Shown: piece by piece, positions 1-64,000 of the stretch
How positions within the stretch are numbered: the first letter of the stretch is position 1
Layout of the letters: each line of letters opens with the position of its first letter
DNA from: Lawsonibacter asaccharolyticus
GTDB lineage: Bacteria > Bacillota > Clostridia > Oscillospirales > Oscillospiraceae
Length of the DNA: 64,000 bases
Assembly: GCA_003112755.1 (NCBI GenBank)
Contig: BFBT01000001.1
Coordinates: 496,001 to 560,000, forward strand
Reading direction: 5' to 3'
Translations under genes and position numbers: made by a program
The notes under the pieces: model-generated
What the model was told of the DNA's origin: nothing
Databases searched by the model: none
The model's input: the letters and a program-made list of their open reading frames with translations, nothing else

Positions 1-99
1 ACGGAGTTTGAGCGCACCTTTGGGAAGACGGCGGACCGGAAGCGGAAGTTATATAACGGAATGCTGAAATGTGACCTGTTCCTCTACGGCGTCAAATAG
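1..99 (+). CDS. 3' end of an unidentified gene (partial)
   Basis: Frame 1 is open from the window edge to a TAG at 97-99 and gives 32 residues ending in LFLYGVK. It is basic and has no recognisable motif. The next gene starts 11 bases later behind its own Shine-Dalgarno site, so the two are probably cotranscribed. The 5' part lies outside the window and no function can be given. Confidence 0.5.
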
Positions 100-109
100 G
101 AGGTGCATC

Positions 110-613
110 ATGGCATATCGTGTCAAAAAATTCCGGGGCTATCGGCGGATGCTCAGGAAGCTGATCCGGGTGGTAGAGGACTACCAGCCCGACTGGCGCC
201 CGGACGAGGCGGATGGTCGGGAGGAATTTCTGGAGCTGGACCTGTACTCTCACCGGTTTTTCCACCCCCGTGGAAAGGGCCGGAAGGCCCTGTTTTCCGC
301 CCTGCTGCGCAAGACGGAGGCCCTCATCGCCGCCAAGCCGGCGGACCTGCCCTTCTGCAAAATATTCCTCTTTATGCCTGGGGGAGACCTGGGCCAGGCG
401 GAGATCGTCCTCATCTATGATCGGGAGCGGTTTGAGACCTTCTGGCTGCGCACCGACCCGGCGGACGGGCTTTGGACCCTCCAAAAGGACCGCTCTCTGC
501 TGACGGAGCTGGGGCTGTCCTCCACGCTCCCGGAGCGGTGCGTGCTGGAGGAGTTCCACTGGGCGGGCTATGTGGAGCGGACGCTGATCTGGGGCTATGG
601 GGACCTGCCCTGA
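110..613 (+). CDS. DUF3916-like protein
   Basis: A 167-residue soluble protein. The start ATG at 110 is chosen because AGGAGG lies just upstream (99-104); the frame extends further upstream but without a ribosome site. The general pattern fits my memory of the DUF3916 family: a basic N-terminus (KKFRGYRRML), a central helix ending in ALIAAKP, a strand-rich stretch with AEIVLIYD and FETFWLR, and a tail with WGYGDLP. No catalytic motif or membrane segment is visible. It ends 16 bases before the lipid kinase start and is probably in the same operon. Family assignment is from memory of the pattern; function unknown. Confidence 0.55.
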   Translation: MAYRVKKFRGYRRMLRKLIRVVEDYQPDWRPDEADGREEFLELDLYSHRFFHPRGKGRKALFSALLRKTEALIAAKPADLPFCKIFLFMPGGDLGQAEIVLIYDRERFETFWLRTDPADGLWTLQKDRSLLTELGLSSTLPERCVLEEFHWAGYVERTLIWGYGDLP

Positions 614-629
614 CCCCTGGGAGGTATTT

Positions 630-1544
630 ATGAGGCACCTGTTCATCATCAACCCGGCGGCGGGCAGGCCGGAGAGCACCGCCCGGCTGGAGACCCTGCT
701 GTCCCGGCTGTCCTTTCCCCACGAGGTGGCCTATACCCGGGAGGCCGGGGACGCCCAACGGCTGGCGGCGACAGCGGCCCGGACGGGGGGGCCGGTGCGC
801 ATCTACGCCTGCGGCGGGGACGGCACCCTCAACGAGGTGGTCAACGGGGCGGCAGGCTTTGACAACGCCGCGGTCACCTGCGTGCCCAATGGGACGGGCA
901 ACGACTTTCTCAAGCTGTTCGGCCCCCGCTTCCGGGAGCTGTTCTACGACCTGGAGGCCCTGGCCGCCGGCCCCCAGCGTGCCTTTGACCTGATGGACTG
1001 CAACGGCAAGCTGGGCCTGGACGTGGTGTGTGCCGGCGTGGACGCCCGCATCGCCGCGGGGGTGCACCGATATAAGGACCTGCGCTTTGTCTCCGGTATC
1101 GGCGCCTATCTTCTATCCCTGGCGGAGCAGGTCATCTTCCGGGGCCTCTGCCGTCCCCTGACCATCCGTGCCAACGGCCTGGACTGGCAGGAGCGGCAGA
1201 CCGCCATCCTGTGCATCTGCAACGGCAGGCACTACGGCGGCGGCTTCATGCCCGTGCCGGACGCCATGCCGGACGACGGTGTGCTGGATGTCCTGGCCGT
1301 GGGGGAGATCAGCCGCCTCACTTTCTTCCGCCTGGTGGGCAAGTACGCCCAGGGGCTCTACCGGCAGTACCCCCAACTTATCACCGACTGGCACGGCCAG
1401 TCCCTCTCCTTTTCCTCCTCCCGGGAGATCACCGTGGTGGTGGACGGCGAGGTCATGCGCGGGACCCGCTTCACCGTCCGCCTCTCCCCCTTGAAAATCA
1501 ACTTTTTCTTCCCTGCGGGTGCCGATTATTCCCCCGAATTTTAG
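630..1544 (+). CDS. diacylglycerol kinase family lipid kinase (YegS/BmrU type)
   Basis: A 304-residue protein of the DAGK catalytic-domain family, which phosphorylates diacylglycerol or related lipids with ATP, usually at the membrane surface. The N-terminus FIINPAAG and the nucleotide loop CGGDGTLNEVVNG (about residues 68-80) followed by CVPNGTGNDF are the family signatures; a C-terminal beta-sandwich domain follows. The start at 630 is preferred over upstream in-frame codons because GGGAGG sits about 6 bases before it. The natural substrate cannot be read from sequence; roles in phosphatidic acid recycling or antibiotic-lipid tolerance are known for relatives. Confidence 0.9.
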   Translation: MRHLFIINPAAGRPESTARLETLLSRLSFPHEVAYTREAGDAQRLAATAARTGGPVRIYACGGDGTLNEVVNGAAGFDNAAVTCVPNGTGNDFLKLFGPRFRELFYDLEALAAGPQRAFDLMDCNGKLGLDVVCAGVDARIAAGVHRYKDLRFVSGIGAYLLSLAEQVIFRGLCRPLTIRANGLDWQERQTAILCICNGRHYGGGFMPVPDAMPDDGVLDVLAVGEISRLTFFRLVGKYAQGLYRQYPQLITDWHGQSLSFSSSREITVVVDGEVMRGTRFTVRLSPLKINFFFPAGADYSPEF

Positions 1545-1616
1545 CACTCTTTTCTCCACTTTGTGAACGGACGGTAAACTTTTACGAAATTGCCCGCAAT
1601 TTTTTGAAATTGGGGG

Positions 1617-1645
1617 TTGATTTTTTGTTTTAAAACGTTTATTAT
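1617..1645 (+). promoter_or_regulatory. sigma-A promoter of groES-groEL
   Basis: TTGATT at 1617-1622 and TATTAT at 1640-1645 are separated by exactly 17 bases. The CIRCE operator begins 11 bases downstream, around the expected transcription start, as in other HrcA-controlled chaperonin operons. Confidence 0.8.
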
Positions 1646-1656
1646 CATACTCGTGG

Positions 1657-1683
1657 TTGGCACTCAGTTTTATTGAGTGCTAA
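1657..1683 (+). promoter_or_regulatory. CIRCE element (HrcA operator)
   Basis: TTGGCACTC, nine spacer bases, GAGTGCTAA. This matches the CIRCE consensus TTAGCACTC-N9-GAGTGCTAA with one change. HrcA binds CIRCE and represses chaperonin genes until heat stress; hrcA itself is not in the window. Confidence 0.95.
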
Positions 1684-2052
<369 letters not shown>

Positions 2053-2066
2053 AATTCAGCGACGGC

Positions 2067-2174
2067 AATTAGGAATGAGAAACGTCGGATCGATGAATTG
2101 CCTGAGGCGGCAGTCGATCCCAATGGCTACGGTAAAGCCGGACCGCCGCAATTCCTAAGTTCTAACTCCTAATT
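2067..2174. repeat. palindromic intergenic element between groES and groEL
   Basis: Arms AATTAGGAATGAGAA (2067-2081) and TTCTAACTCCTAATT (2160-2174) are inverted with 13 of 15 positions paired. An inner pair GGATCGA (2087-2093) / TCGATCC (2114-2120) is also present. The element fills almost the whole groES-groEL spacer and ends before the groEL ribosome site. It resembles a small palindromic interspersed repeat (MITE-like), or could fold as an RNA hairpin between the cistrons. No second copy is evident in this window. Confidence 0.5.
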
Positions 2175-2211
2175 TCTGATTCAAACTAAGTCTTCTCTAA
2201 ATTGGAGGTAA

Positions 2212-3846
<1,635 letters not shown>

Positions 3847-3958
3847 GAAATGCCTCGACCTCTTGAAAACGCTGAACTTTTGCAACACAGGAGTGCAGCC
3901 CTTATGCCAAGCTTACTCCACAAACGCAAAAATAAAAGCGCATAACAGGGTGAACCAA

Positions 3959-3996
3959 AGCCGACACTTACAGTTTTGTAGGTGTCGGCTTTTTCT
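3959..3996 (+). terminator. Rho-independent terminator after groEL
   Basis: A 13-bp stem (AGCCGACACTTAC paired with GTAGGTGTCGGCT, one G-T pair) with a 6-base loop, followed directly by TTTTTCTTTT. Confidence 0.9.
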
Positions 3997-4064
3997 TTTG
4001 TTCTGCTAAATCTTAAAGACATTAAATTTCACAACTCCATATCCACATATACAAGAGGAGCTGC

Positions 4065-4123
4065 TTAACAATATCGCGCCGCGATGTTAGAATGGGAAAA
4101 AGCAATATCGTGAGACGATATTG
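4065..4123 (+). promoter_or_regulatory. padR promoter with two palindromic operators
   Basis: TTAACA (4065-4070), 17 bases, TAGAAT (4088-4093). The spacer holds an imperfect palindrome (ATATCGCGCCGCGATGT). A perfect palindrome, CAATATCGT-GAG-ACGATATTG, lies just downstream of the -10 at 4103-4123. The shared ATATCG/CGAT half-sites suggest binding by the encoded PadR protein and autorepression. The assignment to PadR is inference from position. Confidence 0.75.
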
Positions 4124-4137
4124 TAGAGAGAGGTGCC

Positions 4138-4452
4138 ATGATCGATATGAAAGATAGAGGGGTACTGACAGAGTCAATGTTCTATGTGCTGATGTCTTTC
4201 CTGCACCGTGAAATGTGTGGTATTGAGATCACAGAATTTGTAGAACAGAAGACCAATGGACGGGTGCGTCTTGGTCCCGGTACGCTTTATACATTGTTAG
4301 GCAAATTTCAAGATGAGCACCTGATCGAAGAAACACAAACCGATGGCCGCAAACGCAGCTATCGGCTGACTGAGAGAGGCAGAGCAGTATTTAAGGACGA
4401 GCTGGCACGCCTAAAAGCCTGTGTCCTTGACGGAGAGGAGGAATTTTTATGA
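4138..4452 (+). CDS. PadR family transcriptional regulator
   Basis: 104 residues, a single winged-helix domain of the short PadR type: LTESMFYVLMSFLHREMCGIEI near the N-terminus, then GPGTLYTLLGKFQDEHLIEE (recognition helix and wing) and RKRSYRLTERGR. These small repressors respond to compounds and often control an adjacent membrane or export gene. GAGAGAGGTG precedes the ATG. The stop overlaps the start of the DUF2812 gene by 4 bases (ATGA), so the two are translationally coupled. Its promoter holds two matching palindromes. Confidence 0.92.
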   Translation: MIDMKDRGVLTESMFYVLMSFLHREMCGIEITEFVEQKTNGRVRLGPGTLYTLLGKFQDEHLIEETQTDGRKRSYRLTERGRAVFKDELARLKACVLDGEEEFL

Positions 4453-5642
4453 GCAAGACTGTGATCCGTATAACACCAGTTGGCGGTTTTGATATTCCAG
4501 GGTTAGAAAACTGGTTCGCTGTTATGGCTGGGAAAGGACTGCGCTTTTCCATGACCACTGGCCCCCTCACCATTTTTGAAAAGACAGCGCAACAAACGGT
4601 ACAAATCCATTTAGAGCCGATTCGCGGAGCAGTAAATGATGATCCAGAGCTAAATGCGCTTTACGAAGATGCAGGCTGGCACTACTGGGGGATCTTCCGT
4701 GGAAGTTTTTATGTCTTTGCCTCTGACGACTTGACCGCGCAGGCACATACAGAGTCGGAAACACAGGATTATGCGTTAAAGCGCTTTTTCAAAGAGAAAG
4801 TGATTGGAGGTGTACTGCTTGCCTTCGGAAATGTGCTTTTGCTCAGCCTTTATCAAAACGGCTCCCCATGGGAAATTGATTGGACATGGCTCAGATATTA
4901 TCCCGTTGAGACCTTTTCCAACCGACCTGTGCTCCCGTTCCTACTGACAGCGTTTGGGTTGTTGCTGATTGACTTATCGTACTTGTTGGGGCTTTTCCAT
5001 TTACTGTGCTACCGAAAGGCGATCAAAAGCGGGACAGTTCCAAAGAGACACGAAAGAGTCGGCTGGTTGTTGGCGATAGGATTCGCGTTTTTGCTTCCGG
5101 TCTTTATCAATACCATACAGTTGTTTGCGGGAACAGATTACCGCCCCTATGATCTAGCAGGTTCCGGCTTCATCACTCTGACGGACATTGAGGGAGAAGA
5201 TCTGCCGCTCTCCCGGGATGTGTTTTACAGCATGGACTATATCTCTCATGGTGGAACGCTACTCGACCCGGAATCTTGGTATTTTCATCAGTATGGTGCA
5301 TTCAACGAGGATGACAGCCCAAATGACGTACCTCATCTGGAGGTCATCATCACTCGTTACCCATTGGATATACTCGCCGAAATGCGGGCAGAGGAATGGA
5401 GCAGGCAGAAATTTAACAACTCCGGTGACTATCAGCAGTTTGATGTTCTCGATGAATGCTTGTACGCCAAACGCGAAGGGCGAACTCATGTCAATGAGAT
5501 AACCGGGGAACCGCGTGTTTTTCTGCCCGGCGGCATCCTCGTGCTGCGTCGCGGAGATACCGTCCTGTTTGCCGATTACTATGGAGAACAGGATCTCTCT
5601 GAACATATTGAACATTTTGCGCAAATGTTAATGGACCTGTAA
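4449..5642 (+). CDS. DUF2812 domain-containing membrane protein
   Basis: 397 residues. The N-terminal about 115 residues match the DUF2812 pattern (ending GWHYWGIFRGSFYVFASD). Three or four hydrophobic segments follow (around residues 120-140, 165-190 and 205-225), then an extracytoplasmic-looking C-terminal domain with TLLDPESWYFHQYG. DUF2812 genes regularly sit beside PadR regulators, as here with a 4-base overlap. The biochemical role of the family is not established. Codon use is more AT-rich than in groEL, as in much of the next 24 kb. Confidence 0.8.
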   Translation: MSKTVIRITPVGGFDIPGLENWFAVMAGKGLRFSMTTGPLTIFEKTAQQTVQIHLEPIRGAVNDDPELNALYEDAGWHYWGIFRGSFYVFASDDLTAQAHTESETQDYALKRFFKEKVIGGVLLAFGNVLLLSLYQNGSPWEIDWTWLRYYPVETFSNRPVLPFLLTAFGLLLIDLSYLLGLFHLLCYRKAIKSGTVPKRHERVGWLLAIGFAFLLPVFINTIQLFAGTDYRPYDLAGSGFITLTDIEGEDLPLSRDVFYSMDYISHGGTLLDPESWYFHQYGAFNEDDSPNDVPHLEVIITRYPLDILAEMRAEEWSRQKFNNSGDYQQFDVLDECLYAKREGRTHVNEITGEPRVFLPGGILVLRRGDTVLFADYYGEQDLSEHIEHFAQMLMDL

Positions 5643-5686
5643 TCCCAGCTTATCGGGCTGATAAAAAATCAAACTAATATCTCAGC

Positions 5687-5717
5687 GGTGGGGCAGCCAG
5701 CCTGCGGCTGTCCCACC
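5687..5717. terminator. possible terminator hairpin after the DUF2812 gene
   Basis: GGTGGGGCAGCC pairs with GGCTGTCCCACC (one G-T pair) around a 7-base loop. No T-run follows, so termination efficiency is doubtful. Confidence 0.4.
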
Positions 5718-5815
5718 TTGATAACAGACAAAGCACAGCCTGCGGCCCCCGTCAACGGCTGCTTTTGCCGTCCATTTCGACCATTGACAGGGTAGAGACC
5801 TGACACAAAAAAGTC

Positions 5816-5844
5816 TTGACAAATCAAGGGTGGGATGCTATAGT
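5816..5844 (+). promoter_or_regulatory. sigma-A promoter of the TetR gene
   Basis: TTGACA (5816-5821), 17 bases, TATAGT (5839-5844), near consensus, 30 bases before the GTG start of the TetR regulator. Confidence 0.85.
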
Positions 5845-5874
5845 AAACATTTTTCAGAATAGGGGCGTGAAAAC

Positions 5875-6435
5875 GTGAACACGGTCATCACTTCCAAAGA
5901 GGCCATCTTGGAGACCAGCCGCAAGCTGATCCAGGAGAACGGCTGGGCGGCCGTCAACATCCGCAGCGTGGCGCAGGCCTGCAATATCTCCGTCGGCTCC
6001 GTCTATAATTATTTTGACAGCAAATCTGACCTGATCGCCGCAACGGTGGAACGCGTCTGGTGCGATATCTTCCACATCCCTGATGGCCAGACCTCCTTCA
6101 AACGGTTTCCAGACTGCATTGAATGGGCCTATGAACGTATGCGGCGTGGGAATGAAATATATCCCGGTTTCTTCTCCATGCACTCCATGAGCTTTGTCGG
6201 TGAAGATAAGTCCAGTGGGCAGGAGCTGATGGCAAAATCGTGGAAACACATTCAGGAGGGCTTCCACATGGTCCTGATGCGGGATAAAAATGTAGATCCG
6301 GCGGTTTTTGACGACGTCTTTACTCCTCAAAAATTTGTTGAGATCATCTTCTCTCTGATCATCTCCTCTTTGCTGCGGCACGACTATGACTGTGCCGGCA
6401 TTGTCAGGATGGTGGAACGGATCCTTTACCGTTAA
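5875..6435 (+). CDS. TetR/AcrR family transcriptional regulator
   Basis: 186 residues. The N-terminal helix-turn-helix is typical: SKEAILETSRKLIQENG, then VNIRSVAQACNISVGSVYNY and FDSKSDLIAATVE (about residues 7-62). The C-terminal ligand domain is divergent, so the inducer is unknown. The start is GTG at 5875, the only one consistent with the strong promoter 30 bases upstream. The gene ends inside a perfect hairpin, and a seven-helix membrane protein gene follows, which is a likely regulatory target. Confidence 0.9.
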   Translation: MNTVITSKEAILETSRKLIQENGWAAVNIRSVAQACNISVGSVYNYFDSKSDLIAATVERVWCDIFHIPDGQTSFKRFPDCIEWAYERMRRGNEIYPGFFSMHSMSFVGEDKSSGQELMAKSWKHIQEGFHMVLMRDKNVDPAVFDDVFTPQKFVEIIFSLIISSLLRHDYDCAGIVRMVERILYR

Positions 6436-6463
6436 AGAATTCCCGTTCATGCGGGAATTCTTT
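6434..6463 (+). terminator. perfect hairpin between tetR and the membrane protein gene
   Basis: AAAGAATTCCCG and CGGGAATTCTTT pair perfectly (12 bp) with a 6-base loop; the left arm overlaps the TetR stop codon. There is no long T-run, so it may act as a partial terminator or an mRNA processing/stability site within the operon. Confidence 0.55.
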
Positions 6464-6514
6464 ATCCAGCAAAATGAACAAAGTTCATATCAAGTAGGAA
6501 AGCGAGGCCTCTTC

Positions 6515-7183
6515 ATGCAAGCTATTGTTGAAACACTGTTTGATGCAGTCTATCTGACTTCCGTGATCGCTATTGGCGTCACCATGATCGTAAAGAGCAG
6601 GGGAAACAAAGAGTACTGGCTGTTCGGCATCATGGCCGTCGTCCTTGGCGCCGGCGACGCCTTCCATCTGGTCCCCCGGGCTCTGGCTCTCTGCACCACT
6701 GGTCTGGAAAACTTTATCGTCCCCCTGGGCATAGGCAAATTCATCACCTCCATTACCATGACGATCTTTTACATCATCCTCTACTATGTGTGGCGGGTCC
6801 GGTACAAGGTCAATGGTCAAAACAGCATTACCGCCGCCGTGTATCTGCTGTCTGCCCTGCGGATCGCCCTCTGCTTCTTCCCTCAGAATGCATGGCTGAG
6901 CGCCAATGCGCCGCTTTCCTGGGGCATTTACCGGAACATTCCCTTTGCGCTTTTGGGCCTGCTGATCATCGTCTTGTTCTACAGGAGCGCCCGGCAAGCA
7001 AAGGACCGCGCGTTCCGCAATATGTGGCTGACCATTGTGCTCAGTTTCGGTTTCTACATTCCCGTGGTCCTCTGGGCAGACGTCGTCCCTATGATTGGTA
7101 TGCTGATGATCCCCAAGACCTGCGCCTATGTCTGGACGGTCCTGATCGGCTTCAAGGCCATGAAGGCCAGCACAGAGATCTGA
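6515..7183 (+). CDS. seven-helix integral membrane protein of unknown function
   Basis: 222 residues from the ATG at 6515 (upstream in-frame ATGs fall in the preceding hairpin and are unlikely). About seven hydrophobic helices are visible, for example VYLTSVIAIGVTMIV, FITSITMTIFYIILYYVW and MWLTIVLSFGFYIPVVLW. Charged residues are few and lie in short loops. I do not recognise the family. Its position directly after a TetR gene suggests a regulated membrane function, possibly transport or sensing, but this is inference. Confidence 0.75.
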   Translation: MQAIVETLFDAVYLTSVIAIGVTMIVKSRGNKEYWLFGIMAVVLGAGDAFHLVPRALALCTTGLENFIVPLGIGKFITSITMTIFYIILYYVWRVRYKVNGQNSITAAVYLLSALRIALCFFPQNAWLSANAPLSWGIYRNIPFALLGLLIIVLFYRSARQAKDRAFRNMWLTIVLSFGFYIPVVLWADVVPMIGMLMIPKTCAYVWTVLIGFKAMKASTEI

Positions 7184-7185
7184 TA

Positions 7186-7230
7186 AAAGATACCGCCGGC
7201 TGTCTTGCTGATAGCCGGCGGTATCTTTTT
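7186..7230 (+). terminator. Rho-independent terminator
   Basis: A 16-bp perfect stem (AAAGATACCGCCGGCT with its complement) and an 11-base loop, followed by TTTTT. It closes the TetR-membrane protein unit. Confidence 0.92.
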
Positions 7231-7591
7231 CACTTTTGGACTGCCGAAGTTAGAATATCCAGAACTGGCCTTCATTCTGTACACTTGCCTATCCAAATTG
7301 GTGCTCCTTTATTATAGCTCGTAACACAAAGCAAAGAGCCACCCCTTCTTCAAAAACACCTATACAATGTAGGTTTCAATAATTTCCCCTATGAAATAAA
7401 GCCCAGAATGACCGGCCTCCAAAATGAACCGACAGACATGTTTAAACTGCTGAAACAAGATCGTTTTCTTATCTTTGTCCCCGTTTACTAAAGCGTATTT
7501 TTTCCACCTATCCAATATAAAATTTTGTACACCCCGCAAGCGCATTTGTTAACTTTTGGTGACTTCCATTTCAAATAGGAGATTTCAATGA
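7231..7591. other. intergenic stretch without a supported gene
   Basis: AT-rich, with no coding potential I can support on either strand. A possible -10 (TATAAT at 7592-7597) just beyond it may serve the cardiolipin synthase gene; its -35 (TTTCAA) is weak. Confidence 0.5.
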
Positions 7592-7666
7592 TATAATAAA
7601 AGTTAAGAACTGCTGTTGCATAAGGTTTGCGGAAATTTTTGTAATTTCCAAAAGAGAGGGCTTATT

Positions 7667-9241
7667 ATGAAAGAGAATTCCAAAAAAGCAGGGATACACC
7701 TTTTGGAAAAGGGCAAGCGGGGGATTTTCCGGGTGATCTTCAGCCGCTCTGGATTGATCCTCGTCCTGCTGGCCGTGCAGGTGCTGTTCCTGTTCAGCAT
7801 CTTTCACTGGTTCGAGGCCTTCCTGCCCCACATTTACGGCGGCGTTGTGATCTTCACGTTTTTTATGGTACTGTATCTGCTCAACAGCGCTATGGACCCC
7901 ACCGCCAAGATCACGTGGCTGGTGGTGGTCATGCTCCTGCCGGTGTTCGGCGCCCTGCTGTTTCTTTACACCCAGAAAAACATTGGCCACCGGGCTCTGA
8001 AAAAGCGCTATGCGGAATTGAATACGGAAACTGCGGAAACCCTTGTCCAGTCCCCGGAGACAACTCAGGCCCTGGGGCAGTCCGACCCCGGAGCCGCGGC
8101 GCTTGCCCGCTATGTTCAGCGCAGTGGATGCTATCCGGTCTATGACCATACTGCCGTCACCTATTTCCCACTAGGCGAGGACAAGTTCCGGGAGATGCTG
8201 ATCCAGCTGGAGCAGGCAAAGCGGTTCATCTTCCTGGAGTACTTCATCGTGGATGAGGGGGAAATGTGGGGCAAGATCCTGGAGATCCTGGCGCGGAAGG
8301 CCAAAGAGGGCGTGGAGGTCCGTATGCTCTACGACGGCACCTGTGAGCTGTCTACCCTGCCCCATGACTACCCCAGGCGGCTTCGATCTCTTGGCATTCA
8401 AAGCAAAATGTTTGCCCCCATCAAGCCCTTTGTCTCCACCCATTATAACTACCGCGATCACCGGAAGATCCTGGTGATCGACGGGGAGACCGCCTTCAAC
8501 GGCGGCATCAATCTGGCGGATGAATACATCAACGCCTATGAAAAGTACGGTCACTGGAAGGACACCGCCGTGATGGTAAAGGGCGAAGCAGCCCGCAGCT
8601 TCACCAGGATGTTCCTGCACATGTGGTACTTGGATGAAAAGGCACCGGATTTTGACACATTTCTGAATGTACCGGCAAAGCAGCAGGCTGCAAACGGTTT
8701 TGTCATGCCTTACGGAGACTGCCCCTTGGACAAGGACAAGGTGGGCGAGCAGGTCTACATGGATATGCTGAACCGGGCCCAGAAGTATGTCCATATCATG
8801 ACGCCATATCTGATTTTGGACGGTGAGCTGGAAAATGCGCTCAAGTATGCCGCCGAGCGCGGTGTTGATGTGCGGATCATCCTGCCTGGTGTTCCAGATA
8901 AGTACATCCCCTTTGCCCTTGCGCTGACCCATTACAGATCCCTGCTGGAATCCGGGGTGAAGATCTACGAATACACCCCCGGCTTCGTACATGCCAAGGT
9001 CTTTGTTTGTGACGACCGGGAGGCTGTTGTCGGCACCATCAATCTGGACTACCGCAGCCTCTATCATCACTTTGAATGCGCGACCTATCTGTGGGGAACG
9101 GACTGTATCCCCCAGATCCAAGACGATTTTGAAAAGACACAGGGTAAATGCAGGGAAGTCACGCTGGATCTGCTCCCAGCAGAGCCACTCAAGCGCCGGC
9201 TGCTGGGCTTTATTGCAAAAGCCGCTGCGCCGCTGCTGTGA
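7667..9241 (+). CDS. cls: cardiolipin synthase (phospholipase D family)
   Basis: 524 residues. Two or three N-terminal hydrophobic segments (about residues 27-85) anchor it in the membrane. Two HKD motifs follow: HRKILVID (about residues 265-272) and HAKVFVCDD (about 442-450), the paired active sites of the phospholipase D superfamily. The enzyme condenses phosphatidylglycerol to cardiolipin. AGAGAGG precedes the ATG at 7667; upstream in-frame codons lack a ribosome site. Length and layout match bacterial ClsA-type synthases. It is transcribed toward the convergent metallophosphoesterase gene. Confidence 0.92.
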   Translation: MKENSKKAGIHLLEKGKRGIFRVIFSRSGLILVLLAVQVLFLFSIFHWFEAFLPHIYGGVVIFTFFMVLYLLNSAMDPTAKITWLVVVMLLPVFGALLFLYTQKNIGHRALKKRYAELNTETAETLVQSPETTQALGQSDPGAAALARYVQRSGCYPVYDHTAVTYFPLGEDKFREMLIQLEQAKRFIFLEYFIVDEGEMWGKILEILARKAKEGVEVRMLYDGTCELSTLPHDYPRRLRSLGIQSKMFAPIKPFVSTHYNYRDHRKILVIDGETAFNGGINLADEYINAYEKYGHWKDTAVMVKGEAARSFTRMFLHMWYLDEKAPDFDTFLNVPAKQQAANGFVMPYGDCPLDKDKVGEQVYMDMLNRAQKYVHIMTPYLILDGELENALKYAAERGVDVRIILPGVPDKYIPFALALTHYRSLLESGVKIYEYTPGFVHAKVFVCDDREAVVGTINLDYRSLYHHFECATYLWGTDCIPQIQDDFEKTQGKCREVTLDLLPAEPLKRRLLGFIAKAAAPLL

Positions 9242-9322
9242 CCGGCCCAGGGAACAGATGTTCAAGCCCCGGTGGATACCTATGAAAGGTGACCCGCGCC
9301 GCCCCCTATCCCGCCCCCTTCA

Positions 9323-10453
9323 TCATGCTTGAAGTTTAATATGTAAAACAACGACTTCGCTGTTCGTCCCCAAACGGACTGGCAGCTGAAAATAACCGGT
9401 CCCAGATGAAACAACGCTATGGGTCTCTCCAGTCTGAAAGTGCCCATAGAATCCGCGTCTGCCGTATGCCCACTTGGTAAACAGTGTGGCGGGGAAAAAC
9501 TGTCCTTTATGGGTATGCCCACAAAGGATCAAAGCGGCCCCCGCTTTGACGGCATCTTCGATGCCTAAAGGGTTGTGGTCAATTACGATCTTCGGCTTCT
9601 CCGTATCCACACCGGCGAACAGTTCAGAAATGCCCTTGCGGGCAGGATTTCCCAAGATATCATCCCGACCGACGATCAAGAAGTCCTCTGTTTCTGCACA
9701 TTCATCAATCAGCAGATGTATTCCAGCCTCCTCGAAATATTCCTTGACCTCTTTATGGCTCGAATCCGGATCATGATTCCCCAGCACAGCGTAGACGTTT
9801 CCCTCTGGCTGGAGCCTCTGTAGTTCTGCTTTGACACCATCCATATCACAATGCCCGAAGGCATCTTGATCAAAGGTGTCACCGGCCATGATGACAAGGT
9901 CTGGCTGCAACCGATTGACTGCATCAACTATTTTGTGGAGTTGTTTCCGATCCACATAGCTCCCGGTATGGATATCGCTGAGCAGTACTGCCTTTACCTC
10001 AGATCTTTGGTGCTTGCTGCTGGCAGCAATGGGTATCGAATACTCTTTCACAAAGATCTTTCTGGCATGGACAAATCCATAGGCAGACAGAACAGCAGCC
10101 AACAGCAGTGGAATGAGGTATAGCCGCCCATCGGAGGCTCCGCAAAGGGATCTTATCAGGTCGAACAAGAAAAAACAGATCACTGTGCTTGGAAAAAAAG
10201 AAAATATGATTCCACATAGGTTGAATAACTTCTGTGTTTTCTTGTTCTCTCTGTGGATATTCACATAAATGAGCATATAGGTGCAAAACACTGTCAGTAT
10301 CAAAAAAATTGCCAGTTGGAGGTCAAGGCCGGCAAATCCCTCAATCAGTATGCCCAATCGGCTGGACAGATAAATCGTCAGCCCAAAACCTAATATACAA
10401 AAGAGGACAGAGAACACACGCCCTCTAATAAATTTACTGAACCACACTTGCAT
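9323..10453 (-). CDS. membrane-anchored metallophosphoesterase (YaeI/YkuE-like)
   Basis: 376 residues. Four hydrophobic segments fill roughly the first 145 residues. A calcineurin-like phosphoesterase domain follows with the metal-ligand motifs LLSDIHTG, MAGDTFD, LGNHDPDS and GHTHKGQ. This domain binds two metal ions and hydrolyses phosphomono- or diesters; relatives with this topology are often annotated as UDP-sugar or lipid-linked phosphoesterases, but the substrate cannot be told here. It lies downstream of the MarR gene and is convergent with cls. Confidence 0.88.
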   Translation of the reverse strand: MQVWFSKFIRGRVFSVLFCILGFGLTIYLSSRLGILIEGFAGLDLQLAIFLILTVFCTYMLIYVNIHRENKKTQKLFNLCGIIFSFFPSTVICFFLFDLIRSLCGASDGRLYLIPLLLAAVLSAYGFVHARKIFVKEYSIPIAASSKHQRSEVKAVLLSDIHTGSYVDRKQLHKIVDAVNRLQPDLVIMAGDTFDQDAFGHCDMDGVKAELQRLQPEGNVYAVLGNHDPDSSHKEVKEYFEEAGIHLLIDECAETEDFLIVGRDDILGNPARKGISELFAGVDTEKPKIVIDHNPLGIEDAVKAGAALILCGHTHKGQFFPATLFTKWAYGRRGFYGHFQTGETHSVVSSGTGYFQLPVRLGTNSEVVVLHIKLQA

Positions 10454-10522
10454 TGTGAAACCTCCTCTGTCGCCCGATATTTAGATGCCAAGATATCTGC
10501 TTTTGGTTTTGTTTTATACATA

Positions 10523-10568
10523 TAAGAGGAGTGCAAGGAGTTACTCTCCATGCACTCCTCTTGTTTTT
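10523..10568. terminator. hairpin between marR and the phosphoesterase gene
   Basis: AAGAGGAGTGCA pairs with TGCACTCCTCTT, perfect over 12 bp, with GTTTTT on the plus-strand side only. It lies immediately after the MarR stop on the minus strand, so it may separate the ATPase-MarR unit from the phosphoesterase; without a T-run in that direction the effect is uncertain. Confidence 0.5.
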
Positions 10569-11010
10569 AAGTGAGGGGCTCTTTGAGTTTCGGATTCGCA
10601 TCCAGATTTTCAGCCATCTTCTCTGCAATTTGGCAGACCTGCGCAAAATCCTCTTTTGAAATGCCTTCCGCAATACAAGTAATGAATTTGGTTTGAGCCT
10701 GTGTGAGCTTCTCCAAAATCGGGGCCGCTCTCGGCAGCAGACGCAGATGGATATATCGGCTATCCTCTTGGTCACGATATCCTTCAACCAAACCAGACTT
10801 ACGAAGTGACTCTAAGCTCCTGCTTACCATGCCGGGAGAGAGGCAGGAGTACTCAATGATATCCCGTGCAGTATCTTTAGGCGCACTGTTGTAGAGAGAC
10901 AATATACAAGCCATCTCACTCATTTTGATCCCGTCTGGTTCTACCGCCTGATAGCAGTATTGATAATACGCCTTCTGTATTTTATGGAATGTTCCTACGA
11001 CGTTCTTCAT
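10567..11010 (-). CDS. MarR family transcriptional regulator
   Basis: 147 residues with the winged-helix layout of MarR: MSEMACILSLYNSAPKDTAR, then IIEYSCLSPGMVSRSLESL (recognition helix) and the wing GYRDQEDSRYIHLRLL. MarR proteins bind palindromic operators as dimers and are released by small ligands or oxidants. It starts 11 bases after the stop of the P-type ATPase gene and is almost surely cotranscribed with it. A palindrome upstream of the ATPase is a candidate operator. Confidence 0.9.
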   Translation of the reverse strand: MKNVVGTFHKIQKAYYQYCYQAVEPDGIKMSEMACILSLYNSAPKDTARDIIEYSCLSPGMVSRSLESLRKSGLVEGYRDQEDSRYIHLRLLPRAAPILEKLTQAQTKFITCIAEGISKEDFAQVCQIAEKMAENLDANPKLKEPLT

Positions 11011-11021
11011 CGAATATCAAC

Positions 11022-13640
11022 TCACTTATGATGTTTCACCAGCCCAAACGCCTTGACGATCTCCAGTACGACCACGGGAACGACCGCCAGCCCAAAGCCC
11101 AGCATATACAGCTTCATAGGAAGACGGATGAGGCCAAACACGGAGGCGATCGGAGGAACAAAAAGCACCAAGCACATCAAAGCAGTGGAAACAAGGCTGG
11201 CTAGATTCAGATATTTGTTAGTAAATAGTCCGGTCTTAAACAGCGATTTATGGGAGCGCATATTGTACGCATGCAGGATCTGCGCAAAGGCCAGCACAAG
11301 GAAAGCCATGGTTCGGCCACCTTCAATGGCACCGGTGACCTGACTGCCAACACGGAATCCGATCAGTGACAGGATCGCAAACATGACACCCTGCAAAACA
11401 ACTTGAATTCCAAGCCCGTTGGCGAAAATCCCTTCCTTTTTGGGCTTTGGCTGACGGTCCATCACATTGGGGTCGATGGCCTCCATTCCCAGGGCAATAG
11501 CAGGCAGAGAGTCAGTGACTAGATTGATCCACAGCAGCTGCATGGACAGGAAGGGGGCCTGATTCCAAAGCAGCATGGCAATAAAAGTGACCAGCACCTC
11601 GCCAATATTGGTACCCAGAAGGAACGCGACCGCCTTTTTAATATTGTCATAAATACCTCGGCCCTCCCGAACAGCAGAAACGATAGTGGCAAAGTTATCG
11701 TCCATCAGCGTCATATCAGAGGCGCCCTTGGCAACATCAGTACCAGTGATCCCCATCGCGCAGCCAATATCTGCTGCCTTCAAAGCGGGGGCATCATTGA
11801 CACCGTCACCCGTCATGGCTACGATCGCGTCTCTGCGCTGCCAGCCCTTGACGATCCTTATTTTATCCTCTGGAGACACACGGGCATAAACTGCGATATC
11901 TTCAATCTGCTGATCCAGCTCTTCCTCGCTCAGCTTGGCCAGCTCACTTCCAGTCACAGCCCGGTCACCAGGCTCCATGATGCCGAGCTGCTGGGCAATA
12001 GCGGACGCAGTGAGCACATGATCTCCAGTGATCATTATCGGCTTGATACCTGCCTGACGGCAAACAGCCACCGCCTGCTTGGCCTCTTCACGAGGCGGAT
12101 CGATCATGCCGACCAGTCCGATCAGTGTCAGATCGTGCTCTAAAGTTTCCGAAGTGACTTCTTCCGGCACCTCATCAATGACCTTACAGGCCACCGCCAA
12201 CACACGTAGAGCCTGCCGACTCATCTCCTCTACCACGTTGGCGGCCTTCTCCGTCAAGCCGTCAGTACAGCGTGAGGCTAGGGTGTCGAAACCGCCCTTG
12301 GTAATGACAACTAATTTGCCACTAATCCGACAGACCACACTCATGAGCTTACGGTCGGAATCGAAGGGGACCTCAGCTACACGGGGGCACGCCTTGTTCA
12401 AGTCGTCTTTACAAAAGCCATTTTTCAGAGCGGCAGCAACGATACAGGTTTCCGTTGGGTCGCCGATATCCACTTCTTTCCCATCTTGAATGGTGACTAT
12501 GCCGTCACAACACAGGGTCCCAAGTTTGAGCAGAGTCTGGATCTCAGGCGTGTTGGCGGAAGAGATATCTTCTCTGAGATCACCTTGGACACAGTAGCCC
12601 TGAATGAGGGTCATACGGTTTTGGGTCAGAGTACCTGTTTTATCTGAGCAGATCACCGAAGCACCGCCCAGTGTCTCTACAGCGGGGAGTTTTCGAATGA
12701 TGGCATTGCGCTTGGCCAGCCGGGTAACACCGATGGACAGCACGATGGTAACGATAGCGGGAAGGCCCTCTGGGATGGCAGAAACCGCCAGAGAGATCGA
12801 TACCATGAAGATCTCCATCAGCTCCATGCCACTGGCCAGACCGATCGCAAAAATCACTGCGCAGATGATGATCGCCAGAACACCCAGCATCCGCCCAAGC
12901 TGGGCCAGCTTTTTCTGCAGAGGTGTCTGAGTCTGTTTCTCGTTGTTCAGGATCCCGGCAATATGGCCCATCTCGGTGTTCATGCCAGTAGCTGTCACAA
13001 CTGCTTCACCATGGCCGTAGGTCACGCTGCATCCGGAGTAGACCATGTTCAGCCGGTCTCCCAGAGGCGCACTGGAGGCCACCACAGCCTGAGCGTCCTT
13101 CTCAACTGGAACGGATTCACCAGTAAGAGCAGACTCCTCCACCTTCAGATTGAAAGCCGAGATCAGGCGCCCATCTGCGGGAATGTAATCGCCCGCTTCG
13201 ATCAAAACGATATCCCCGGGCACCAGTTTGCTGGCATCAATGATGGATTCCTGTCCATCACGACGCACTCGCGCATGGGGAGCAGACATATTTTGAAGTG
13301 CTTCCAGTGATCTTTCTGCCTTGCTCTCCTGAACCGTACCCATGATGGCATTCAAAATGACAATGAGCAGGATCAGAGCCGGCTCAAAAAACTCCGTTGG
13401 ATCGCTGCCCTGCAATGCTACATAGAAGGAGATGGCCGCTGCAGCCAGCAGGATGAGAATCATGGCATCTTTGAACTGGCTGAAGAATCGTTCAACAACG
13501 GTTTGCTTTCTCTTTGCCTTCAAGCGGTTCTCCCCTACTTGGGTCAATATCTCCTCAGCATGGGTGGAGGTCAACCCCGATCGTGGTTCCGTTTTCAATT
13601 CACTGCATACATCTTGCGAGGATCGATCATACGCTTCCAT
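11022..13640 (-). CDS. calcium-translocating P-type ATPase (P2A)
   Basis: 872 residues, full length. Family motifs are TGES in the actuator domain (about residue 174), DKTGTLTQNRM with the phosphorylated Asp (about 335), TGDGVNDAPALK in the P domain, and PEGLPA in helix 4. Helix 5 has NIGEV and helix 6 has NLVTDSLPA, the Ca2+ ligand patterns of SERCA and bacterial P2A pumps, so Ca2+ export driven by ATP at the cell membrane is the best assignment. Mn2+ transport by some relatives is not excluded. It is the first gene of a unit with a MarR regulator. Confidence 0.93.
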   Translation of the reverse strand: MEAYDRSSQDVCSELKTEPRSGLTSTHAEEILTQVGENRLKAKRKQTVVERFFSQFKDAMILILLAAAAISFYVALQGSDPTEFFEPALILLIVILNAIMGTVQESKAERSLEALQNMSAPHARVRRDGQESIIDASKLVPGDIVLIEAGDYIPADGRLISAFNLKVEESALTGESVPVEKDAQAVVASSAPLGDRLNMVYSGCSVTYGHGEAVVTATGMNTEMGHIAGILNNEKQTQTPLQKKLAQLGRMLGVLAIIICAVIFAIGLASGMELMEIFMVSISLAVSAIPEGLPAIVTIVLSIGVTRLAKRNAIIRKLPAVETLGGASVICSDKTGTLTQNRMTLIQGYCVQGDLREDISSANTPEIQTLLKLGTLCCDGIVTIQDGKEVDIGDPTETCIVAAALKNGFCKDDLNKACPRVAEVPFDSDRKLMSVVCRISGKLVVITKGGFDTLASRCTDGLTEKAANVVEEMSRQALRVLAVACKVIDEVPEEVTSETLEHDLTLIGLVGMIDPPREEAKQAVAVCRQAGIKPIMITGDHVLTASAIAQQLGIMEPGDRAVTGSELAKLSEEELDQQIEDIAVYARVSPEDKIRIVKGWQRRDAIVAMTGDGVNDAPALKAADIGCAMGITGTDVAKGASDMTLMDDNFATIVSAVREGRGIYDNIKKAVAFLLGTNIGEVLVTFIAMLLWNQAPFLSMQLLWINLVTDSLPAIALGMEAIDPNVMDRQPKPKKEGIFANGLGIQVVLQGVMFAILSLIGFRVGSQVTGAIEGGRTMAFLVLAFAQILHAYNMRSHKSLFKTGLFTNKYLNLASLVSTALMCLVLFVPPIASVFGLIRLPMKLYMLGFGLAVVPVVVLEIVKAFGLVKHHK

Positions 13641-13672
13641 AGTGAAATAGTCTCCTCATTTTTATTGCAGAC

Positions 13673-13688
13673 AGTTTATTATTAAACT
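13673..13688. promoter_or_regulatory. candidate operator upstream of the Ca2+ ATPase-marR unit
   Basis: AGTTTA-TTAT-TAAACT, flanked by ACAG and CTGT-like bases, lies 33 bases upstream of the ATPase start. Size and position suit a MarR dimer. No convincing paired -35/-10 was found next to it, so the promoter itself is not assigned. Confidence 0.45.
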
Positions 13689-14136
13689 ATCTGTGTAGTA
13701 GCATATTGCGAAAACAATGTTCTGTCAATTGGTGTCCAAGCATTTTTACAATCAATTCACAAATATGTTACAGTTCATATATAAATGAAGTAATTTTCCT
13801 GGTTCGAGCAAAGAGACGGCCCTTCTTTTGAGCCTGTTTCAAGATATTAATCTAGATGCAGTTTTGACTTTATCCTTACCGGCAGGGAGTCACCAAATTT
13901 TCATCGCTTCAAATCAAACAAACCGCAGAGAACTCGAAGCTGTGATGATGACCGGCGGCATTGGCCTACAGGCAAGCGGTCTGGCATCAGAGCGTTTCAT
14001 CGCAGTCTTTTTATTCCGGACTAGGGGCGTCCCTGCTTCTTGCTGGGTTATTGTTCGGCCAGAACTTTGTAAGGGCACCGTTTTTTTCTGCTGCAGTTCA
14101 AAATAAAACTGAAAATTCAAATCAGGAGGAATACAA
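13689..14136. other. intergenic stretch, possibly gene debris
   Basis: About 450 bases between the divergent ATPase and DUF2871 genes. A plus-strand open stretch of about 92 codons (13828-14106) has no ribosome site, odd composition and no recognisable motif. It may be decayed coding sequence, but I cannot name a parent. Confidence 0.35.
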
Positions 14137-14556
14137 ATGAAACGCTATTTGAATGAGGCTCTGCTATATGCCGTCCTCTCACTGGTCGGCGGGGTATTTT
14201 ATCGGGAATTTACCAAGATCCATGGATTTGTTAAGAAAACCACTCTGGAGGTGGTACATACGCATTATTTCATACTCGGTATGATCGTTCTCTTGCTGCT
14301 CCTTCTTCTGGAAAAGAATTTTTCTTTCACCAGTGCGAAGACAGATCGGATCCTGGTGGTTTATCATGCAGGTCTGAATTTGACCGCTGTGATGCTGATG
14401 GTGCGTGGAGTGACTCAGGTACTAGGAACCGCTCTTTCTTCCGGCATGGACGCTGCTATCTCCGGTATGGCTGGCATCGGACACATCCTTCTGGGAGTAA
14501 GCTTGGTTCTCTTGTTACTTCAGATCCGGCGCAGCATATCTAACGCAAATGCATAA
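14137..14556 (+). CDS. DUF2871 domain-containing membrane protein
   Basis: 139 residues with four predicted membrane helices (about residues 7-22, 44-61, 75-95, 112-130). The pattern KKTTLEVVHTHYFILGM after the first helix matches the DUF2871 family as I know it. AGGAGG precedes the ATG. The role of the family is unknown. It appears to be a single-gene unit between the divergent ATPase operon and the TetR-MATE gene. Confidence 0.8.
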   Translation: MKRYLNEALLYAVLSLVGGVFYREFTKIHGFVKKTTLEVVHTHYFILGMIVLLLLLLLEKNFSFTSAKTDRILVVYHAGLNLTAVMLMVRGVTQVLGTALSSGMDAAISGMAGIGHILLGVSLVLLLLQIRRSISNANA

Positions 14557-14634
14557 TTGCTGTACAATCTTTGATTTGAAAGGACTATCCGTATCCACCG
14601 AACCGGTCCAGTAAACCTAGATCGTAACAAAATA

Positions 14635-14671
14635 TCCCTCTGATGCAGGGTGCTTTCCTGTATCAGAGGGA
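14635..14671. terminator. hairpin after the DUF2871 gene
   Basis: TCCCTCTGATGCAGG pairs with CCTGTATCAGAGGGA (one G-T pair), 7-base loop, no clear T-run. A second weaker hairpin lies at 14812-14840. No gene is supported between 14557 and 14926. Confidence 0.5.
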
Positions 14672-14926
14672 CTCTGTTATAAGGAAAGGAAAATATCGAA
14701 GTCTATCATCAAAGAAAATCGCGGCAGCTAAAGCATCATCTGCATCAATGCAAAAATTTACTGATCAGAAAACTGAATGCCACCGGCCAATGCGGCATAG
14801 ATATTCCCTTCCCCTACATCCGTAACTGTGGATGCAGGGTCCTTTTCATGTTTCTTCTTTCAAAACGCAAGCTATCTTTACGTCGGTTCATCTACCAGTC
14901 TCATACAAAAGTTTACATGCACAATA

Positions 14927-14978
14927 TTGACCACGAGGTCTATTTATGCTATAATTTAAAAATAGACCTTGTGGTCAA
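14927..14978 (+). promoter_or_regulatory. tetR-MATE promoter bracketed by two TetR-type operators
   Basis: TTGACC (14927-14932), 17 bases, TATAAT (14950-14955). One 16-base operator TTGACCACGAGGTCTA (14927-14942) covers the -35; a second, TAGACCTTGTGGTCAA (14963-14978), lies just after the -10. Each is a GACC-N4-GGTC palindrome and together they form a larger inverted repeat around the -10. Autorepression by the encoded TetR domain is the likely reading. Confidence 0.88.
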
Positions 14979-14997
14979 TTATTTCGGAGGCAAACCT

Positions 14998-17013
14998 ATG
15001 AAACGGGAAGAAAAAAATCAACAGACCCAGCGTAGGATTATGGACAGCGCACTGGCGGAATTTGCGGAAAAGGGTCACGGCGGCAGTTCGGTAAACACCA
15101 TCTGTGCCGCCCAAGGAATTTCCAAAGGGATCATCTACCACTATTTTGAGAACAAGGACGAATTATATCTGGCCTGTGTGGAGGAGTGCTTTCAGCGCCT
15201 CACCGCCCATCTCAGCGCTGCTCTGCCGGAGGAGGACGACGGCTCTGTGGAGGACCAGCTGGGGCGGTATTTTACTGCCCGCATGACCTTTTTTCAGGAG
15301 AATCCGGTCTATCAACCCATCTTCTGCGAAGCAGTCATCTCTCCTCCCGCCCGGCTGTTCGAACAGATCCAAGCACGTCGGAAGGCGTTTGACGCCTTGA
15401 CCATATCCACTTTGAAGCACCTACTGCGCCAGCTTCCGCTGCGTACGGACATTACCATGGAGGAAGTGGTGGACCTATTCCGGCAGTTTCAGGACTTTAT
15501 CAATGCGCAGGCGCAAGCATCTTCCATGCCTGCCAGGAAGTGCTTTGCTCTTCGGGATGCCCAGTGCCGCCGGCTGTTGACTGTCCTGCTCTACGGCGTC
15601 ACCGAAAGGGGGGGGATAGATATGGCTACTAAACAAAATTCATCTTCTATTTTGGGAGATATAAATCCCCCGAAAGCCATCATCAAGCTCGCCCTTCCCG
15701 CTACACTGGCCTTGCTGGCGAAGGCAGTCTACAACATCGTGGACACTGCCTACATCGGGATGCTGGATTCTGATATTGCTTTGACAGCGGTGGGCGTCAC
15801 CGTCCCACTGCTTCTCATTATGGTGTCCATCGAAAACATCTTCGCCGCCGGAGCCGCTGTACTGGCGGGGCGGCATCTGGGGGCTAAGGACGAGGAGGGT
15901 GCCAGCCGCACTGTCACCACCATCATCGGCCTGTCCATCGTCATCGGCGTGGTGCTGTGCGTGGGCGGCATTGCATTTATCGAGCCGCTGATGCGGGTGT
16001 TCGGCGCCTCTGACGCCTCCCTCCCTCTGGCCAAGGACTACGCCTTCTGGATGTTTGTGGCGGCCCTGGCCAATCTGCCTGCCCAGAGCATGAACTGCGC
16101 GGCACGGGCAGAGTCCTCCGTGAAGCTCTCTTCCATCGCCGTCATCACCGGGGCCCTTTTGAATGTGGTGCTGGACCCTGTATTCATGTTTGACTGGGGC
16201 CTGGGCATGGGGGTGGAGGGGGCCTCCCTGGCCACCACCATCTCTCAGTTCGTCACCTTCTTTATCCTGGCCTGGTTCTATCTCAGTGGGCGCTCCGTCA
16301 TCAAGCTGCGCCTGCGCTCCTTCCACCCCAGTTGGAAACTCATCAAGACCGTCACCGTCATCGGCATCCCCACAGCTGTCATCCAAATCTGCCTGTCGGT
16401 GGCCTCCTCCCTCACCAACATCGCCGCAGCCCCTCTGCCGGACGCGGACAACATCATTGCCGCCTACGGTGTGGTCCAACGGCTGGTCCTCATCGGCTGC
16501 TATGTGGTCATGGGCTTCATGCAAGGCTATCAGCCAGTGGCCTCCTTTGCTTTTGGCGCCAGAGACGAGGATCGGTTTCATCAGTCGGTTCGTTTCGCCC
16601 TAAAAGCCTCTTTGCTGCTAACCGTGCTGGTGGCGGTGGTCTATATCCTGCTGTCCCGACCGCTGATTCTGCTGTTCAATCAAAACCCGGTCATCGTGGA
16701 CTACGGCAGATGGCTGCTGGTCTCCCAAGTGGCGCTCTATCCCGCTTTTGGACTGTGCTACATGATGACCATTACTTATCAGACCATTGGAGCCTCCGGA
16801 TATGGCCTGTTCCTGTCTATGATTCGTCAGGGACTATTCTATGTGCCCTTTATTTTGACCCTGCCAAAATTGTTTGGGGTCACAGGGATCTACTTTTCCC
16901 AACCAGCAGCCGACATTTTGACTATCTTAGTCTGTATGCTTTCGATCGGATCCATGAAACGGATCTCATCGGCAAGTATGCGCGGCACGCCAAAAGGAGC
17001 GGACGAGCTGTGA
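14998..17013 (+). CDS. TetR regulator fused in frame to a MATE exporter (or two genes without an intervening stop)
   Basis: One open frame of 671 residues from an ATG behind CGGAGG. Residues 1-208 are a TetR regulator (QRRIMDSALAEFAEKG, then GISKGIIYHYFENKDELY). Residues 209-671 are a complete 12-helix MATE exporter beginning MATKQNSSSILGD, with AVYNIVDTAYIGMLD, GVTVPLLLIM and two six-helix halves. A second ribosome site precedes an internal ATG at 15622, so the exporter can probably also be made alone (463 residues). Normally these are separate genes. MATE proteins export cationic drugs or metabolites using Na+ or H+ gradients. The promoter carries two TetR-type operators. The fusion could be real or reflect loss of the regulator's stop codon. 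Confidence 0.85.
   Translation: MKREEKNQQTQRRIMDSALAEFAEKGHGGSSVNTICAAQGISKGIIYHYFENKDELYLACVEECFQRLTAHLSAALPEEDDGSVEDQLGRYFTARMTFFQENPVYQPIFCEAVISPPARLFEQIQARRKAFDALTISTLKHLLRQLPLRTDITMEEVVDLFRQFQDFINAQAQASSMPARKCFALRDAQCRRLLTVLLYGVTERGGIDMATKQNSSSILGDINPPKAIIKLALPATLALLAKAVYNIVDTAYIGMLDSDIALTAVGVTVPLLLIMVSIENIFAAGAAVLAGRHLGAKDEEGASRTVTTIIGLSIVIGVVLCVGGIAFIEPLMRVFGASDASLPLAKDYAFWMFVAALANLPAQSMNCAARAESSVKLSSIAVITGALLNVVLDPVFMFDWGLGMGVEGASLATTISQFVTFFILAWFYLSGRSVIKLRLRSFHPSWKLIKTVTVIGIPTAVIQICLSVASSLTNIAAAPLPDADNIIAAYGVVQRLVLIGCYVVMGFMQGYQPVASFAFGARDEDRFHQSVRFALKASLLLTVLVAVVYILLSRPLILLFNQNPVIVDYGRWLLVSQVALYPAFGLCYMMTITYQTIGASGYGLFLSMIRQGLFYVPFILTLPKLFGVTGIYFSQPAADILTILVCMLSIGSMKRISSASMRGTPKGADEL
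15606..15624 (+). promoter_or_regulatory. internal ribosome site and start codon of the MATE half
   Basis: AAAGGGGGGG (about 15606-15615) precedes ATG at 15622-15624 in the same frame as the TetR coding sequence. It is a G-rich Shine-Dalgarno-like run about 6 bases before the start and supports separate initiation of the exporter. Confidence 0.6.
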
Positions 17014-17558
17014 GCCCCTCTATCATCACAATCAGCCGTCAATTTGGGAGCGGTGTCCGACAAATCGGTGCGGAATCAGTGGATAGGCTCAACATTCCTT
17101 TTTCGGCATCCCCCCGGATCTCTTTGAACGGGCGGAGAACCGGAAGGATTGCTTCTCTCCACTCTGTATCAAACAAGCGCCGGGAGCTGGGTTATGCCAT
17201 TGGATGACCAAATCTATCCGGCTCAGGTCTGGACGATCCAAGAGCTGGAGGGCTCGTACACCATCGTGGGCCGGGCGCGAACCGTGTTTTGGAGGGACAC
17301 GAAGATCTGCTGAATCTCTTCATTTGCACGGCCCCGAACATTCGACTGAAGCGGGTGGAGGAGGGCTACGGTGTCCCTGCGGCACAGGCGGAAAAGCTGC
17401 TGGATTCCGCAGATAAAAACTGCGCCCCTTACCTGAAGCATGATACCGGTCAGGCATTTGGAGTCGCAGAAAATTATTACCTCTGCATCGACAGCGGAAA
17501 ACCGGGAATTGAAAACGCAGTGAAAATTATAGAAGTGTCCTATCACACACTGAGCTGA
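17010..17558 (+). pseudogene. decayed cytidylate-kinase-like gene
   Basis: Pieces of one protein lie in different frames. They are IITISRQFGSGVRQIG near 17019-17070, IQELEGSYTIVGRAR near 17236-17280, and a 3' part from 17289 (LEGHEDLLNLFI, KNCAPYLKHDTGQAFG, AENYYLCIDSGKPGIENAV) to the stop at 17556-17558. The first two match the N-terminus (IITVSREFGSGGRELG) and the IIVGRNADLIL region of the intact homologue at 46620-47243; the last matches the family C-terminus. At least two frameshifts separate them and part of the middle is missing. As in the intact copy, the gene directly follows a MATE exporter. Confidence 0.8.
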
Positions 17559-17565
17559 GAACTTT

Positions 17566-17742
17566 GGACGCGGAAGGGATCAGACCGCAGATCAGTGGCC
17601 GCTTCGCCCGAGTACCGCTGTTCCCCAACGCCATCTTCAGCCAGGAAGGAGACATCCAACTGAGTACTCACGAGCCAGTGCTGGAACCATTTGGCCCGTT
17701 TCTGCCGATGCAGCCCGGACAGCTTGGTACTATGACACTGTG
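17566..17742 (+). other. open remnant between two pseudogenes
   Basis: An open stretch without a start codon or ribosome site, encoding for example RFARVPLFPNAIFSQEGD, ending in TGA. It looks like coding debris but I do not recognise the parent family. Confidence 0.3.
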
Positions 17743-17766
17743 ATCTAGACAGCAGAAAATAGTCTA

Positions 17767-18213
17767 ATGACCGGTGTTTCCTCTGACTTGCTTGCTCCGG
17801 ACGCGGTCTTCACCTGGGCTCAGGCAGTTCAAAGCACTTACGCTTTGGAGGGCTGTCCTACTTTATCCTCTTCTGTTAAATTTGCGGATGCAGCTCCAGC
17901 AGATTGGTTTGCCTCCGCAGTAAACTGTGCGGCGGCAAATGGCGTGGTCTCTGAGTGGATGATGCCCATTTGGCTCTCTACAGCCCGCTCATTTGTGCGC
18001 AGCTGGCCTTGCGCTGCCCCCATAACAAGGGGTATGATACTCGTCCAGCACGGATCTATCCAGTTGCACCACGCCCTCCCCTCTTCGCAATGGACCGATG
18101 CCAAAGCTCTGATCAATGGCACCAGCATCACTTTCTTGACGCCTGCCAGTTCCACCACCAGCGTCCAGATGCCCGTGATCCTGATGCGCTTTTGTGAAGG
18201 TATAGCTGGATAA
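17767..18213 (+). pseudogene. remnant of an SLH-domain surface protein
   Basis: Three adjoining pieces resemble successive S-layer homology motifs. FADAAPADWFASAVNCAAAN-GVVS is an SLH core. A piece in another frame near 17955-18010 (LICAQLALRCPHNKGYDT) resembles the SLH segment TREQLAAILYRYAQYKGYDT. In the first frame again, ALINGTSITFLTP and VILMRFCEGIAG resemble the usual final SLH repeat. Frame changes and the lack of an N-terminus mark it as dead. SLH domains anchor proteins to pyruvylated wall polymers. Confidence 0.7.
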
Positions 18214-18284
18214 CTTGGGCATTTCTCTCTGTTCCTCCAAACGCTATACTTAGCCCCTTTTGTGCTAAGTGATCCACATAAGCC

Positions 18285-18314
18285 GAAGCGGCGCAGCAAA
18301 AGCTGCACCGCTTC
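18285..18314. terminator. hairpin at the end of the catabolic operon
   Basis: GAAGCGGCGCAGC-AAAA-GCTGCACCGCTTC: a 13-bp stem with one mismatch, about 65 bases past the isochorismatase-family stop on the minus strand. No long T-run. Confidence 0.5.
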
Positions 18315-18377
18315 AATTTTCAACAAGCATTTTTCAAGAAATGCTCTTACTTCCTGGGGCATCCAGCTGGTCTTCTG

Positions 18378-19067
18378 TCACGCCTGCCAGCAGCTCAAGA
18401 TTTTTTCAACGGTCCGAACCAGATAGCGTTTTTTCATCAACCAAATTGCCCGCTCATGAGCCCCATCCACAGATGTGGCTACCGCATCCTCCGCGACGCA
18501 GGTATAGTAGTTATGGAACGCAGCCCCCATGACGGTGGCCAAAACGCAGCCCTCTGTGGTACAGCCGCAACACACTACGCTCTTTATATGATTGGCCCGC
18601 AAAATCAAATCGAGACTTGTATTCAAAAATGCATCTGGCCGATATTTTGTGATAATTGGTTCATAGCAGCTGCCATTTTCTCCGTCACAATAGGGCGCCA
18701 GTTCCTCAATATGCTGCCATCCCCATGTATTTACCGTTGCATAGGTGGGCGCTTTCCCATCTCTCGTCTTAAATGCTATCCAGCCTCCGTTATCACTCTG
18801 CTCCCCCGGCAGCGTACTTTGCTGAATGTGAACGACGAATACATTGGCCTGTCTGGCGGCTTCCAGAAGCTTCCTGCAAGCTGGAACAATTTCAATGATG
18901 CTGTCTGCAGCCCGCCCCGCCTGTGCAAATTTTCCTTTTGGGGAACAAAAATCATTTTGCATGTCTATCATCAGCAGCGCAGTATGTTTTGGGTCAACAA
19001 TTTTTGTGAAATCAGCATCTTCCGCATCATTATATCTGTAACATTTTTCAGGCTCCTTCATATACAT
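18378..19067 (-). CDS. isochorismatase-family cysteine hydrolase
   Basis: 229 residues from the ATG at 19067, chosen for the GGGAGGAG upstream. The cysteine-hydrolase triad is visible: Asp in LLMIDMQNDF, Lys in IITKYRPDAF, and Cys in CGCTTEGCVLATVMGA. Members hydrolyse amides (N-carbamoylsarcosine, nicotinamide, maleamate) or vinyl ethers; the residues around the site do not tell which. It is the last gene of the nine-gene operon reading leftward from 26594, so it probably acts on an amide-bearing substrate or intermediate of that pathway. The pathway role is inference. Confidence 0.88.
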   Translation of the reverse strand: MYMKEPEKCYRYNDAEDADFTKIVDPKHTALLMIDMQNDFCSPKGKFAQAGRAADSIIEIVPACRKLLEAARQANVFVVHIQQSTLPGEQSDNGGWIAFKTRDGKAPTYATVNTWGWQHIEELAPYCDGENGSCYEPIITKYRPDAFLNTSLDLILRANHIKSVVCCGCTTEGCVLATVMGAAFHNYYTCVAEDAVATSVDGAHERAIWLMKKRYLVRTVEKILSCWQA

Positions 19068-19086
19068 GACAAGCACTCCTCCCTGC

Positions 19087-19392
19087 TTAAAATTCGATCT
19101 CATACAGGGGAACATGCTGTTGAGATCCGTAGATATCATTATCTCCAAAAGCGCCCGAAGACACAGGCCGCTGATAAGTAAATTTGAAGGCCATGGCCGG
19201 TTCGTAGCACAGGCACTCATCGACCTCTGAGTCTGGGATACGGCACAGTTTACAAAGATACTCTCTATTCCATATTCCGGAATCTTTCATTGCCTCAAAT
19301 TGATTCCGATCATTGAAAATGACATCCAATGTAAATCGGAAAGGGCCCGCATCCTTGCTGCGGACAATTGCATCGGCATTGAATAGCTTCAT
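19087..19392 (-). CDS. DUF4387 domain-containing protein
   Basis: 101 residues, a small soluble protein with the pattern AIVRSKDAGPFRFTLDVIF near the N-terminus, which I recognise as DUF4387. Genes of this family usually lie right behind an AtuA-like (DUF1446) gene, as here with a 13-base gap, and the two products are presumed to work together. No enzymatic activity is established for it. Confidence 0.85.
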   Translation of the reverse strand: MKLFNADAIVRSKDAGPFRFTLDVIFNDRNQFEAMKDSGIWNREYLCKLCRIPDSEVDECLCYEPAMAFKFTYQRPVSSGAFGDNDIYGSQQHVPLYEIEF

Positions 19393-19405
19393 GATATCTC
19401 CTCAC

Positions 19406-20758
19406 CTATTTCTGAATCCAAGTGATCGGAAATGGTTTTACCAGATCCTCTACCACCATCAAATGGTAGAGGGCGAACTCGTAACATGGCGGAGCGGGAA
19501 ATTCGGCCGGTGTGTACAAAAATGCCAGGTTTCCACTGTTTGCTCGGCGGCCCACAAATCCCATATGCAGAATGGCTGATCGGGCAAGTGCGCAGACAGT
19601 GTCGGCAGTTTCCTGTTCCTGAGAGAGCACCTCAATCACCAATCCGATCTCCTTCGGCGTCCAAGTCTCTGGGTCGCGTTCCTTCATAATCTCCCCTGCC
19701 CCATAATGCCGGAACAGAATCTTGTACGCTTTTTCCGCCTCAAATTGCGGCAGGTCCCGTTTTATTTTGGCCCGTACCTTTTCCTCCACCTCAGAAAGAT
19801 GCTCGATCACAAAAGGGTCCCGAATCCCCGCAAGGCAGATTGTTCGATATCCAGTCCGCCGCACACCTTCCAGCTTCAGCGTGAGCCGAGCGGGTTCCAC
19901 AAATTTTGTCCCTCTTATCCGAACACTTCGCCCTCCATTTTCACCTATAAAGCTGCTTTGGCTCATATCCAGGCCTCCCCCTGGAAACTCGGTGGTAATG
20001 GGCGTGCTTCTTTCATAAAGTGTATGGGCTGCTACCGTATCGGGCTTGCAAATCTTTTCGGGATCAGCAGGCGTCACGATAAACGAATCTCCATCGATGA
20101 CCCCCAGCATACCATCTGATTCCCGAGGCAGTGCCACCGCTGTGCCGCACTCGATGATCTTCCCCATATGGTAGCTCAGGCCGGGGTCCTCGCCCTTCCA
20201 AATGGGATAGGCCGCAATTACAGCCGCGTCATAGGCTCGTCCGCCTACAATAATGTCCGCTCCCCCTTCCAGCGCTTTCATATAAGGTTGTATCCCCATC
20301 TGGGCTACGATATGAATGCAGTCGTCAATATCTTGTTCCGAAAGTCGATCTCTGGTTTCGAAATTTTCTATTTTCCCGTTGCGAAACGCCTGAATGACTT
20401 CCTGCTTGTCCAACTCTGCGTCGATCCGCGCTACCTTAGGGTGGATATCCAGCTCCTCTACGATTTCATCCAGTATCCGCATGGCCCAATCCAGATGAGG
20501 TGTGGCTCCCGAACCGCACGCCGTCCCAATCAAAATCGGAACATGTGCCGTTTGTCCTGCCTCGACGATCAGTTTCAGATCCCGTTTGACCATCGTCCGC
20601 GATGTAAAGCTTTTCCCCGTCCCCAGATAATAAGGCCCCGGGTCTACCGACCCCGCATCCAGCGCAATGACATCAAATCCATGTTCCAGCGCCGCTTTTA
20701 AAGAACGCATCGGAAATCCATACCCTAACATCCCCAGCGGAGCATATACCGTGATCAA
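19406..20758 (-). CDS. AtuA-like acyclic terpene utilization family protein (DUF1446)
   Basis: 450 residues. The start is taken as TTG at 20758, because AAAGGAG lies 7 bases upstream and the protein then begins LITVYAPLGMLGYGF. Family features include DVIALDAGSVDPGPYYLG near the N-terminus and LIGTACGSGATPHL. AtuA was named from acyclic terpene breakdown in Pseudomonas, but DUF1446 proteins also occur in many carboxylic-acid pathways and their reaction is not firmly known. Here it lies between the TRAP permease gene (20-base gap) and DUF4387 in a catabolic operon, so it likely handles a CoA or acid intermediate (inference). Confidence 0.85.
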   Translation of the reverse strand: MITVYAPLGMLGYGFPMRSLKAALEHGFDVIALDAGSVDPGPYYLGTGKSFTSRTMVKRDLKLIVEAGQTAHVPILIGTACGSGATPHLDWAMRILDEIVEELDIHPKVARIDAELDKQEVIQAFRNGKIENFETRDRLSEQDIDDCIHIVAQMGIQPYMKALEGGADIIVGGRAYDAAVIAAYPIWKGEDPGLSYHMGKIIECGTAVALPRESDGMLGVIDGDSFIVTPADPEKICKPDTVAAHTLYERSTPITTEFPGGGLDMSQSSFIGENGGRSVRIRGTKFVEPARLTLKLEGVRRTGYRTICLAGIRDPFVIEHLSEVEEKVRAKIKRDLPQFEAEKAYKILFRHYGAGEIMKERDPETWTPKEIGLVIEVLSQEQETADTVCALARSAILHMGFVGRRANSGNLAFLYTPAEFPAPPCYEFALYHLMVVEDLVKPFPITWIQK

Positions 20759-20778
20759 AGTGATACTCCTTTCTCCTC

Positions 20779-22053
20779 TTATGTGAATAGAGTCGTAGCT
20801 ACTGCCGTGAGCCCAGGACAGAAAATGACCAGCACCCATACCACCATCAGCAGCAGAAGGAACGGGACAGCTCCCCGGATTACGGATGCAACAGATTCCT
20901 TCTGCATTCCTGCCACCTGAAACAGATTGATCCCTACGGGAGGCGTCAACTGTCCGACCTGGATTCCTATGGTCATAACAATTCCGAACTGGATCAAATC
21001 ATACCCGAGCCCGCCCACAACCGGAACCATCAGCGGAGCTGCAATCAGCATAATGGAGACGCCATCCATAAAGCAGCCAAGAAAAATCAAGATTAGGGCG
21101 CATATGACTACCATTTGGATCGCCGAGAAGTTGGAGGCCGCTACAATCTCCAGTATCTGATGCGGCACTCTTGTGGCAGTCAAAAACATGGAGAACATCG
21201 AACACGCAGTAACGATCCACAAAATTGTAGCGGTCGATTTCGTAGCCTCCTTGATCGTCTCAATGAACTGTCCCCATGTATATTCCCGGTAAATCAGCGT
21301 GGATACCAAAACCGCATAGACACAAGCAAACGCAGATGCCTCTGTAGCCGTCATAATTCCGGAATAAATGGAACCTAAAATGGCAACCGGTAGAAGGATC
21401 GCCGGCAAAGCTTTCAGCGTCTTTTTCCAGCGGTCGGTATGCTCTGTTTCTCCGCCTCTCTGCTTATGAATAATACTAAAGATAACAATATAGATTGAGA
21501 ACACACCTACCACGATCAGCCCGGGAAGCATGCCAGCAGCGAACAATTTTGATACCGATACTCCTGCTATCGTCGTATAGAGAATCATTGGGATGCTTGG
21601 GGGGATCAGGATTCCCAAAGATCCCGCACTGGCTACCAGCCCCATAGAAAACGACTTCTGATAATTGGAGTCTATCATTGCAGGGATCATCAGCCCGCCG
21701 ACCGCTGCGATGGTTGCGGAAGCAGAGCCTGTGATCGCTGCAAACATGGCACAGGCAAGAACGGTCGCAATGGCCACGCCCCCCGGAACATGTCCAATCC
21801 AAGCATTCAGAGCATTCAGCAGATGTCTCGAAATCCCGCCTTTCGCCATAATCGCCCCCGCAAAAATATACCCTGGTATGGTGATCATAGAGGTACTGGC
21901 TACCGCAGTATATAGAAGTGAACCAACTGTTGTAAGATTGTAGCCGATCATCATAAATCCGATCAGACTGGACAAACCCATGGCAACAGCAATGGGAACA
22001 TGCATCATCATGAGTACCACAAATATCGCCAGAAGAATCCATACATTTTCCAT
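20779..22053 (-). CDS. dctM: TRAP transporter large permease (DctM)
   Basis: 424 residues, about 12 hydrophobic segments, the length of the DctM subunit. Typical stretches include LLIPPSIPMILY-like GILIPPSIPMILY, VGQLTPPVGINLF and a C-terminal WVLVIFCPGL. It is the Na+- or H+-driven channel subunit of a tripartite ATP-independent periplasmic transporter, working with the small permease 3 bases upstream and the binding protein before that. These systems take up organic acids, sugar acids or related anions. Confidence 0.95.
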   Translation of the reverse strand: MENVWILLAIFVVLMMMHVPIAVAMGLSSLIGFMMIGYNLTTVGSLLYTAVASTSMITIPGYIFAGAIMAKGGISRHLLNALNAWIGHVPGGVAIATVLACAMFAAITGSASATIAAVGGLMIPAMIDSNYQKSFSMGLVASAGSLGILIPPSIPMILYTTIAGVSVSKLFAAGMLPGLIVVGVFSIYIVIFSIIHKQRGGETEHTDRWKKTLKALPAILLPVAILGSIYSGIMTATEASAFACVYAVLVSTLIYREYTWGQFIETIKEATKSTATILWIVTACSMFSMFLTATRVPHQILEIVAASNFSAIQMVVICALILIFLGCFMDGVSIMLIAAPLMVPVVGGLGYDLIQFGIVMTIGIQVGQLTPPVGINLFQVAGMQKESVASVIRGAVPFLLLLMVVWVLVIFCPGLTAVATTLFT

Positions 22054-22056
22054 CTT

Positions 22057-22578
22057 TTATTCCCCCGAACTTTCGCCTCTCTGTTCCACAACATCGTCAG
22101 TTGCTTTGTTTCTGAACAGAGCAATCATCAATCCGATATACCGTACGATTAGGACCGCGCCGCTGAATGGAATAATCAGATAGGAAATCCAAACGGGGAA
22201 TTCCAAAATCTGCGTCACACGGCCCATCTCATACTGCATCATCATGGCAAGATATCCGTATCGCATCATAAAGAAAGAGAAAACAGCCCCACAGAGATAA
22301 CCAAAAAACTCTATCCCGCGTTTCCATGTTTCATTCCGAATCGCGGCATACAGGATATCCATCTTTATGTGCTCATCTTTCCGTAATGCGATGGAATATC
22401 CGATCAGGGTACTCCAAACGATAAAAATCGGGCCTATTTCATCCACAAATGTCAGGGGATGATGGAAGATATAGCGAGCCACAACGCCGACAAACATAAT
22501 CCCTACACCACAGACAAGTCCAATCCCGGCAATGATATCCTCTATTTTTTCGTAGACAGCAAGAAATCTCTTCCACAT
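22057..22578 (-). CDS. dctQ: TRAP transporter small permease (DctQ)
   Basis: 173 residues with four membrane helices. The start is the ATG at 22578 behind GGAGGG. It contains ARYIFHHPLTFVDEIG, the conserved segment after helix 2 of DctQ proteins. It pairs with DctM in the membrane. Its stop is 3 bases before the dctM start, so translation is probably coupled. Confidence 0.93.
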   Translation of the reverse strand: MWKRFLAVYEKIEDIIAGIGLVCGVGIMFVGVVARYIFHHPLTFVDEIGPIFIVWSTLIGYSIALRKDEHIKMDILYAAIRNETWKRGIEFFGYLCGAVFSFFMMRYGYLAMMMQYEMGRVTQILEFPVWISYLIIPFSGAVLIVRYIGLMIALFRNKATDDVVEQRGESSGE

Positions 22579-22653
22579 AACTTCACGCCCTCCGTATTTT
22601 TTGGAGATATCTGCCGGGAGGCCCACATTCTCCCGGCAGATATCCAATCCATT

Positions 22654-23718
22654 TTATTGGTTTGCTTCCCTAAATTCGGCAATGGCATCAATCCATTTGC
22701 TGGAGACATACTCTTCCACGATCGGCTGCCACAGTGCCTTCAGTTCTGCGATCTCCTCATCAGACGCTTCGTAAAAATCACAGCTGCTCTTAACCAGTTC
22801 AATGGCGGCAGCACAGGTCTCGTCTGTGTATTCCAGCTGCTTCTCCCTTGCCATTTCCAGTCCTTCCTCGATTACATTCTGCAACGCCTCAGGATAGGAG
22901 TCCCAGACAGCTTGATTGAACATAATGAGGTACGGAGCGTATTGGATCTTGTAAGCAGAAACGCTCTCGAGCACTTCCTGTAGCTGGATATTTACAGCGG
23001 AGTCAATAGAGGTCACTGCAATATCCACCAATTTTGTCTGCATAGCCGTGTAAAGCTCATTAAAGGAGACCGTAGTCACCGAGGCACCCAGCGCATCATA
23101 GAGCGCCTGTGTCATCGCTCCACCGCCTTCCCGCACCTTTTTCCCCTGGAATCCATCAATATTTCGGATGGAATCCCCATTGCTCATAAAGTACTGTTCC
23201 CCTCCGAACATCACATCGACTACTTTCAGTCCCAATGCATTGATTTTTTCATAGAGGGGCTGTGCATACTCAGAAGTATAGAACGATTCCATCTCATACA
23301 CATCATTGAACAGATAAGGAGCCAAACAATACTGTGTGTCAGTATCCACACTGGTCAGTTTGCTCATATAGGTAGATACCATATCAATATTTCCGCCCAC
23401 CACTGCATCGATCTCAGTGGCGTCATTATACAGTTGTCCAGCCGGGAAGATTTCTAAGGTAACCCAGCCGTTAGACTGCTGCTCCAGGTATTTTCCAAAA
23501 TCCTCCATCGCAAGATGAGTTGGAGACGACGTAGACTGCACATGAGAATAGCTGATGGTGATCTTTTCATCCAGCCCCAACGGATTGCTGTCATCTGTAA
23601 CTGCCGATGTTCCGGTGGAGCTCACTCCAGAAGTCCCTGGCGACGTATTCCCACTACAGCCCGCCAACATAATCATCAGCATTGCAAGGGCAAGAATGAA
23701 TGTGAATTGCTTTTTCAT
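22654..23718 (-). CDS. dctP: TRAP transporter substrate-binding lipoprotein (DctP)
   Basis: 354 residues. The signal peptide ends in a lipobox (MIMLAGC), so the protein is a membrane-anchored lipoprotein outside the cell. The mature part has the DctP fold signatures ATEIDAVVGGNIDMVSTYMS, GKKVREGGGAMTQALYDALG, including an Arg at the position that in characterised relatives binds a substrate carboxylate. The ligand is therefore probably a carboxylic acid; its identity is unknown. 18-base gap from the hydrolase gene upstream. Confidence 0.95.
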   Translation of the reverse strand: MKKQFTFILALAMLMIMLAGCSGNTSPGTSGVSSTGTSAVTDDSNPLGLDEKITISYSHVQSTSSPTHLAMEDFGKYLEQQSNGWVTLEIFPAGQLYNDATEIDAVVGGNIDMVSTYMSKLTSVDTDTQYCLAPYLFNDVYEMESFYTSEYAQPLYEKINALGLKVVDVMFGGEQYFMSNGDSIRNIDGFQGKKVREGGGAMTQALYDALGASVTTVSFNELYTAMQTKLVDIAVTSIDSAVNIQLQEVLESVSAYKIQYAPYLIMFNQAVWDSYPEALQNVIEEGLEMAREKQLEYTDETCAAAIELVKSSCDFYEASDEEIAELKALWQPIVEEYVSSKWIDAIAEFREANQ

Positions 23719-23736
23719 TTGTCTTTCCTCCTCATT

Positions 23737-24714
23737 TTATTGTTTGCTTTGCTTTTGTGGGCCTAGAGAGGTATTCCCGGTAAAAAACCGTTTTGCGTTT
23801 TCAGTTACGAGATTCCGAATATCCTGTTTTGTTGCTCCCCGTTTTTCAAGCTCAGGGATAATAGTGTCAAATAAGCGCACCGGGTCCCAATGTTCAAAGT
23901 TCCGATTTCCTGGAAGTTCTTTTAACAAAAACGCCACAGAGTCCGTGCCAATAAAAAGCTGATCTGAATATCCCATATGAATTAACGCAGTCAATGTAGC
24001 CATTCGGAAGTAATCATCGCCGTGCCACTCGTTTCCAAAGCGGTCAAATCCGACATATACGCCTTCATCCAATATAGATTTCTGGTACCGAAGATCCGGA
24101 TTTGCACAGCAGTGGCCGATCAAGCACCGGTCAGCCGCAACTCCATACCGCTTGAAAGCACGAGCCTGTTCAGACCCCATCGTCCCCTTCTCTGTATGGG
24201 TAATAATTGGAAGCCCAGACTGAATACTCGCCATACAGGCCGCATGGATGCACCGATCCTCATAATCTGTAATCTGTCCGTATCCGGTCGCAACTTTAAT
24301 GATCCCTGGCTTTATCCGCTCCGGGCCAATTCCATTTTCAATCTCATAGAGGTAGATATCTCGAATCTCTTCCGCCGTCGCGGTCCGGAATGCCGACAAA
24401 TATCCGCGGGCCTCTAAATCAAACCCTGTCGAACACATGATTTGGACTCCACTCTTGACTGACATTTCCTGCATAAACACTGGATTTCTTCCCAGCTCGA
24501 TTGGACAGGGATCCACCACCAAATTTACACCGTAGTCTCGCAGGCGCTTCAGCCTGTCCAGCGTCTTTTCCTCTGCCTTCGCATGGTCAAATTCTGCATA
24601 GCGCGGATCATAAAACCACCCTGCATAGCCCAATACGATATGCTCGTGCATCAGTACCTTTTCCAGCTTTTGAATGGAAAATTGTCCTGTTGTAGTCTGG
24701 ATCGTTTTATACAC
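23737..24714 (-). CDS. phosphotriesterase-family metal-dependent hydrolase
   Basis: 325 residues of the amidohydrolase superfamily, phosphotriesterase branch. Metal ligands are visible: HEH near the N-terminus (MHEHIVL), a Lys likely to be carboxylated (GIIKVATGYG), His in PIITHTEKG and IGHCCANPD, and Asp in FIGTDSVAF. Relatives are lactonases, carboxylesterases or phosphotriesterases. Within this operon a lactonase or ester/amide-opening role before the lyase step is plausible, but that is inference. 18 bases separate it from dctP. Confidence 0.9.
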   Translation of the reverse strand: MYKTIQTTTGQFSIQKLEKVLMHEHIVLGYAGWFYDPRYAEFDHAKAEEKTLDRLKRLRDYGVNLVVDPCPIELGRNPVFMQEMSVKSGVQIMCSTGFDLEARGYLSAFRTATAEEIRDIYLYEIENGIGPERIKPGIIKVATGYGQITDYEDRCIHAACMASIQSGLPIITHTEKGTMGSEQARAFKRYGVAADRCLIGHCCANPDLRYQKSILDEGVYVGFDRFGNEWHGDDYFRMATLTALIHMGYSDQLFIGTDSVAFLLKELPGNRNFEHWDPVRLFDTIIPELEKRGATKQDIRNLVTENAKRFFTGNTSLGPQKQSKQ

Positions 24715-24830
24715 CTCATATCCTCCTTATCCAACCTGACCGTGTTATCAGCACGCTGTCTGAACGGGACATCTGTCCTCAATATTGCGCTTTCTTTTCT
24801 ATATAAGATGTTTTCTTTCGGGCATATCGT

Positions 24831-25697
24831 TTAATCCGGCATATACTTTTTCTCGATTGCTACCCACTTCTCGCTGTTAAACATGCTCCACAATTCTCTG
24901 TGGGAAAGCATCTCATTTTCCATCCCTGCTGTTGTCCCGGTCTGTTGAAGCGTATTGAGAAGCTCCATGCATTTTTTTGCGACCACCCTAGTCTGGGCAT
25001 TGGGATAGATCGTCATCTTGACCCCCGCCTCTTCCAGCTCCTGTCTGGATAGGAATGGGCTGCGCCCTCCCTCTACGTTGTTGAAGAGGACAGGGCCTTT
25101 AATCTCGGATGCAATCTTTTTGACCTCTTCATAGCTTTCTGGGCTCTCTACAAAAATTACATCTGCACCTGCGTCCAAATACAGTCTGCCCCGGCGAATC
25201 GCCTCATCCAGCCCTACGACTGTACGGGCATCTGTGCGGGCAACAATAACGAGACCGTTTTCCAGCCGGTTCTCATGGATGGTACGAATCCGCTTTACCA
25301 TTTCTTCGTCCCGAACAAGTCTTCTCCCCAGCTCATGCCCGCATTTTTTGGGAACCTTTTGATCCTCAATCTGGACTGCCGCGATATCCAGCTGTTCAAA
25401 TTCTTTGGTAAGTCGGTAGAGGTTGAGAGGTGCACCAAATCCAGTATCAATATCGACCAGCATAGGGATTTGGATCGCACTGCGTATGTTTTGTACCACT
25501 TGCCGAAGTTCTAGATAACTGATCGTATTGAGATCAGGAATACCAGAGAGCGTCAAGGAAATACCAGATCCGGTCAAATATGCGGCTGGAAATCCTGCTC
25601 TTTCCACAATCGTGGCTGTAATACAGTCATAGCAGCCCGGGATCTGAATGACCCCTGATGCCTTTATCATATTTCGAAATTGTTCTGAAGTACGCAT
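24831..25697 (-). CDS. isocitrate lyase/PEP mutase superfamily lyase (copy 1)
   Basis: 288 residues. The metal-binding loop is VDIDTGFG (about residues 81-88) and the catalytic loop is KKCGHE (about 119-124), fitting the K-[KR]-C-G-H lyase signature; PEP mutase itself lacks this Cys pattern. Enzymes of this size include 2-methylisocitrate lyase, 2,3-dimethylmalate lyase, oxaloacetase and carboxyPEP mutase; most cleave a C-C bond to release pyruvate, glyoxylate or oxalate. A second copy lies 30 bases upstream, so they may form a heteromer or act on successive intermediates. Confidence 0.9.
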   Translation of the reverse strand: MRTSEQFRNMIKASGVIQIPGCYDCITATIVERAGFPAAYLTGSGISLTLSGIPDLNTISYLELRQVVQNIRSAIQIPMLVDIDTGFGAPLNLYRLTKEFEQLDIAAVQIEDQKVPKKCGHELGRRLVRDEEMVKRIRTIHENRLENGLVIVARTDARTVVGLDEAIRRGRLYLDAGADVIFVESPESYEEVKKIASEIKGPVLFNNVEGGRSPFLSRQELEEAGVKMTIYPNAQTRVVAKKCMELLNTLQQTGTTAGMENEMLSHRELWSMFNSEKWVAIEKKYMPD

Positions 25698-25727
25698 ATT
25701 CTTTCCTTCTATTCATTTATTGTTGAT

Positions 25728-26594
25728 TCAATCTTTCGGAATGTACCTTTCTTCCATCGCGCGGACAGAGGGAGTATCTGTAAATACTTTGAACGCCTCA
25801 AATGACATGTGTTCCTCGAAGCCGGAACTGGTCCCGTGTTCCATCAGATAACTCAAGCCCTTCTGCAACGCATATGCAGCTATCAGCGAGGTAAACATGG
25901 GGCAGCTGACCCTTGCAGCGCCAAGCTGTCTCAGCTCTTCAAAAGTCAACATCGGTGTACGGCCTCCTTCCAGCATGTTGATGCTGACCGGCCCCTTGAT
26001 CTGTTCAATAGCCCGCTTTACTTCTTCTGCACTAGCAGGGGATTCTACAAAAACCATGTCAGCACCAGCTTCCAAATATGCATTTCCGCGGCGGATTGCT
26101 TCCTCAATTCCGCATACGTAAGCTGCATCAGTACGGGCATTGATCACAAAATCCGGGTCTCTTTTGGCATCTACTGCCGCTCTTATCTTGCCCACCATCT
26201 CTCCCAAAGAGATAAGCTGTTTCCCAGCCATATGGCCGCAGCGTTTAGGGAAACATTGATCTTCTAAGTTCATACCGGCTGCGCCGGTCTCCTCCAGCCG
26301 TTTTGTCGTCCACCAGACATTGACTGCATTCCCATAGCCGGTATCAGCATCCGTCATGACAGGAATATCTACTGCCCGCACAATATTGGATGTGATCCGG
26401 ACGATTTCCTCCAAAGAGGTAAAGCTGGCATCTGTCATCCCCAACGAAGATGCCGAAACTCCAAACCCGGAAATCTGACATGCTTGAAATCCGCAGTATT
26501 CCACCATCCGCGCGCTTAATGCATCATATACTCCGGGACAGGGCAATGCTTTTCGCTGCAGCAATAGTTTTTTCAACTGCGTAGTTTTGTTCAT
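25728..26594 (-). CDS. isocitrate lyase/PEP mutase superfamily lyase (copy 2)
   Basis: 288 residues, clearly paralogous to the next gene. It begins TQLKKLLLQRKALPCPGVYDALSA in two halves of that stretch, and has the metal loop TDADTGYG and the catalytic loop KRCGHM. It is the first gene of the leftward operon and is divergent from the GntR gene across 175 bases. Its residues resemble 2-methylisocitrate and dimethylmalate lyases equally well, so the substrate is left open. Confidence 0.9.
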   Translation of the reverse strand: MNKTTQLKKLLLQRKALPCPGVYDALSARMVEYCGFQACQISGFGVSASSLGMTDASFTSLEEIVRITSNIVRAVDIPVMTDADTGYGNAVNVWWTTKRLEETGAAGMNLEDQCFPKRCGHMAGKQLISLGEMVGKIRAAVDAKRDPDFVINARTDAAYVCGIEEAIRRGNAYLEAGADMVFVESPASAEEVKRAIEQIKGPVSINMLEGGRTPMLTFEELRQLGAARVSCPMFTSLIAAYALQKGLSYLMEHGTSSGFEEHMSFEAFKVFTDTPSVRAMEERYIPKD

Positions 26595-26697
26595 ATACTC
26601 GGTCCCCCTCCTTCTGATGGGGCCATCATAACACAGAAAAAAGCATCCGTCTTTTTACTTTCTTTACAATATGTCTATTTTTTTACATAAAAAATAC

Positions 26698-26726
26698 TTG
26701 TAAACAGAAATATCTTCTGATACAAT
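26698..26726 (+). promoter_or_regulatory. promoter of the gntR-araC unit
   Basis: TTGTAA (26698-26703), 17 bases, TACAAT (26721-26726). TTTACAA (26663-26669) and TTGTAAA (26698-26704) are inverted across the divergent region and could be half-sites for the regulator (weak). Confidence 0.7.
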
Positions 26727-26769
26727 ATAGCCAAGCTCTGGGGCATCTTAACAAAAAGAGGTGGATTTT

Positions 26770-27489
26770 ATGAAACCAGAAGCGCAGTATTCAGGTTTTA
26801 TAGAGCGATTTCAGTCATATTCTAAGGAGTATTCTACACTGAAGGACGCTACATATGCGGCCCTCAAAGATGCCATCCTACTTAACATGTTTCCCAGTGA
26901 GATCACAGAGACCGAGATCTCCGCACTCCTTCACATCAGCCGGACCCCTATACGGGAGGCTATGCTACAGCTAAGCAATGATGGCCTTTTGGAAATCAAC
27001 CATGGACGAAAAGCAAAGATCCGTTCTCTGACAGAAAAAGATATTACCGATTTAGCCATCGTTTTGGACAGCATCCACCATCTCGCCCTGATGCTCTGCA
27101 TTGATCATGCCAGCAAAGAGGACCTCAACGATATGGAGGAAACCATTGCTCTCATCAGTTTTTATACAAAGCGCAAAGACTTCCACCATCTTCACAAATA
27201 CAACTCTCGTTTCCATTCCCAAATTGCCCGTGCAAGCGGGAATATCTGGCTCTTAGACATCATGGATCGCCTTCTGTCGTACACCTCTGTTTTTCGAGAA
27301 TATGCTATTTCCCGTCCAAACCGCATGGATGTTGCCTGCGAAGAGCATGCCGCCATTTTCCAGGCAATCTGCAACCGTGACAAGGAAGAAGGTACCCGGT
27401 TGATCTCTCTCCATGTCCAAAACGCCTTCAGTCTGCACCCAATCACTTCTCAGTCTGAACCGCCTCACAGCGAGGAAGAACATGAATGA
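26770..27489 (+). CDS. GntR family (FCD-type) transcriptional regulator
   Basis: 239 residues from the ATG at 26770, 8 bases after AAGAGGTGG. The N-terminal winged helix is typical: YAALKDAILLNMFPSEIT, then EISALLHISRTPIREAML and a wing with LLEINHGRKAKI. The C-terminal helical FCD domain (KRKDFHHLHKYNSRFHSQIA) binds a carboxylate ligand through a metal in characterised members, which fits control of the divergent TRAP/lyase operon. Its end overlaps the AraC-like gene by 8 bases. Confidence 0.92.
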   Translation: MKPEAQYSGFIERFQSYSKEYSTLKDATYAALKDAILLNMFPSEITETEISALLHISRTPIREAMLQLSNDGLLEINHGRKAKIRSLTEKDITDLAIVLDSIHHLALMLCIDHASKEDLNDMEETIALISFYTKRKDFHHLHKYNSRFHSQIARASGNIWLLDIMDRLLSYTSVFREYAISRPNRMDVACEEHAAIFQAICNRDKEEGTRLISLHVQNAFSLHPITSQSEPPHSEEEHE

Positions 27490-28165
27490 CAACTTTTTTT
27501 ATGATATTGATGAAATACTGCGTGCATTGGACCATTATCAGGGAGACCCGTTTTTTTCTCAGCAATATGCCGCCCTGCTTCAAGAACAGATCTCAAAAGG
27601 GCTGGATCTGCTTCTGAAGAAGGACATTCCCAGCAAATCCATGTTGTTCCGCTATTTGATCCTGCTTTATATAAAAAAGCAATACCGGGCGCGTATCTTC
27701 CACCTGGGCCAAGCCGCTCATCTCTTGATCTGGATGAATGATCACTACACCAAAGCGCAGCTCCATCATTGTGAAAAACTGGTTCAGGACACCTGCCATA
27801 TGATCGAATCAACCCATGAATCCTTGGATCGCTGGAAAAATCCTGCCCTGTGCTCCTATGCCATCCGGCAAATTGAACAGCATTACCAGAAAATTTGTCT
27901 TCACGATTTGTCCTCCGCCCTTAAAATCAACCCGTCTTATCTCTCCCGTGTTCTCTCCCAAAATCTTCACGTTACTTTTTTAGATTTGCTTCATACAAAA
28001 CGCATTTTTGTTGCGCTGGAATATTTCTCTAACTCTAAAAAATTGCCTCAACTGGAATATCTGGCCACAGATCTTGGATACTCTTCTGCTCACTATTTTT
28101 ACTGTGTTTTTAAGAGATACGTGGGCCTTACTCCTTCCGAGGTCTGGCATCTGATGTCAGCATAA
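27482..28165 (+). CDS. AraC-type helix-turn-helix regulator
   Basis: 227 residues. The C-terminal about 100 residues form the double helix-turn-helix of the AraC family (LHDLSSALKINPSYLSRVLS and LEYLATDLGYSSAHYFYCVF, then RYVGLTPSEVW). The N-terminal half is helical and unlike the usual sugar-binding cupin. The ATG at 27482 overlaps the GntR stop (ATGAATGA), indicating translational coupling. Two regulators of different families in one transcript suggest dual-signal control of the adjacent operon (inference). Confidence 0.85.
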   Translation: MNDNFFYDIDEILRALDHYQGDPFFSQQYAALLQEQISKGLDLLLKKDIPSKSMLFRYLILLYIKKQYRARIFHLGQAAHLLIWMNDHYTKAQLHHCEKLVQDTCHMIESTHESLDRWKNPALCSYAIRQIEQHYQKICLHDLSSALKINPSYLSRVLSQNLHVTFLDLLHTKRIFVALEYFSNSKKLPQLEYLATDLGYSSAHYFYCVFKRYVGLTPSEVWHLMSA

Positions 28166-28270
28166 CCTTTTTTCAAGATCAAAGTGGTTTTGTGCCGCTC
28201 TTCTTTGCTCTATTCTCTGCATTTTTTGCAAAATTCCCTTTGCAGTTTTAGATAATATGGATACAACGTA

Positions 28271-28317
28271 CAGCGTCTTACCGCGTAATTCCGGTTGAAA
28301 CGCTGCGCGTCTTTTTT
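28271..28317 (+). terminator. possible terminator after the AraC-type gene
   Basis: CAGCGT and ACGCTG are inverted around a 23-base interior, followed by CGCGTC and TTTTTT. A short stem, but well placed. Confidence 0.5.
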
Positions 28318-28552
28318 GTTCTTAAAGTGTTCCAAGTGTCCCTTTTCAGCCCCTTGGGGACGTGGACTTTTCGAGGAGTCCAACTCCACATAGTCAGCAG
28401 ATCCAGCACATTGCTGCGCGAGCTGGGATGGGGCGCATCAGAAAACTACCACATCGCTCTCGGGTGCGGGATGCTGGGCCTGAAGCGGTACACCATCCTG
28501 ATCCTCAGCCTGTTCTGAGGCACTCCCTGCACTCTCTCCCGCCTTTGAGCTG
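28318..28552. other. intergenic stretch without a supported gene
   Basis: About 235 bases between two terminator-like hairpins. A 63-codon open stretch (28327-28518) lacks a ribosome site and recognisable motif. I see nothing firm here. Confidence 0.4.
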
Positions 28553-28590
28553 AAAAAAGCGCCCCGCTCATATGAGCGGGGCGCTTTTTT
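28553..28590. terminator. bidirectional terminator after ppdK
   Basis: A perfect 19-bp palindrome, A6 then GCGCCCCGCTCAT and its complement ending T6, usable on both strands. It closes ppdK on the minus strand. Confidence 0.93.
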
Positions 28591-28609
28591 CACAGAGAAT
28601 TGCTTGGGA

Positions 28610-31237
<2,628 letters not shown>

Positions 31238-31262
31238 TTACTTCATTCCTTTCTTCAATCCT

Positions 31263-31318
31263 GGGGCTTGTCTGAAACACGGCGGCACCGGACGTACCGG
31301 CATGTCTCAAACAAGCCC
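31263..31318 (-). promoter_or_regulatory. structured leader hairpin of ppdK
   Basis: A 16-bp outer stem (GGGCTTGTCTGAAACA with TGTCTCAAACAAGCCC, 14 of 16 paired) encloses an inner CCGG/CCGG hairpin, in the transcribed leader about 25 bases before the ppdK start. It has no T-run, so it is not a standard terminator; it could stabilise the message or be an RNA control element. Confidence 0.55.
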
Positions 31319-31374
31319 AAGTCGCCGCCGCCCTCCGGGGGCCCCCACAGGCCTCCTTTGACAGTCGCGGAAAT

Positions 31375-31403
31375 ATTATACCTATTTGCACGAAATATTG
31401 CAA
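31375..31403 (-). promoter_or_regulatory. sigma-A promoter of ppdK
   Basis: On the minus strand TTGCAA (31403-31398), 17 bases, TATAAT (31380-31375). The predicted leader is about 130 bases long. Confidence 0.88.
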
Positions 31404-31455
31404 CTGTCCGGCGGGAGTTTTTCACGATTTTTTCACATTTATGGCGATGTTGCCC

Positions 31456-31965
31456 TCAGTACTCCACCCCAGGCCGGGCCGCCGTCCCCAGGTCAAAGGG
31501 ATGGCGCAGCTTGCCCATCTCAGTGATGTAGTCCGCCCGTCCCACCAGGGCCGGGTCGGGGTCCCGCCCGGTGAGGACCACCTCCCCCGCCGCACGGTCC
31601 AGGCAGGAGATCACCTCTTCCAGTGGGAGCAGGCCGGTGTTCACCGCAGCACAGACCTCGTCCAGCACCAGCAGTCCGCAGTCCGGCTGTGCCCCCAGTG
31701 TCCGGGCCTGCTCCGCCAAGGCCAGATAGCGGGCCTGCTCCGCCTCCCGCTCCTCCGGGGTGAGCTGAAAGGAGAATTTCACCCGCTCCGGCAGGGGGAG
31801 CAGGGTGACCTGAGGCAGCATGGCCAGGGCATAACGCTCGCCGCTGTCCGCCCCCTTTAGGAACTGGGCCACCACCACCCGCTTTCCCCGGCCCGCCATC
31901 CGCAGGGCCAGCCCCATGGCGGCAGTGGTCTTACCCTTGCCCTCTCCGCAGTAAAGATGGACCAT
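31456..31965 (-). CDS. cobO: cob(I)yrinic acid a,c-diamide adenosyltransferase (CobO/BtuR)
   Basis: 169 residues with the P-loop GEGKGKTTAAMGLALR near the N-terminus, then VVVAQFLKG and LLVLDEVCAAVNTG, all typical of the CobO/BtuR family. The enzyme transfers the adenosyl group of ATP to reduced cobalt corrinoids, making coenzyme B12. No other cobalamin gene is adjacent, so here it probably serves salvage. It lies just upstream of the ppdK promoter and ends 53 bases before it. Confidence 0.93.
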   Translation of the reverse strand: MVHLYCGEGKGKTTAAMGLALRMAGRGKRVVVAQFLKGADSGERYALAMLPQVTLLPLPERVKFSFQLTPEEREAEQARYLALAEQARTLGAQPDCGLLVLDEVCAAVNTGLLPLEEVISCLDRAAGEVVLTGRDPDPALVGRADYITEMGKLRHPFDLGTAARPGVEY

Positions 31966-32240
31966 AAGCTCACTCCTTGTGTATGTTTTCGGTTTATTCT
32001 ACCAGCTTTTTGGGAAAAAATATACCTCTTTTTTGAGGAAAGCTGGTGACAGGGCGGGATACCTTTGGGGCCGGCGGGGCCAGCCCGCCCCTACATTGGG
32101 ATCAGGGCATGCGCGCCATGCGGGGTATATTTGTTCCCAGCTTCCATGCAGGGGCAGGTCCCAGGCTCGCCCGGCCTATTGGCCCGTGTGGAGGGACGCC
32201 CCTGAGATGGGGCGTGAAGATGGACGGGAAGGAGATGAAA
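31966..32240. other. intergenic stretch without a supported gene
   Basis: About 275 bases between cobO and the SLH gene terminator. It has GC-rich inverted pieces (for example around 32060-32095) but no coding signal I can support. Confidence 0.4.
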
Positions 32241-32271
32241 CAGGCGCGCGGCTTTTTGAGCCGCGCGCCTG
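32241..32271 (-). terminator. terminator hairpin of the SLH-protein gene
   Basis: CAGGCGCGCGGCT pairs perfectly with AGCCGCGCGCCTG around a 5-base loop, 25 bases past the stop of the minus-strand gene; only a short T-run follows on that strand. Confidence 0.7.
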
Positions 32272-32296
32272 TGAGGTCAGGTCTGTCGTTCGCGTA

Positions 32297-34579
32297 TCAG
32301 TCGGGGTAGCGGGTGTAGACGCGGTAAATATCTTCGTAATCTGCCCCTTGGTCTTCCTGAATTCTTCCTTTACTGTTTACAGTCACATAAAAGAAATCGT
32401 AGTCACTATCTCCCTGCGAATCCGTCACGACACCATAGGAATCATCGTCTTTGAACTCGATCACATCCCCTGCCTGGAGCTCCTTTTTGTCGCTCAAACG
32501 CTCATAGTCCAAATTTCCAAATACTTTATCACTGAGCATCCAGGCAAACCCCTCGGCTCCAGACAGATCATCTCCAAACACTTTGGAATCATAGTATTCC
32601 TTCATGTCCCAGGAGTCGATATCCTTCAGCTTCTTTTCCAAAAGGGCCTCTACATTGCTCTCATTAACCTTTTTTCCATTGCTCAAGGTGTCGTCAGAAG
32701 AGGTGCTATCGGGATAACGGGTATAAATATAATCAATGTCATCAAAATCTGCGTAAAAGTCCCAACAAATCTCGCCGTCGGAATAGAGGCCCACATAATC
32801 GAAATCACTCTTGCTGATGCCAATGACCACGCCATAACTGCCATCGTCCAACTCCACGATATCACCAATCTTCAGCTCATCGGAGTCCCTGTGTCGGGTA
32901 TCATCCAAATCACCGAAGATTTCATTACTCAGGCTCCAGGCAAAGTCTTCATCATCGTCATCCCAGTATTCTCCATCGCCATAATCCCTGTCGTCCTCAA
33001 ACTCCCACAGATAATCTTCCACATGAGACTCGGTAATACTGTCCCCGTTGGTCAGTTCATCGTCAGAGGATGAAGAAGAGCTGCTGGGATAGCGGGTGTA
33101 CATCTCGTCCAGGTCATCGAAATCAGCCTCGAAATCCCATGCGATCCTGTCCTTGGAATCAATGCTGCCGTAGGTGCAGACTTCGTTCTTGGTGTCCACA
33201 TCCACCACGACACCCCACAGCTCATTCCAGCTGTCATAGATCACGTCGCCTGCTCGCAGGTCCTCGGCATATTTCACGCTCTTGTAATCCAGCTCGTCAA
33301 AGATCTCGTCGCTGATGGTGTAAGCAAAGGCCTCGTCGCCCTTGGCGGAGCCGAACACGTTGGAGGTGTAGCGGTCGCTCATATCCCAGTCGTCGCCGTC
33401 TTCATAGTCGTCCATCAGGTCGTCCAGAAGGTCCTCCACGTTGGACTCAGTGGCCTTTTCTCCGTTGCTCAGGGTGTCGTCGCCGGAGGCCTTGGTGAGA
33501 TAGCGGGTGTAGACAGTATCCCTGCTGTCCAGGTCGTCCAGGTCCGCGGTCTCCTTCCAGGTGATCCAGCCGCTGTTGTCACAGGTGACATAGGTGAAGT
33601 CATTCCGGTCCACAGAGACCACCACGCCGAAGTCGCTGCCGGAGTCGAAGCTGACCACGTCGCCCACCCGCAGGTCCGCGGGGTCCTTCAGCTTGCTGGC
33701 GGCCATGGCGCCGAACACCTTGTCGCTGAGCATGTAGGCAAAGGCCTCCACGCCGGTGGCGGTGCCCAGTTCCTTGGAGGTGTAGCTGCGGGTCATATCC
33801 CACAGGTAGTTCTCGGGATAGTCGCTCTTCAGGGCCACCAAGTCGTCATACACGTTGGACTCGGAGGGGGTCTTGCCGCTCACCAGCCGGTTGGAGTTGA
33901 CGTAGGTGGGCACCTGGATGGTGGTGGAGGCGTCATACAGGGAGCAGAGCACCACAGCTGCCTGGGCACGGGTGGTGCTGGCGGCGCCGTTGAAGTTACC
34001 GTTCTCATCGCCGCTGAGCAGCTTCCTGGCATAAGCCCCGGCCACCGCATTCTGGTAATTGCTGGGGATGGTGCTCCAGTCCTTGATGCTGATCCGGGCG
34101 GCCATCAGATCCAGTGCGCTGGGGTTCTCCCACCCCTTGGAGCCGGCCACGTTGACCATGATCTGGGCCATGTCATAGCGGCTGATCTCTGCGTTCACCA
34201 TGGCCTCGGTCCAGCCGCCGGCGGCGGCGCGGCGCTGGGCAACAGTGGTGTTGCTCAGGATGCCCGCCGAGTAAGCTGCGGCCATGTAGGGATACCACCA
34301 CTGGCCGGAGCTGTTCTGGTTGGCGGCCACCGCCGTCTTATAGAACATGTTGCAGATCATGGTGACGAACTGGGCGTTGGACAGGGTCTGCTCCGGTCCA
34401 TACTGGTTGTCTCCGATGCCGGACACCAGCCCCTCTGTGGCGGCCCGGTCAATGTAATAATAGCCCCAGTAGGTGGTGGGCACATCGGTGAATGTAGTGG
34501 CGGCCGCGTAGGTGTTCGCGGTCAGCAGCCCCGCTCCCAGGGCCAGCGCCAACAGGCGCCGCAAACCTGTCTTCATCAT
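32297..34579 (-). CDS. SLH-domain surface protein with four acidic tandem repeats
   Basis: 760 residues. A signal peptide (RRLLALALGAGLLTANTYAA) is followed by SLH-type modules over about residues 28-215 (FTDVPTTYWGYYYIDRAATE; AQAAVVLCSLYDA), which would anchor it to the cell wall. The rest is four repeats of about 115-135 residues (roughly 230-365, 370-500, 505-620, 630-760). Each opens with a pattern like LSNGEKATESNVEDLL, has AFAYMLSDKVFG in the middle, a GDVV..D..GVV strand pair and ends YTRYP. The repeats are rich in Asp and Glu. In related clostridial repeats I recall a Cys just before FAYMLSD; here it is replaced, so an enzymatic role seems unlikely. Function unknown. Confidence 0.88.
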   Translation of the reverse strand: MMKTGLRRLLALALGAGLLTANTYAAATTFTDVPTTYWGYYYIDRAATEGLVSGIGDNQYGPEQTLSNAQFVTMICNMFYKTAVAANQNSSGQWWYPYMAAAYSAGILSNTTVAQRRAAAGGWTEAMVNAEISRYDMAQIMVNVAGSKGWENPSALDLMAARISIKDWSTIPSNYQNAVAGAYARKLLSGDENGNFNGAASTTRAQAAVVLCSLYDASTTIQVPTYVNSNRLVSGKTPSESNVYDDLVALKSDYPENYLWDMTRSYTSKELGTATGVEAFAYMLSDKVFGAMAASKLKDPADLRVGDVVSFDSGSDFGVVVSVDRNDFTYVTCDNSGWITWKETADLDDLDSRDTVYTRYLTKASGDDTLSNGEKATESNVEDLLDDLMDDYEDGDDWDMSDRYTSNVFGSAKGDEAFAYTISDEIFDELDYKSVKYAEDLRAGDVIYDSWNELWGVVVDVDTKNEVCTYGSIDSKDRIAWDFEADFDDLDEMYTRYPSSSSSSSDDELTNGDSITESHVEDYLWEFEDDRDYGDGEYWDDDDEDFAWSLSNEIFGDLDDTRHRDSDELKIGDIVELDDGSYGVVIGISKSDFDYVGLYSDGEICWDFYADFDDIDYIYTRYPDSTSSDDTLSNGKKVNESNVEALLEKKLKDIDSWDMKEYYDSKVFGDDLSGAEGFAWMLSDKVFGNLDYERLSDKKELQAGDVIEFKDDDSYGVVTDSQGDSDYDFFYVTVNSKGRIQEDQGADYEDIYRVYTRYPD

Positions 34580-34668
34580 TCTATTCTCCTTTTCCTGCGT
34601 TTTGTCATCCTAATATTCTGGGGGCGGCCACCCCGTGCCGCGGAAAATCGGGCAGAAGCCCCCTTTTT

Positions 34669-34697
34669 ATTTTACTGTGTTTTTGTCCAAAAGTCAA
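34669..34697 (-). promoter_or_regulatory. promoter of the SLH-protein gene
   Basis: On the minus strand TTGACT (34697-34692), 17 bases, TAAAAT (34674-34669), with AT-rich sequence upstream. Confidence 0.82.
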
Positions 34698-34807
34698 AAC
34701 ATACCTTGCATATTTATGAAATTTTAATTTTTGGCCTCCTTCATTTTGTGAAGATTTTACCATGAACATTTTCCCTCCCTACCGCTATGATTTTCCTTCT
34801 CTTGCTG

Positions 34808-34837
34808 TCGACAAGAGCCCCGCCGGGATGCTATAAT
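34808..34837 (+). promoter_or_regulatory. promoter of the flavodoxin-dus unit
   Basis: TCGACA (34808-34813), 18 bases, TATAAT (34832-34837), about 48 bases before the start codon. Confidence 0.7.
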
Positions 34838-34885
34838 CACCATGAGGATCAGTCCCTATTGCTTAGAATAAAAAGGAGCCCGATG

Positions 34886-35374
34886 ATGAAGCAGATCATT
34901 TTATATGACAGCGCCACAGGAAACACAGAATATCTGGCCAAAGCCCTCTCCCATGCCCTGCCCAACGTCCCATGCGGTCCAGTCGGGTCCCTGGACTGCT
35001 CGAAAGCCGAGCTGGTCTATCTGGGTTTCTGGACGGACAAGGGCACCTGCTCCGACCGTCTGCGGGCTGTTCTCCCCTCACTGGCAGGCAAGCAGATCTT
35101 TCTCTTCGGCACCGCCGGCTTTGGTGCGGATCAGGCGTATTTTTCTCAGATCATCCGCCGCCTTGAGGGTGAACTCCCCCAGAACTGCACCGTGATTGGC
35201 TGGTACATGTGTCCTGGGCGCATGGGAGAGGGAGTGCGCCGCCGCTATGAGGCCATGCTTCAGGACCCCGTCTCCGCCGGACAGGCAGAGCTTCTGCTGA
35301 AGAACTTCGACGCGGTCCGCACCCGCCCTGATGAGAGAGATGCTCAGGCCCTGCTGGCTGCGGCGGGTCTGTAA
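34886..35374 (+). CDS. flavodoxin family protein
   Basis: 162 residues. The N-terminal YDSATGNTEYLAKAL is the FMN phosphate-binding loop of flavodoxins. LVYLGFWTDKGTC and QIFLFGTAGFG mark the short-chain flavodoxin group common in Clostridia. It would carry electrons to an unknown partner. Two adjacent ATGs occur; the second (34886) is preferred because AAGGAG is 7 bases away, against 4 for the first. The tRNA-dihydrouridine synthase gene, itself a flavoenzyme, follows within 10 bases; whether the two proteins interact is unknown. Confidence 0.88.
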   Translation: MKQIILYDSATGNTEYLAKALSHALPNVPCGPVGSLDCSKAELVYLGFWTDKGTCSDRLRAVLPSLAGKQIFLFGTAGFGADQAYFSQIIRRLEGELPQNCTVIGWYMCPGRMGEGVRRRYEAMLQDPVSAGQAELLLKNFDAVRTRPDERDAQALLAAAGL

Positions 35375-35383
35375 TTGCAGGCT

Positions 35384-36343
35384 ATGCGCTGCTTTTTCGC
35401 CCCCATGGAGGGGATCACAGGAGCCCTGTTCCGCCGGACCCACCGCCGGTTCTTCCCGGGGGTGGACCGGTATTTCATGCCCTTTCTCTCCCCCAGCCAG
35501 CACCACGTGTTCACCCGCCGGGAGCTGCGGGACATCCTGCCGGAGCAAGACGGGGACCTGGATGCGGTGCCCCAGCTGCTCACCCGGAGCGGGGCGGACT
35601 TTCTCTGGGCGGCAGGTGAGCTGGCCCGGATGGGCTACCGGGAGGTCAACCTGAACCTGGGCTGCCCCTCCGGCACCGTCACCGCCAAGGGGAAGGGGGC
35701 CGGGATGCTGGGGCGGCCGGAGGAACTGGACCACCTGCTGGAGGACATCTTCTCCGCCTCCCCCACTGCCGTCTCTGTCAAGACCCGTCTGGGTATCCAG
35801 GACCCAGAGGAGTTCTGGCCCATCCTGGACATCTACAACAAGTATCCCATCGCCCAGCTCATTGTCCACACCCGGGTGCGGGAGGACCTGTACCGCCGCC
35901 CCGCCCGGCCGGAGCTGTTCCCCGCCATCCTGGCCGCCAGCCGCACCCCCCTGTGCTACAACGGAGACCTGGTGACAGCGGCGGACTGCCGAGCTTTCTC
36001 TGTCCGCTTCCCCGGCGCAGGTCTGATGATGGGCAGGGGGCTGGTGGCCGACCCGGCGCTGGCCTCCAAGGCCAAGGGCGGGCCCGGCGCGGACCGGGAC
36101 ACCCTCCGCGCGTTCCACGACGCCCTCTATGAGGGCTATGCCCGTGACTTCGGCAGCCGGCGCAACGCCATGCTGCGGATGAAGGAGCTCTGGTCCTATC
36201 TCATCCACCTCTTCCGTGACCCGGAAAGCTATGCCAAAAAGCTGCGCAAGGCGGCGGACCCGGCGGAGTTTGAGGCCCTCACTGCCGGGATGTTCCGAGA
36301 GCTGGAGCTCCTGCCCGGCCTGGAGCCCGGGTTTCTGTTCTGA
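35384..36343 (+). CDS. dus: tRNA-dihydrouridine synthase
   Basis: 319 residues, an FMN-binding TIM barrel. The start region CFFAPMEGITGALFRR, the signature NLNLGCPSGTVTAKGKGAGM with the catalytic Cys, and SVKTRLG are typical of Dus enzymes, which reduce uridine in the tRNA D-loop. ATG 35384 is chosen; a TTG at 35375 is the alternative, and neither has a strong ribosome site, consistent with translational coupling to the flavodoxin gene. It is shorter at the C-terminus than DusB of E. coli-type proteins. Confidence 0.92.
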   Translation: MRCFFAPMEGITGALFRRTHRRFFPGVDRYFMPFLSPSQHHVFTRRELRDILPEQDGDLDAVPQLLTRSGADFLWAAGELARMGYREVNLNLGCPSGTVTAKGKGAGMLGRPEELDHLLEDIFSASPTAVSVKTRLGIQDPEEFWPILDIYNKYPIAQLIVHTRVREDLYRRPARPELFPAILAASRTPLCYNGDLVTAADCRAFSVRFPGAGLMMGRGLVADPALASKAKGGPGADRDTLRAFHDALYEGYARDFGSRRNAMLRMKELWSYLIHLFRDPESYAKKLRKAADPAEFEALTAGMFRELELLPGLEPGFLF

Positions 36344-36353
36344 CCCGCCCCAG

Positions 36354-36386
36354 GAGCGGGGACGCCCAAATAGAATGGCCCCGCTC
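36354..36386 (+). terminator. weak hairpin after dus
   Basis: GAGCGGGG and CCCCGCTC are inverted around a 17-base interior, with no T-run. It may be a weak terminator. Confidence 0.35.
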
Positions 36387-36430
36387 TACATAAACTGAAC
36401 GTGCCCCAGTCCCTGGGGCAGGAGGTCGCT

Positions 36431-37225
36431 ATGCTGATCCGAGAACTTACCTTTGCCGCCATCGGCACCGGCTTTACCTGTCTGGCCACCGTGCTGGGAG
36501 CCGCCATGGTGTTTTTCTTCCGGGAGGACCTGAAACCCGCCACCCAGAAGATCTTTCTGGGCTTCGCAGCTGGCGTGATGGTGGCTGCCTCTGTCTGGTC
36601 CCTGCTCATCCCCTCTATGGAAATGGCGGAGGAGATGGGGCAGTCCCCCGCCCTTCCGGTGGGCGGCGGGTTCCTGCTGGGCGGGGCTTTCCTCATGGTC
36701 CTGGACCGGCTCACCCCCCATCTCCACATCGGCAGCAGCGATCCGGAAGGGCTGCCCGCCCATCTGAGCCGCACCACCATGATCGTACTGGCCGTCACCC
36801 TGCACAACATCCCGGAGGGGATGGCGGTGGGGCTGGCCTTCTCCATGGCCGCCCAGGACACAGGCAGCGGCGCCCTGGCCGGGGCAGTGGCCCTGGCCAT
36901 CGGGATGGGGCTCCAGAACTTCCCGGAGGGGGCCGCCATCTCCCTCCCCCTCCGGTCCGACGGCGTGGGCACCGGCAGGGCCTTCGCTGCGGGCGCCCTG
37001 TCCGGCGTGGTAGAGCCCATCTTCGGCCTGCTCACTGTACTGGTGGCGGGCAGCGTCTCCCTGGTAATGCCCTGGGTCCTTTCCTTCGCCGCGGGGGCCA
37101 TGATCTATGTGGTGGTGGAGGAACTGATCCCGGAGGCCCACCTGGGGGAGCACTCCCATGTGGGCACCGCCAGCGTCATGTGCGGCTTCCTGGTGATGAT
37201 GCTGCTGGATGTGATGCTGGGATAA
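36431..37225 (+). CDS. ZIP family metal transporter
   Basis: 264 residues, eight membrane helices. Metal-binding helices are seen as LHNIPEGMAVGLAFS and NFPEGAAISLPL, the two half-sites of ZIP importers; VVVEELIPEA near the C-terminus is also characteristic. ZIP proteins move Zn2+, Fe2+ or Mn2+ into the cytosol. CAGGAGG precedes the ATG at 36431. The specific metal cannot be read. It is followed by a strong terminator. Confidence 0.92.
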   Translation: MLIRELTFAAIGTGFTCLATVLGAAMVFFFREDLKPATQKIFLGFAAGVMVAASVWSLLIPSMEMAEEMGQSPALPVGGGFLLGGAFLMVLDRLTPHLHIGSSDPEGLPAHLSRTTMIVLAVTLHNIPEGMAVGLAFSMAAQDTGSGALAGAVALAIGMGLQNFPEGAAISLPLRSDGVGTGRAFAAGALSGVVEPIFGLLTVLVAGSVSLVMPWVLSFAAGAMIYVVVEELIPEAHLGEHSHVGTASVMCGFLVMMLLDVMLG

Positions 37226-37230
37226 ATGCC

Positions 37231-37258
37231 CCGGGGGACAGCCCGCGCTGTCCCCCGG
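37231..37258 (+). terminator. terminator after the ZIP gene
   Basis: CCGGGGGACAGC-CCGC-GCTGTCCCCCGG, a perfect 12-bp stem, followed by TCCTGTTTT. Confidence 0.85.
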
Positions 37259-37292
37259 TCCTGTTTTGTGCCCCCAGCGGGCGGCGGAGCGC

Positions 37293-38627
37293 TCAGCGCT
37301 CCCTCCCCGCCAAACGGTCCAGCTCGGCCATCAGCTCGGCCCGGTGGTTGGGAAGACGGCCCTCCATCACCTCTTCCAGCAGGGCGGCCAGCGCCCGGCC
37401 CACCGCGGGCCCCCGCAGGCCCCGGGCCAGGGCGTCGTTTCCGTCCGCCTCCAGGTCCCGCAGGGTGAGGCAGGGCCTCTCGGCCAGGATCTGTCTTGCC
37501 AATGCCTCCACCTGCTCCCAGCGGGCTGCCCCCGGAGCCCGGTCCGGAAATTTGGCCCCGGCGTCCGCTTTGGCCAGGGCGGTCCACTGGAAGAAGAGCT
37601 CCGGCCCCAGCCGCCCCAGCCACCGCTTCACCAGCCGGGGCTCCGGCTCCAGCTGGAGGTCGTGGCGCCGGATCAGGGTGACCACCCGCTCCCGCAGGGC
37701 ATTGTCCAGCCGCAGGCGGCGCAGGCAGGCGTCCGCCAGCTCCGCCCCGGCGGCGGCGTGTCCGTAAAAGTGGCCCACCCCCTCCCGGTCCACGGTACAG
37801 CACCCCGGCTTCCCCACGTCGTGGAGCAGGGCCGCCAGCCGCAGCCCCGGCTCCGCCGGGACCCGCTCCAGAGCCCGGACACAGTGGGTGTAGACGTCGT
37901 AGCTGTGGTGGGGATTGCGCTGGTCAAAGCCCACGGCGGGAGCCAGCTCGGGCAGCACCTGCCCGGTGAGGACCTCCGGGCAGTCCAGCAGCACCCGGCC
38001 CGCCGCCGGGCCGCAGACCAGCCGCTTCAGCTCCTCCGCCACCCGCTCCCGGGAGACGCAGGCCAGCTGGGGGGCGCAGGCTCGCACGCCGGCGGCCGTC
38101 CCCTCCTCCAGCCGGAAGTCCAGCTGGGCAGCGAACCGCAGGGCACGCAGCAGACGCAGGGCGTCCTCACCGAAGCGGCGCTCCGGCTCCCCCACGCAGC
38201 GGATGACCCCCGCCGCCAGGTCGGCCCGGCCTCCGAAGGGGTCAGTCAGGCCGGAGGGCTCCCAGGCCATAGCGTTTATGGTGAAGTCCCGGCGGGCCAG
38301 ATCCTCCCCCAGATCCCCCGTGAACTCCACCCGGTCCGGGCGGCGGTGGTCGGTGTACCGCCCCTCCCGGCGGAAGGTGGTCACCTCCACCGGCAGGCCG
38401 CCGGACAGAACGGTGACCGTCCCGTGCCGCACACCGGTCTCCACCACCCGCATGGGGGCACAGGCCTCCCGGATCTGCTCCGGCCGGGCGGAGGTGGCCG
38501 CGTCATAGTCGTGGGGCGTCCGGCCCATCAGCCTGTCCCGGACGCAGCCTCCCACCAGGACGGCCCGGTGTCCCGCAGCGTTCAGCCGCTCCAGCACCGC
38601 CAGCGCCCGCAGGTCCCATCCCTCCAT
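37293..38627 (-). CDS. cca: CCA tRNA nucleotidyltransferase
   Basis: 444 residues. The class II nucleotidyltransferase head is plain: VLVGGCVRDRLMGRTPHDYD with GG and the DxD-type metal site, then RRDFTINAMAW and the neck motif RRFGEDALRLLRALRFAA. The enzyme adds or repairs the CCA end of tRNA. The C-terminal part has an HD-like segment (LLHDVGK, HAAAGAELA). The start ATG at 38627 has GGAGG at proper distance, while the ATG 6 bases earlier touches the Shine-Dalgarno site. Confidence 0.94.
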   Translation of the reverse strand: MEGWDLRALAVLERLNAAGHRAVLVGGCVRDRLMGRTPHDYDAATSARPEQIREACAPMRVVETGVRHGTVTVLSGGLPVEVTTFRREGRYTDHRRPDRVEFTGDLGEDLARRDFTINAMAWEPSGLTDPFGGRADLAAGVIRCVGEPERRFGEDALRLLRALRFAAQLDFRLEEGTAAGVRACAPQLACVSRERVAEELKRLVCGPAAGRVLLDCPEVLTGQVLPELAPAVGFDQRNPHHSYDVYTHCVRALERVPAEPGLRLAALLHDVGKPGCCTVDREGVGHFYGHAAAGAELADACLRRLRLDNALRERVVTLIRRHDLQLEPEPRLVKRWLGRLGPELFFQWTALAKADAGAKFPDRAPGAARWEQVEALARQILAERPCLTLRDLEADGNDALARGLRGPAVGRALAALLEEVMEGRLPNHRAELMAELDRLAGRER

Positions 38628-38851
38628 CTCCATTCCTCCTCTCCAGAGAGCCCCGGTCGGTCTCTCTCCTATTCTAGCAGAGTCTGTCCTGGCTGACAAC
38701 GGCGGGTCCCGCCTCTCCTTCTTATTTTTCATTTTTTGTGGCTGAGCCTTGTGTCTCAAATGGCTCCATAGCCACAGGAACTCAAGGTGGAATTGGGAAT
38801 TTATTTTAAGTCCCACTGAATTTGGACGCTGGCAATCTCGCTCATTGCATG

Positions 38852-38881
38852 TTGAAGTGATAGAGTTGACCGTGGTATAAT
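38852..38881 (+). promoter_or_regulatory. promoter of the lipoprotein gene
   Basis: TTGAAG (38852-38857), 18 bases, TATAAT (38876-38881), 37 bases before the start codon. Confidence 0.65.
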
Positions 38882-38918
38882 TCAGAGGAATAAATTCAAA
38901 TCAGGGAGGGGAGCGGCA

Positions 38919-39467
38919 ATGAAAAAGGCAGTTTCAATCATGCTTTTCTTTGCGCTTTTTCTGCTATTGGCAGGTTGTAAGGAAGTACCTGTATCTGAGA
39001 GCAGTGAACCTTTGAACTCTAACAATGTCATCAAATGGTTTGATTGCCTTAATGGGGATGAAATGGCTTGGGATGGCGTTAAAGAGTATGATTTGGACGA
39101 ATTTTCAGGAGTTACTTTTCGCTGGCATCCAGAGCGATTAGAGGCTGTGGCAGATGGGACAACAATTCCGCTCTATGATGGAATGCCAATTTGGAGCGTT
39201 TATTTCTATGATTTAACAGGTGATGGCAATCCAGAGCTTTGTTCAACCATAAGTTTTGGTTCAGGAATCATCGATGATCGAATCATAATTTACGACTATG
39301 CCGGCGGTGCAAGTTATGAACTTTCAGACAGAGGCAATTTTGACTATGTTCTTAATATGCAAGAGGATTCTCTTATTGTTGAAAAGCGCGCTTATATGCA
39401 AGATGAACTCATTGAATCAGGAGAATTGGTATTTCTAAACGATACAATTCAGATAAAAACAGAATGA
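38919..39467 (+). CDS. small lipoprotein of unknown function
   Basis: 182 residues. The signal peptide ends with a clear lipobox (LLLAGC, Cys at residue 19). The mature part is acidic and beta-rich, with YDLTGDGNPELCSTISFG, which resembles the Ca-binding FG-GAP/VCBS-like turn. GGGAGGGG precedes the ATG. Its codons are strikingly AT-rich against both neighbours, so it is probably a recent arrival. I do not recognise the family. Confidence 0.78.
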   Translation: MKKAVSIMLFFALFLLLAGCKEVPVSESSEPLNSNNVIKWFDCLNGDEMAWDGVKEYDLDEFSGVTFRWHPERLEAVADGTTIPLYDGMPIWSVYFYDLTGDGNPELCSTISFGSGIIDDRIIIYDYAGGASYELSDRGNFDYVLNMQEDSLIVEKRAYMQDELIESGELVFLNDTIQIKTE

Positions 39468-39581
39468 TAACTGCCAGTTTGACCGTCAGTTGCCCGCCTG
39501 GTCATTTTGCTGTGGTATTTTCAAATCAGCTTTTGGCAGTGCAGCAGAAAAAGGGGCCCTCGCCCTTTGAAAGGAGCGCTT

Positions 39582-40331
39582 ATGACACAGGAACTTCTCT
39601 CCGGACTCAACGGATATAACATCCCCTGCCGGCACACCATCCAGGGCGGCGAGTCCATGGTCTGCCTCATCACCCACGGCTTCGGCAGCAGCAAGGACAG
39701 CCCCACCGCCCAGCTGCTGGCCGGGGAGCTCCCCCGGCACGGCATCGGCACCCTGGCACTGGACCTCCCCGCTCACGGGGACAGCCCGGTGGACGGGGAC
39801 GCTCTGAGCATCCGCCACTGCCTGGACGACCTGGCCCGGGCAGAGGCCCGGGCCCTGGAGCTGGCCCCCGGGGCCCGGGTGGTCTATTTCTCCTCCAGCT
39901 TCGGGGCCTACCTGAATCTGATCTACCTGTCCACCCGCCCCCACCGGGGGACGCGGTCCTTCCTGCGCAGCGCGGCGGTGGAGATGCCCCTGCTTTTCCA
40001 TACCCCCACGCCGGAGCAGGCGGAGGAGCTGGCGCGGCAGGGCTTCCTCATGCTGGACCAGGGCTACGTCCGCCCCCTGAAGCTGACCCCTGCCTTCCTG
40101 GCGGATCTGGATGCCCACGACCTCTTTCAACTGTACCGCTCCGGGGAGGAGCGGGTCTGTATGATCCACGGGGATGAGGACCAGACCGCCTCGCCGGAGG
40201 CGGCCCGGCGCTTTGCCCAGACCTTCGGCGCCCGTCTCATCCAAGTGCCCGGCGGGGACCACAGCCTGTCCGGCCCCGGCATGCCCCAGCTGGTGGTCCG
40301 GGAGGCCCTGGAGTTCTACCTGGCCCCCTGA
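39582..40331 (+). CDS. alpha/beta hydrolase
   Basis: 249 residues with the alpha/beta-hydrolase order: oxyanion-region ITHGFGSSKDS, LALDLPAHGDSP, the nucleophile elbow VYFSSSFGAYLN (S-S-S-F-G in place of the usual GxSxG), Asp in IHGDEDQTA and His in GGDHSLSG. The nucleophile motif is therefore atypical (SxSxG), but Ser, Asp and His are all present. AAAGGAG precedes the ATG. The substrate is unknown; relatives are esterases, often acting on acyl groups. Confidence 0.85.
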   Translation: MTQELLSGLNGYNIPCRHTIQGGESMVCLITHGFGSSKDSPTAQLLAGELPRHGIGTLALDLPAHGDSPVDGDALSIRHCLDDLARAEARALELAPGARVVYFSSSFGAYLNLIYLSTRPHRGTRSFLRSAAVEMPLLFHTPTPEQAEELARQGFLMLDQGYVRPLKLTPAFLADLDAHDLFQLYRSGEERVCMIHGDEDQTASPEAARRFAQTFGARLIQVPGGDHSLSGPGMPQLVVREALEFYLAP

Positions 40332-40435
40332 GCCCTCAGCACAGCTCGATGCCCTCGACCTGGACCAGCTCCGCCCGCAGGGTGTCCAGCTCTGTCACCT
40401 GTCTCACCCCAAAATACAACTTTTTTATATATTAT

Positions 40436-40481
40436 AGGGAGAAAACAATTATTTTACAACTGTTTCTCCCTGTGCTATCCT
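40436..40481 (+). promoter_or_regulatory. promoter region and inverted repeat before a MATE gene
   Basis: AGGGAGAAAACA (40436-40447) and TGTTTCTCCCT (40461-40471) are inverted. They surround TTTACA (40453-40458), which with TATCCT (40476-40481) forms a promoter of 17-base spacing. The repeat could be a repressor operator. Confidence 0.55.
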
Positions 40482-40515
40482 GATCTCACCTGATGAAACT
40501 GCGAGGTGACACGCT

Positions 40516-41838
40516 GTGGAGACCGCCGCCCTGACCCGGGGCTCCATCCCGCCCCAGCTGGTGTCGCTGGCCCTCCCCCTGATTTTTGGGAACATCCTCC
40601 AGCAGCTGTACAACACCATAGACGCCATGGTCATCGGCCGCTTCGCTGGGGAGACCGCCTTTGCCGCCATCGGGGTGGCGGGGACGGTGATGAACCTGTT
40701 CCTTTTTCTCCTCAGCGGCTGCTGCACAGGCATCTCCGTCCTCTTTGCCCAGCAGTATGGCAGCCGGGATCTGGCCGGCTTCCGGCAGGAGGGGTTTCTG
40801 GCCTCTGTCTTCGGCGGTCTGTTCACCCTGGTGCTGAGCCTGGCCGCCCTGCTCCTGCTGCGGCCCCTGCTGACCCTGATGCAGACCCCGGAGGACGTGG
40901 CCCGGCTGGCCGCGGACTATCTGGTGGTCATCTTCGGCGGCCTGCTGGCCACCTTCTTTTACAACCTGTGCGCCGCCGCCCTGCGCTCTGTGGGAGACAC
41001 CCGCTCCGCCCTGCTGGCCCTGCTGGCGGCTATGGCCGCCAATCTGGCTCTGGATCTGCTGTTCGTGGCCCGGCTGGGCATGGGCATCGCCGGGGCGGCC
41101 TGGGCCACGGTGCTGGCCCAGCTGCTCTCCGTGGCGCTGTGCCTGCTCTATCTGGCCCGGCGCTATCCCCAGCTCCTGTTCCGCCGGGAGGACCGGCGGC
41201 TGGACCGGGGCCTGCTTCGCCGGACGGTGAGCTATGGGGCGGTGTCCGCCCTGCACCAGTCCAGCCTCTACATCGGCAAGCTGCTGGTCCAGGGGGCGGT
41301 GAACTCCATGGGGACCCCCATGATCTCCGCCTACACCGCCACTACCCGCATCGAGGGCTTCGCTAACTCCTTCGGGGACAGCGGGGCCCAGGCCGTCTCT
41401 GTCTTCACCGCCCAGAATACCGGAGCCGGGGAGGAGCGGCGGGTGCGGGAGGGGTTCCGTACCAGCTTTCTCATGATGCTGGCCCTGGGCGCAGTGATGT
41501 CTGTGCTGCTGTACGCTGCCGCCCCCGCCGCCATCGCCCTGCTGGCGGGGGAGACCTCCTCCTTCACCCAGACCAATGGTGTGGCTTACCTGCGGATGGT
41601 GGGGTGCTTTTACATCCTCTGCTTCCTGGGAAACACCTTCGTGGGCTACTTCCGGGGCCGGGGACAGGTGACCGTCCCCGTCTACGGCACTATCATCCAG
41701 ATCTCCGCCCGGGTCATCCTCTCCTACGCCCTGATACGCCCCATGGGCCTGTCCGGCGTGGCCCTGGCCACCGGCCTGGGCTGGGTGCTGGTGGTGAGCT
41801 TCCACTCCCTCATGTATTGGCGCACCCGGAACCGCTGA
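40516..41838 (+). CDS. MATE family efflux transporter
   Basis: 440 residues, 12 helices in two homologous halves. Conserved pieces are ALPLIFGNILQQLYNTIDAM, IGRFAGETAFAAIGVAG and FAQQYGSRD. It starts at GTG 40516 behind CGAGGTGA. MATE proteins export cationic compounds in exchange for Na+ or H+. No regulator gene is adjacent, but an inverted repeat covers the promoter. It ends 80 bases before a bidirectional terminator shared with adhE. Confidence 0.93.
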   Translation: METAALTRGSIPPQLVSLALPLIFGNILQQLYNTIDAMVIGRFAGETAFAAIGVAGTVMNLFLFLLSGCCTGISVLFAQQYGSRDLAGFRQEGFLASVFGGLFTLVLSLAALLLLRPLLTLMQTPEDVARLAADYLVVIFGGLLATFFYNLCAAALRSVGDTRSALLALLAAMAANLALDLLFVARLGMGIAGAAWATVLAQLLSVALCLLYLARRYPQLLFRREDRRLDRGLLRRTVSYGAVSALHQSSLYIGKLLVQGAVNSMGTPMISAYTATTRIEGFANSFGDSGAQAVSVFTAQNTGAGEERRVREGFRTSFLMMLALGAVMSVLLYAAAPAAIALLAGETSSFTQTNGVAYLRMVGCFYILCFLGNTFVGYFRGRGQVTVPVYGTIIQISARVILSYALIRPMGLSGVALATGLGWVLVVSFHSLMYWRTRNR

Positions 41839-41917
41839 TCCCTCCGGCACAGTACCAAAGGGGGAAGCGGCCTCCTGGACTGTGCCTTTTTCAGGAACGT
41901 GGCTTCTCCGCTTTTTG

Positions 41918-41959
41918 GACAGAAAGGCCGCCCGGCTCACGCCGGGCGGCCTTTCTGTC
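41918..41959. terminator. bidirectional terminator between MATE and adhE
   Basis: A perfect 19-bp stem (GACAGAAAGGCCGCCCGGC with its complement) and TCAC loop between convergent genes. Confidence 0.9.
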
Positions 41960-41962
41960 TTC

Positions 41963-44572
41963 TTATTCTCCGTAATAGGCCTTCAGGTACATCTCCTTGA
42001 TCTCACTCATCAGGGGGTAGCGGGGGTTGGCGCCGGTACACTGGTCGTCGAATGCCTGCTCCACCATCTCATTCAGGTGGTCCAGGAAATACGTCTCGTC
42101 CACGCCGTAGTCCCGGATGGTGGCCTTGATGCCCACCCGCGCCTTCAGCTCCTCGATGGCGGCACACAGGTTATCCAGCTTCTCCTGGTCGTTCCCGCCC
42201 CGGACGCCCAAGGCGTCCGCCACCTGGGCATAGCGCTCCAGGGTGTGGGGGTGGTCATACTGGGGGAAGGTGCCCATCTTGGCCGGGACCTGAGCGGCGT
42301 TGAACCGGAGCACGTGGCAGATCATCAGGGCGTTGGCCACTCCGTGGGGCAGGTGGTGGAAGGCACCCAGCTTGTGGGCCATGGAGTGGCACACTCCCAA
42401 AAAGGCATTGGCGAAGGCCATGCCCGCCATCGTGGCGGCATTGGCCATCTTCTCCCGGGCCTCCGGGTCGCTGGGGCCGTTGTCATAGGCCCGGGGCAGG
42501 TAAGTGAAGATCATCTGGAGGGCCCGCAGGGCGATGCCGTCGGTGTAGTCGGTGGCCATCATAGAGGCGTAGGCCTCCAGGGCGTGGGTGACAGCGTCGA
42601 TGCCCGAAGCGGCGGTGAGCCCCTTGGGGGCGTTCATCATCATGTCCGCGTCCACGATGGCCATGGTGGGCATCAGCTCATAGTCCGCCAGGGGGTACTT
42701 CACCCCGGAGCGCTCGTCGGTGATGACGGCAAAGGGGGTCACCTCAGAGCCGGTGCCGGCGGAGGTGGGGACGGCGATGAAGGCGGCCTTCTCCCCCATC
42801 TTGGGGAAAGTGTACACCCGCTTGCGGATGTCCATGAATCGCATGGCCATGTCCATGAAATCGGCCTCGGGGTGCTCGTACATCACCCACATGATCTTGC
42901 CCGCGTCCATGGCAGAGCCGCCGCCGATGGCGATGATGCAGTCAGGTCCGAAGGCCCGCATCCGCTCCGCGCCCGTCTTGGCACAGGCCAGGGTGGGGTC
43001 GGGAGCCACGTCATAGAACACGTCATAGGCGATGCCCATCTGGTCCAGCTGGTCGGTGACCGGCTTAGCATAACCGTTTGCGTACAGGAACTGGTCGGTG
43101 ACAATGAACGCCCTCTTCTTGTCCATCACCTCCCGCAGCTCCCGCAGGGCCACGGGCAGGCAGCCCTTCTTGAAATACACCTTCTGAGGTGCCCGGAACC
43201 AGAGCATGTTCTCTCTCCTCTCCGCCACGGTCTTGATATTCAGCAGATGCTTGACGCCCACGTTCTCCGACACGGAGTTGCCGCCCCAGGAGCCGCAGCC
43301 CAGAGTCAGGGATGGGGCCAGCTTGAAGTTGTACAGGTCGCCGATGCCTCCCTGGGAGGAGGGGGTGTTCACCAGGATGCGGCAGGTCTTCATCCGCTGG
43401 GCGAAGCGGTCCAGCTTCTCCCGCTGAGTCACCGCATTGAGGTAGATGGAGGCAGTGTGGCCGTAGCCGCCGTCGGCCACCAGGCGGTCGGCCTTGTCCA
43501 GCGCGTCGTCAAAGTCCTTGGCCCGGTACATGGCCAGCACGGGGGAGAGCTTCTCGTGAGCGAACTCCTCAGAGGGCTCCACGTTGTCCACCTCGCCGAT
43601 GAGGATCTTGGCGGTCTCAGGCGTCTGAATGCCGGCCAGTTCGCCGATGCGGTGGGCGCTCTGGCCCACGATCTGATTGTTCAGGGAGCCGTCGATGAGG
43701 ATGGTCTTTCGGACCCTGTCCGTCTCCTCTCCTTTCAGGAAGTAGCAGCCCCGGGCGGCAAACTCCGCCTTCACCTGGTCGTAGATGGGGTCCAGGACGA
43801 TGACGCTCTGCTCCGAGGCGCACACCATGCCGTTGTCAAAGGTCTTGGAGTGGATCACCGAGCTGACCGCCAGGGCCACATCGGAGGAGCTGTCGATGAT
43901 GGCGGGGACGTTGCCAGCGCCCACGCCCACGGCGGGCTTGCCGGAAGAATAGGCCGCCTTCACCATGCCTGGTCCGCCGGTGGCCAGGATCAGGTCCACC
44001 TCCGCCATCAGCAGGCCGGTGAGCTCCAGGCTGGGCACGTCGATCCATCCCACGATGCCCTCCGGCGCGCCGGCGGCCACCGCCGCCTCCAGCACCAGCC
44101 TGGCGGCGGAGACAGTGCATCCCTTGGCCCGGGGGTGGGGGCTGATGATGATGCCGTTGCGGGTCTTCAGGGCCAGCAGCACCTTAAAGATGGCGGTGGA
44201 GGTGGGGTTGGTGGTGGGGATCACCGCACCGATCACCCCCACAGGCTCCAGGAGCTTCTTCACGCCAAAGGCGGGGTCCTCCTCCACCACGCCGCAGGTC
44301 TTCACGTTCTTATAGGTATTATAGATATATTCTGAGGCGTAGTGGTTCTTGATGACCTTGTCCTCTACGACCCCCATGCCGGTCTCCGCCACAGCCTCCT
44401 TGGCCAGAGGGATGCGGGCCTGGTTGGCCGCCATGGCAGCGGCCTTGAAAATGGCGTCCACCCGTTCCTGGGAATAGCGGGCAAACTCCTGCTGGGCCTG
44501 ACGGACCCGGGTCAACAGTGCCTCGAAGCTCTCTTTGCTGTCTACCACAGAATACTGGGCTTTCTTTGCCAT
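41963..44572 (-). CDS. adhE: bifunctional acetaldehyde-CoA/alcohol dehydrogenase
   Basis: 869 residues, the normal AdhE size. The N-terminal aldehyde dehydrogenase half (to about residue 440) has the catalytic Cys in NGMVCASEQSVI and GGPGMVKAAYSSGKPAVGVG in two overlapping parts. The C-terminal half is an iron-dependent alcohol dehydrogenase with GGGSAMDAGKIMW and the His-rich CHSMAHKLGAFHHLPHG metal site. It turns acetyl-CoA into ethanol with two NADH. The start ATG at 44572 follows AAAGGAG. A palindrome matching the clostridial Rex box lies upstream, so NADH/NAD+ control is likely. Confidence 0.97.
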   Translation of the reverse strand: MAKKAQYSVVDSKESFEALLTRVRQAQQEFARYSQERVDAIFKAAAMAANQARIPLAKEAVAETGMGVVEDKVIKNHYASEYIYNTYKNVKTCGVVEEDPAFGVKKLLEPVGVIGAVIPTTNPTSTAIFKVLLALKTRNGIIISPHPRAKGCTVSAARLVLEAAVAAGAPEGIVGWIDVPSLELTGLLMAEVDLILATGGPGMVKAAYSSGKPAVGVGAGNVPAIIDSSSDVALAVSSVIHSKTFDNGMVCASEQSVIVLDPIYDQVKAEFAARGCYFLKGEETDRVRKTILIDGSLNNQIVGQSAHRIGELAGIQTPETAKILIGEVDNVEPSEEFAHEKLSPVLAMYRAKDFDDALDKADRLVADGGYGHTASIYLNAVTQREKLDRFAQRMKTCRILVNTPSSQGGIGDLYNFKLAPSLTLGCGSWGGNSVSENVGVKHLLNIKTVAERRENMLWFRAPQKVYFKKGCLPVALRELREVMDKKRAFIVTDQFLYANGYAKPVTDQLDQMGIAYDVFYDVAPDPTLACAKTGAERMRAFGPDCIIAIGGGSAMDAGKIMWVMYEHPEADFMDMAMRFMDIRKRVYTFPKMGEKAAFIAVPTSAGTGSEVTPFAVITDERSGVKYPLADYELMPTMAIVDADMMMNAPKGLTAASGIDAVTHALEAYASMMATDYTDGIALRALQMIFTYLPRAYDNGPSDPEAREKMANAATMAGMAFANAFLGVCHSMAHKLGAFHHLPHGVANALMICHVLRFNAAQVPAKMGTFPQYDHPHTLERYAQVADALGVRGGNDQEKLDNLCAAIEELKARVGIKATIRDYGVDETYFLDHLNEMVEQAFDDQCTGANPRYPLMSEIKEMYLKAYYGE

Positions 44573-44615
44573 ATCGCTGTATCTCCTTTCCAAATGGAGC
44601 GGTGGCCCGCCCCTT

Positions 44616-44641
44616 AGAATCGTTAATTTTTTAACGATTCT
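44616..44641 (-). promoter_or_regulatory. Rex-type operator of adhE
   Basis: AGAATCGTTAA-TTTT-TTAACGATTCT, a perfect palindrome. Its core TCGTTAA-N4-TTAACGA differs by one symmetrical base from the clostridial Rex site TTGTTAA-N4-TTAACAA. On the minus strand a TTGACA (44649-44644) lies just upstream, so the box covers the -10 region. Confidence 0.82.
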
Positions 44642-44649
44642 ATTGTCAA

Positions 44650-45040
44650 TATTTTAATAAACATTTTGTCATTTGTAAAGAGGAGATTTCCATGATATCT
44701 TTTCTCTTTTTTTGTGAAAATCGCCCAAAATGGAGAACTCCGCTCTGGTGACCTGTTTCCGCATGTCTTCTTATTTCCGGAAAGATCTGAAAAACCTCTG
44801 GTGTACCGTGCCGCCGCAGGTGCCCCCTTCCATCCAGTCAGGTTAGCAGAACGGACGTGGCCCCCGCCGCACGGTGAACGGAAGGCTACACACCATGCAG
44901 AGGCCGGTCTCCCCAGTGAGCCGCCCCCCAGTATAATAAGCGCATGATATGCGCCCCTGCACAGGCCCCCGGAAGGCCGCCGGGCGCTCCCTCGATCCGG
45001 GGCGCTTGGCCCGGGGCCGGAAACTGCATCATTTTCGCCC
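44650..45040. other. intergenic stretch without a supported gene
   Basis: About 390 bases between the divergent adhE and MATE leaders. Open stretches on both strands have no ribosome sites or motifs. Confidence 0.4.
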
Positions 45041-45068
45041 TTGACATTTCCTCGGAACCTGTTATAAA
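45041..45068 (+). promoter_or_regulatory. promoter of the MATE/kinase-like operon
   Basis: TTGACA (45041-45046), 16 bases, TATAAA (45063-45068). The transcript would have a leader of about 165 bases before the ATG at 45244. Confidence 0.78.
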
Positions 45069-45074
45069 ATAAAT

Positions 45075-45167
45075 GCCGCTCGCTCGGAGGGCAAGTCATT
45101 CGCTGGAAATGATGAGCCGGATAAGGCGGCAGACTGAGATGTCTGCTGAACTTATCCGGCTTTTGTT
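45075..45167 (+). ncRNA. structured leader, candidate MATE-linked riboswitch with terminator
   Basis: After the promoter come a small hairpin (TCATT...AATGA, 45097-45112) and then a long one. In the latter, AGCCGGATAAG (45115-45125) pairs with CTTATCCGGCT (45151-45161), enclosing GCAGAC/GTCTGC, followed by TTTTGTT. This is an intrinsic terminator 75 bases before the start codon, with conserved-looking unpaired GGGCAAG upstream. Guanidine-IV (mepA) riboswitches of Clostridia occupy exactly this place before MATE genes and act through termination. I cannot confirm the class from memory of its consensus. Confidence 0.55.
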
Positions 45168-45243
45168 ATGGCGCGGACCACCCGGACTGCCGGGGCACAG
45201 CCTTTCTCCGGGCCGCGACAAAATACTCAGGAGGAATGATAAA

Positions 45244-46623
45244 ATGGGACGACCGCGCAGCTTGACGGAGGGGAACATCTTCAGCTCTCTGATCCGTTTT
45301 GCCGTTCCGGTTCTCTTCACACTGTTCCTGCAGGCGCTCTACGGCGGCGTGGACCTGCTGGTGGTGGGCCAGTTTGCCCAGACGGCGGACGTCTCCGGCG
45401 TGGCCACCGGCAGCATGCTGCTCCAGACTGTCACCATGGTTGTCACCGGCCTGTCCATGGGGATCACCATCCTGGTGGGGGAGCGGATCGGCCGGCGGGA
45501 GCCGGAGGATGCGGGCCGCGCCATCGGCGGCGGCATCTGCCTGTTCGCCTGCTTCGCCGTCCTGCTCACTGCCGTCCTGGTGGGTGGAGCCGAGGTACTG
45601 GCCCGGCTCATGCACGCGCCTGAGCACGCGTTCCATCAGACGGTGCTGTACATCCGCATCTGCGGGGCCGGCTCCCTCTTTATTGTGGCCTACAACGTCC
45701 TGGGCTCCATTTTCCGGGGGATCGGCGACTCCAGGACCCCTCTGCTCACCGTTGCCATCGCCTGCGTCATCAATATCTTCGGGGACCTGCTCCTGGTGGC
45801 CGGGTTCCACATGGGGGCCGCCGGGGCCGCTCTGGCCACCGTGGCCGCCCAGACCGTCAGCGTGCTTGTCTCCCTGTTCCTGATCCGCCTGCGCCGCCGG
45901 TCTCTGCCCTTCGCTTTCTCCCGGCGACACCTGCGCTTCCACCGGGACATTATCGGCGCTGAGCTGCGGCTGGGCACGCCGGTGGCCCTCCAGGAGCTGC
46001 TGGTGGGGACCTCCTTCCTGCTCATCCAGGCCATCGTCAACTCCTTCGGCGTGGCGGCCTCCGCCGGCGTGGGGGTGGCGGAAAAGGTGTGCGTCTTCAT
46101 TATGCTGGTCCCCTCCGCCTATATGCAGTCCATGTCCTCCTTTGTGGCCCAGAACATGGGGGCGGGCAACCCGATCCGGGCGAAAAAGGCCCTGAAGTAT
46201 GGCATCCTCACCTCTGTGGCGGCCGGCCTGGTGATGGCCCTGCTCACCTTCTTCCACGGTGACCTTCTCTCCGCCATCTTCTCCCCCGACCCGGAGGTCG
46301 TGGCGGCCTCCCACAGCTATCTGAAGGCCTATGCCATCGACTGCATGCTCACTCCCTTTCTCTTCTGCTTCACCGGCTACTACAATGGCTGTGAAAAGAC
46401 CCTGTTCGTCATGATCCAGGGTATTATAGGTGCCTTCTTCGTCCGCATCCCTGTAGCCTATCTCATGAGCCGCATGGCGGGGGCCACCCTCTTCCAGATC
46501 GGTCTGAGCACTCCTGCCTCCTCTGTGGTCCAGATCCTGCTCTGTCTGTCCATGTTCCTCTTTCTGGAGCGCCGCTCCGCTGGACAGAGCCATGCCTCTT
46601 TGAAAGGAAGTGCCGATCCATGA
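45244..46623 (+). CDS. MATE family efflux transporter (MepA-like position)
   Basis: 459 residues with 12 helices; ALYGGVDLLVVGQFAQTADV and TVTMVVTGLSMGITILVG lie in the first half. It starts at the ATG preceded by CAGGAGGAATGATAAA. The stop overlaps the next gene by 4 bases. The leader ends in a terminator and may be a ligand-sensing RNA; if so, the exporter would remove the ligand, guanidinium being the known case. Substrate not readable from the protein. Confidence 0.92.
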   Translation: MGRPRSLTEGNIFSSLIRFAVPVLFTLFLQALYGGVDLLVVGQFAQTADVSGVATGSMLLQTVTMVVTGLSMGITILVGERIGRREPEDAGRAIGGGICLFACFAVLLTAVLVGGAEVLARLMHAPEHAFHQTVLYIRICGAGSLFIVAYNVLGSIFRGIGDSRTPLLTVAIACVINIFGDLLLVAGFHMGAAGAALATVAAQTVSVLVSLFLIRLRRRSLPFAFSRRHLRFHRDIIGAELRLGTPVALQELLVGTSFLLIQAIVNSFGVAASAGVGVAEKVCVFIMLVPSAYMQSMSSFVAQNMGAGNPIRAKKALKYGILTSVAAGLVMALLTFFHGDLLSAIFSPDPEVVAASHSYLKAYAIDCMLTPFLFCFTGYYNGCEKTLFVMIQGIIGAFFVRIPVAYLMSRMAGATLFQIGLSTPASSVVQILLCLSMFLFLERRSAGQSHASLKGSADP

Positions 46624-47243
46624 AGATCATTACCGTCAGCCGGGAGTTCGGCAGCGGCGGCCGGGAGCTGGGCAAGCGGCTGTCCGACTGCCTGGGCTGG
46701 CCCTACTACGACCGCGAGATCATCTCCGCCGTTGCCCGGAGGAATGCACTGGACGAGGGCTATGTGGAGGATGCGCTGGAGCAGGGCGACTTTCGCGGCG
46801 TCCCACTGACCATCGGTCGCACCTTTGCCTATCTCCCCTCCATGCCCCATGACTCCCGGCAGCTGCTTCAGGAGCAGCGCCGCGTCCTCCGGGCCCTGGC
46901 CGCCCACGGGGACTGCATCATTGTGGGCCGCAACGCGGACCTGATCCTGGCGGAGCACCGCCCCCTGAAGCTGTTCGTCTACGCCGATTTGGAGTCCAGG
47001 CTCCGGCGGTGCCGGGAGCGCAGCTCCGACGACGAGCGTTTCACTCTCCGAGAGCTGGAGCGGAAGCTCCGGCAGGTGGACCAGCACCGGGCCCGGCACC
47101 ACGCCATGCTCTCCGACCTGCCCTGGGGGAGCCGGGAGGGGTATCACCTGTGCGTGAACACCACCGGCCTGTCCCTGAAGACGCTGGCCCCCCTGGTGGC
47201 GGAGTATGCCCGCTCCTGGTTCTCCCAGCAGGGGACCCCCTGA
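46620..47243 (+). CDS. cytidylate kinase-like family protein
   Basis: 207 residues. MKIITVSREFGSGGRELGKR contains a P-loop-like nucleotide site; CIIVGRNADLIL and the Arg-rich lid region (SRLRRCRERSS) follow the cytidylate-kinase-like family, which differs from true Cmk. Its substrate is not known. The start overlaps the MATE stop (ATGA), so exporter and kinase-like protein are made together. The same gene order occurs in decayed form at 14998-17558, suggesting a real functional partnership. Confidence 0.88.
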   Translation: MKIITVSREFGSGGRELGKRLSDCLGWPYYDREIISAVARRNALDEGYVEDALEQGDFRGVPLTIGRTFAYLPSMPHDSRQLLQEQRRVLRALAAHGDCIIVGRNADLILAEHRPLKLFVYADLESRLRRCRERSSDDERFTLRELERKLRQVDQHRARHHAMLSDLPWGSREGYHLCVNTTGLSLKTLAPLVAEYARSWFSQQGTP

Positions 47244-47252
47244 CCCGCGGCC

Positions 47253-47373
47253 GAAAAAGAGACTGTCGAAAAAGTCTCAGGCTTCAAGTGTTTCCCCCGA
47301 CGCGCATGCCGCCGGGGAAAACAGGTCAGAACTTGATTCGCGCCTGCGGGCGCGAACTACGCGAGTCTTTTTC
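47253..47373. repeat. multi-hairpin intergenic element
   Basis: GAAAAAGTCTC (47268-47278) and GAGTCTTTTTC (47363-47373) are inverted with one mismatch. Between them lie CCCCCG...CGGGG (about 47294-47317) and the perfect TTCGCGCC-TGCG-GGCGCGAA (47337-47356). The layout, short terminal inverted repeats around stacked hairpins just before a terminator, resembles a small dispersed repeat. Another copy is not seen in this window. Confidence 0.45.
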
Positions 47374-47382
47374 CACAAGCTG

Positions 47383-47421
47383 AGCGCCCCGGACGCCTTT
47401 TCAGGCGTCCGGGGCGCTTTT
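47383..47421 (+). terminator. terminator of the MATE/kinase-like operon
   Basis: AGCGCCCCGGACGCC pairs perfectly with GGCGTCCGGGGCGCT, loop TTTTCA, followed by TTTT. It also lies downstream of the convergent small gene. Confidence 0.92.
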
Positions 47422-47433
47422 CCCATCACCGCG

Positions 47434-47643
47434 TCAGCTGCGGATCAGGCAGATGCTCATCGCGCTGATCTGGGGCGGGATACTGGCGGTCATCACACCG
47501 TTATAGGTGATGAACACCTGATTGCCTACGGCAAAACAGCCCGCGATGGACGTATTCACAAGGACCTGCTGGGATGTGCTCTGGTCTTGGACCAGGAGCT
47601 GACCGTTCCCCACCTGGAGGACGGTGGCTTGCATCGTTGTCAA
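47434..47643 (-). CDS. small conserved protein, function unknown
   Basis: 69 residues from a TTG at 47643 with GAGGTGA 7 bases upstream; an internal ATG at 47634 is the alternative. The sequence MQATVLQVGNGQLLVQDQST and VLVNTSIAGCFAVGNQVFIT reads as a small beta barrel (OB-like). I have seen similar short proteins in other Clostridia but know no function. It is convergent with the kinase-like gene. Confidence 0.65.
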   Translation of the reverse strand: MTTMQATVLQVGNGQLLVQDQSTSQQVLVNTSIAGCFAVGNQVFITYNGVMTASIPPQISAMSICLIRS

Positions 47644-47835
47644 AAGGATCACCTCACATCAAGTGGATGCACCCCCATTATATGCCGGAGCCGGGCGGGT
47701 GTGCCTCCCGGGGCCCGCCAGGAGATCCTGGGGCAAGGTGTACGGCACCGGGCAACTGAGAGGGCCGTCCCGCCACACTTAGGGGGATATCCCCGGCCGC
47801 ATGGCGGCACAACAGTTCAGAGAGGAGAGAACACA

Positions 47836-48279
47836 ATGAGCTTGTATCCAAACAAGATCCAAGTGGACGGCGTTCCCTGCGGGCTGATCCTGCGGGGAAG
47901 CGCCAACGGGACCTATCTGGCCGTCTTTGAGCGGGAGATGGCGGAGCTGGCCCGTATCGAGCAGATCGACTGGTCCCGCCCCGCCGTTGTGGGGGAAAGC
48001 CCGCTGCCCGCAGGGTATGGCTTCCAGGTCCGGGACATCCGGTACGCCCACGCTACCCGCAGCTACACGGTGCTTCTCCAGACAGCGGAGCAGTATCTGG
48101 GGGATGTGGCCGGCTTCCAGGCCCAGTTGGGGGAGCTGGAGGAGACTCTTCAGGAGAAGCAGGCGCTCCTCCAAGAGCAGGAGTCGATGATCGCGGCGCT
48201 TGAGCAGGCAGGCAGCGCCGCCCAGCTGCGCTCAGAGCTGGAGGATGCCTATCAGAAGGGGGTGGAGCTCTGTGGCTGA
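47836..48279 (+). CDS. hypothetical protein with C-terminal coiled coil
   Basis: 147 residues. The first about 90 residues are a mixed domain (MSLYPNKIQVDGVPCG, LPAGYGFQVRDIRYAHATRS). From about residue 95 to the end it is a Glu/Gln/Leu heptad-like helix (LEETLQEKQALLQEQESMI), likely a coiled coil. GAGAGGAGAG precedes the ATG. It overlaps the next gene by 8 bases. Such two-gene sets are typical of phage tail or tail-like modules, but no other phage gene is present, so this is only a suggestion. Confidence 0.75.
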   Translation: MSLYPNKIQVDGVPCGLILRGSANGTYLAVFEREMAELARIEQIDWSRPAVVGESPLPAGYGFQVRDIRYAHATRSYTVLLQTAEQYLGDVAGFQAQLGELEETLQEKQALLQEQESMIAALEQAGSAAQLRSELEDAYQKGVELCG

Positions 48280-48754
48280 CATCGTGACCCTGGCCCTGGA
48301 GGAGCTGGAACACCGGGGCGGGGCAGACGCCCTGGCCCTGGCAGGGCGGTCTGTGTCCGGCGAGGCCGACGGCACCGCCCTGATCGCGGAGGAGCAGGCC
48401 ATCCCCACCTGGCGCCCCCGCTCCTATCTCACGGAAGAGACTCCGGTGGGCAAGCCCTACCGGTGGAACGGACAGGTCTACCGCCTCTGACAGCAGCACG
48501 ACGCCACCGGTCAGCCAGGCTGGAGCCCGGACTTGGCTTTCTCCCTGTGGGACATCTGCCACACCACGGACCCCGCCCTGGCCAAGGACTACCTCCCGCC
48601 TCAGGGTAGTCGGGGACTGTGGCAGACGGGAGAGTGCTGTGTGTTCGGCGGACGCGTCTGGCGTTCCCGTCAGGATAGGAACGCGTACAGTCCTGGCGAA
48701 CTGCCGGCAAGCTGGGAGGATCTAGGCTCCGTCCAAGGGAGCTCCTTCTCCTGA
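48272..48754 (+). pseudogene. ChtBD3-like small protein interrupted by an in-frame TGA
   Basis: GTG at 48272 opens a frame of 72 codons ending in TGA at 48488-48490. The same frame continues without change for 87 further codons to a TGA at 48752-48754. The two parts join into one plausible protein: GKPYRWNGQVYRL before the stop, QQHDATGQPGWSPDLA after it, like the carbohydrate-binding or phage-tail modules that read Y.V.QAHTSQ.DWTPD. The reading is therefore a nonsense mutation (TGG or CTG/TTG-like codon lost) or, less likely, stop readthrough. No selenocysteine element was recognised. It overlaps the coiled-coil gene. Confidence 0.65.
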
Positions 48755-48794
48755 CAGGCTGTTCCGATCCTATTTTCTCTCGTACCTTATCGAT

Positions 48795-48834
48795 CGACTG
48801 GGCGCCGTCGCAGGACGGCGCCCAGTCGTTTTTA
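48795..48834 (+). terminator. Rho-independent terminator
   Basis: A 15-bp perfect stem (CGACTGGGCGCCGTC and complement), loop GCAG, then TTTTTATTTT. A very T-rich tract with no gene follows to about 48910. Confidence 0.93.
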
Positions 48835-48938
48835 TTTTAAATCGCGAATTTTATCTTCCATTTTATTCTTTTTTATTTTTATTTTTCCATTTTTTCTTTG
48901 CGTTTTTTCGGAAAGCGCGGCTTTCAGACAGGCCATGC

Positions 48939-48967
48939 TTGACGTCTTATCAATTTTGTACTACAAT
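48939..48967 (+). promoter_or_regulatory. sigma-A promoter
   Basis: TTGACG (48939-48944), 17 bases, TACAAT (48962-48967). It drives the exported protein gene at 49080 after a leader of about 105 bases. Confidence 0.78.
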
Positions 48968-49079
48968 AGCTTCCCAGAATCTATTTTGAATTTGCAGTTT
49001 ATCCTATTCTTCCCCGTCCGAAAGATACTCGAGCGGGGATAGAGGGGATCTCATATGCTTTTCATTCTGCCGCAAGGAG

Positions 49080-49799
49080 ATGAGTTTTATCAAACGCGTT
49101 GCCATTATAACTGGCTTCTTAGCCCTCTTCCTCGGATTTTTTGTGGGCACCCTGTGCCCCGCCCAGTACCTTCCCTGGAAAGAGCGGGAGACGGCCATGA
49201 CCCCGTCTGTGGTCAACTCCATTATTGTCTCCGCAGGGTCTGCCTCCGCTTCCGGCAGCAGCTCTGCAAATACCTTGCCAGCGTTCAATTCCAGCGACAA
49301 CTTTCCCCTGCTCAGCTCTGCCTGTGCAGTGGTCCGCGCCATTCAGGAGCGGGATTATGATACTCTGGCCGCTTTCGTCCACCCGGAGGAGGGCGTTACC
49401 TTTACGCCCTATTCCACTGTTGACCGGGACAGCGACCTCCGCTTCACTGCCGCTCAGGTCCGGCAGTTCTCCACTGATCAGACGGTGTACACCTGGGGCG
49501 TGTCCGACGGCTTGGGCAGCCTGATCGAGCTGACTCCAGCCGAATATTTCTCCACCTATGTGTTCAATACCGACTACACCCAGGCCCCTGAGATCGGAGT
49601 GGACCGTATTCTGCAGAGCGGCAACGCTTTGGAAAATTTGACCGAGGCATACCCCGGCTGCCGTTTCGTTGAGTTTCATTTTCCCGGCCTGGATCCCGCC
49701 AACGCCGGGCTGGACTGGTGTTCCCTGAAGCTGGTCTTCTCCCCTTCCGACTCCTGCTGGCAGCTGGTAGGCATCATCCACAGTCAGTGGACGATCTAG
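49080..49799 (+). CDS. conserved exported protein, function unknown
   Basis: 239 residues with one N-terminal hydrophobic segment (ITGFLALFLGFFVGTL), then a Ser/Ala-rich linker (SAGSASASGSSSAN) and a globular C-terminal domain. That domain ends RFVEFHFPG, LDWCSLKLVFSP, LVGIIHSQWTI, a pattern shared by many Firmicute proteins of unknown role. GGAG abuts the ATG directly, which is closer than usual, but no other in-frame start is available upstream. A terminator follows, so it is a single-gene unit. Confidence 0.8.
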   Translation: MSFIKRVAIITGFLALFLGFFVGTLCPAQYLPWKERETAMTPSVVNSIIVSAGSASASGSSSANTLPAFNSSDNFPLLSSACAVVRAIQERDYDTLAAFVHPEEGVTFTPYSTVDRDSDLRFTAAQVRQFSTDQTVYTWGVSDGLGSLIELTPAEYFSTYVFNTDYTQAPEIGVDRILQSGNALENLTEAYPGCRFVEFHFPGLDPANAGLDWCSLKLVFSPSDSCWQLVGIIHSQWTI

Positions 49800-49812
49800 T
49801 CCCTTTTAAAAC

Positions 49813-49852
49813 GCGCCCTCTCCAGCTCCGGTTCGGTCGAGGGCGCATTTTT
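49813..49852 (+). terminator. Rho-independent terminator
   Basis: GCGCCCTC and GAGGGCGC around an 18-base interior, followed by ATTTTT. Confidence 0.8.
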
Positions 49853-49931
49853 CTTTGCTTGGGCCCGGATACGGCTGGGCCTCATATTCTTTTGCTTTTT
49901 GCCGTAAATCTTTTCCAGGATGTGCTGCGTT

Positions 49932-51329
49932 TTGGATATCATCATCGTTGGCAATGGAAAAATGGGCTTCAGCCTGGCCGACCAGCTCGCCAGTGAGGAC
50001 CACAGCATCACCATCGTGGACACCCATGAGGCCGCCCTGCGCCGTGCCTCTGACACGCTGGATGTGATGTCCGTCAAGGGAAATGGTGTCTCTGCCGCCG
50101 TCCTTCGGGAAGCTGGGGCAGAGCACGCCGATCTGTTGATCGCTGCCACCAGCACCGATGAGGTCAACATGGTCTGCTGCCTCACAGCCAAAAAAATGGG
50201 CACCAGCTACACCATCGCCCGGATCCGGAACCAGGAGTACACCTCTGGCCTGGCGGAGCTGAAGCGGGACCTGGGCATCGACATGGTCATCAATCCGGAG
50301 AATGCCACCGCTGTGGAGATCTCCCGGCTGCTGCGCTTCCCCTCCGCCGCCAATATCGAGACCTTCTGTCGGGGCCGGGTGGAGCTGATGGGCTTCCGCC
50401 TGATGGAGGAAGACTTTCTGGTGGGCAATCCGCTCCAGGACCTGTCCAGCCAGGTCAAAAAGCTCTCCCTCCTGTTCTGCGCCGTAGACCGGGACGGCGA
50501 GGTCATCATCCCCAACGGCTCCTTTGTCCCCCAGGCAGGGGATAATCTCTACCTCATCGGCCGTCCCACCGGCCTGGATCAGTTCTTCCGCCTTCTGGGC
50601 CGCTACACCCCCAAGGTGCGGCGGGTCTTTCTCGTGGGCGGCGGCAAGATCTCTCTGTATCTGGCCATCCTGCTGGAGAAGATGCAGATGCAGGTCAAGA
50701 TCGTAGAACTCAGCGAGGCCCGCTGCCGTTTTCTCAGTGAACTGCTCCCCCATTCCACCATCATCTGCGGCGACGGCACCGATCAGGAGCTTCTGGACTC
50801 AGAGAACCTCTCCTCCTGTGATGCCTTCGTGGCTCTCACCGACCGGGATGAAGACAACCTCATCATCTCCCTGTACGCCGCCCAGCTGGGCCTTTCCAAA
50901 GTCATCACCAAATCCAACCGGCAGAACTACAACCGTATCGCCCAGGCCGTTGGTCTGGACAGCATCATCTCCCCCAAGCAGCTGGCCACCTCCCACATTC
51001 TCCAGGTGGTCCGGGGGATGCAGAACTCCCAGGGCAGCGTGATGAACGCTCTGTACCGCATCGCGGATGGGGCCGCCGAGGCCATGGAGTTTACCGTCAC
51101 CGCCTCCACCCGCCATCTGGGCACGCCCCTGCGGGACCTGTCCCTGAAGCCCGGTATTCTGGTGGCCGTGGTGGCCCGGGGAGGCGAGATCATTATCCCG
51201 GAAGGCTCCACGTCCATCCAAGAGGGGGACTCTGTCATCCTCATCTCCCGAGACAGGCGTCTTCAGGATCTCAACGACATCTATGACGAGGGCGAGCACA
51301 CCTTCTCTGCCCCGGGGGGCATGTCATGA
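49932..51329 (+). CDS. trkA: Trk potassium uptake regulatory protein TrkA
   Basis: 465 residues with two RCK halves. Each has a Rossmann NAD(H)-binding part (DIIIVGNGKMGFSLADQL at the start; FLVGGGKISLYLAILLEKM in the middle) and a TrkA-C part. It forms the cytosolic ring that gates TrkH with nucleotides. TTG at 49932 is taken as the start because the protein then begins with the canonical strand and AGGA is upstream; ATG at 49920 is the alternative but has no spaced ribosome site. It overlaps trkH by 4 bases. Confidence 0.94.
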   Translation: MDIIIVGNGKMGFSLADQLASEDHSITIVDTHEAALRRASDTLDVMSVKGNGVSAAVLREAGAEHADLLIAATSTDEVNMVCCLTAKKMGTSYTIARIRNQEYTSGLAELKRDLGIDMVINPENATAVEISRLLRFPSAANIETFCRGRVELMGFRLMEEDFLVGNPLQDLSSQVKKLSLLFCAVDRDGEVIIPNGSFVPQAGDNLYLIGRPTGLDQFFRLLGRYTPKVRRVFLVGGGKISLYLAILLEKMQMQVKIVELSEARCRFLSELLPHSTIICGDGTDQELLDSENLSSCDAFVALTDRDEDNLIISLYAAQLGLSKVITKSNRQNYNRIAQAVGLDSIISPKQLATSHILQVVRGMQNSQGSVMNALYRIADGAAEAMEFTVTASTRHLGTPLRDLSLKPGILVAVVARGGEIIIPEGSTSIQEGDSVILISRDRRLQDLNDIYDEGEHTFSAPGGMS

Positions 51330-52762
51330 ATCTGAAATTGGTATCCCGGCTGGTGGGCCGCGTCCTGCTGGTCGAGGCATTCTTTATGCTCCTGCCGCTG
51401 GCGGTCGCCCTGCTGTACCAGGAGGACCCCGCCCCCTTCCTGTTGACCATCCTGCTGATGGCCATTCTGGGACTGGCCCTGTCCGCTGTACCCGCCACCC
51501 GGCATTTCTACGCCCGGGAGGGCTTCTTTGCCGTGGGCCTGATCTGGCTGGTCACCGGCGTGATGGGGGCGCTCCCTTTCTACTTCTCCGGCACCTTCCC
51601 CTCCTTTGTGGACTGCCTGTTTGAGTCGGTGTCCGGCTTCACTACCACCGGTGCCACCATCCTCACTGACATCGAGGCCCAGCCCCGTGGCATCCTGTTC
51701 TGGAGGGCATTCACCCACTGGATGGGCGGCATGGGCGTGCTGGTGCTGCTCACCGCTCTGCTCCCCTCCCTGGGCATCCGTTCTCACTACCTCACCCAAG
51801 CGGAAACCCCGGGCCCGGTCTTTTCCAAGCTGGTCCCCAAGCAGTCCCAGACCTCCAAGATCCTCTACGGGATCTACTGCGCCATGACACTGGCCGAGGT
51901 CGCCCTGCTGAAGCTGGCCGGCATGCCTCTGTACGACTCCTTTATCCACGCCTTCTCCACGGCGGGCACCGGCGGCTTCTCCAACCGCAATGCCAGTGTA
52001 GGCGCCTATGGCGACCCCGTGCTGGAGATGATCATCGCCGTCTTCGCCCTGCTGTTCTCCATCAATTTCGCCATGTACTTCCTGTTGCTGTGCCGCCGCT
52101 TCCGGGAAGTGCTTCAGAGCGATGAGCTACGCTTTTTCCTGGTGGTGGTGGGCCTGTCCACCGCCGTCATCGCCTTCAACATCCGGCACCTGTACCAGGG
52201 GCCCCTCCAGTGCCTGCGCTATGCCTTTTTTCAGGTCTCCTCCATCATCTCCACCACCGGCTTCGCCACGGCAGACTTCTGCCTGTGGCCTCAGTTCTCT
52301 CAAATTATCTTTATCCTGCTGATGCTGTGCGGCGCCTGTGCCGGTTCCACCGGCGGCGGCATCAAATGCTCCCGCATCCTGCTGGCTGGCCGGGCCATCC
52401 GCCGGGAGGTCCACCGCATCATCCACCCCCGCTCTGTGGAGATCGTGAAGCTGGACGGCAAGCCGGTGGACGAGTCCACGCTCGCCTCCGTGCTCCTTTT
52501 TATCTCCTGTTATGCCATGATCACCCTGGGTGCCTCCCTGGTGGTCGCCCTGAACGATTTTCCCTTTACCGAGACCCTTACCTCCGTCATCACCTGCATC
52601 AGCAACACAGGCCCGGGACTGGGCGCGGTGGGACCGGCCGGCAATTTCTCCGCTTTCTCCCCCTTGAGCAAGCTGGTCCTCTCCCTGTGCATGATCATCG
52701 GCCGCCTGGAGATCTTCCCAATTTTAGTCATGTTCAGCCGCAGCACTTGGCGCCGGGTCTAG
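51326..52762 (+). CDS. trkH: Trk potassium uptake membrane protein TrkH
   Basis: 478 residues, a K+ channel-like transporter with four pore repeats. Selectivity-loop stretches are visible: SVSGFTTTGATIL, STAGTGGFSNRN, STTGFATADF and CISNTGPGLGAVG, each with the conserved Gly. TrkH moves K+ into the cell and works with TrkA, whose gene overlaps it by ATGA. K+ supply is of interest here because the neighbouring pyrophosphatase is of the K+-dependent type. Confidence 0.96.
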   Translation: MNLKLVSRLVGRVLLVEAFFMLLPLAVALLYQEDPAPFLLTILLMAILGLALSAVPATRHFYAREGFFAVGLIWLVTGVMGALPFYFSGTFPSFVDCLFESVSGFTTTGATILTDIEAQPRGILFWRAFTHWMGGMGVLVLLTALLPSLGIRSHYLTQAETPGPVFSKLVPKQSQTSKILYGIYCAMTLAEVALLKLAGMPLYDSFIHAFSTAGTGGFSNRNASVGAYGDPVLEMIIAVFALLFSINFAMYFLLLCRRFREVLQSDELRFFLVVVGLSTAVIAFNIRHLYQGPLQCLRYAFFQVSSIISTTGFATADFCLWPQFSQIIFILLMLCGACAGSTGGGIKCSRILLAGRAIRREVHRIIHPRSVEIVKLDGKPVDESTLASVLLFISCYAMITLGASLVVALNDFPFTETLTSVITCISNTGPGLGAVGPAGNFSAFSPLSKLVLSLCMIIGRLEIFPILVMFSRSTWRRV

Positions 52763-52825
52763 GCAGATCTCTGCGTTTTTTCTCCATTCCTGCGGTTTGT
52801 TTTTTACTTAACGATAAATTTTCTA

Positions 52826-52853
52826 TTGCAAAGCCCGTCTAGTATGGTACAAT
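52826..52853 (+). promoter_or_regulatory. promoter of the membrane pyrophosphatase gene
   Basis: TTGCAA (52826-52831), 16 bases, TACAAT (52848-52853), 79 bases before the start. Confidence 0.65.
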
Positions 52854-52877
52854 ATGACCATAACAGCGGTTGCATGG

Positions 52878-52908
52878 AAGGGCCTCCGCTCTGGCGGGGG
52901 CCCTTTTT
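52878..52908 (+). terminator. terminator-like hairpin in the hppA leader
   Basis: AAGGGCCTCCGC and GCGGGGGCCCTT pair (one or two wobble/mismatch positions), loop TCTG, followed by TTT. It lies between the promoter and the ribosome site, where it could attenuate hppA; alternatively it terminates trkH transcription. Confidence 0.65.
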
Positions 52909-52931
52909 CCAAGCGCGAAGGAGTGTGTTGA

Positions 52932-55016
<2,085 letters not shown>

Positions 55017-55026
55017 ACTTCAACGC

Positions 55027-55071
55027 AAAAACAGTCCGTAATTCTTCTTAGAAGAATTACGGACTGTTTTT
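55027..55071. terminator. bidirectional terminator between hppA and a MATE gene
   Basis: A perfect 21-bp stem with loop TTA and A/T runs on both sides, between convergent genes. Confidence 0.93.
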
Positions 55072-55115
55072 ATTTTCAGAAAAAAGCGGGGCTGATCCTC
55101 TGGACTCCCCCCTGC

Positions 55116-56510
55116 TCAGGCGGCCTCCCGTTCTCCTGCTGGAGGGGCGATCTCCTTGTGATACACATGTCTCAGGAACACCGTACACAGGACTACCGCC
55201 ACCAGCTCCGCGATGGGGAAGGCCCACCAGACCCAGTCCAGCACGCCGACCCTGGAGAGCAGGAAAGCCACTGGAAGCAGTACGAAAAGCTGCCGGACAA
55301 CAGAGACCACCAGACTGAGCACGCCGTGCCCCAGTGCCTGGAATACGGCAGTGGCCACGATACAGTAGCCTGCAAACAAAAAGCTGTAAGAAATGATACG
55401 CAGTGCCGGCACTCCGATGCGCAGCAGATCGCCGGAGGCACTCTCCCCGGACTGGAAGAGCCGCAGCAGCGCGGGGGAGGCAAACTGGAAGATGAGCAGC
55501 CCCACCAGCATGATGCCCACTGCGTAGCAGACGCTGAGCCTGATGGTCTTCATGATCCGGGCGGGCTTCCGCGCGCCGTAGTTATAGGCCACGATGGGCA
55601 CCATCCCATTGTTCAATCCAAAGACGGGCATGAAGATGAAGGACTGGAGCTTGAAGTACACGCCAAAGACGGCGGTGGCCGTCTGGGTGAAGGCGATCAG
55701 GATCTGGTTCATCCCAAAGACCATCACCGAGCCGATGGACTGCATGACGATGGAGGGAATGCCCACGCTGTAAATACCTCCGATGATGGTGCGGCTGGGC
55801 CGGAAGCCCCGCACCGACAGATGGAGGTCCGGATTCTTCTTTAAATTGAAGAACAGGCCCAGGATCGCCGCCACGATCTGTCCGGTAACAGTAGCCAGCG
55901 CCGCTCCGGCCACCTCCATCCTGGGGAAGCCGAACAGGCCGAAGATCATGATGGGGTCCAGGATGATGTTGATGATGGCGCCGGTGGCCTGGGTGAACAT
56001 GGTATAGAGCGTACGGCCGGTGGCCTGGAGGGTCCGCTCCAGTGTGATCTGGAAGAACACGCCGAAAGAGCACACACAGCAGATCATCATGTAGCTCTCG
56101 CCGTAGTCCACGATCCGCTGGATGTCCGTCTGGATGGTGAAGTACAGGCGGGAACAGGTCAGGCCGATGACTGCGAACACCAGAAAACTGAGGGCACTGA
56201 GGAACAGTCCATTCATCGCGGTGCGGTCCGCCTTGGCCTGGTTGCCCTCGCCCAGGCTCTTGGACAGCAGGGCGTTGATGCCCACACCGGTGCCCACCGC
56301 CACGGCGATCATCAGGTTCTGCACCGGAAAGGCCAGCGACACGGCGTTCAGCGCGTCCTCGCTCAGCTGTGCCACAAAGACGCTGTCCACCACATTGTAA
56401 AGCGCCTGGACCAGCATGGATATGACAATGGGGATCGCCATGGTCAGCAGCAGCCGGTTTTCCGGCATGACCCCCATTTTGTTTTCCTGCGCCTGGTTTT
56501 CTGTACTCAA
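55116..56510 (-). CDS. MATE family efflux transporter
   Basis: 464 residues, 12 helices, with MLVQALYNVVDSVFVAQLSE and the second-half GLNNGMVPIVAYNYGARKP. The start is TTG at 56510 with AAAGGAGG 9 bases upstream. It is the fourth MATE protein in the window and belongs to a different branch from the one at 45244. It has a consensus promoter and a possible operator, but no adjacent regulator gene. Confidence 0.92.
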   Translation of the reverse strand: MSTENQAQENKMGVMPENRLLLTMAIPIVISMLVQALYNVVDSVFVAQLSEDALNAVSLAFPVQNLMIAVAVGTGVGINALLSKSLGEGNQAKADRTAMNGLFLSALSFLVFAVIGLTCSRLYFTIQTDIQRIVDYGESYMMICCVCSFGVFFQITLERTLQATGRTLYTMFTQATGAIINIILDPIMIFGLFGFPRMEVAGAALATVTGQIVAAILGLFFNLKKNPDLHLSVRGFRPSRTIIGGIYSVGIPSIVMQSIGSVMVFGMNQILIAFTQTATAVFGVYFKLQSFIFMPVFGLNNGMVPIVAYNYGARKPARIMKTIRLSVCYAVGIMLVGLLIFQFASPALLRLFQSGESASGDLLRIGVPALRIISYSFLFAGYCIVATAVFQALGHGVLSLVVSVVRQLFVLLPVAFLLSRVGVLDWVWWAFPIAELVAVVLCTVFLRHVYHKEIAPPAGEREAA

Positions 56511-56541
56511 CCCGACTGCCTCCTTTATGATCCGATTCGAG

Positions 56542-56598
56542 TGTTTTCGTCCAAATGCGAAACATATTTATTATATAGATGCATCCCCCGCTTGTCAA
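56542..56598 (-). promoter_or_regulatory. consensus promoter and inverted repeat of the MATE gene
   Basis: On the minus strand TTGACA (56598-56593), 17 bases, TATAAT (56575-56570), a perfect consensus. Just downstream, CGAAACA/TGTTTTCG half-sites (56542-56564) are inverted and may be an operator. Confidence 0.85.
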
Positions 56599-56718
56599 GA
56601 TTTCCATTCTCTGTTTTGCTGCGGCCGCACAAGGAAGATGTTTTTGCAGTGCAGACAGCAATAATCCTCCTCTGTCAAGGTAAACTAAGGAAAGACCTTT
56701 AGACACAGGAGGAATCAT

Positions 56719-57561
56719 ATGGAACCACGGAAGATCACAGAGGAGACGCTGGCGGCCTTTGCCCGACAGCTGGGAGAGGAGGAACGCAGCCCCGCCACCC
56801 TGGAAAAATACCTGCGGGAGGTCCGCCAGTTCGCCGCCTTCCTGGGCGGCCGTGAGGTGACCCGGGATCTGGCCGCCGCCTGGAGGGAGGAGCTGTCCGC
56901 CCGCCAGTCCCCCGCCACGGTCAACGGCAAGCTGACTGCCCTGGACCGCCTGCTGGCTTTTCTGGGCTGGGAGGACTGCCGGGTGAAGCACCTGCGGGTG
57001 CAGCGGCAGCTGTTCCGGGACTCCGCCCGGGAGCTCAGCCGGGAGGAGTACGCCCGGCTGGTGGAGACGGCCCGCCGCCTGGGGCGGGGTCGGCTCTCCC
57101 TGCTGATGGAGACCATCTGTGCCACCGGCATCCGGGTCAGCGAGGTGCGCTATATCACGGCGGAGGCAGTGCGGGAGGGCCGGACGGAGATCGCCCTGAA
57201 GGGGAAGATCCGCACCATCCTTCTGCCGGGGAAGCTGTGCCGGAAGCTGGAGAAGTACGCTCGGCAAAAAAAAATCACCTCCGGCGAGCTGTTCCTCACC
57301 AGAAGCGGCAGGCCCATGTCCCGGAAGCAGATCTGGGCAGAGATGAAGGGGGTGTGCCGGGCGGCCGGGGTCGCTCCGTCCAAGGTCTTTCCCCACAACC
57401 TGCGCCACCTGTTTGCCCGGTGTTTCTACCGGGTGAGCCGGGATGTGGCAAAGCTGGCTGACGTGCTGGGCCACTCCAGCATCGAGACCACCCGCATCTA
57501 CCTCATCTCCACCGGCGCCGAGCATGCCCGGACCCTGGATCAGCTGCGGCTGATCTCCTAG
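56719..57561 (+). CDS. tyrosine recombinase (XerC/D-like), intact
   Basis: 280 residues. The N-terminal SAM-like DNA-binding domain covers about 1-95 and the catalytic domain the rest. All catalytic residues can be found: Arg in ATGIRVSEV, Lys in LKGKIRTIL, HxxR in HNLRHLF, His in LGHSSIETTRIY with the nucleophile Tyr of RIYL. CAGGAGGA precedes the ATG. It ends 5 bases before the left inverted repeat of the adjacent element, so it is the best candidate to invert that segment. Not linked to any phage or plasmid genes here. Confidence 0.93.
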   Translation: MEPRKITEETLAAFARQLGEEERSPATLEKYLREVRQFAAFLGGREVTRDLAAAWREELSARQSPATVNGKLTALDRLLAFLGWEDCRVKHLRVQRQLFRDSARELSREEYARLVETARRLGRGRLSLLMETICATGIRVSEVRYITAEAVREGRTEIALKGKIRTILLPGKLCRKLEKYARQKKITSGELFLTRSGRPMSRKQIWAEMKGVCRAAGVAPSKVFPHNLRHLFARCFYRVSRDVAKLADVLGHSSIETTRIYLISTGAEHARTLDQLRLIS

Positions 57562-57633
57562 CTTATGACAAAATCGTTCTTCTGTCATTAAAATTGCTCC
57601 AAAATTTCAAAATACATAATTGGAGTAGTTTAT

Positions 57634-57662
57634 ATTTTACCATTTTCTGAAATAGAAATCAA
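57634..57662 (-). promoter_or_regulatory. promoter inside the invertible element, now pointing left
   Basis: On the minus strand TTGATT (57662-57657), 17 bases, TAAAAT (57639-57634). It reads out through the left repeat, antisense into the recombinase gene. After inversion it would read through the right junction into 57913 and on toward 58803. Confidence 0.75.
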
Positions 57663-57679
57663 TCTTTTTTCCAGATTCA

Positions 57680-57741
57680 GGCATGACAAATCAGGCCAAA
57701 AAACATTTTGTCTTTTTGGCCTGATTTGTCGTGCCTTTTTT
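57680..57741 (+). terminator. long terminator inside the invertible element
   Basis: A 23-bp stem (57680-57702 with 57713-57735, one wobble pair) and 10-base loop followed by six T. A further outer pair, ATTTTCTGAAA (57641-57651) / TTTCAGAAAAT (about 57738-57750), surrounds it. It blocks rightward read-through in the present orientation. Confidence 0.9.
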
Positions 57742-57848
57742 CAGAAAATCCTGATGTTTTAGACACTTTTTTCTTCTGCCTGGAAAGGAGGAAACTGTCA
57801 ACGCCGCTCTATCCCGCATATTTTCGATGACGGAAGAACGATTCTGTC

Positions 57849-57912
57849 TATAAATGGGAGGGAGTCACATGGGGTAACGAAAGAGAGCCGCATCTCCCAA
57901 GGGGAGAACGCA
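57849..57912 (+). promoter_or_regulatory. junction downstream of the right repeat
   Basis: TATAAA (57849-57854) adjoins the right repeat; ATGACG inside the repeat (57827-57832) is 16 bases upstream as a poor -35. After inversion that hexamer would become ATGACA. AAGGGGAG before TTG 57913 is the ribosome site of the next gene. Confidence 0.4.
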
Positions 57913-58737
57913 TTGCAGGAGCCCCAGACACAGGGGATCACGGTCACCCGGGAGCAGATCGGCTCCTATCTGTCCAGCCTGGGGGAACGAGGGCGGAACC
58001 CCAGCACAGTATCCTCCTACCGAAAGAAGCTGGAGCTGCTGTATGCCGCCCTGCCCGGCGGCCGCATCGGCCGGGGCACCCTGCGCCAGTGGCGGGAGCA
58101 GCTGCTGGACCAGGGATACTCCCCCAGCACGGTCAACACCAGCGTGTCCGCGGCCAACAGCTTCCTGGAGTGGCTGGGCTGCAGGGAGTTCCAGCTGACG
58201 GGGCGGCTCTCCTGCGGCAGGGATGCCCAGCTGGAGCTGACCCGGAGCGAATACCTGCGCCTGCTGTCCACCGCCCGGGCTCTGAGACAGGAGCGGGTCT
58301 ATCTGCTGATCAAGCTGTTCACCTCCACCGGATTGCCGGTCCACGAGCTGGAACAGGTGACGGTGGAGGCGGCGGGCGAGGGGGTCCTGCTCCTCCCGGG
58401 GGAGGCGATGCCCCAGCGCCTGCCCGACTGCCTCCGAAGGGAGCTGCTGGACTACGCCCGGAGGCAGGGGATCTCCTCCGGCCCCATCTTTGTCACCCGC
58501 ACCGGCCGCCCCTGCGGCCGGGCCGGGGTCTCTGTCAGCATCCGCCGACTCTGCCGGGATGCCCAGGTCCCCCCGGAAAAGGGCAACCCGCGGTGCCTGC
58601 GGAAGCTGTATTACACCACCCGAGCGGAGATCGAGGCCACTGTGGCCCAGCTGGTGGAGCAGACCCATGAGCGCCTGCTGGAGGCGGAACAGGCCGCCGT
58701 CGGCTGGGGCGGCTGTCAGGAGGTGAGGGGCGCCTGA
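57913..58737 (+). CDS. degenerate tyrosine recombinase-like protein
   Basis: 274 residues, start TTG 57913 behind AAGGGGAG. It aligns in plan with the recombinase at 56719: SAM-like N-domain (NPSTVSSYRKKLELLYAAL, SPSTVNTSVSAANSFLEWL), then a catalytic-like domain (RSEYLRLLSTARAL; PIFVTRTGRP). But the first catalytic Arg is Pro (STGLPVHEL), the HxxR box reads RCLRK without His, and the region of the final His and Tyr is absent. It is therefore probably a DNA-binding partner or regulator of the switch, not an enzyme. 65 bases precede the surface protein gene. Confidence 0.85.
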   Translation: MQEPQTQGITVTREQIGSYLSSLGERGRNPSTVSSYRKKLELLYAALPGGRIGRGTLRQWREQLLDQGYSPSTVNTSVSAANSFLEWLGCREFQLTGRLSCGRDAQLELTRSEYLRLLSTARALRQERVYLLIKLFTSTGLPVHELEQVTVEAAGEGVLLLPGEAMPQRLPDCLRRELLDYARRQGISSGPIFVTRTGRPCGRAGVSVSIRRLCRDAQVPPEKGNPRCLRKLYYTTRAEIEATVAQLVEQTHERLLEAEQAAVGWGGCQEVRGA

Positions 58738-58802
58738 ACACACCGCCCGCCCTGGGCGGGCTGACTACACTCTGTTCGAGATGAGAAAAGGAGAAATGCG
58801 AC

Positions 58803-61800
58803 ATGCGAAAACTGAGAAAGCCGCTGAGCTGGCTGCTGGCGGTCTGTATGCTGTTCAGCCTGCTGCCCGGCACGGCCCTGGCGGCGGACCCGGACCCGGC
58901 TCCGGTCGCGGACACGACCACCTACACCGACTGGGAGGACCTGTTCGGTGTGGGCGGAAGCGCCTACCTGACCACCAAGGACATCGGACGTATCTGGACG
59001 GACAAGTCCGTGTCCACCCAGGATATCAAACTGCCCGGCACCACCATAGAGGGGCTGACGGACAACACGGTGAAGAAAGAGGCTGACGCTGACTTTCTGG
59101 TGGCCCTGTCCGGCCTGGGCTCGGCGGCCACCATCGTGGACGAGACCAAGGTGCCCACGGACACCGTGATCGTGCTGGATATGGCACCGGAAATGGAGCC
59201 ATATGTAGAGGATATGGTAGCGGCAGCAAACGACGCGCTGGAAAATCTTTTGACCGCCAACCCCAACAACCGGATCGCTGTTGTGGCGTACGGTAATACG
59301 GCAATCCCCCTGTTGCCGCTGGATCACTACAGCAACTATTCCGATCAGTCCCCGGAGGAGTTGCTGCAGGTTGGGGTCCATGATAACGGTATTTGGGCAG
59401 ATACCACTTATGTCGCTTCCTATGGCAAGACGGATGCGGGCATCTCAATTGTCGAGGAAGAATTTGAGTTTGACAGCGGAGAAGAGAGAAACACGCAGAT
59501 TGGTATTTATACCGGTATGGATCTTCTGCTCCAAACGTCGGATACCACTGTCACCGTGGACGGTGTCGAGCTGACCCGGGCCCCTGTGATGGTGCTCCTA
59601 TCCTGCGGCGAGCCGGAGAATGGTGATACCAACTTTATGACGCCTTCCAGGCGAAACATTGATCCAGAGTATATTGGAAATAATACTCCTCTGAATCACA
59701 GAGCCCAGGCCTTTGTGACAATGATGACTGCTGGCAATATGAAGGCCAAAGTATCAGAGCACTACTATGGAGCAGATCCCGACCGCTCCGTACACGTCTT
59801 CACTGTTGGTGTCGGTCTTGAGGAGGCAGGTCCTGACGAAGGACTTGCCATCACTGCCCTCAACCCCAAAGAGCGTCTGGAGACTGGTGCCGGCTTTGGA
59901 GATGAACTAAAACAGGCGTACACCGACTACCAGACAAACGGCTCCGTCCGTCTCAGCCGCGCTGAAGGGCCGGCAGGTGCGGACCAATATACTACTATTT
60001 CCAAAACCGATAACCCCGGAAGCGACAATATTACTTACGAAGATTACAAGTACAACGATAATTTCTATTTAGCCAGCAACTTCCAGAGCCAAGAAGACTG
60101 GAACACAATTTTTCAGCAGATCCTAGACGAGATCAACACGATTGCCCCCACCTCCCCCACTGAGACCCCTGAGGGCGCACCGGGCACCGGCGGAGAGAGC
60201 GGCTTCATCACCTTTACCGATGAGCTGGGCCCCTACATGAAGGTGGTGGGCGCCCCCACCGTGCTCTATGGAGACCACGCGTTCACGGCCACAACAAACG
60301 ACAATGGCGCTACTTACACCTTTACCGGCACGGTGGAGGGCAACGAGATCTACGGAGAGGCCAACCTGGCTGATCTGGAGCTGACCGTCACAACAGACGG
60401 GGACACCCAGACCCTCACCTGGAAGGTCCCGGCCAGCCTGATCCCCCTGCGCACCGTCACAGCTACCACCCATGTAGACGGAGACGGCCACAAGACCTAT
60501 TCCATCCAGCAGAACCAGGAGGCCTACCCCATCCGCCTGTTCTACTCGGTGGACCGGGATGATGCTGTCACATTCGATCAGGACGACAACGACTACCTGA
60601 TCGCCCACTCCAAAGACGGCACCACCAGCTTCTACAGCAACGCCTGGGATGCCGCCGCCAAGGATGACACTCAGTACGGCACCGCCACCGCCGTCTTTAC
60701 CCCCGCTGCCTCCAACGCCTTCTACCACTACACCGAGGACACCCCCCTGTATGTGCTGGTGGACAATGTTGCAGGCGGCAACCAGAAGCTGCTGACGCAC
60801 GATGAGGCCCTGGATCACCTGCTCCAGTCCACTGTTATTCCCGAGCGAGGGACTGTTGTGATCGATGGAACGACCTATAATATCGTGCGCGCTCAGGAGG
60901 CGCATAAAGGCCAAGGCGCCGCCTTCTTCTATGAGCACCGGTATTATCAGGCGCAAGGCACAGGGGACACGGGCGAGCTTGATGCCGACCTGCTCACCGA
61001 CTACCATCTGGTGCTCAACCCCAATGCACTCCAAGGTCATGTAGTGGACGACGCCGGCGGCCTGTCCATCCAAAAGGGCTCCGCCAAGCTGAGCCGGGTG
61101 TCCGACGGCAGCGCCGCCAAGACCGTCAACGGGACCGGCACCGCCGTCCACTACCGCCACCCGGTCTATAATGTGGACGACACCAAAGTCACCGTCCATC
61201 TGGGCAACAACGGCCTGCGCACCGAAAAGACCCCCACCGGGACGCTGACGGTGAAGGTAAATACGACCACTGGCAGCAATGTCCCCAGTCCCGAGCCGGA
61301 ATTCACCTACAAACTGGAGCTTTACAACGTGTCGCCGGAGGGAACTGTAAACGGGAAGCTGGATACCCAGAAGGCCCCTGTCACAGTCAAGATCGGGGAT
61401 GGCTCAGAGACTCCGCTGAACTCCGATGGGACCTTCCAGCTCCAGCCCGGCCAGACCGCGACCGTTTCCGGTATCCCAGCGGGAACCGCCTATCAGCTGA
61501 CTGAGACGGCAATTGCGGGCTACGAAGATACTTACCAAAATTCTTATCCCGGATATGAAACCACCCCACAGGGCCGGGTCGTGTATGACTCGACTGGCAA
61601 TATAGCCGCGTCTGTTACCGTCAGTCACGCTTATGACCCCTCTCAGCGAAGCTTTACCCTCACTTACAACGGCAACGCAGTTCAAGGCAGTGTGACCAAT
61701 GTCCCGTCTGCCCAGTCCAACATCACAGGCGGCAGTCAGGTAACCCTGGCCGGCGGCCCCACACACAGCGCCATGGGCAGCGTCGCAGTGGCCTTCATCG

Positions 61801-64000
61801 GCTGGACGGATGCAACTAACAAGACCACTACGATCCTGTCCGCCAACGATACCGCCCCCACCACTGTGGCCAGCCCCTACACTGTCAACGCCGACACCAC
61901 CCTGTATGCCGCCTGGGGCTACGACACCGACGGTGACGGCAATCCCGACGTTACAGAGGACAAGCGCACCGTGACCTATAACGCCAACGGCGGATATTTC
62001 GACAGTACTTCTTCCACCACTACTAAGGAAGAGAAGGTCCCGGCGCAGCCCAGTTACAGGCTGAACACCACCGATGAGTTCAAGCCCACCCGTGATCAGG
62101 TTGGCGGTAAAGATGTGGCCTTTGTGGGCTGGTCTGAGACTCAGCACAGCGACATTTACGGACTGGATGACAGCTATGATGACAGCATCCTCGCCGCCAC
62201 GGTGGATGTCTCTTCGGAGAATAAGACCGTCTACGCCGTATGGGGCTATGACACCAACGGCGACGGCAAACCCGACGTGCAGGATGAGTCCTATGGCATC
62301 ACCGCTTCTGTTGATGGAGGCAACGGCTCCATCACGCCCCCGACCCGCTATGTGCTCGCCGGGGCAAACGCCGAATTTACCATCAAGCCCGAGGAAAACT
62401 ACGCCCTGGACACCGTCAAAATTGAGACGCGGGATATTCTTGATCACACGACAAAAACTGAAACCTACCCCAACGACGGGGAGCACAACATCCCCGGGTA
62501 TGCCAGCGGAACCCTCACCTTGAGTGATGTCCGGTCCAACTACGCCATCACCGTCACCTTTGCGGAGGATGCGGACAAAGACGGCACTCCGGACAAGTAC
62601 GACCGCACCCTGACCTATGACGCCAACGGCGGATATTTCAGCAGTGAGGACGAACAGACGAAGACGGAGACCGGCCTGAACGACGACCAGAACCATAAGC
62701 TGAACACCACCAATGATTTCAAGCCCACCCACGCCGACCAGGACGGCCATAAGGTGCTGTTCATCGGCTGGACAACAGATACTTCCGCACAGAATGAAGT
62801 CTATGAGCGCGGCGATGGCGATTCTCTGCCCACCCTCTGTGGACGCACCGTGACCATCAGCGGCGATATGGTGGTCTACGCGGTGTGGGGCCTGGACAGT
62901 GACGACGACGGCACGCCGGATGTCACCGAAGATGACCACCACATCACCGCTACCGCCGGGCCCAACGGCTCCATCAATCCCAAAGAAGCCTATGTGTCCG
63001 ATGGAGGAAGCGCCACCTTCACCATCACCCCCGTCAGCGGCTACGCCGTGGACACCATCACCATTGACAGCACAGCGCATAAAAATGACGGAACGGCTCC
63101 CGCCCCCGGCACCAGCTGGACTTCCTACACCTTTAAGGATGTGACGGAGGATCACACGATTTCTGTCACCTTCGGTCTGGACGAGGACGACAACGGTGTG
63201 CCTGACGCCAACGAGCCGGAGGCCGCCTATACCCTGACCTACCACGCCAACGGCGGCGCGTTCGACGGTCAAACTGATCCATATGTGGTAAACGATGTGG
63301 CGGCAGGCCCGCATACTCTGAGCGACATCGCTGCTCCCACCCACGACGCTGTGGAGTACAACGGACAGCAGGATGTCCCCGTCCTCTTCATCGGCTGGAT
63401 GACTGAGGACGACCACGAAACCATTTACAGCGTCGAGGACACCGCCCCCGACACCGTGACCTCTGTCGCTATGGATGAGGACAAGGCGGTCTGGGCCGCC
63501 TGGGGCTATGACGAGGACGGCAACGACAAGCCCGATGTCACTGAGACCCAGTACACCGTCACCGCCCGCGTGGAGGGCGAGGGCGGCTCCATTGATCCGA
63601 CCAGCAAGACCGTAAACGCCGGAGAGGACGTGGAGTTCACCATCGACGCCGAGGGCGGCTATGCCCTGGACACCATCCAGGTGAACGGTAAAACTGAGTA
63701 CACCAACGACGATATAACCGCTCCTTTTGAGGGCACCTGGACGCTGGAAAATGTTCAGGAAGCGGCCGAAGTTGTGGTCACCTTCGGCGAGGACGAGAAT
63801 GACAACGGCGTGCCCGACGACAAGGAGGAGCCGGAGGAGGAGCAGTACACCGTCACCGCCTCCTCGGACAGCGAGGAGCAGGGCTCCATCGATCCCACCG
63901 AGGCGACCGTAGACGCCGGAGATGATCTGCCCTTCACCATCCACGCCGAGGACGGCTGTGCCCTGGACTACATCACCGTCAACGACGATGTGGTCTACTC
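58803..64000 (+). CDS. very large secreted repeat protein (partial, runs off the window)
   Basis: More than 1,730 residues, open to the window end. The ATG is 9 bases after GGAG. A signal peptide (LSWLLAVCMLFSLLPGTALA) is followed by a von Willebrand A-like domain (about 100-430) whose MIDAS reads DMAPE rather than DxSxS. Next comes a domain ending WKVPASLIPLRTV and a SpaA/Cna-like beta domain (about 800-960). After that, InlB/Flg_new-type modules (TYNANGGYFDS..., FIGW, YAVWG) alternate with a second type (GSI.P, FTI, GYALDTI, VTF), joined by Ca-binding linkers such as DTDGDGNPD. The wall-anchor region is not in view. It is presumably a phase-variable adhesin or surface fibre (inference). Confidence 0.9.
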   Translation, partial: MRKLRKPLSWLLAVCMLFSLLPGTALAADPDPAPVADTTTYTDWEDLFGVGGSAYLTTKDIGRIWTDKSVSTQDIKLPGTTIEGLTDNTVKKEADADFLVALSGLGSAATIVDETKVPTDTVIVLDMAPEMEPYVEDMVAAANDALENLLTANPNNRIAVVAYGNTAIPLLPLDHYSNYSDQSPEELLQVGVHDNGIWADTTYVASYGKTDAGISIVEEEFEFDSGEERNTQIGIYTGMDLLLQTSDTTVTVDGVELTRAPVMVLLSCGEPENGDTNFMTPSRRNIDPEYIGNNTPLNHRAQAFVTMMTAGNMKAKVSEHYYGADPDRSVHVFTVGVGLEEAGPDEGLAITALNPKERLETGAGFGDELKQAYTDYQTNGSVRLSRAEGPAGADQYTTISKTDNPGSDNITYEDYKYNDNFYLASNFQSQEDWNTIFQQILDEINTIAPTSPTETPEGAPGTGGESGFITFTDELGPYMKVVGAPTVLYGDHAFTATTNDNGATYTFTGTVEGNEIYGEANLADLELTVTTDGDTQTLTWKVPASLIPLRTVTATTHVDGDGHKTYSIQQNQEAYPIRLFYSVDRDDAVTFDQDDNDYLIAHSKDGTTSFYSNAWDAAAKDDTQYGTATAVFTPAASNAFYHYTEDTPLYVLVDNVAGGNQKLLTHDEALDHLLQSTVIPERGTVVIDGTTYNIVRAQEAHKGQGAAFFYEHRYYQAQGTGDTGELDADLLTDYHLVLNPNALQGHVVDDAGGLSIQKGSAKLSRVSDGSAAKTVNGTGTAVHYRHPVYNVDDTKVTVHLGNNGLRTEKTPTGTLTVKVNTTTGSNVPSPEPEFTYKLELYNVSPEGTVNGKLDTQKAPVTVKIGDGSETPLNSDGTFQLQPGQTATVSGIPAGTAYQLTETAIAGYEDTYQNSYPGYETTPQGRVVYDSTGNIAASVTVSHAYDPSQRSFTLTYNGNAVQGSVTNVPSAQSNITGGSQVTLAGGPTHSAMGSVAVAFIGWTDATNKTTTILSANDTAPTTVASPYTVNADTTLYAAWGYDTDGDGNPDVTEDKRTVTYNANGGYFDSTSSTTTKEEKVPAQPSYRLNTTDEFKPTRDQVGGKDVAFVGWSETQHSDIYGLDDSYDDSILAATVDVSSENKTVYAVWGYDTNGDGKPDVQDESYGITASVDGGNGSITPPTRYVLAGANAEFTIKPEENYALDTVKIETRDILDHTTKTETYPNDGEHNIPGYASGTLTLSDVRSNYAITVTFAEDADKDGTPDKYDRTLTYDANGGYFSSEDEQTKTETGLNDDQNHKLNTTNDFKPTHADQDGHKVLFIGWTTDTSAQNEVYERGDGDSLPTLCGRTVTISGDMVVYAVWGLDSDDDGTPDVTEDDHHITATAGPNGSINPKEAYVSDGGSATFTITPVSGYAVDTITIDSTAHKNDGTAPAPGTSWTSYTFKDVTEDHTISVTFGLDEDDNGVPDANEPEAAYTLTYHANGGAFDGQTDPYVVNDVAAGPHTLSDIAAPTHDAVEYNGQQDVPVLFIGWMTEDDHETIYSVEDTAPDTVTSVAMDEDKAVWAAWGYDEDGNDKPDVTETQYTVTARVEGEGGSIDPTSKTVNAGEDVEFTIDAEGGYALDTIQVNGKTEYTNDDITAPFEGTWTLENVQEAAEVVVTFGEDENDNGVPDDKEEPEEEQYTVTASSDSEEQGSIDPTEATVDAGDDLPFTIHAEDGCALDYITVNDDVVY

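Follow-up and report, generated by a model that had tools for sequence, protein, structure and literature searches.

An invertible promoter segment beside a tyrosine recombinase gene in Lawsonibacter asaccharolyticus, with a catalytically inactive recombinase paralog at the head of the putative switched operon

Invertible promoters served by tyrosine recombinases are well established. In E. coli, fimS is an invertible promoter of surface genes that is served by FimB and FimE, both of them catalytic, and FimE is favoured in one of the two fim orientations. Among the invertons catalogued more recently, group 139 contains 33 members, 32 of them in Clostridia, and its most significant link, according to the main text, is to invertase group 35, which is of the tyrosine recombinase type (Jin et al. 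2025, PMC11892184). The same main text describes an inverton of Intestinimonas butyriciproducens whose 14-bp repeats enclose 227 bp; reads support both of its orientations, and it shifts with surface attachment (PMC11892184).

The locus analysed here, from Lawsonibacter asaccharolyticus, resembles inverton group 139 and invertase group 35, as these are presented in the main text of PMC11892184, in its short repeats, its nearby tyrosine-type recombinase and its place in the Clostridia, and the element sizes are compatible. Compared by class and element size, group 139 is probably the same kind of switch, and the switch as such is therefore not new. The original prediction had held that this locus lacks a described match; given the published group of clostridial invertons and tyrosine recombinases, this applies to one part of the locus, an inactive recombinase paralog, but not to the rest. 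The main text of PMC11892184 uses neither "inactive" nor "degenerate", and no inactive paralog was found there, nor did we find a description of an inactive paralog in a switched operon among open-licence full texts, a body of literature distinct from subscription papers and preprints.

The window, the stretch of 64,000 nucleotides analysed throughout (G000:C1:496001-560000), lies in a genome of 4.28 Mb on 7 contigs. At 56719-57561 on the plus strand it carries a gene for a tyrosine recombinase of 280 amino acids, the presumed flipping enzyme (PF00589, 81.7 bits; PF02899, 30.7 bits). Alignment of its product showed a complete R-K-H-R-H-Y set of catalytic residues, as in 112 of 113 aligned active relatives, a count in which presence of the tyrosine is favoured because the list of active proteins had been filtered beforehand to matches reaching past residue 255. 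NCBIfam models assigned the protein neither to XerC or XerD (92.6 and 105.2 bits against cut-offs of 335.15 and 329.6) nor to the Fim-type DNA invertases (29.0 and 26.4 bits against cut-offs of 221 and 222).

The stop codon of this gene ends at 57561, 5 bp ahead of the first of two inverted repeats of 22 bp (57567-57588 on the plus strand and its inverted copy at 57827-57848 on the minus strand). Direct re-reading of the letters bore out the original description of these repeats: they are identical at 20 of 22 positions and have the form of a 7-6-7 recombinase site, with arms GACAAAA/TTCTGTC and GACAGAA/TTCCGTC around the core TCGTTC. They can be extended to 27 nt at 85% identity. A repeat search and a genome pattern search located the same two sites, the pattern GACARAATCGTTCTTCYGTC (up to 2 mismatches) occurring exactly twice in the 4.28-Mb genome, in opposite orientations, and a reversed control pattern matching nowhere in it. 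An inverton is recognized as a short segment flanked by inverted repeats, each 10-40 nt long; here the 22-bp repeats enclose 238 bp (57589-57826), the candidate invertible segment.

Within this segment, a promoter scan identified as the interior's best-scoring site the one predicted originally, TTGATT-17-TAAAAT on the minus strand (57662-57634), which is sigma-A-like, has a TG preceding its second hexamer and is now aimed at the recombinase gene. A strong hairpin is also present, as predicted, but its stem has arms of 24 nt at 57679-57702 and 57713-57736 (96% complementary) and is not the 23-bp stem at 57680-57741 that had been proposed. Its predicted RNA fold has an energy of -41.5 kcal/mol (z -8.8; none of 200 shuffles was equally good), and six T residues follow it on the plus strand, giving a terminator-like element at 57679-57742 that would block rightward read-through as the segment is drawn. 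A simple terminator scan of the window does not report this hairpin, and an Rfam search gave 11 matches, mostly of the hairpin to microRNA models and none at the gathering score. One further promoter-like site, absent from the original prediction, lies on the plus strand at 57565-57594 (ATGACA-18-TAAAAT, 10 of 12 positions); it extends beyond the left repeat on both sides and is directed at the hairpin, and inversion would split it.

This anatomy fits an assignment of the drawn orientation as OFF and the inverted one as ON, the interior promoter facing different genes in the two, as judged from sequence. In the proposed OFF state, transcription from the promoter would run back into the recombinase gene, and read-through to the right would be halted at the hairpin. 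In the ON state, the promoter would fire through the right repeat into a second recombinase-like gene (57913-58737) and a giant protein anchored by SLH domains. From its adjacency to the left site and its intact catalytic residues, we infer that the linked recombinase (56719-57561) would recombine both crossover sites and thereby carry out the inversion. The giant protein is encoded on the plus strand from 58803 to beyond the end of the window at 64000 (2159 amino acids in all) and is probably secreted to the surface, having a signal peptide recognized by eye and three C-terminal SLH domains.

Both orientations of the segment occur in sequence data. A protein search with the second gene returned 502 relatives, and the top match, P0001 (321 amino acids; 98% identical), is a record that represents a 90% cluster of 528 sequences from 37 contigs. 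The first 47 residues of P0001 match, at 46 positions, the reading frame computed from the inverted interior (316 of 321 overall), and its longest exact run is 32 residues with the flipped leader as against 11 with the leader as drawn. Because the start of P0001 matches the flipped frame, the ON junction of this locus is present in public data; the search for a reversed 57589-57826 segment that accompanied the original prediction thus had a positive outcome, in the form of a protein that encodes the flipped junction of the window's own locus. P0090 also begins with a flipped leader (17 residues against 11) and is the only other protein to do so among the best 120 of the 502 relatives. The N-terminus of P0001 is unlikely to be a genuine leader peptide, because its ATG lies at the -10 box (ATGGTAAAAT) and hence upstream of any transcript from the switch promoter.

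The inversion reading gained further support from G006, the genome of a congener assembled as one contig, in which a related locus is present as two near-identical copies set in opposite ways. Between the copies, the inactive gene differs at 0 of 807 bases and the active gene at 1 of 864, and the 252 bp between the two genes are inverted at 99.2% identity. The duplication covers at least 13 kb on opposite strands, with the switch states opposite, and about 1.8 kb of downstream genes do not align between the copies; by eye, the genes behind this switch resemble a polysaccharide operon. A second pair of loci, L066 and L069, is inverted over 287 bp at 99.65% identity. Four loci (L020, L058, L066 and L069) contain a third copy of the crossover site and may thus have extra invertible or deletable segments; in L066 and L069 it is the inner pair that differs. 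Among locus pairs with interiors aligning over at least 150 bp, 4 are in opposite and 17 in the same orientation (5 and 18 in the raw rows, into which one locus had entered twice), and the two opposite pairs other than those of G006 and L066/L069 are only 71% and 76% alike.

One could read the repeats and hairpin instead as an ordinary intergenic terminator or the remains of a mobile element that does not invert. The inversions in G006 and between L066 and L069 argue against this, as does the presence of repeats at 85 of 105 comparable places, and P0001 contradicts it unless that record is an assembly artefact; we consider this reading very improbable indeed. We are, conversely, highly confident that the phase switch is real, and a self-contained ON/OFF switch is likely to be the best explanation of the locus overall, its observed and inferred parts taken together.

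The same anatomy recurs in relatives. A scan of genome contigs gave 245 relatives of the active gene, and the titles of the best 80 of these, which were kept, are those of Oscillospiraceae and other, mostly gut, Clostridia. Together with loci taken from further genomes, these gave a total of 118 distinct places with an active gene, of which 105, including the window, could be scored for repeats, with a search zone of the first 60 nt after the stop codon and a partner up to 520 nt further on. A repeat pair scoring at least 13 lay beside the stop codon at the 85 places cited above (62 of 76 in the genome-contig set), and the maximum score reached with one shuffle per place was 11. Twenty places had no repeats at this threshold, which also missed the G006 locus, one that does flip (score 8). 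Among the 73 sites scoring at least 15, 62 match the arms at 11 or more of 14 positions. Every one of these 62 has a core of 6 nt, and since there are 47 different cores among them, each switch tends to have its own address.

With hand-set promoter weights, 54 of the 85 switches read as OFF and 15 as ON, and 16 had no clear promoter direction. In 66 of the 69 switches with a clear direction, the hairpin was situated behind the promoter, and the distance from the promoter centre to the outer edge of the faced repeat had a median of 82 nt (66-104 nt in 61 of 69). A run of T residues lay on the side expected of the OFF state in 31 of the 69, on the other side in 10 and equally on both in 13; by the same rule a hairpin was absent in 15. 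This census of terminator polarity is supportive without being uniform.

The genes behind these switches are varied. When 72 downstream proteins (74 selected, 2 dropped for size) were scanned, each cut to 1050 amino acids, the commonest families were Listeria-Bacteroides repeats (10 of 72), DUF4379 zinc fingers (9) and BspA leucine-rich repeats (8), and SLH domains (3), VWA domains (3) and glycosyltransferases (2) were rarer. In a separate scan of the slot for the first gene behind the switch, DUF4379 was found in 7 of 10 proteins. These are treble-clef zinc-finger repeat proteins of 300-420 amino acids, first behind the switch in L001, L002, L003, L005, L012, L032 and L050. Switches of this sort decide which surface proteins a gut commensal shows and, in some loci, probably control polysaccharide or pilus genes.

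In the window, this slot is held by the second recombinase-like gene (57913-58737, plus strand), the first of the putative switched operon, which encodes 274 amino acids from a TTG at 57913 and matches PF02899 only (30.0 bits). Its reading frame stays open further upstream. The TTG, which stands behind GGGGAG, is the likely start because the ATG at 57869, although it has a better ribosome-binding site, meets a stop after two codons. Two short upstream frames at 57854-57877 (ATGGGAGGGAGTCACATGGGGTAA, with ATG GGG TAA within) end just ahead of this likely start and are possibly a translational control, or a lost older start, of the inactive gene.

The original prediction had spoken of two recombinase genes. 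The first is intact, but the second has lost the catalytic tyrosine and both catalytic histidines, does not show the R-K-H-R-H-Y set of the active proteins and is a member of a conserved clade of inactive proteins. The alignment covered proteins longer than 200 amino acids, 113 of 118 active and 36 of 39 inactive ones. The tyrosine and the two histidines are missing from every one of the 36 inactive proteins, the first arginine from 30 of them and the lysine from 33. The inactive proteins group as one clade (SH-aLRT 99) in a tree built by a quick method, in which long branches were flagged and the outgroup did not lie on one side of any branch. The clade has a conserved tail of its own, NPRCLRKLY...EQ..GW, and residues of its own that are invariant across 26 aligned proteins. 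The second protein nevertheless has a predicted tyrosine recombinase fold with an N-terminal SAM-like domain (PF02899), modelled by AlphaFold2 with pLDDT 89.9 and pTM 0.61 and with a predicted helix at 226-263 where active enzymes have their tyrosine region; a structure search of the PDB gave 30 matches (E<=0.001; query TM 0.38-0.49), the best being XerA and the Tn1549 and lambda integrases.

One explanation for these losses is that the second gene is a decaying, functionless duplicate. Apart from the missing catalytic residues, the ATG with the better ribosome-binding site and its early stop would suit such decay, as would an internal stop in a few copies (for example, one TGA in a G052 copy) and a median dN/dS above that of the active genes (0.47 in 411 of 630 pairs against 0.27 in 3084 of 6328), the latter from distant, saturated pairs on which we did not rely. 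Opposed to this are the grouping in a single clade that has invariant residues of its own in 26 aligned proteins, a dN/dS of 0.10 in the closest usable pair (0.37 and 0.33 in the next two), a length above 200 amino acids in 36 of 39 copies and the 502 relatives in the database. Given such family-wide conservation, we judge a pseudogene quite unlikely.

Most relatives lack the inactive gene. Among the best 80 of the 245 relatives, 24 have it downstream of, and on the same strand as, the active gene, with partial matches in 3; contigs end within 1 kb in 8 of the 80, and on one of these 8 a part of the inactive gene is still visible. At L072 the inactive gene is present downstream and no repeat pair was detected. 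In 28 pairs, the inactive match starts 249-479 bp behind the active gene, and the distances among active and among inactive proteins correlate (r 0.42; 0 of 5000 permutations). The inactive gene is patchy: at a cut-off of E<=1e-45, and with up to 8 candidates scored in many genomes, it was found in 6 of 297 genomes of the order, and in the genus it was counted in 12 of 64 genomes (at least 44% identity, by eye). Eight inactive copies are unpaired. Four of these have at least 1.5 kb of upstream sequence yet no adjacent active gene, one of them with a weak active-like match (27%) about 1.5 kb away; among the others, 3 lie on contigs that end too soon and 1 has a partner cut by the contig end. 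At L161, an unpaired inactive gene has a lone site-like sequence upstream and, by eye, a promoter-like TTGAAA-17-TACAAT aimed at it, as if the locus had been locked ON by deletion.

The four copies without an adjacent active gene would be expected if the inactive paralog had no part in flipping and instead bound DNA to regulate transcription, either of the surface operon or at other loci. The slot it occupies is held elsewhere by DUF4379 proteins and may thus serve more than one kind of regulator, or regulators generally. Such independence from flipping sits poorly with protein distances that track those of the neighbouring enzyme and with its place after the active gene, on the same strand, in 24 of 80 relatives, and we regard this role as unlikely.

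An alternative that keeps the paralog within a real switch is that it acts as a directionality factor promoting flipping from ON to OFF, in the manner of FimE. It would be the first gene made in the ON state, it retains the recombinase fold, and OFF exceeds ON in assemblies by 54 to 15. However, the OFF excess is alike in switches without the inactive gene (41 OFF, 12 ON) and with it (13 OFF, 3 ON), so that no orientation bias attributable to this gene was seen; by analogy with fim such a role is conceivable, and we consider it doubtful.

We tentatively favour, at somewhat less than an even chance, a role in which the inactive paralog, produced in the ON state only, would sit on the crossover sites or take up a position in the recombinase complex, thereby damping or biasing further flipping and feeding back on the stability of the ON state. 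Occupancy of this kind is the simplest role, because the N-terminal DNA-binding domain and the C-terminal helix are kept. In an extended form of this proposal, ON would make a dedicated, naturally evolved dominant-negative subunit that binds the crossover sites together with the active enzyme and latches the state, and in OFF the same promoter would transcribe the recombinase gene in antisense, each state thus feeding back on the flipping enzyme; this form is rather improbable, and the orientation census neither supports nor excludes the latch.

On the evidence of sequence, then, the first product of the ON state here would be a conserved recombinase unable to cut by the chemistry of its family. 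If the proposed feedback is true, the paralog would represent a phase-switch regulator that evolved naturally and depends on the state of the switch, a simple part for genetic memory, and the setting of switching rates in a commensal would be directly testable. Names such as "site-specific integrase" and "XerD", borne in databases by no fewer than two proteins related to the second gene (P0086 and P0095), may not mean an active enzyme.

Compared with known systems, the active gene shares its domain make-up and the 7-6-7 site plan with XerC, XerD and XerA, and even the inactive protein has its best fold matches among XerA structures; the active protein scores below the cut-offs for all three, that for XerA being 220 bits against a score of 123.8. 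The RecV switches of C. difficile (cwpV and flagellar), as portrayed in passages of PMC5903667, likewise consist of a short segment that a tyrosine recombinase inverts before a large surface protein or a flagellar operon. There, one RecV serves several switches, whereas here each place has its own recombinase and its own core, and the window's locus is further set apart from the RecV switches, as described in those passages, by the inactive paralog that its switched operon contains. With fimS of E. coli the locus has in common an invertible promoter of surface genes and two genes of the recombinase family; it differs in that one of the two recombinases is inactive and is located inside the switched operon.
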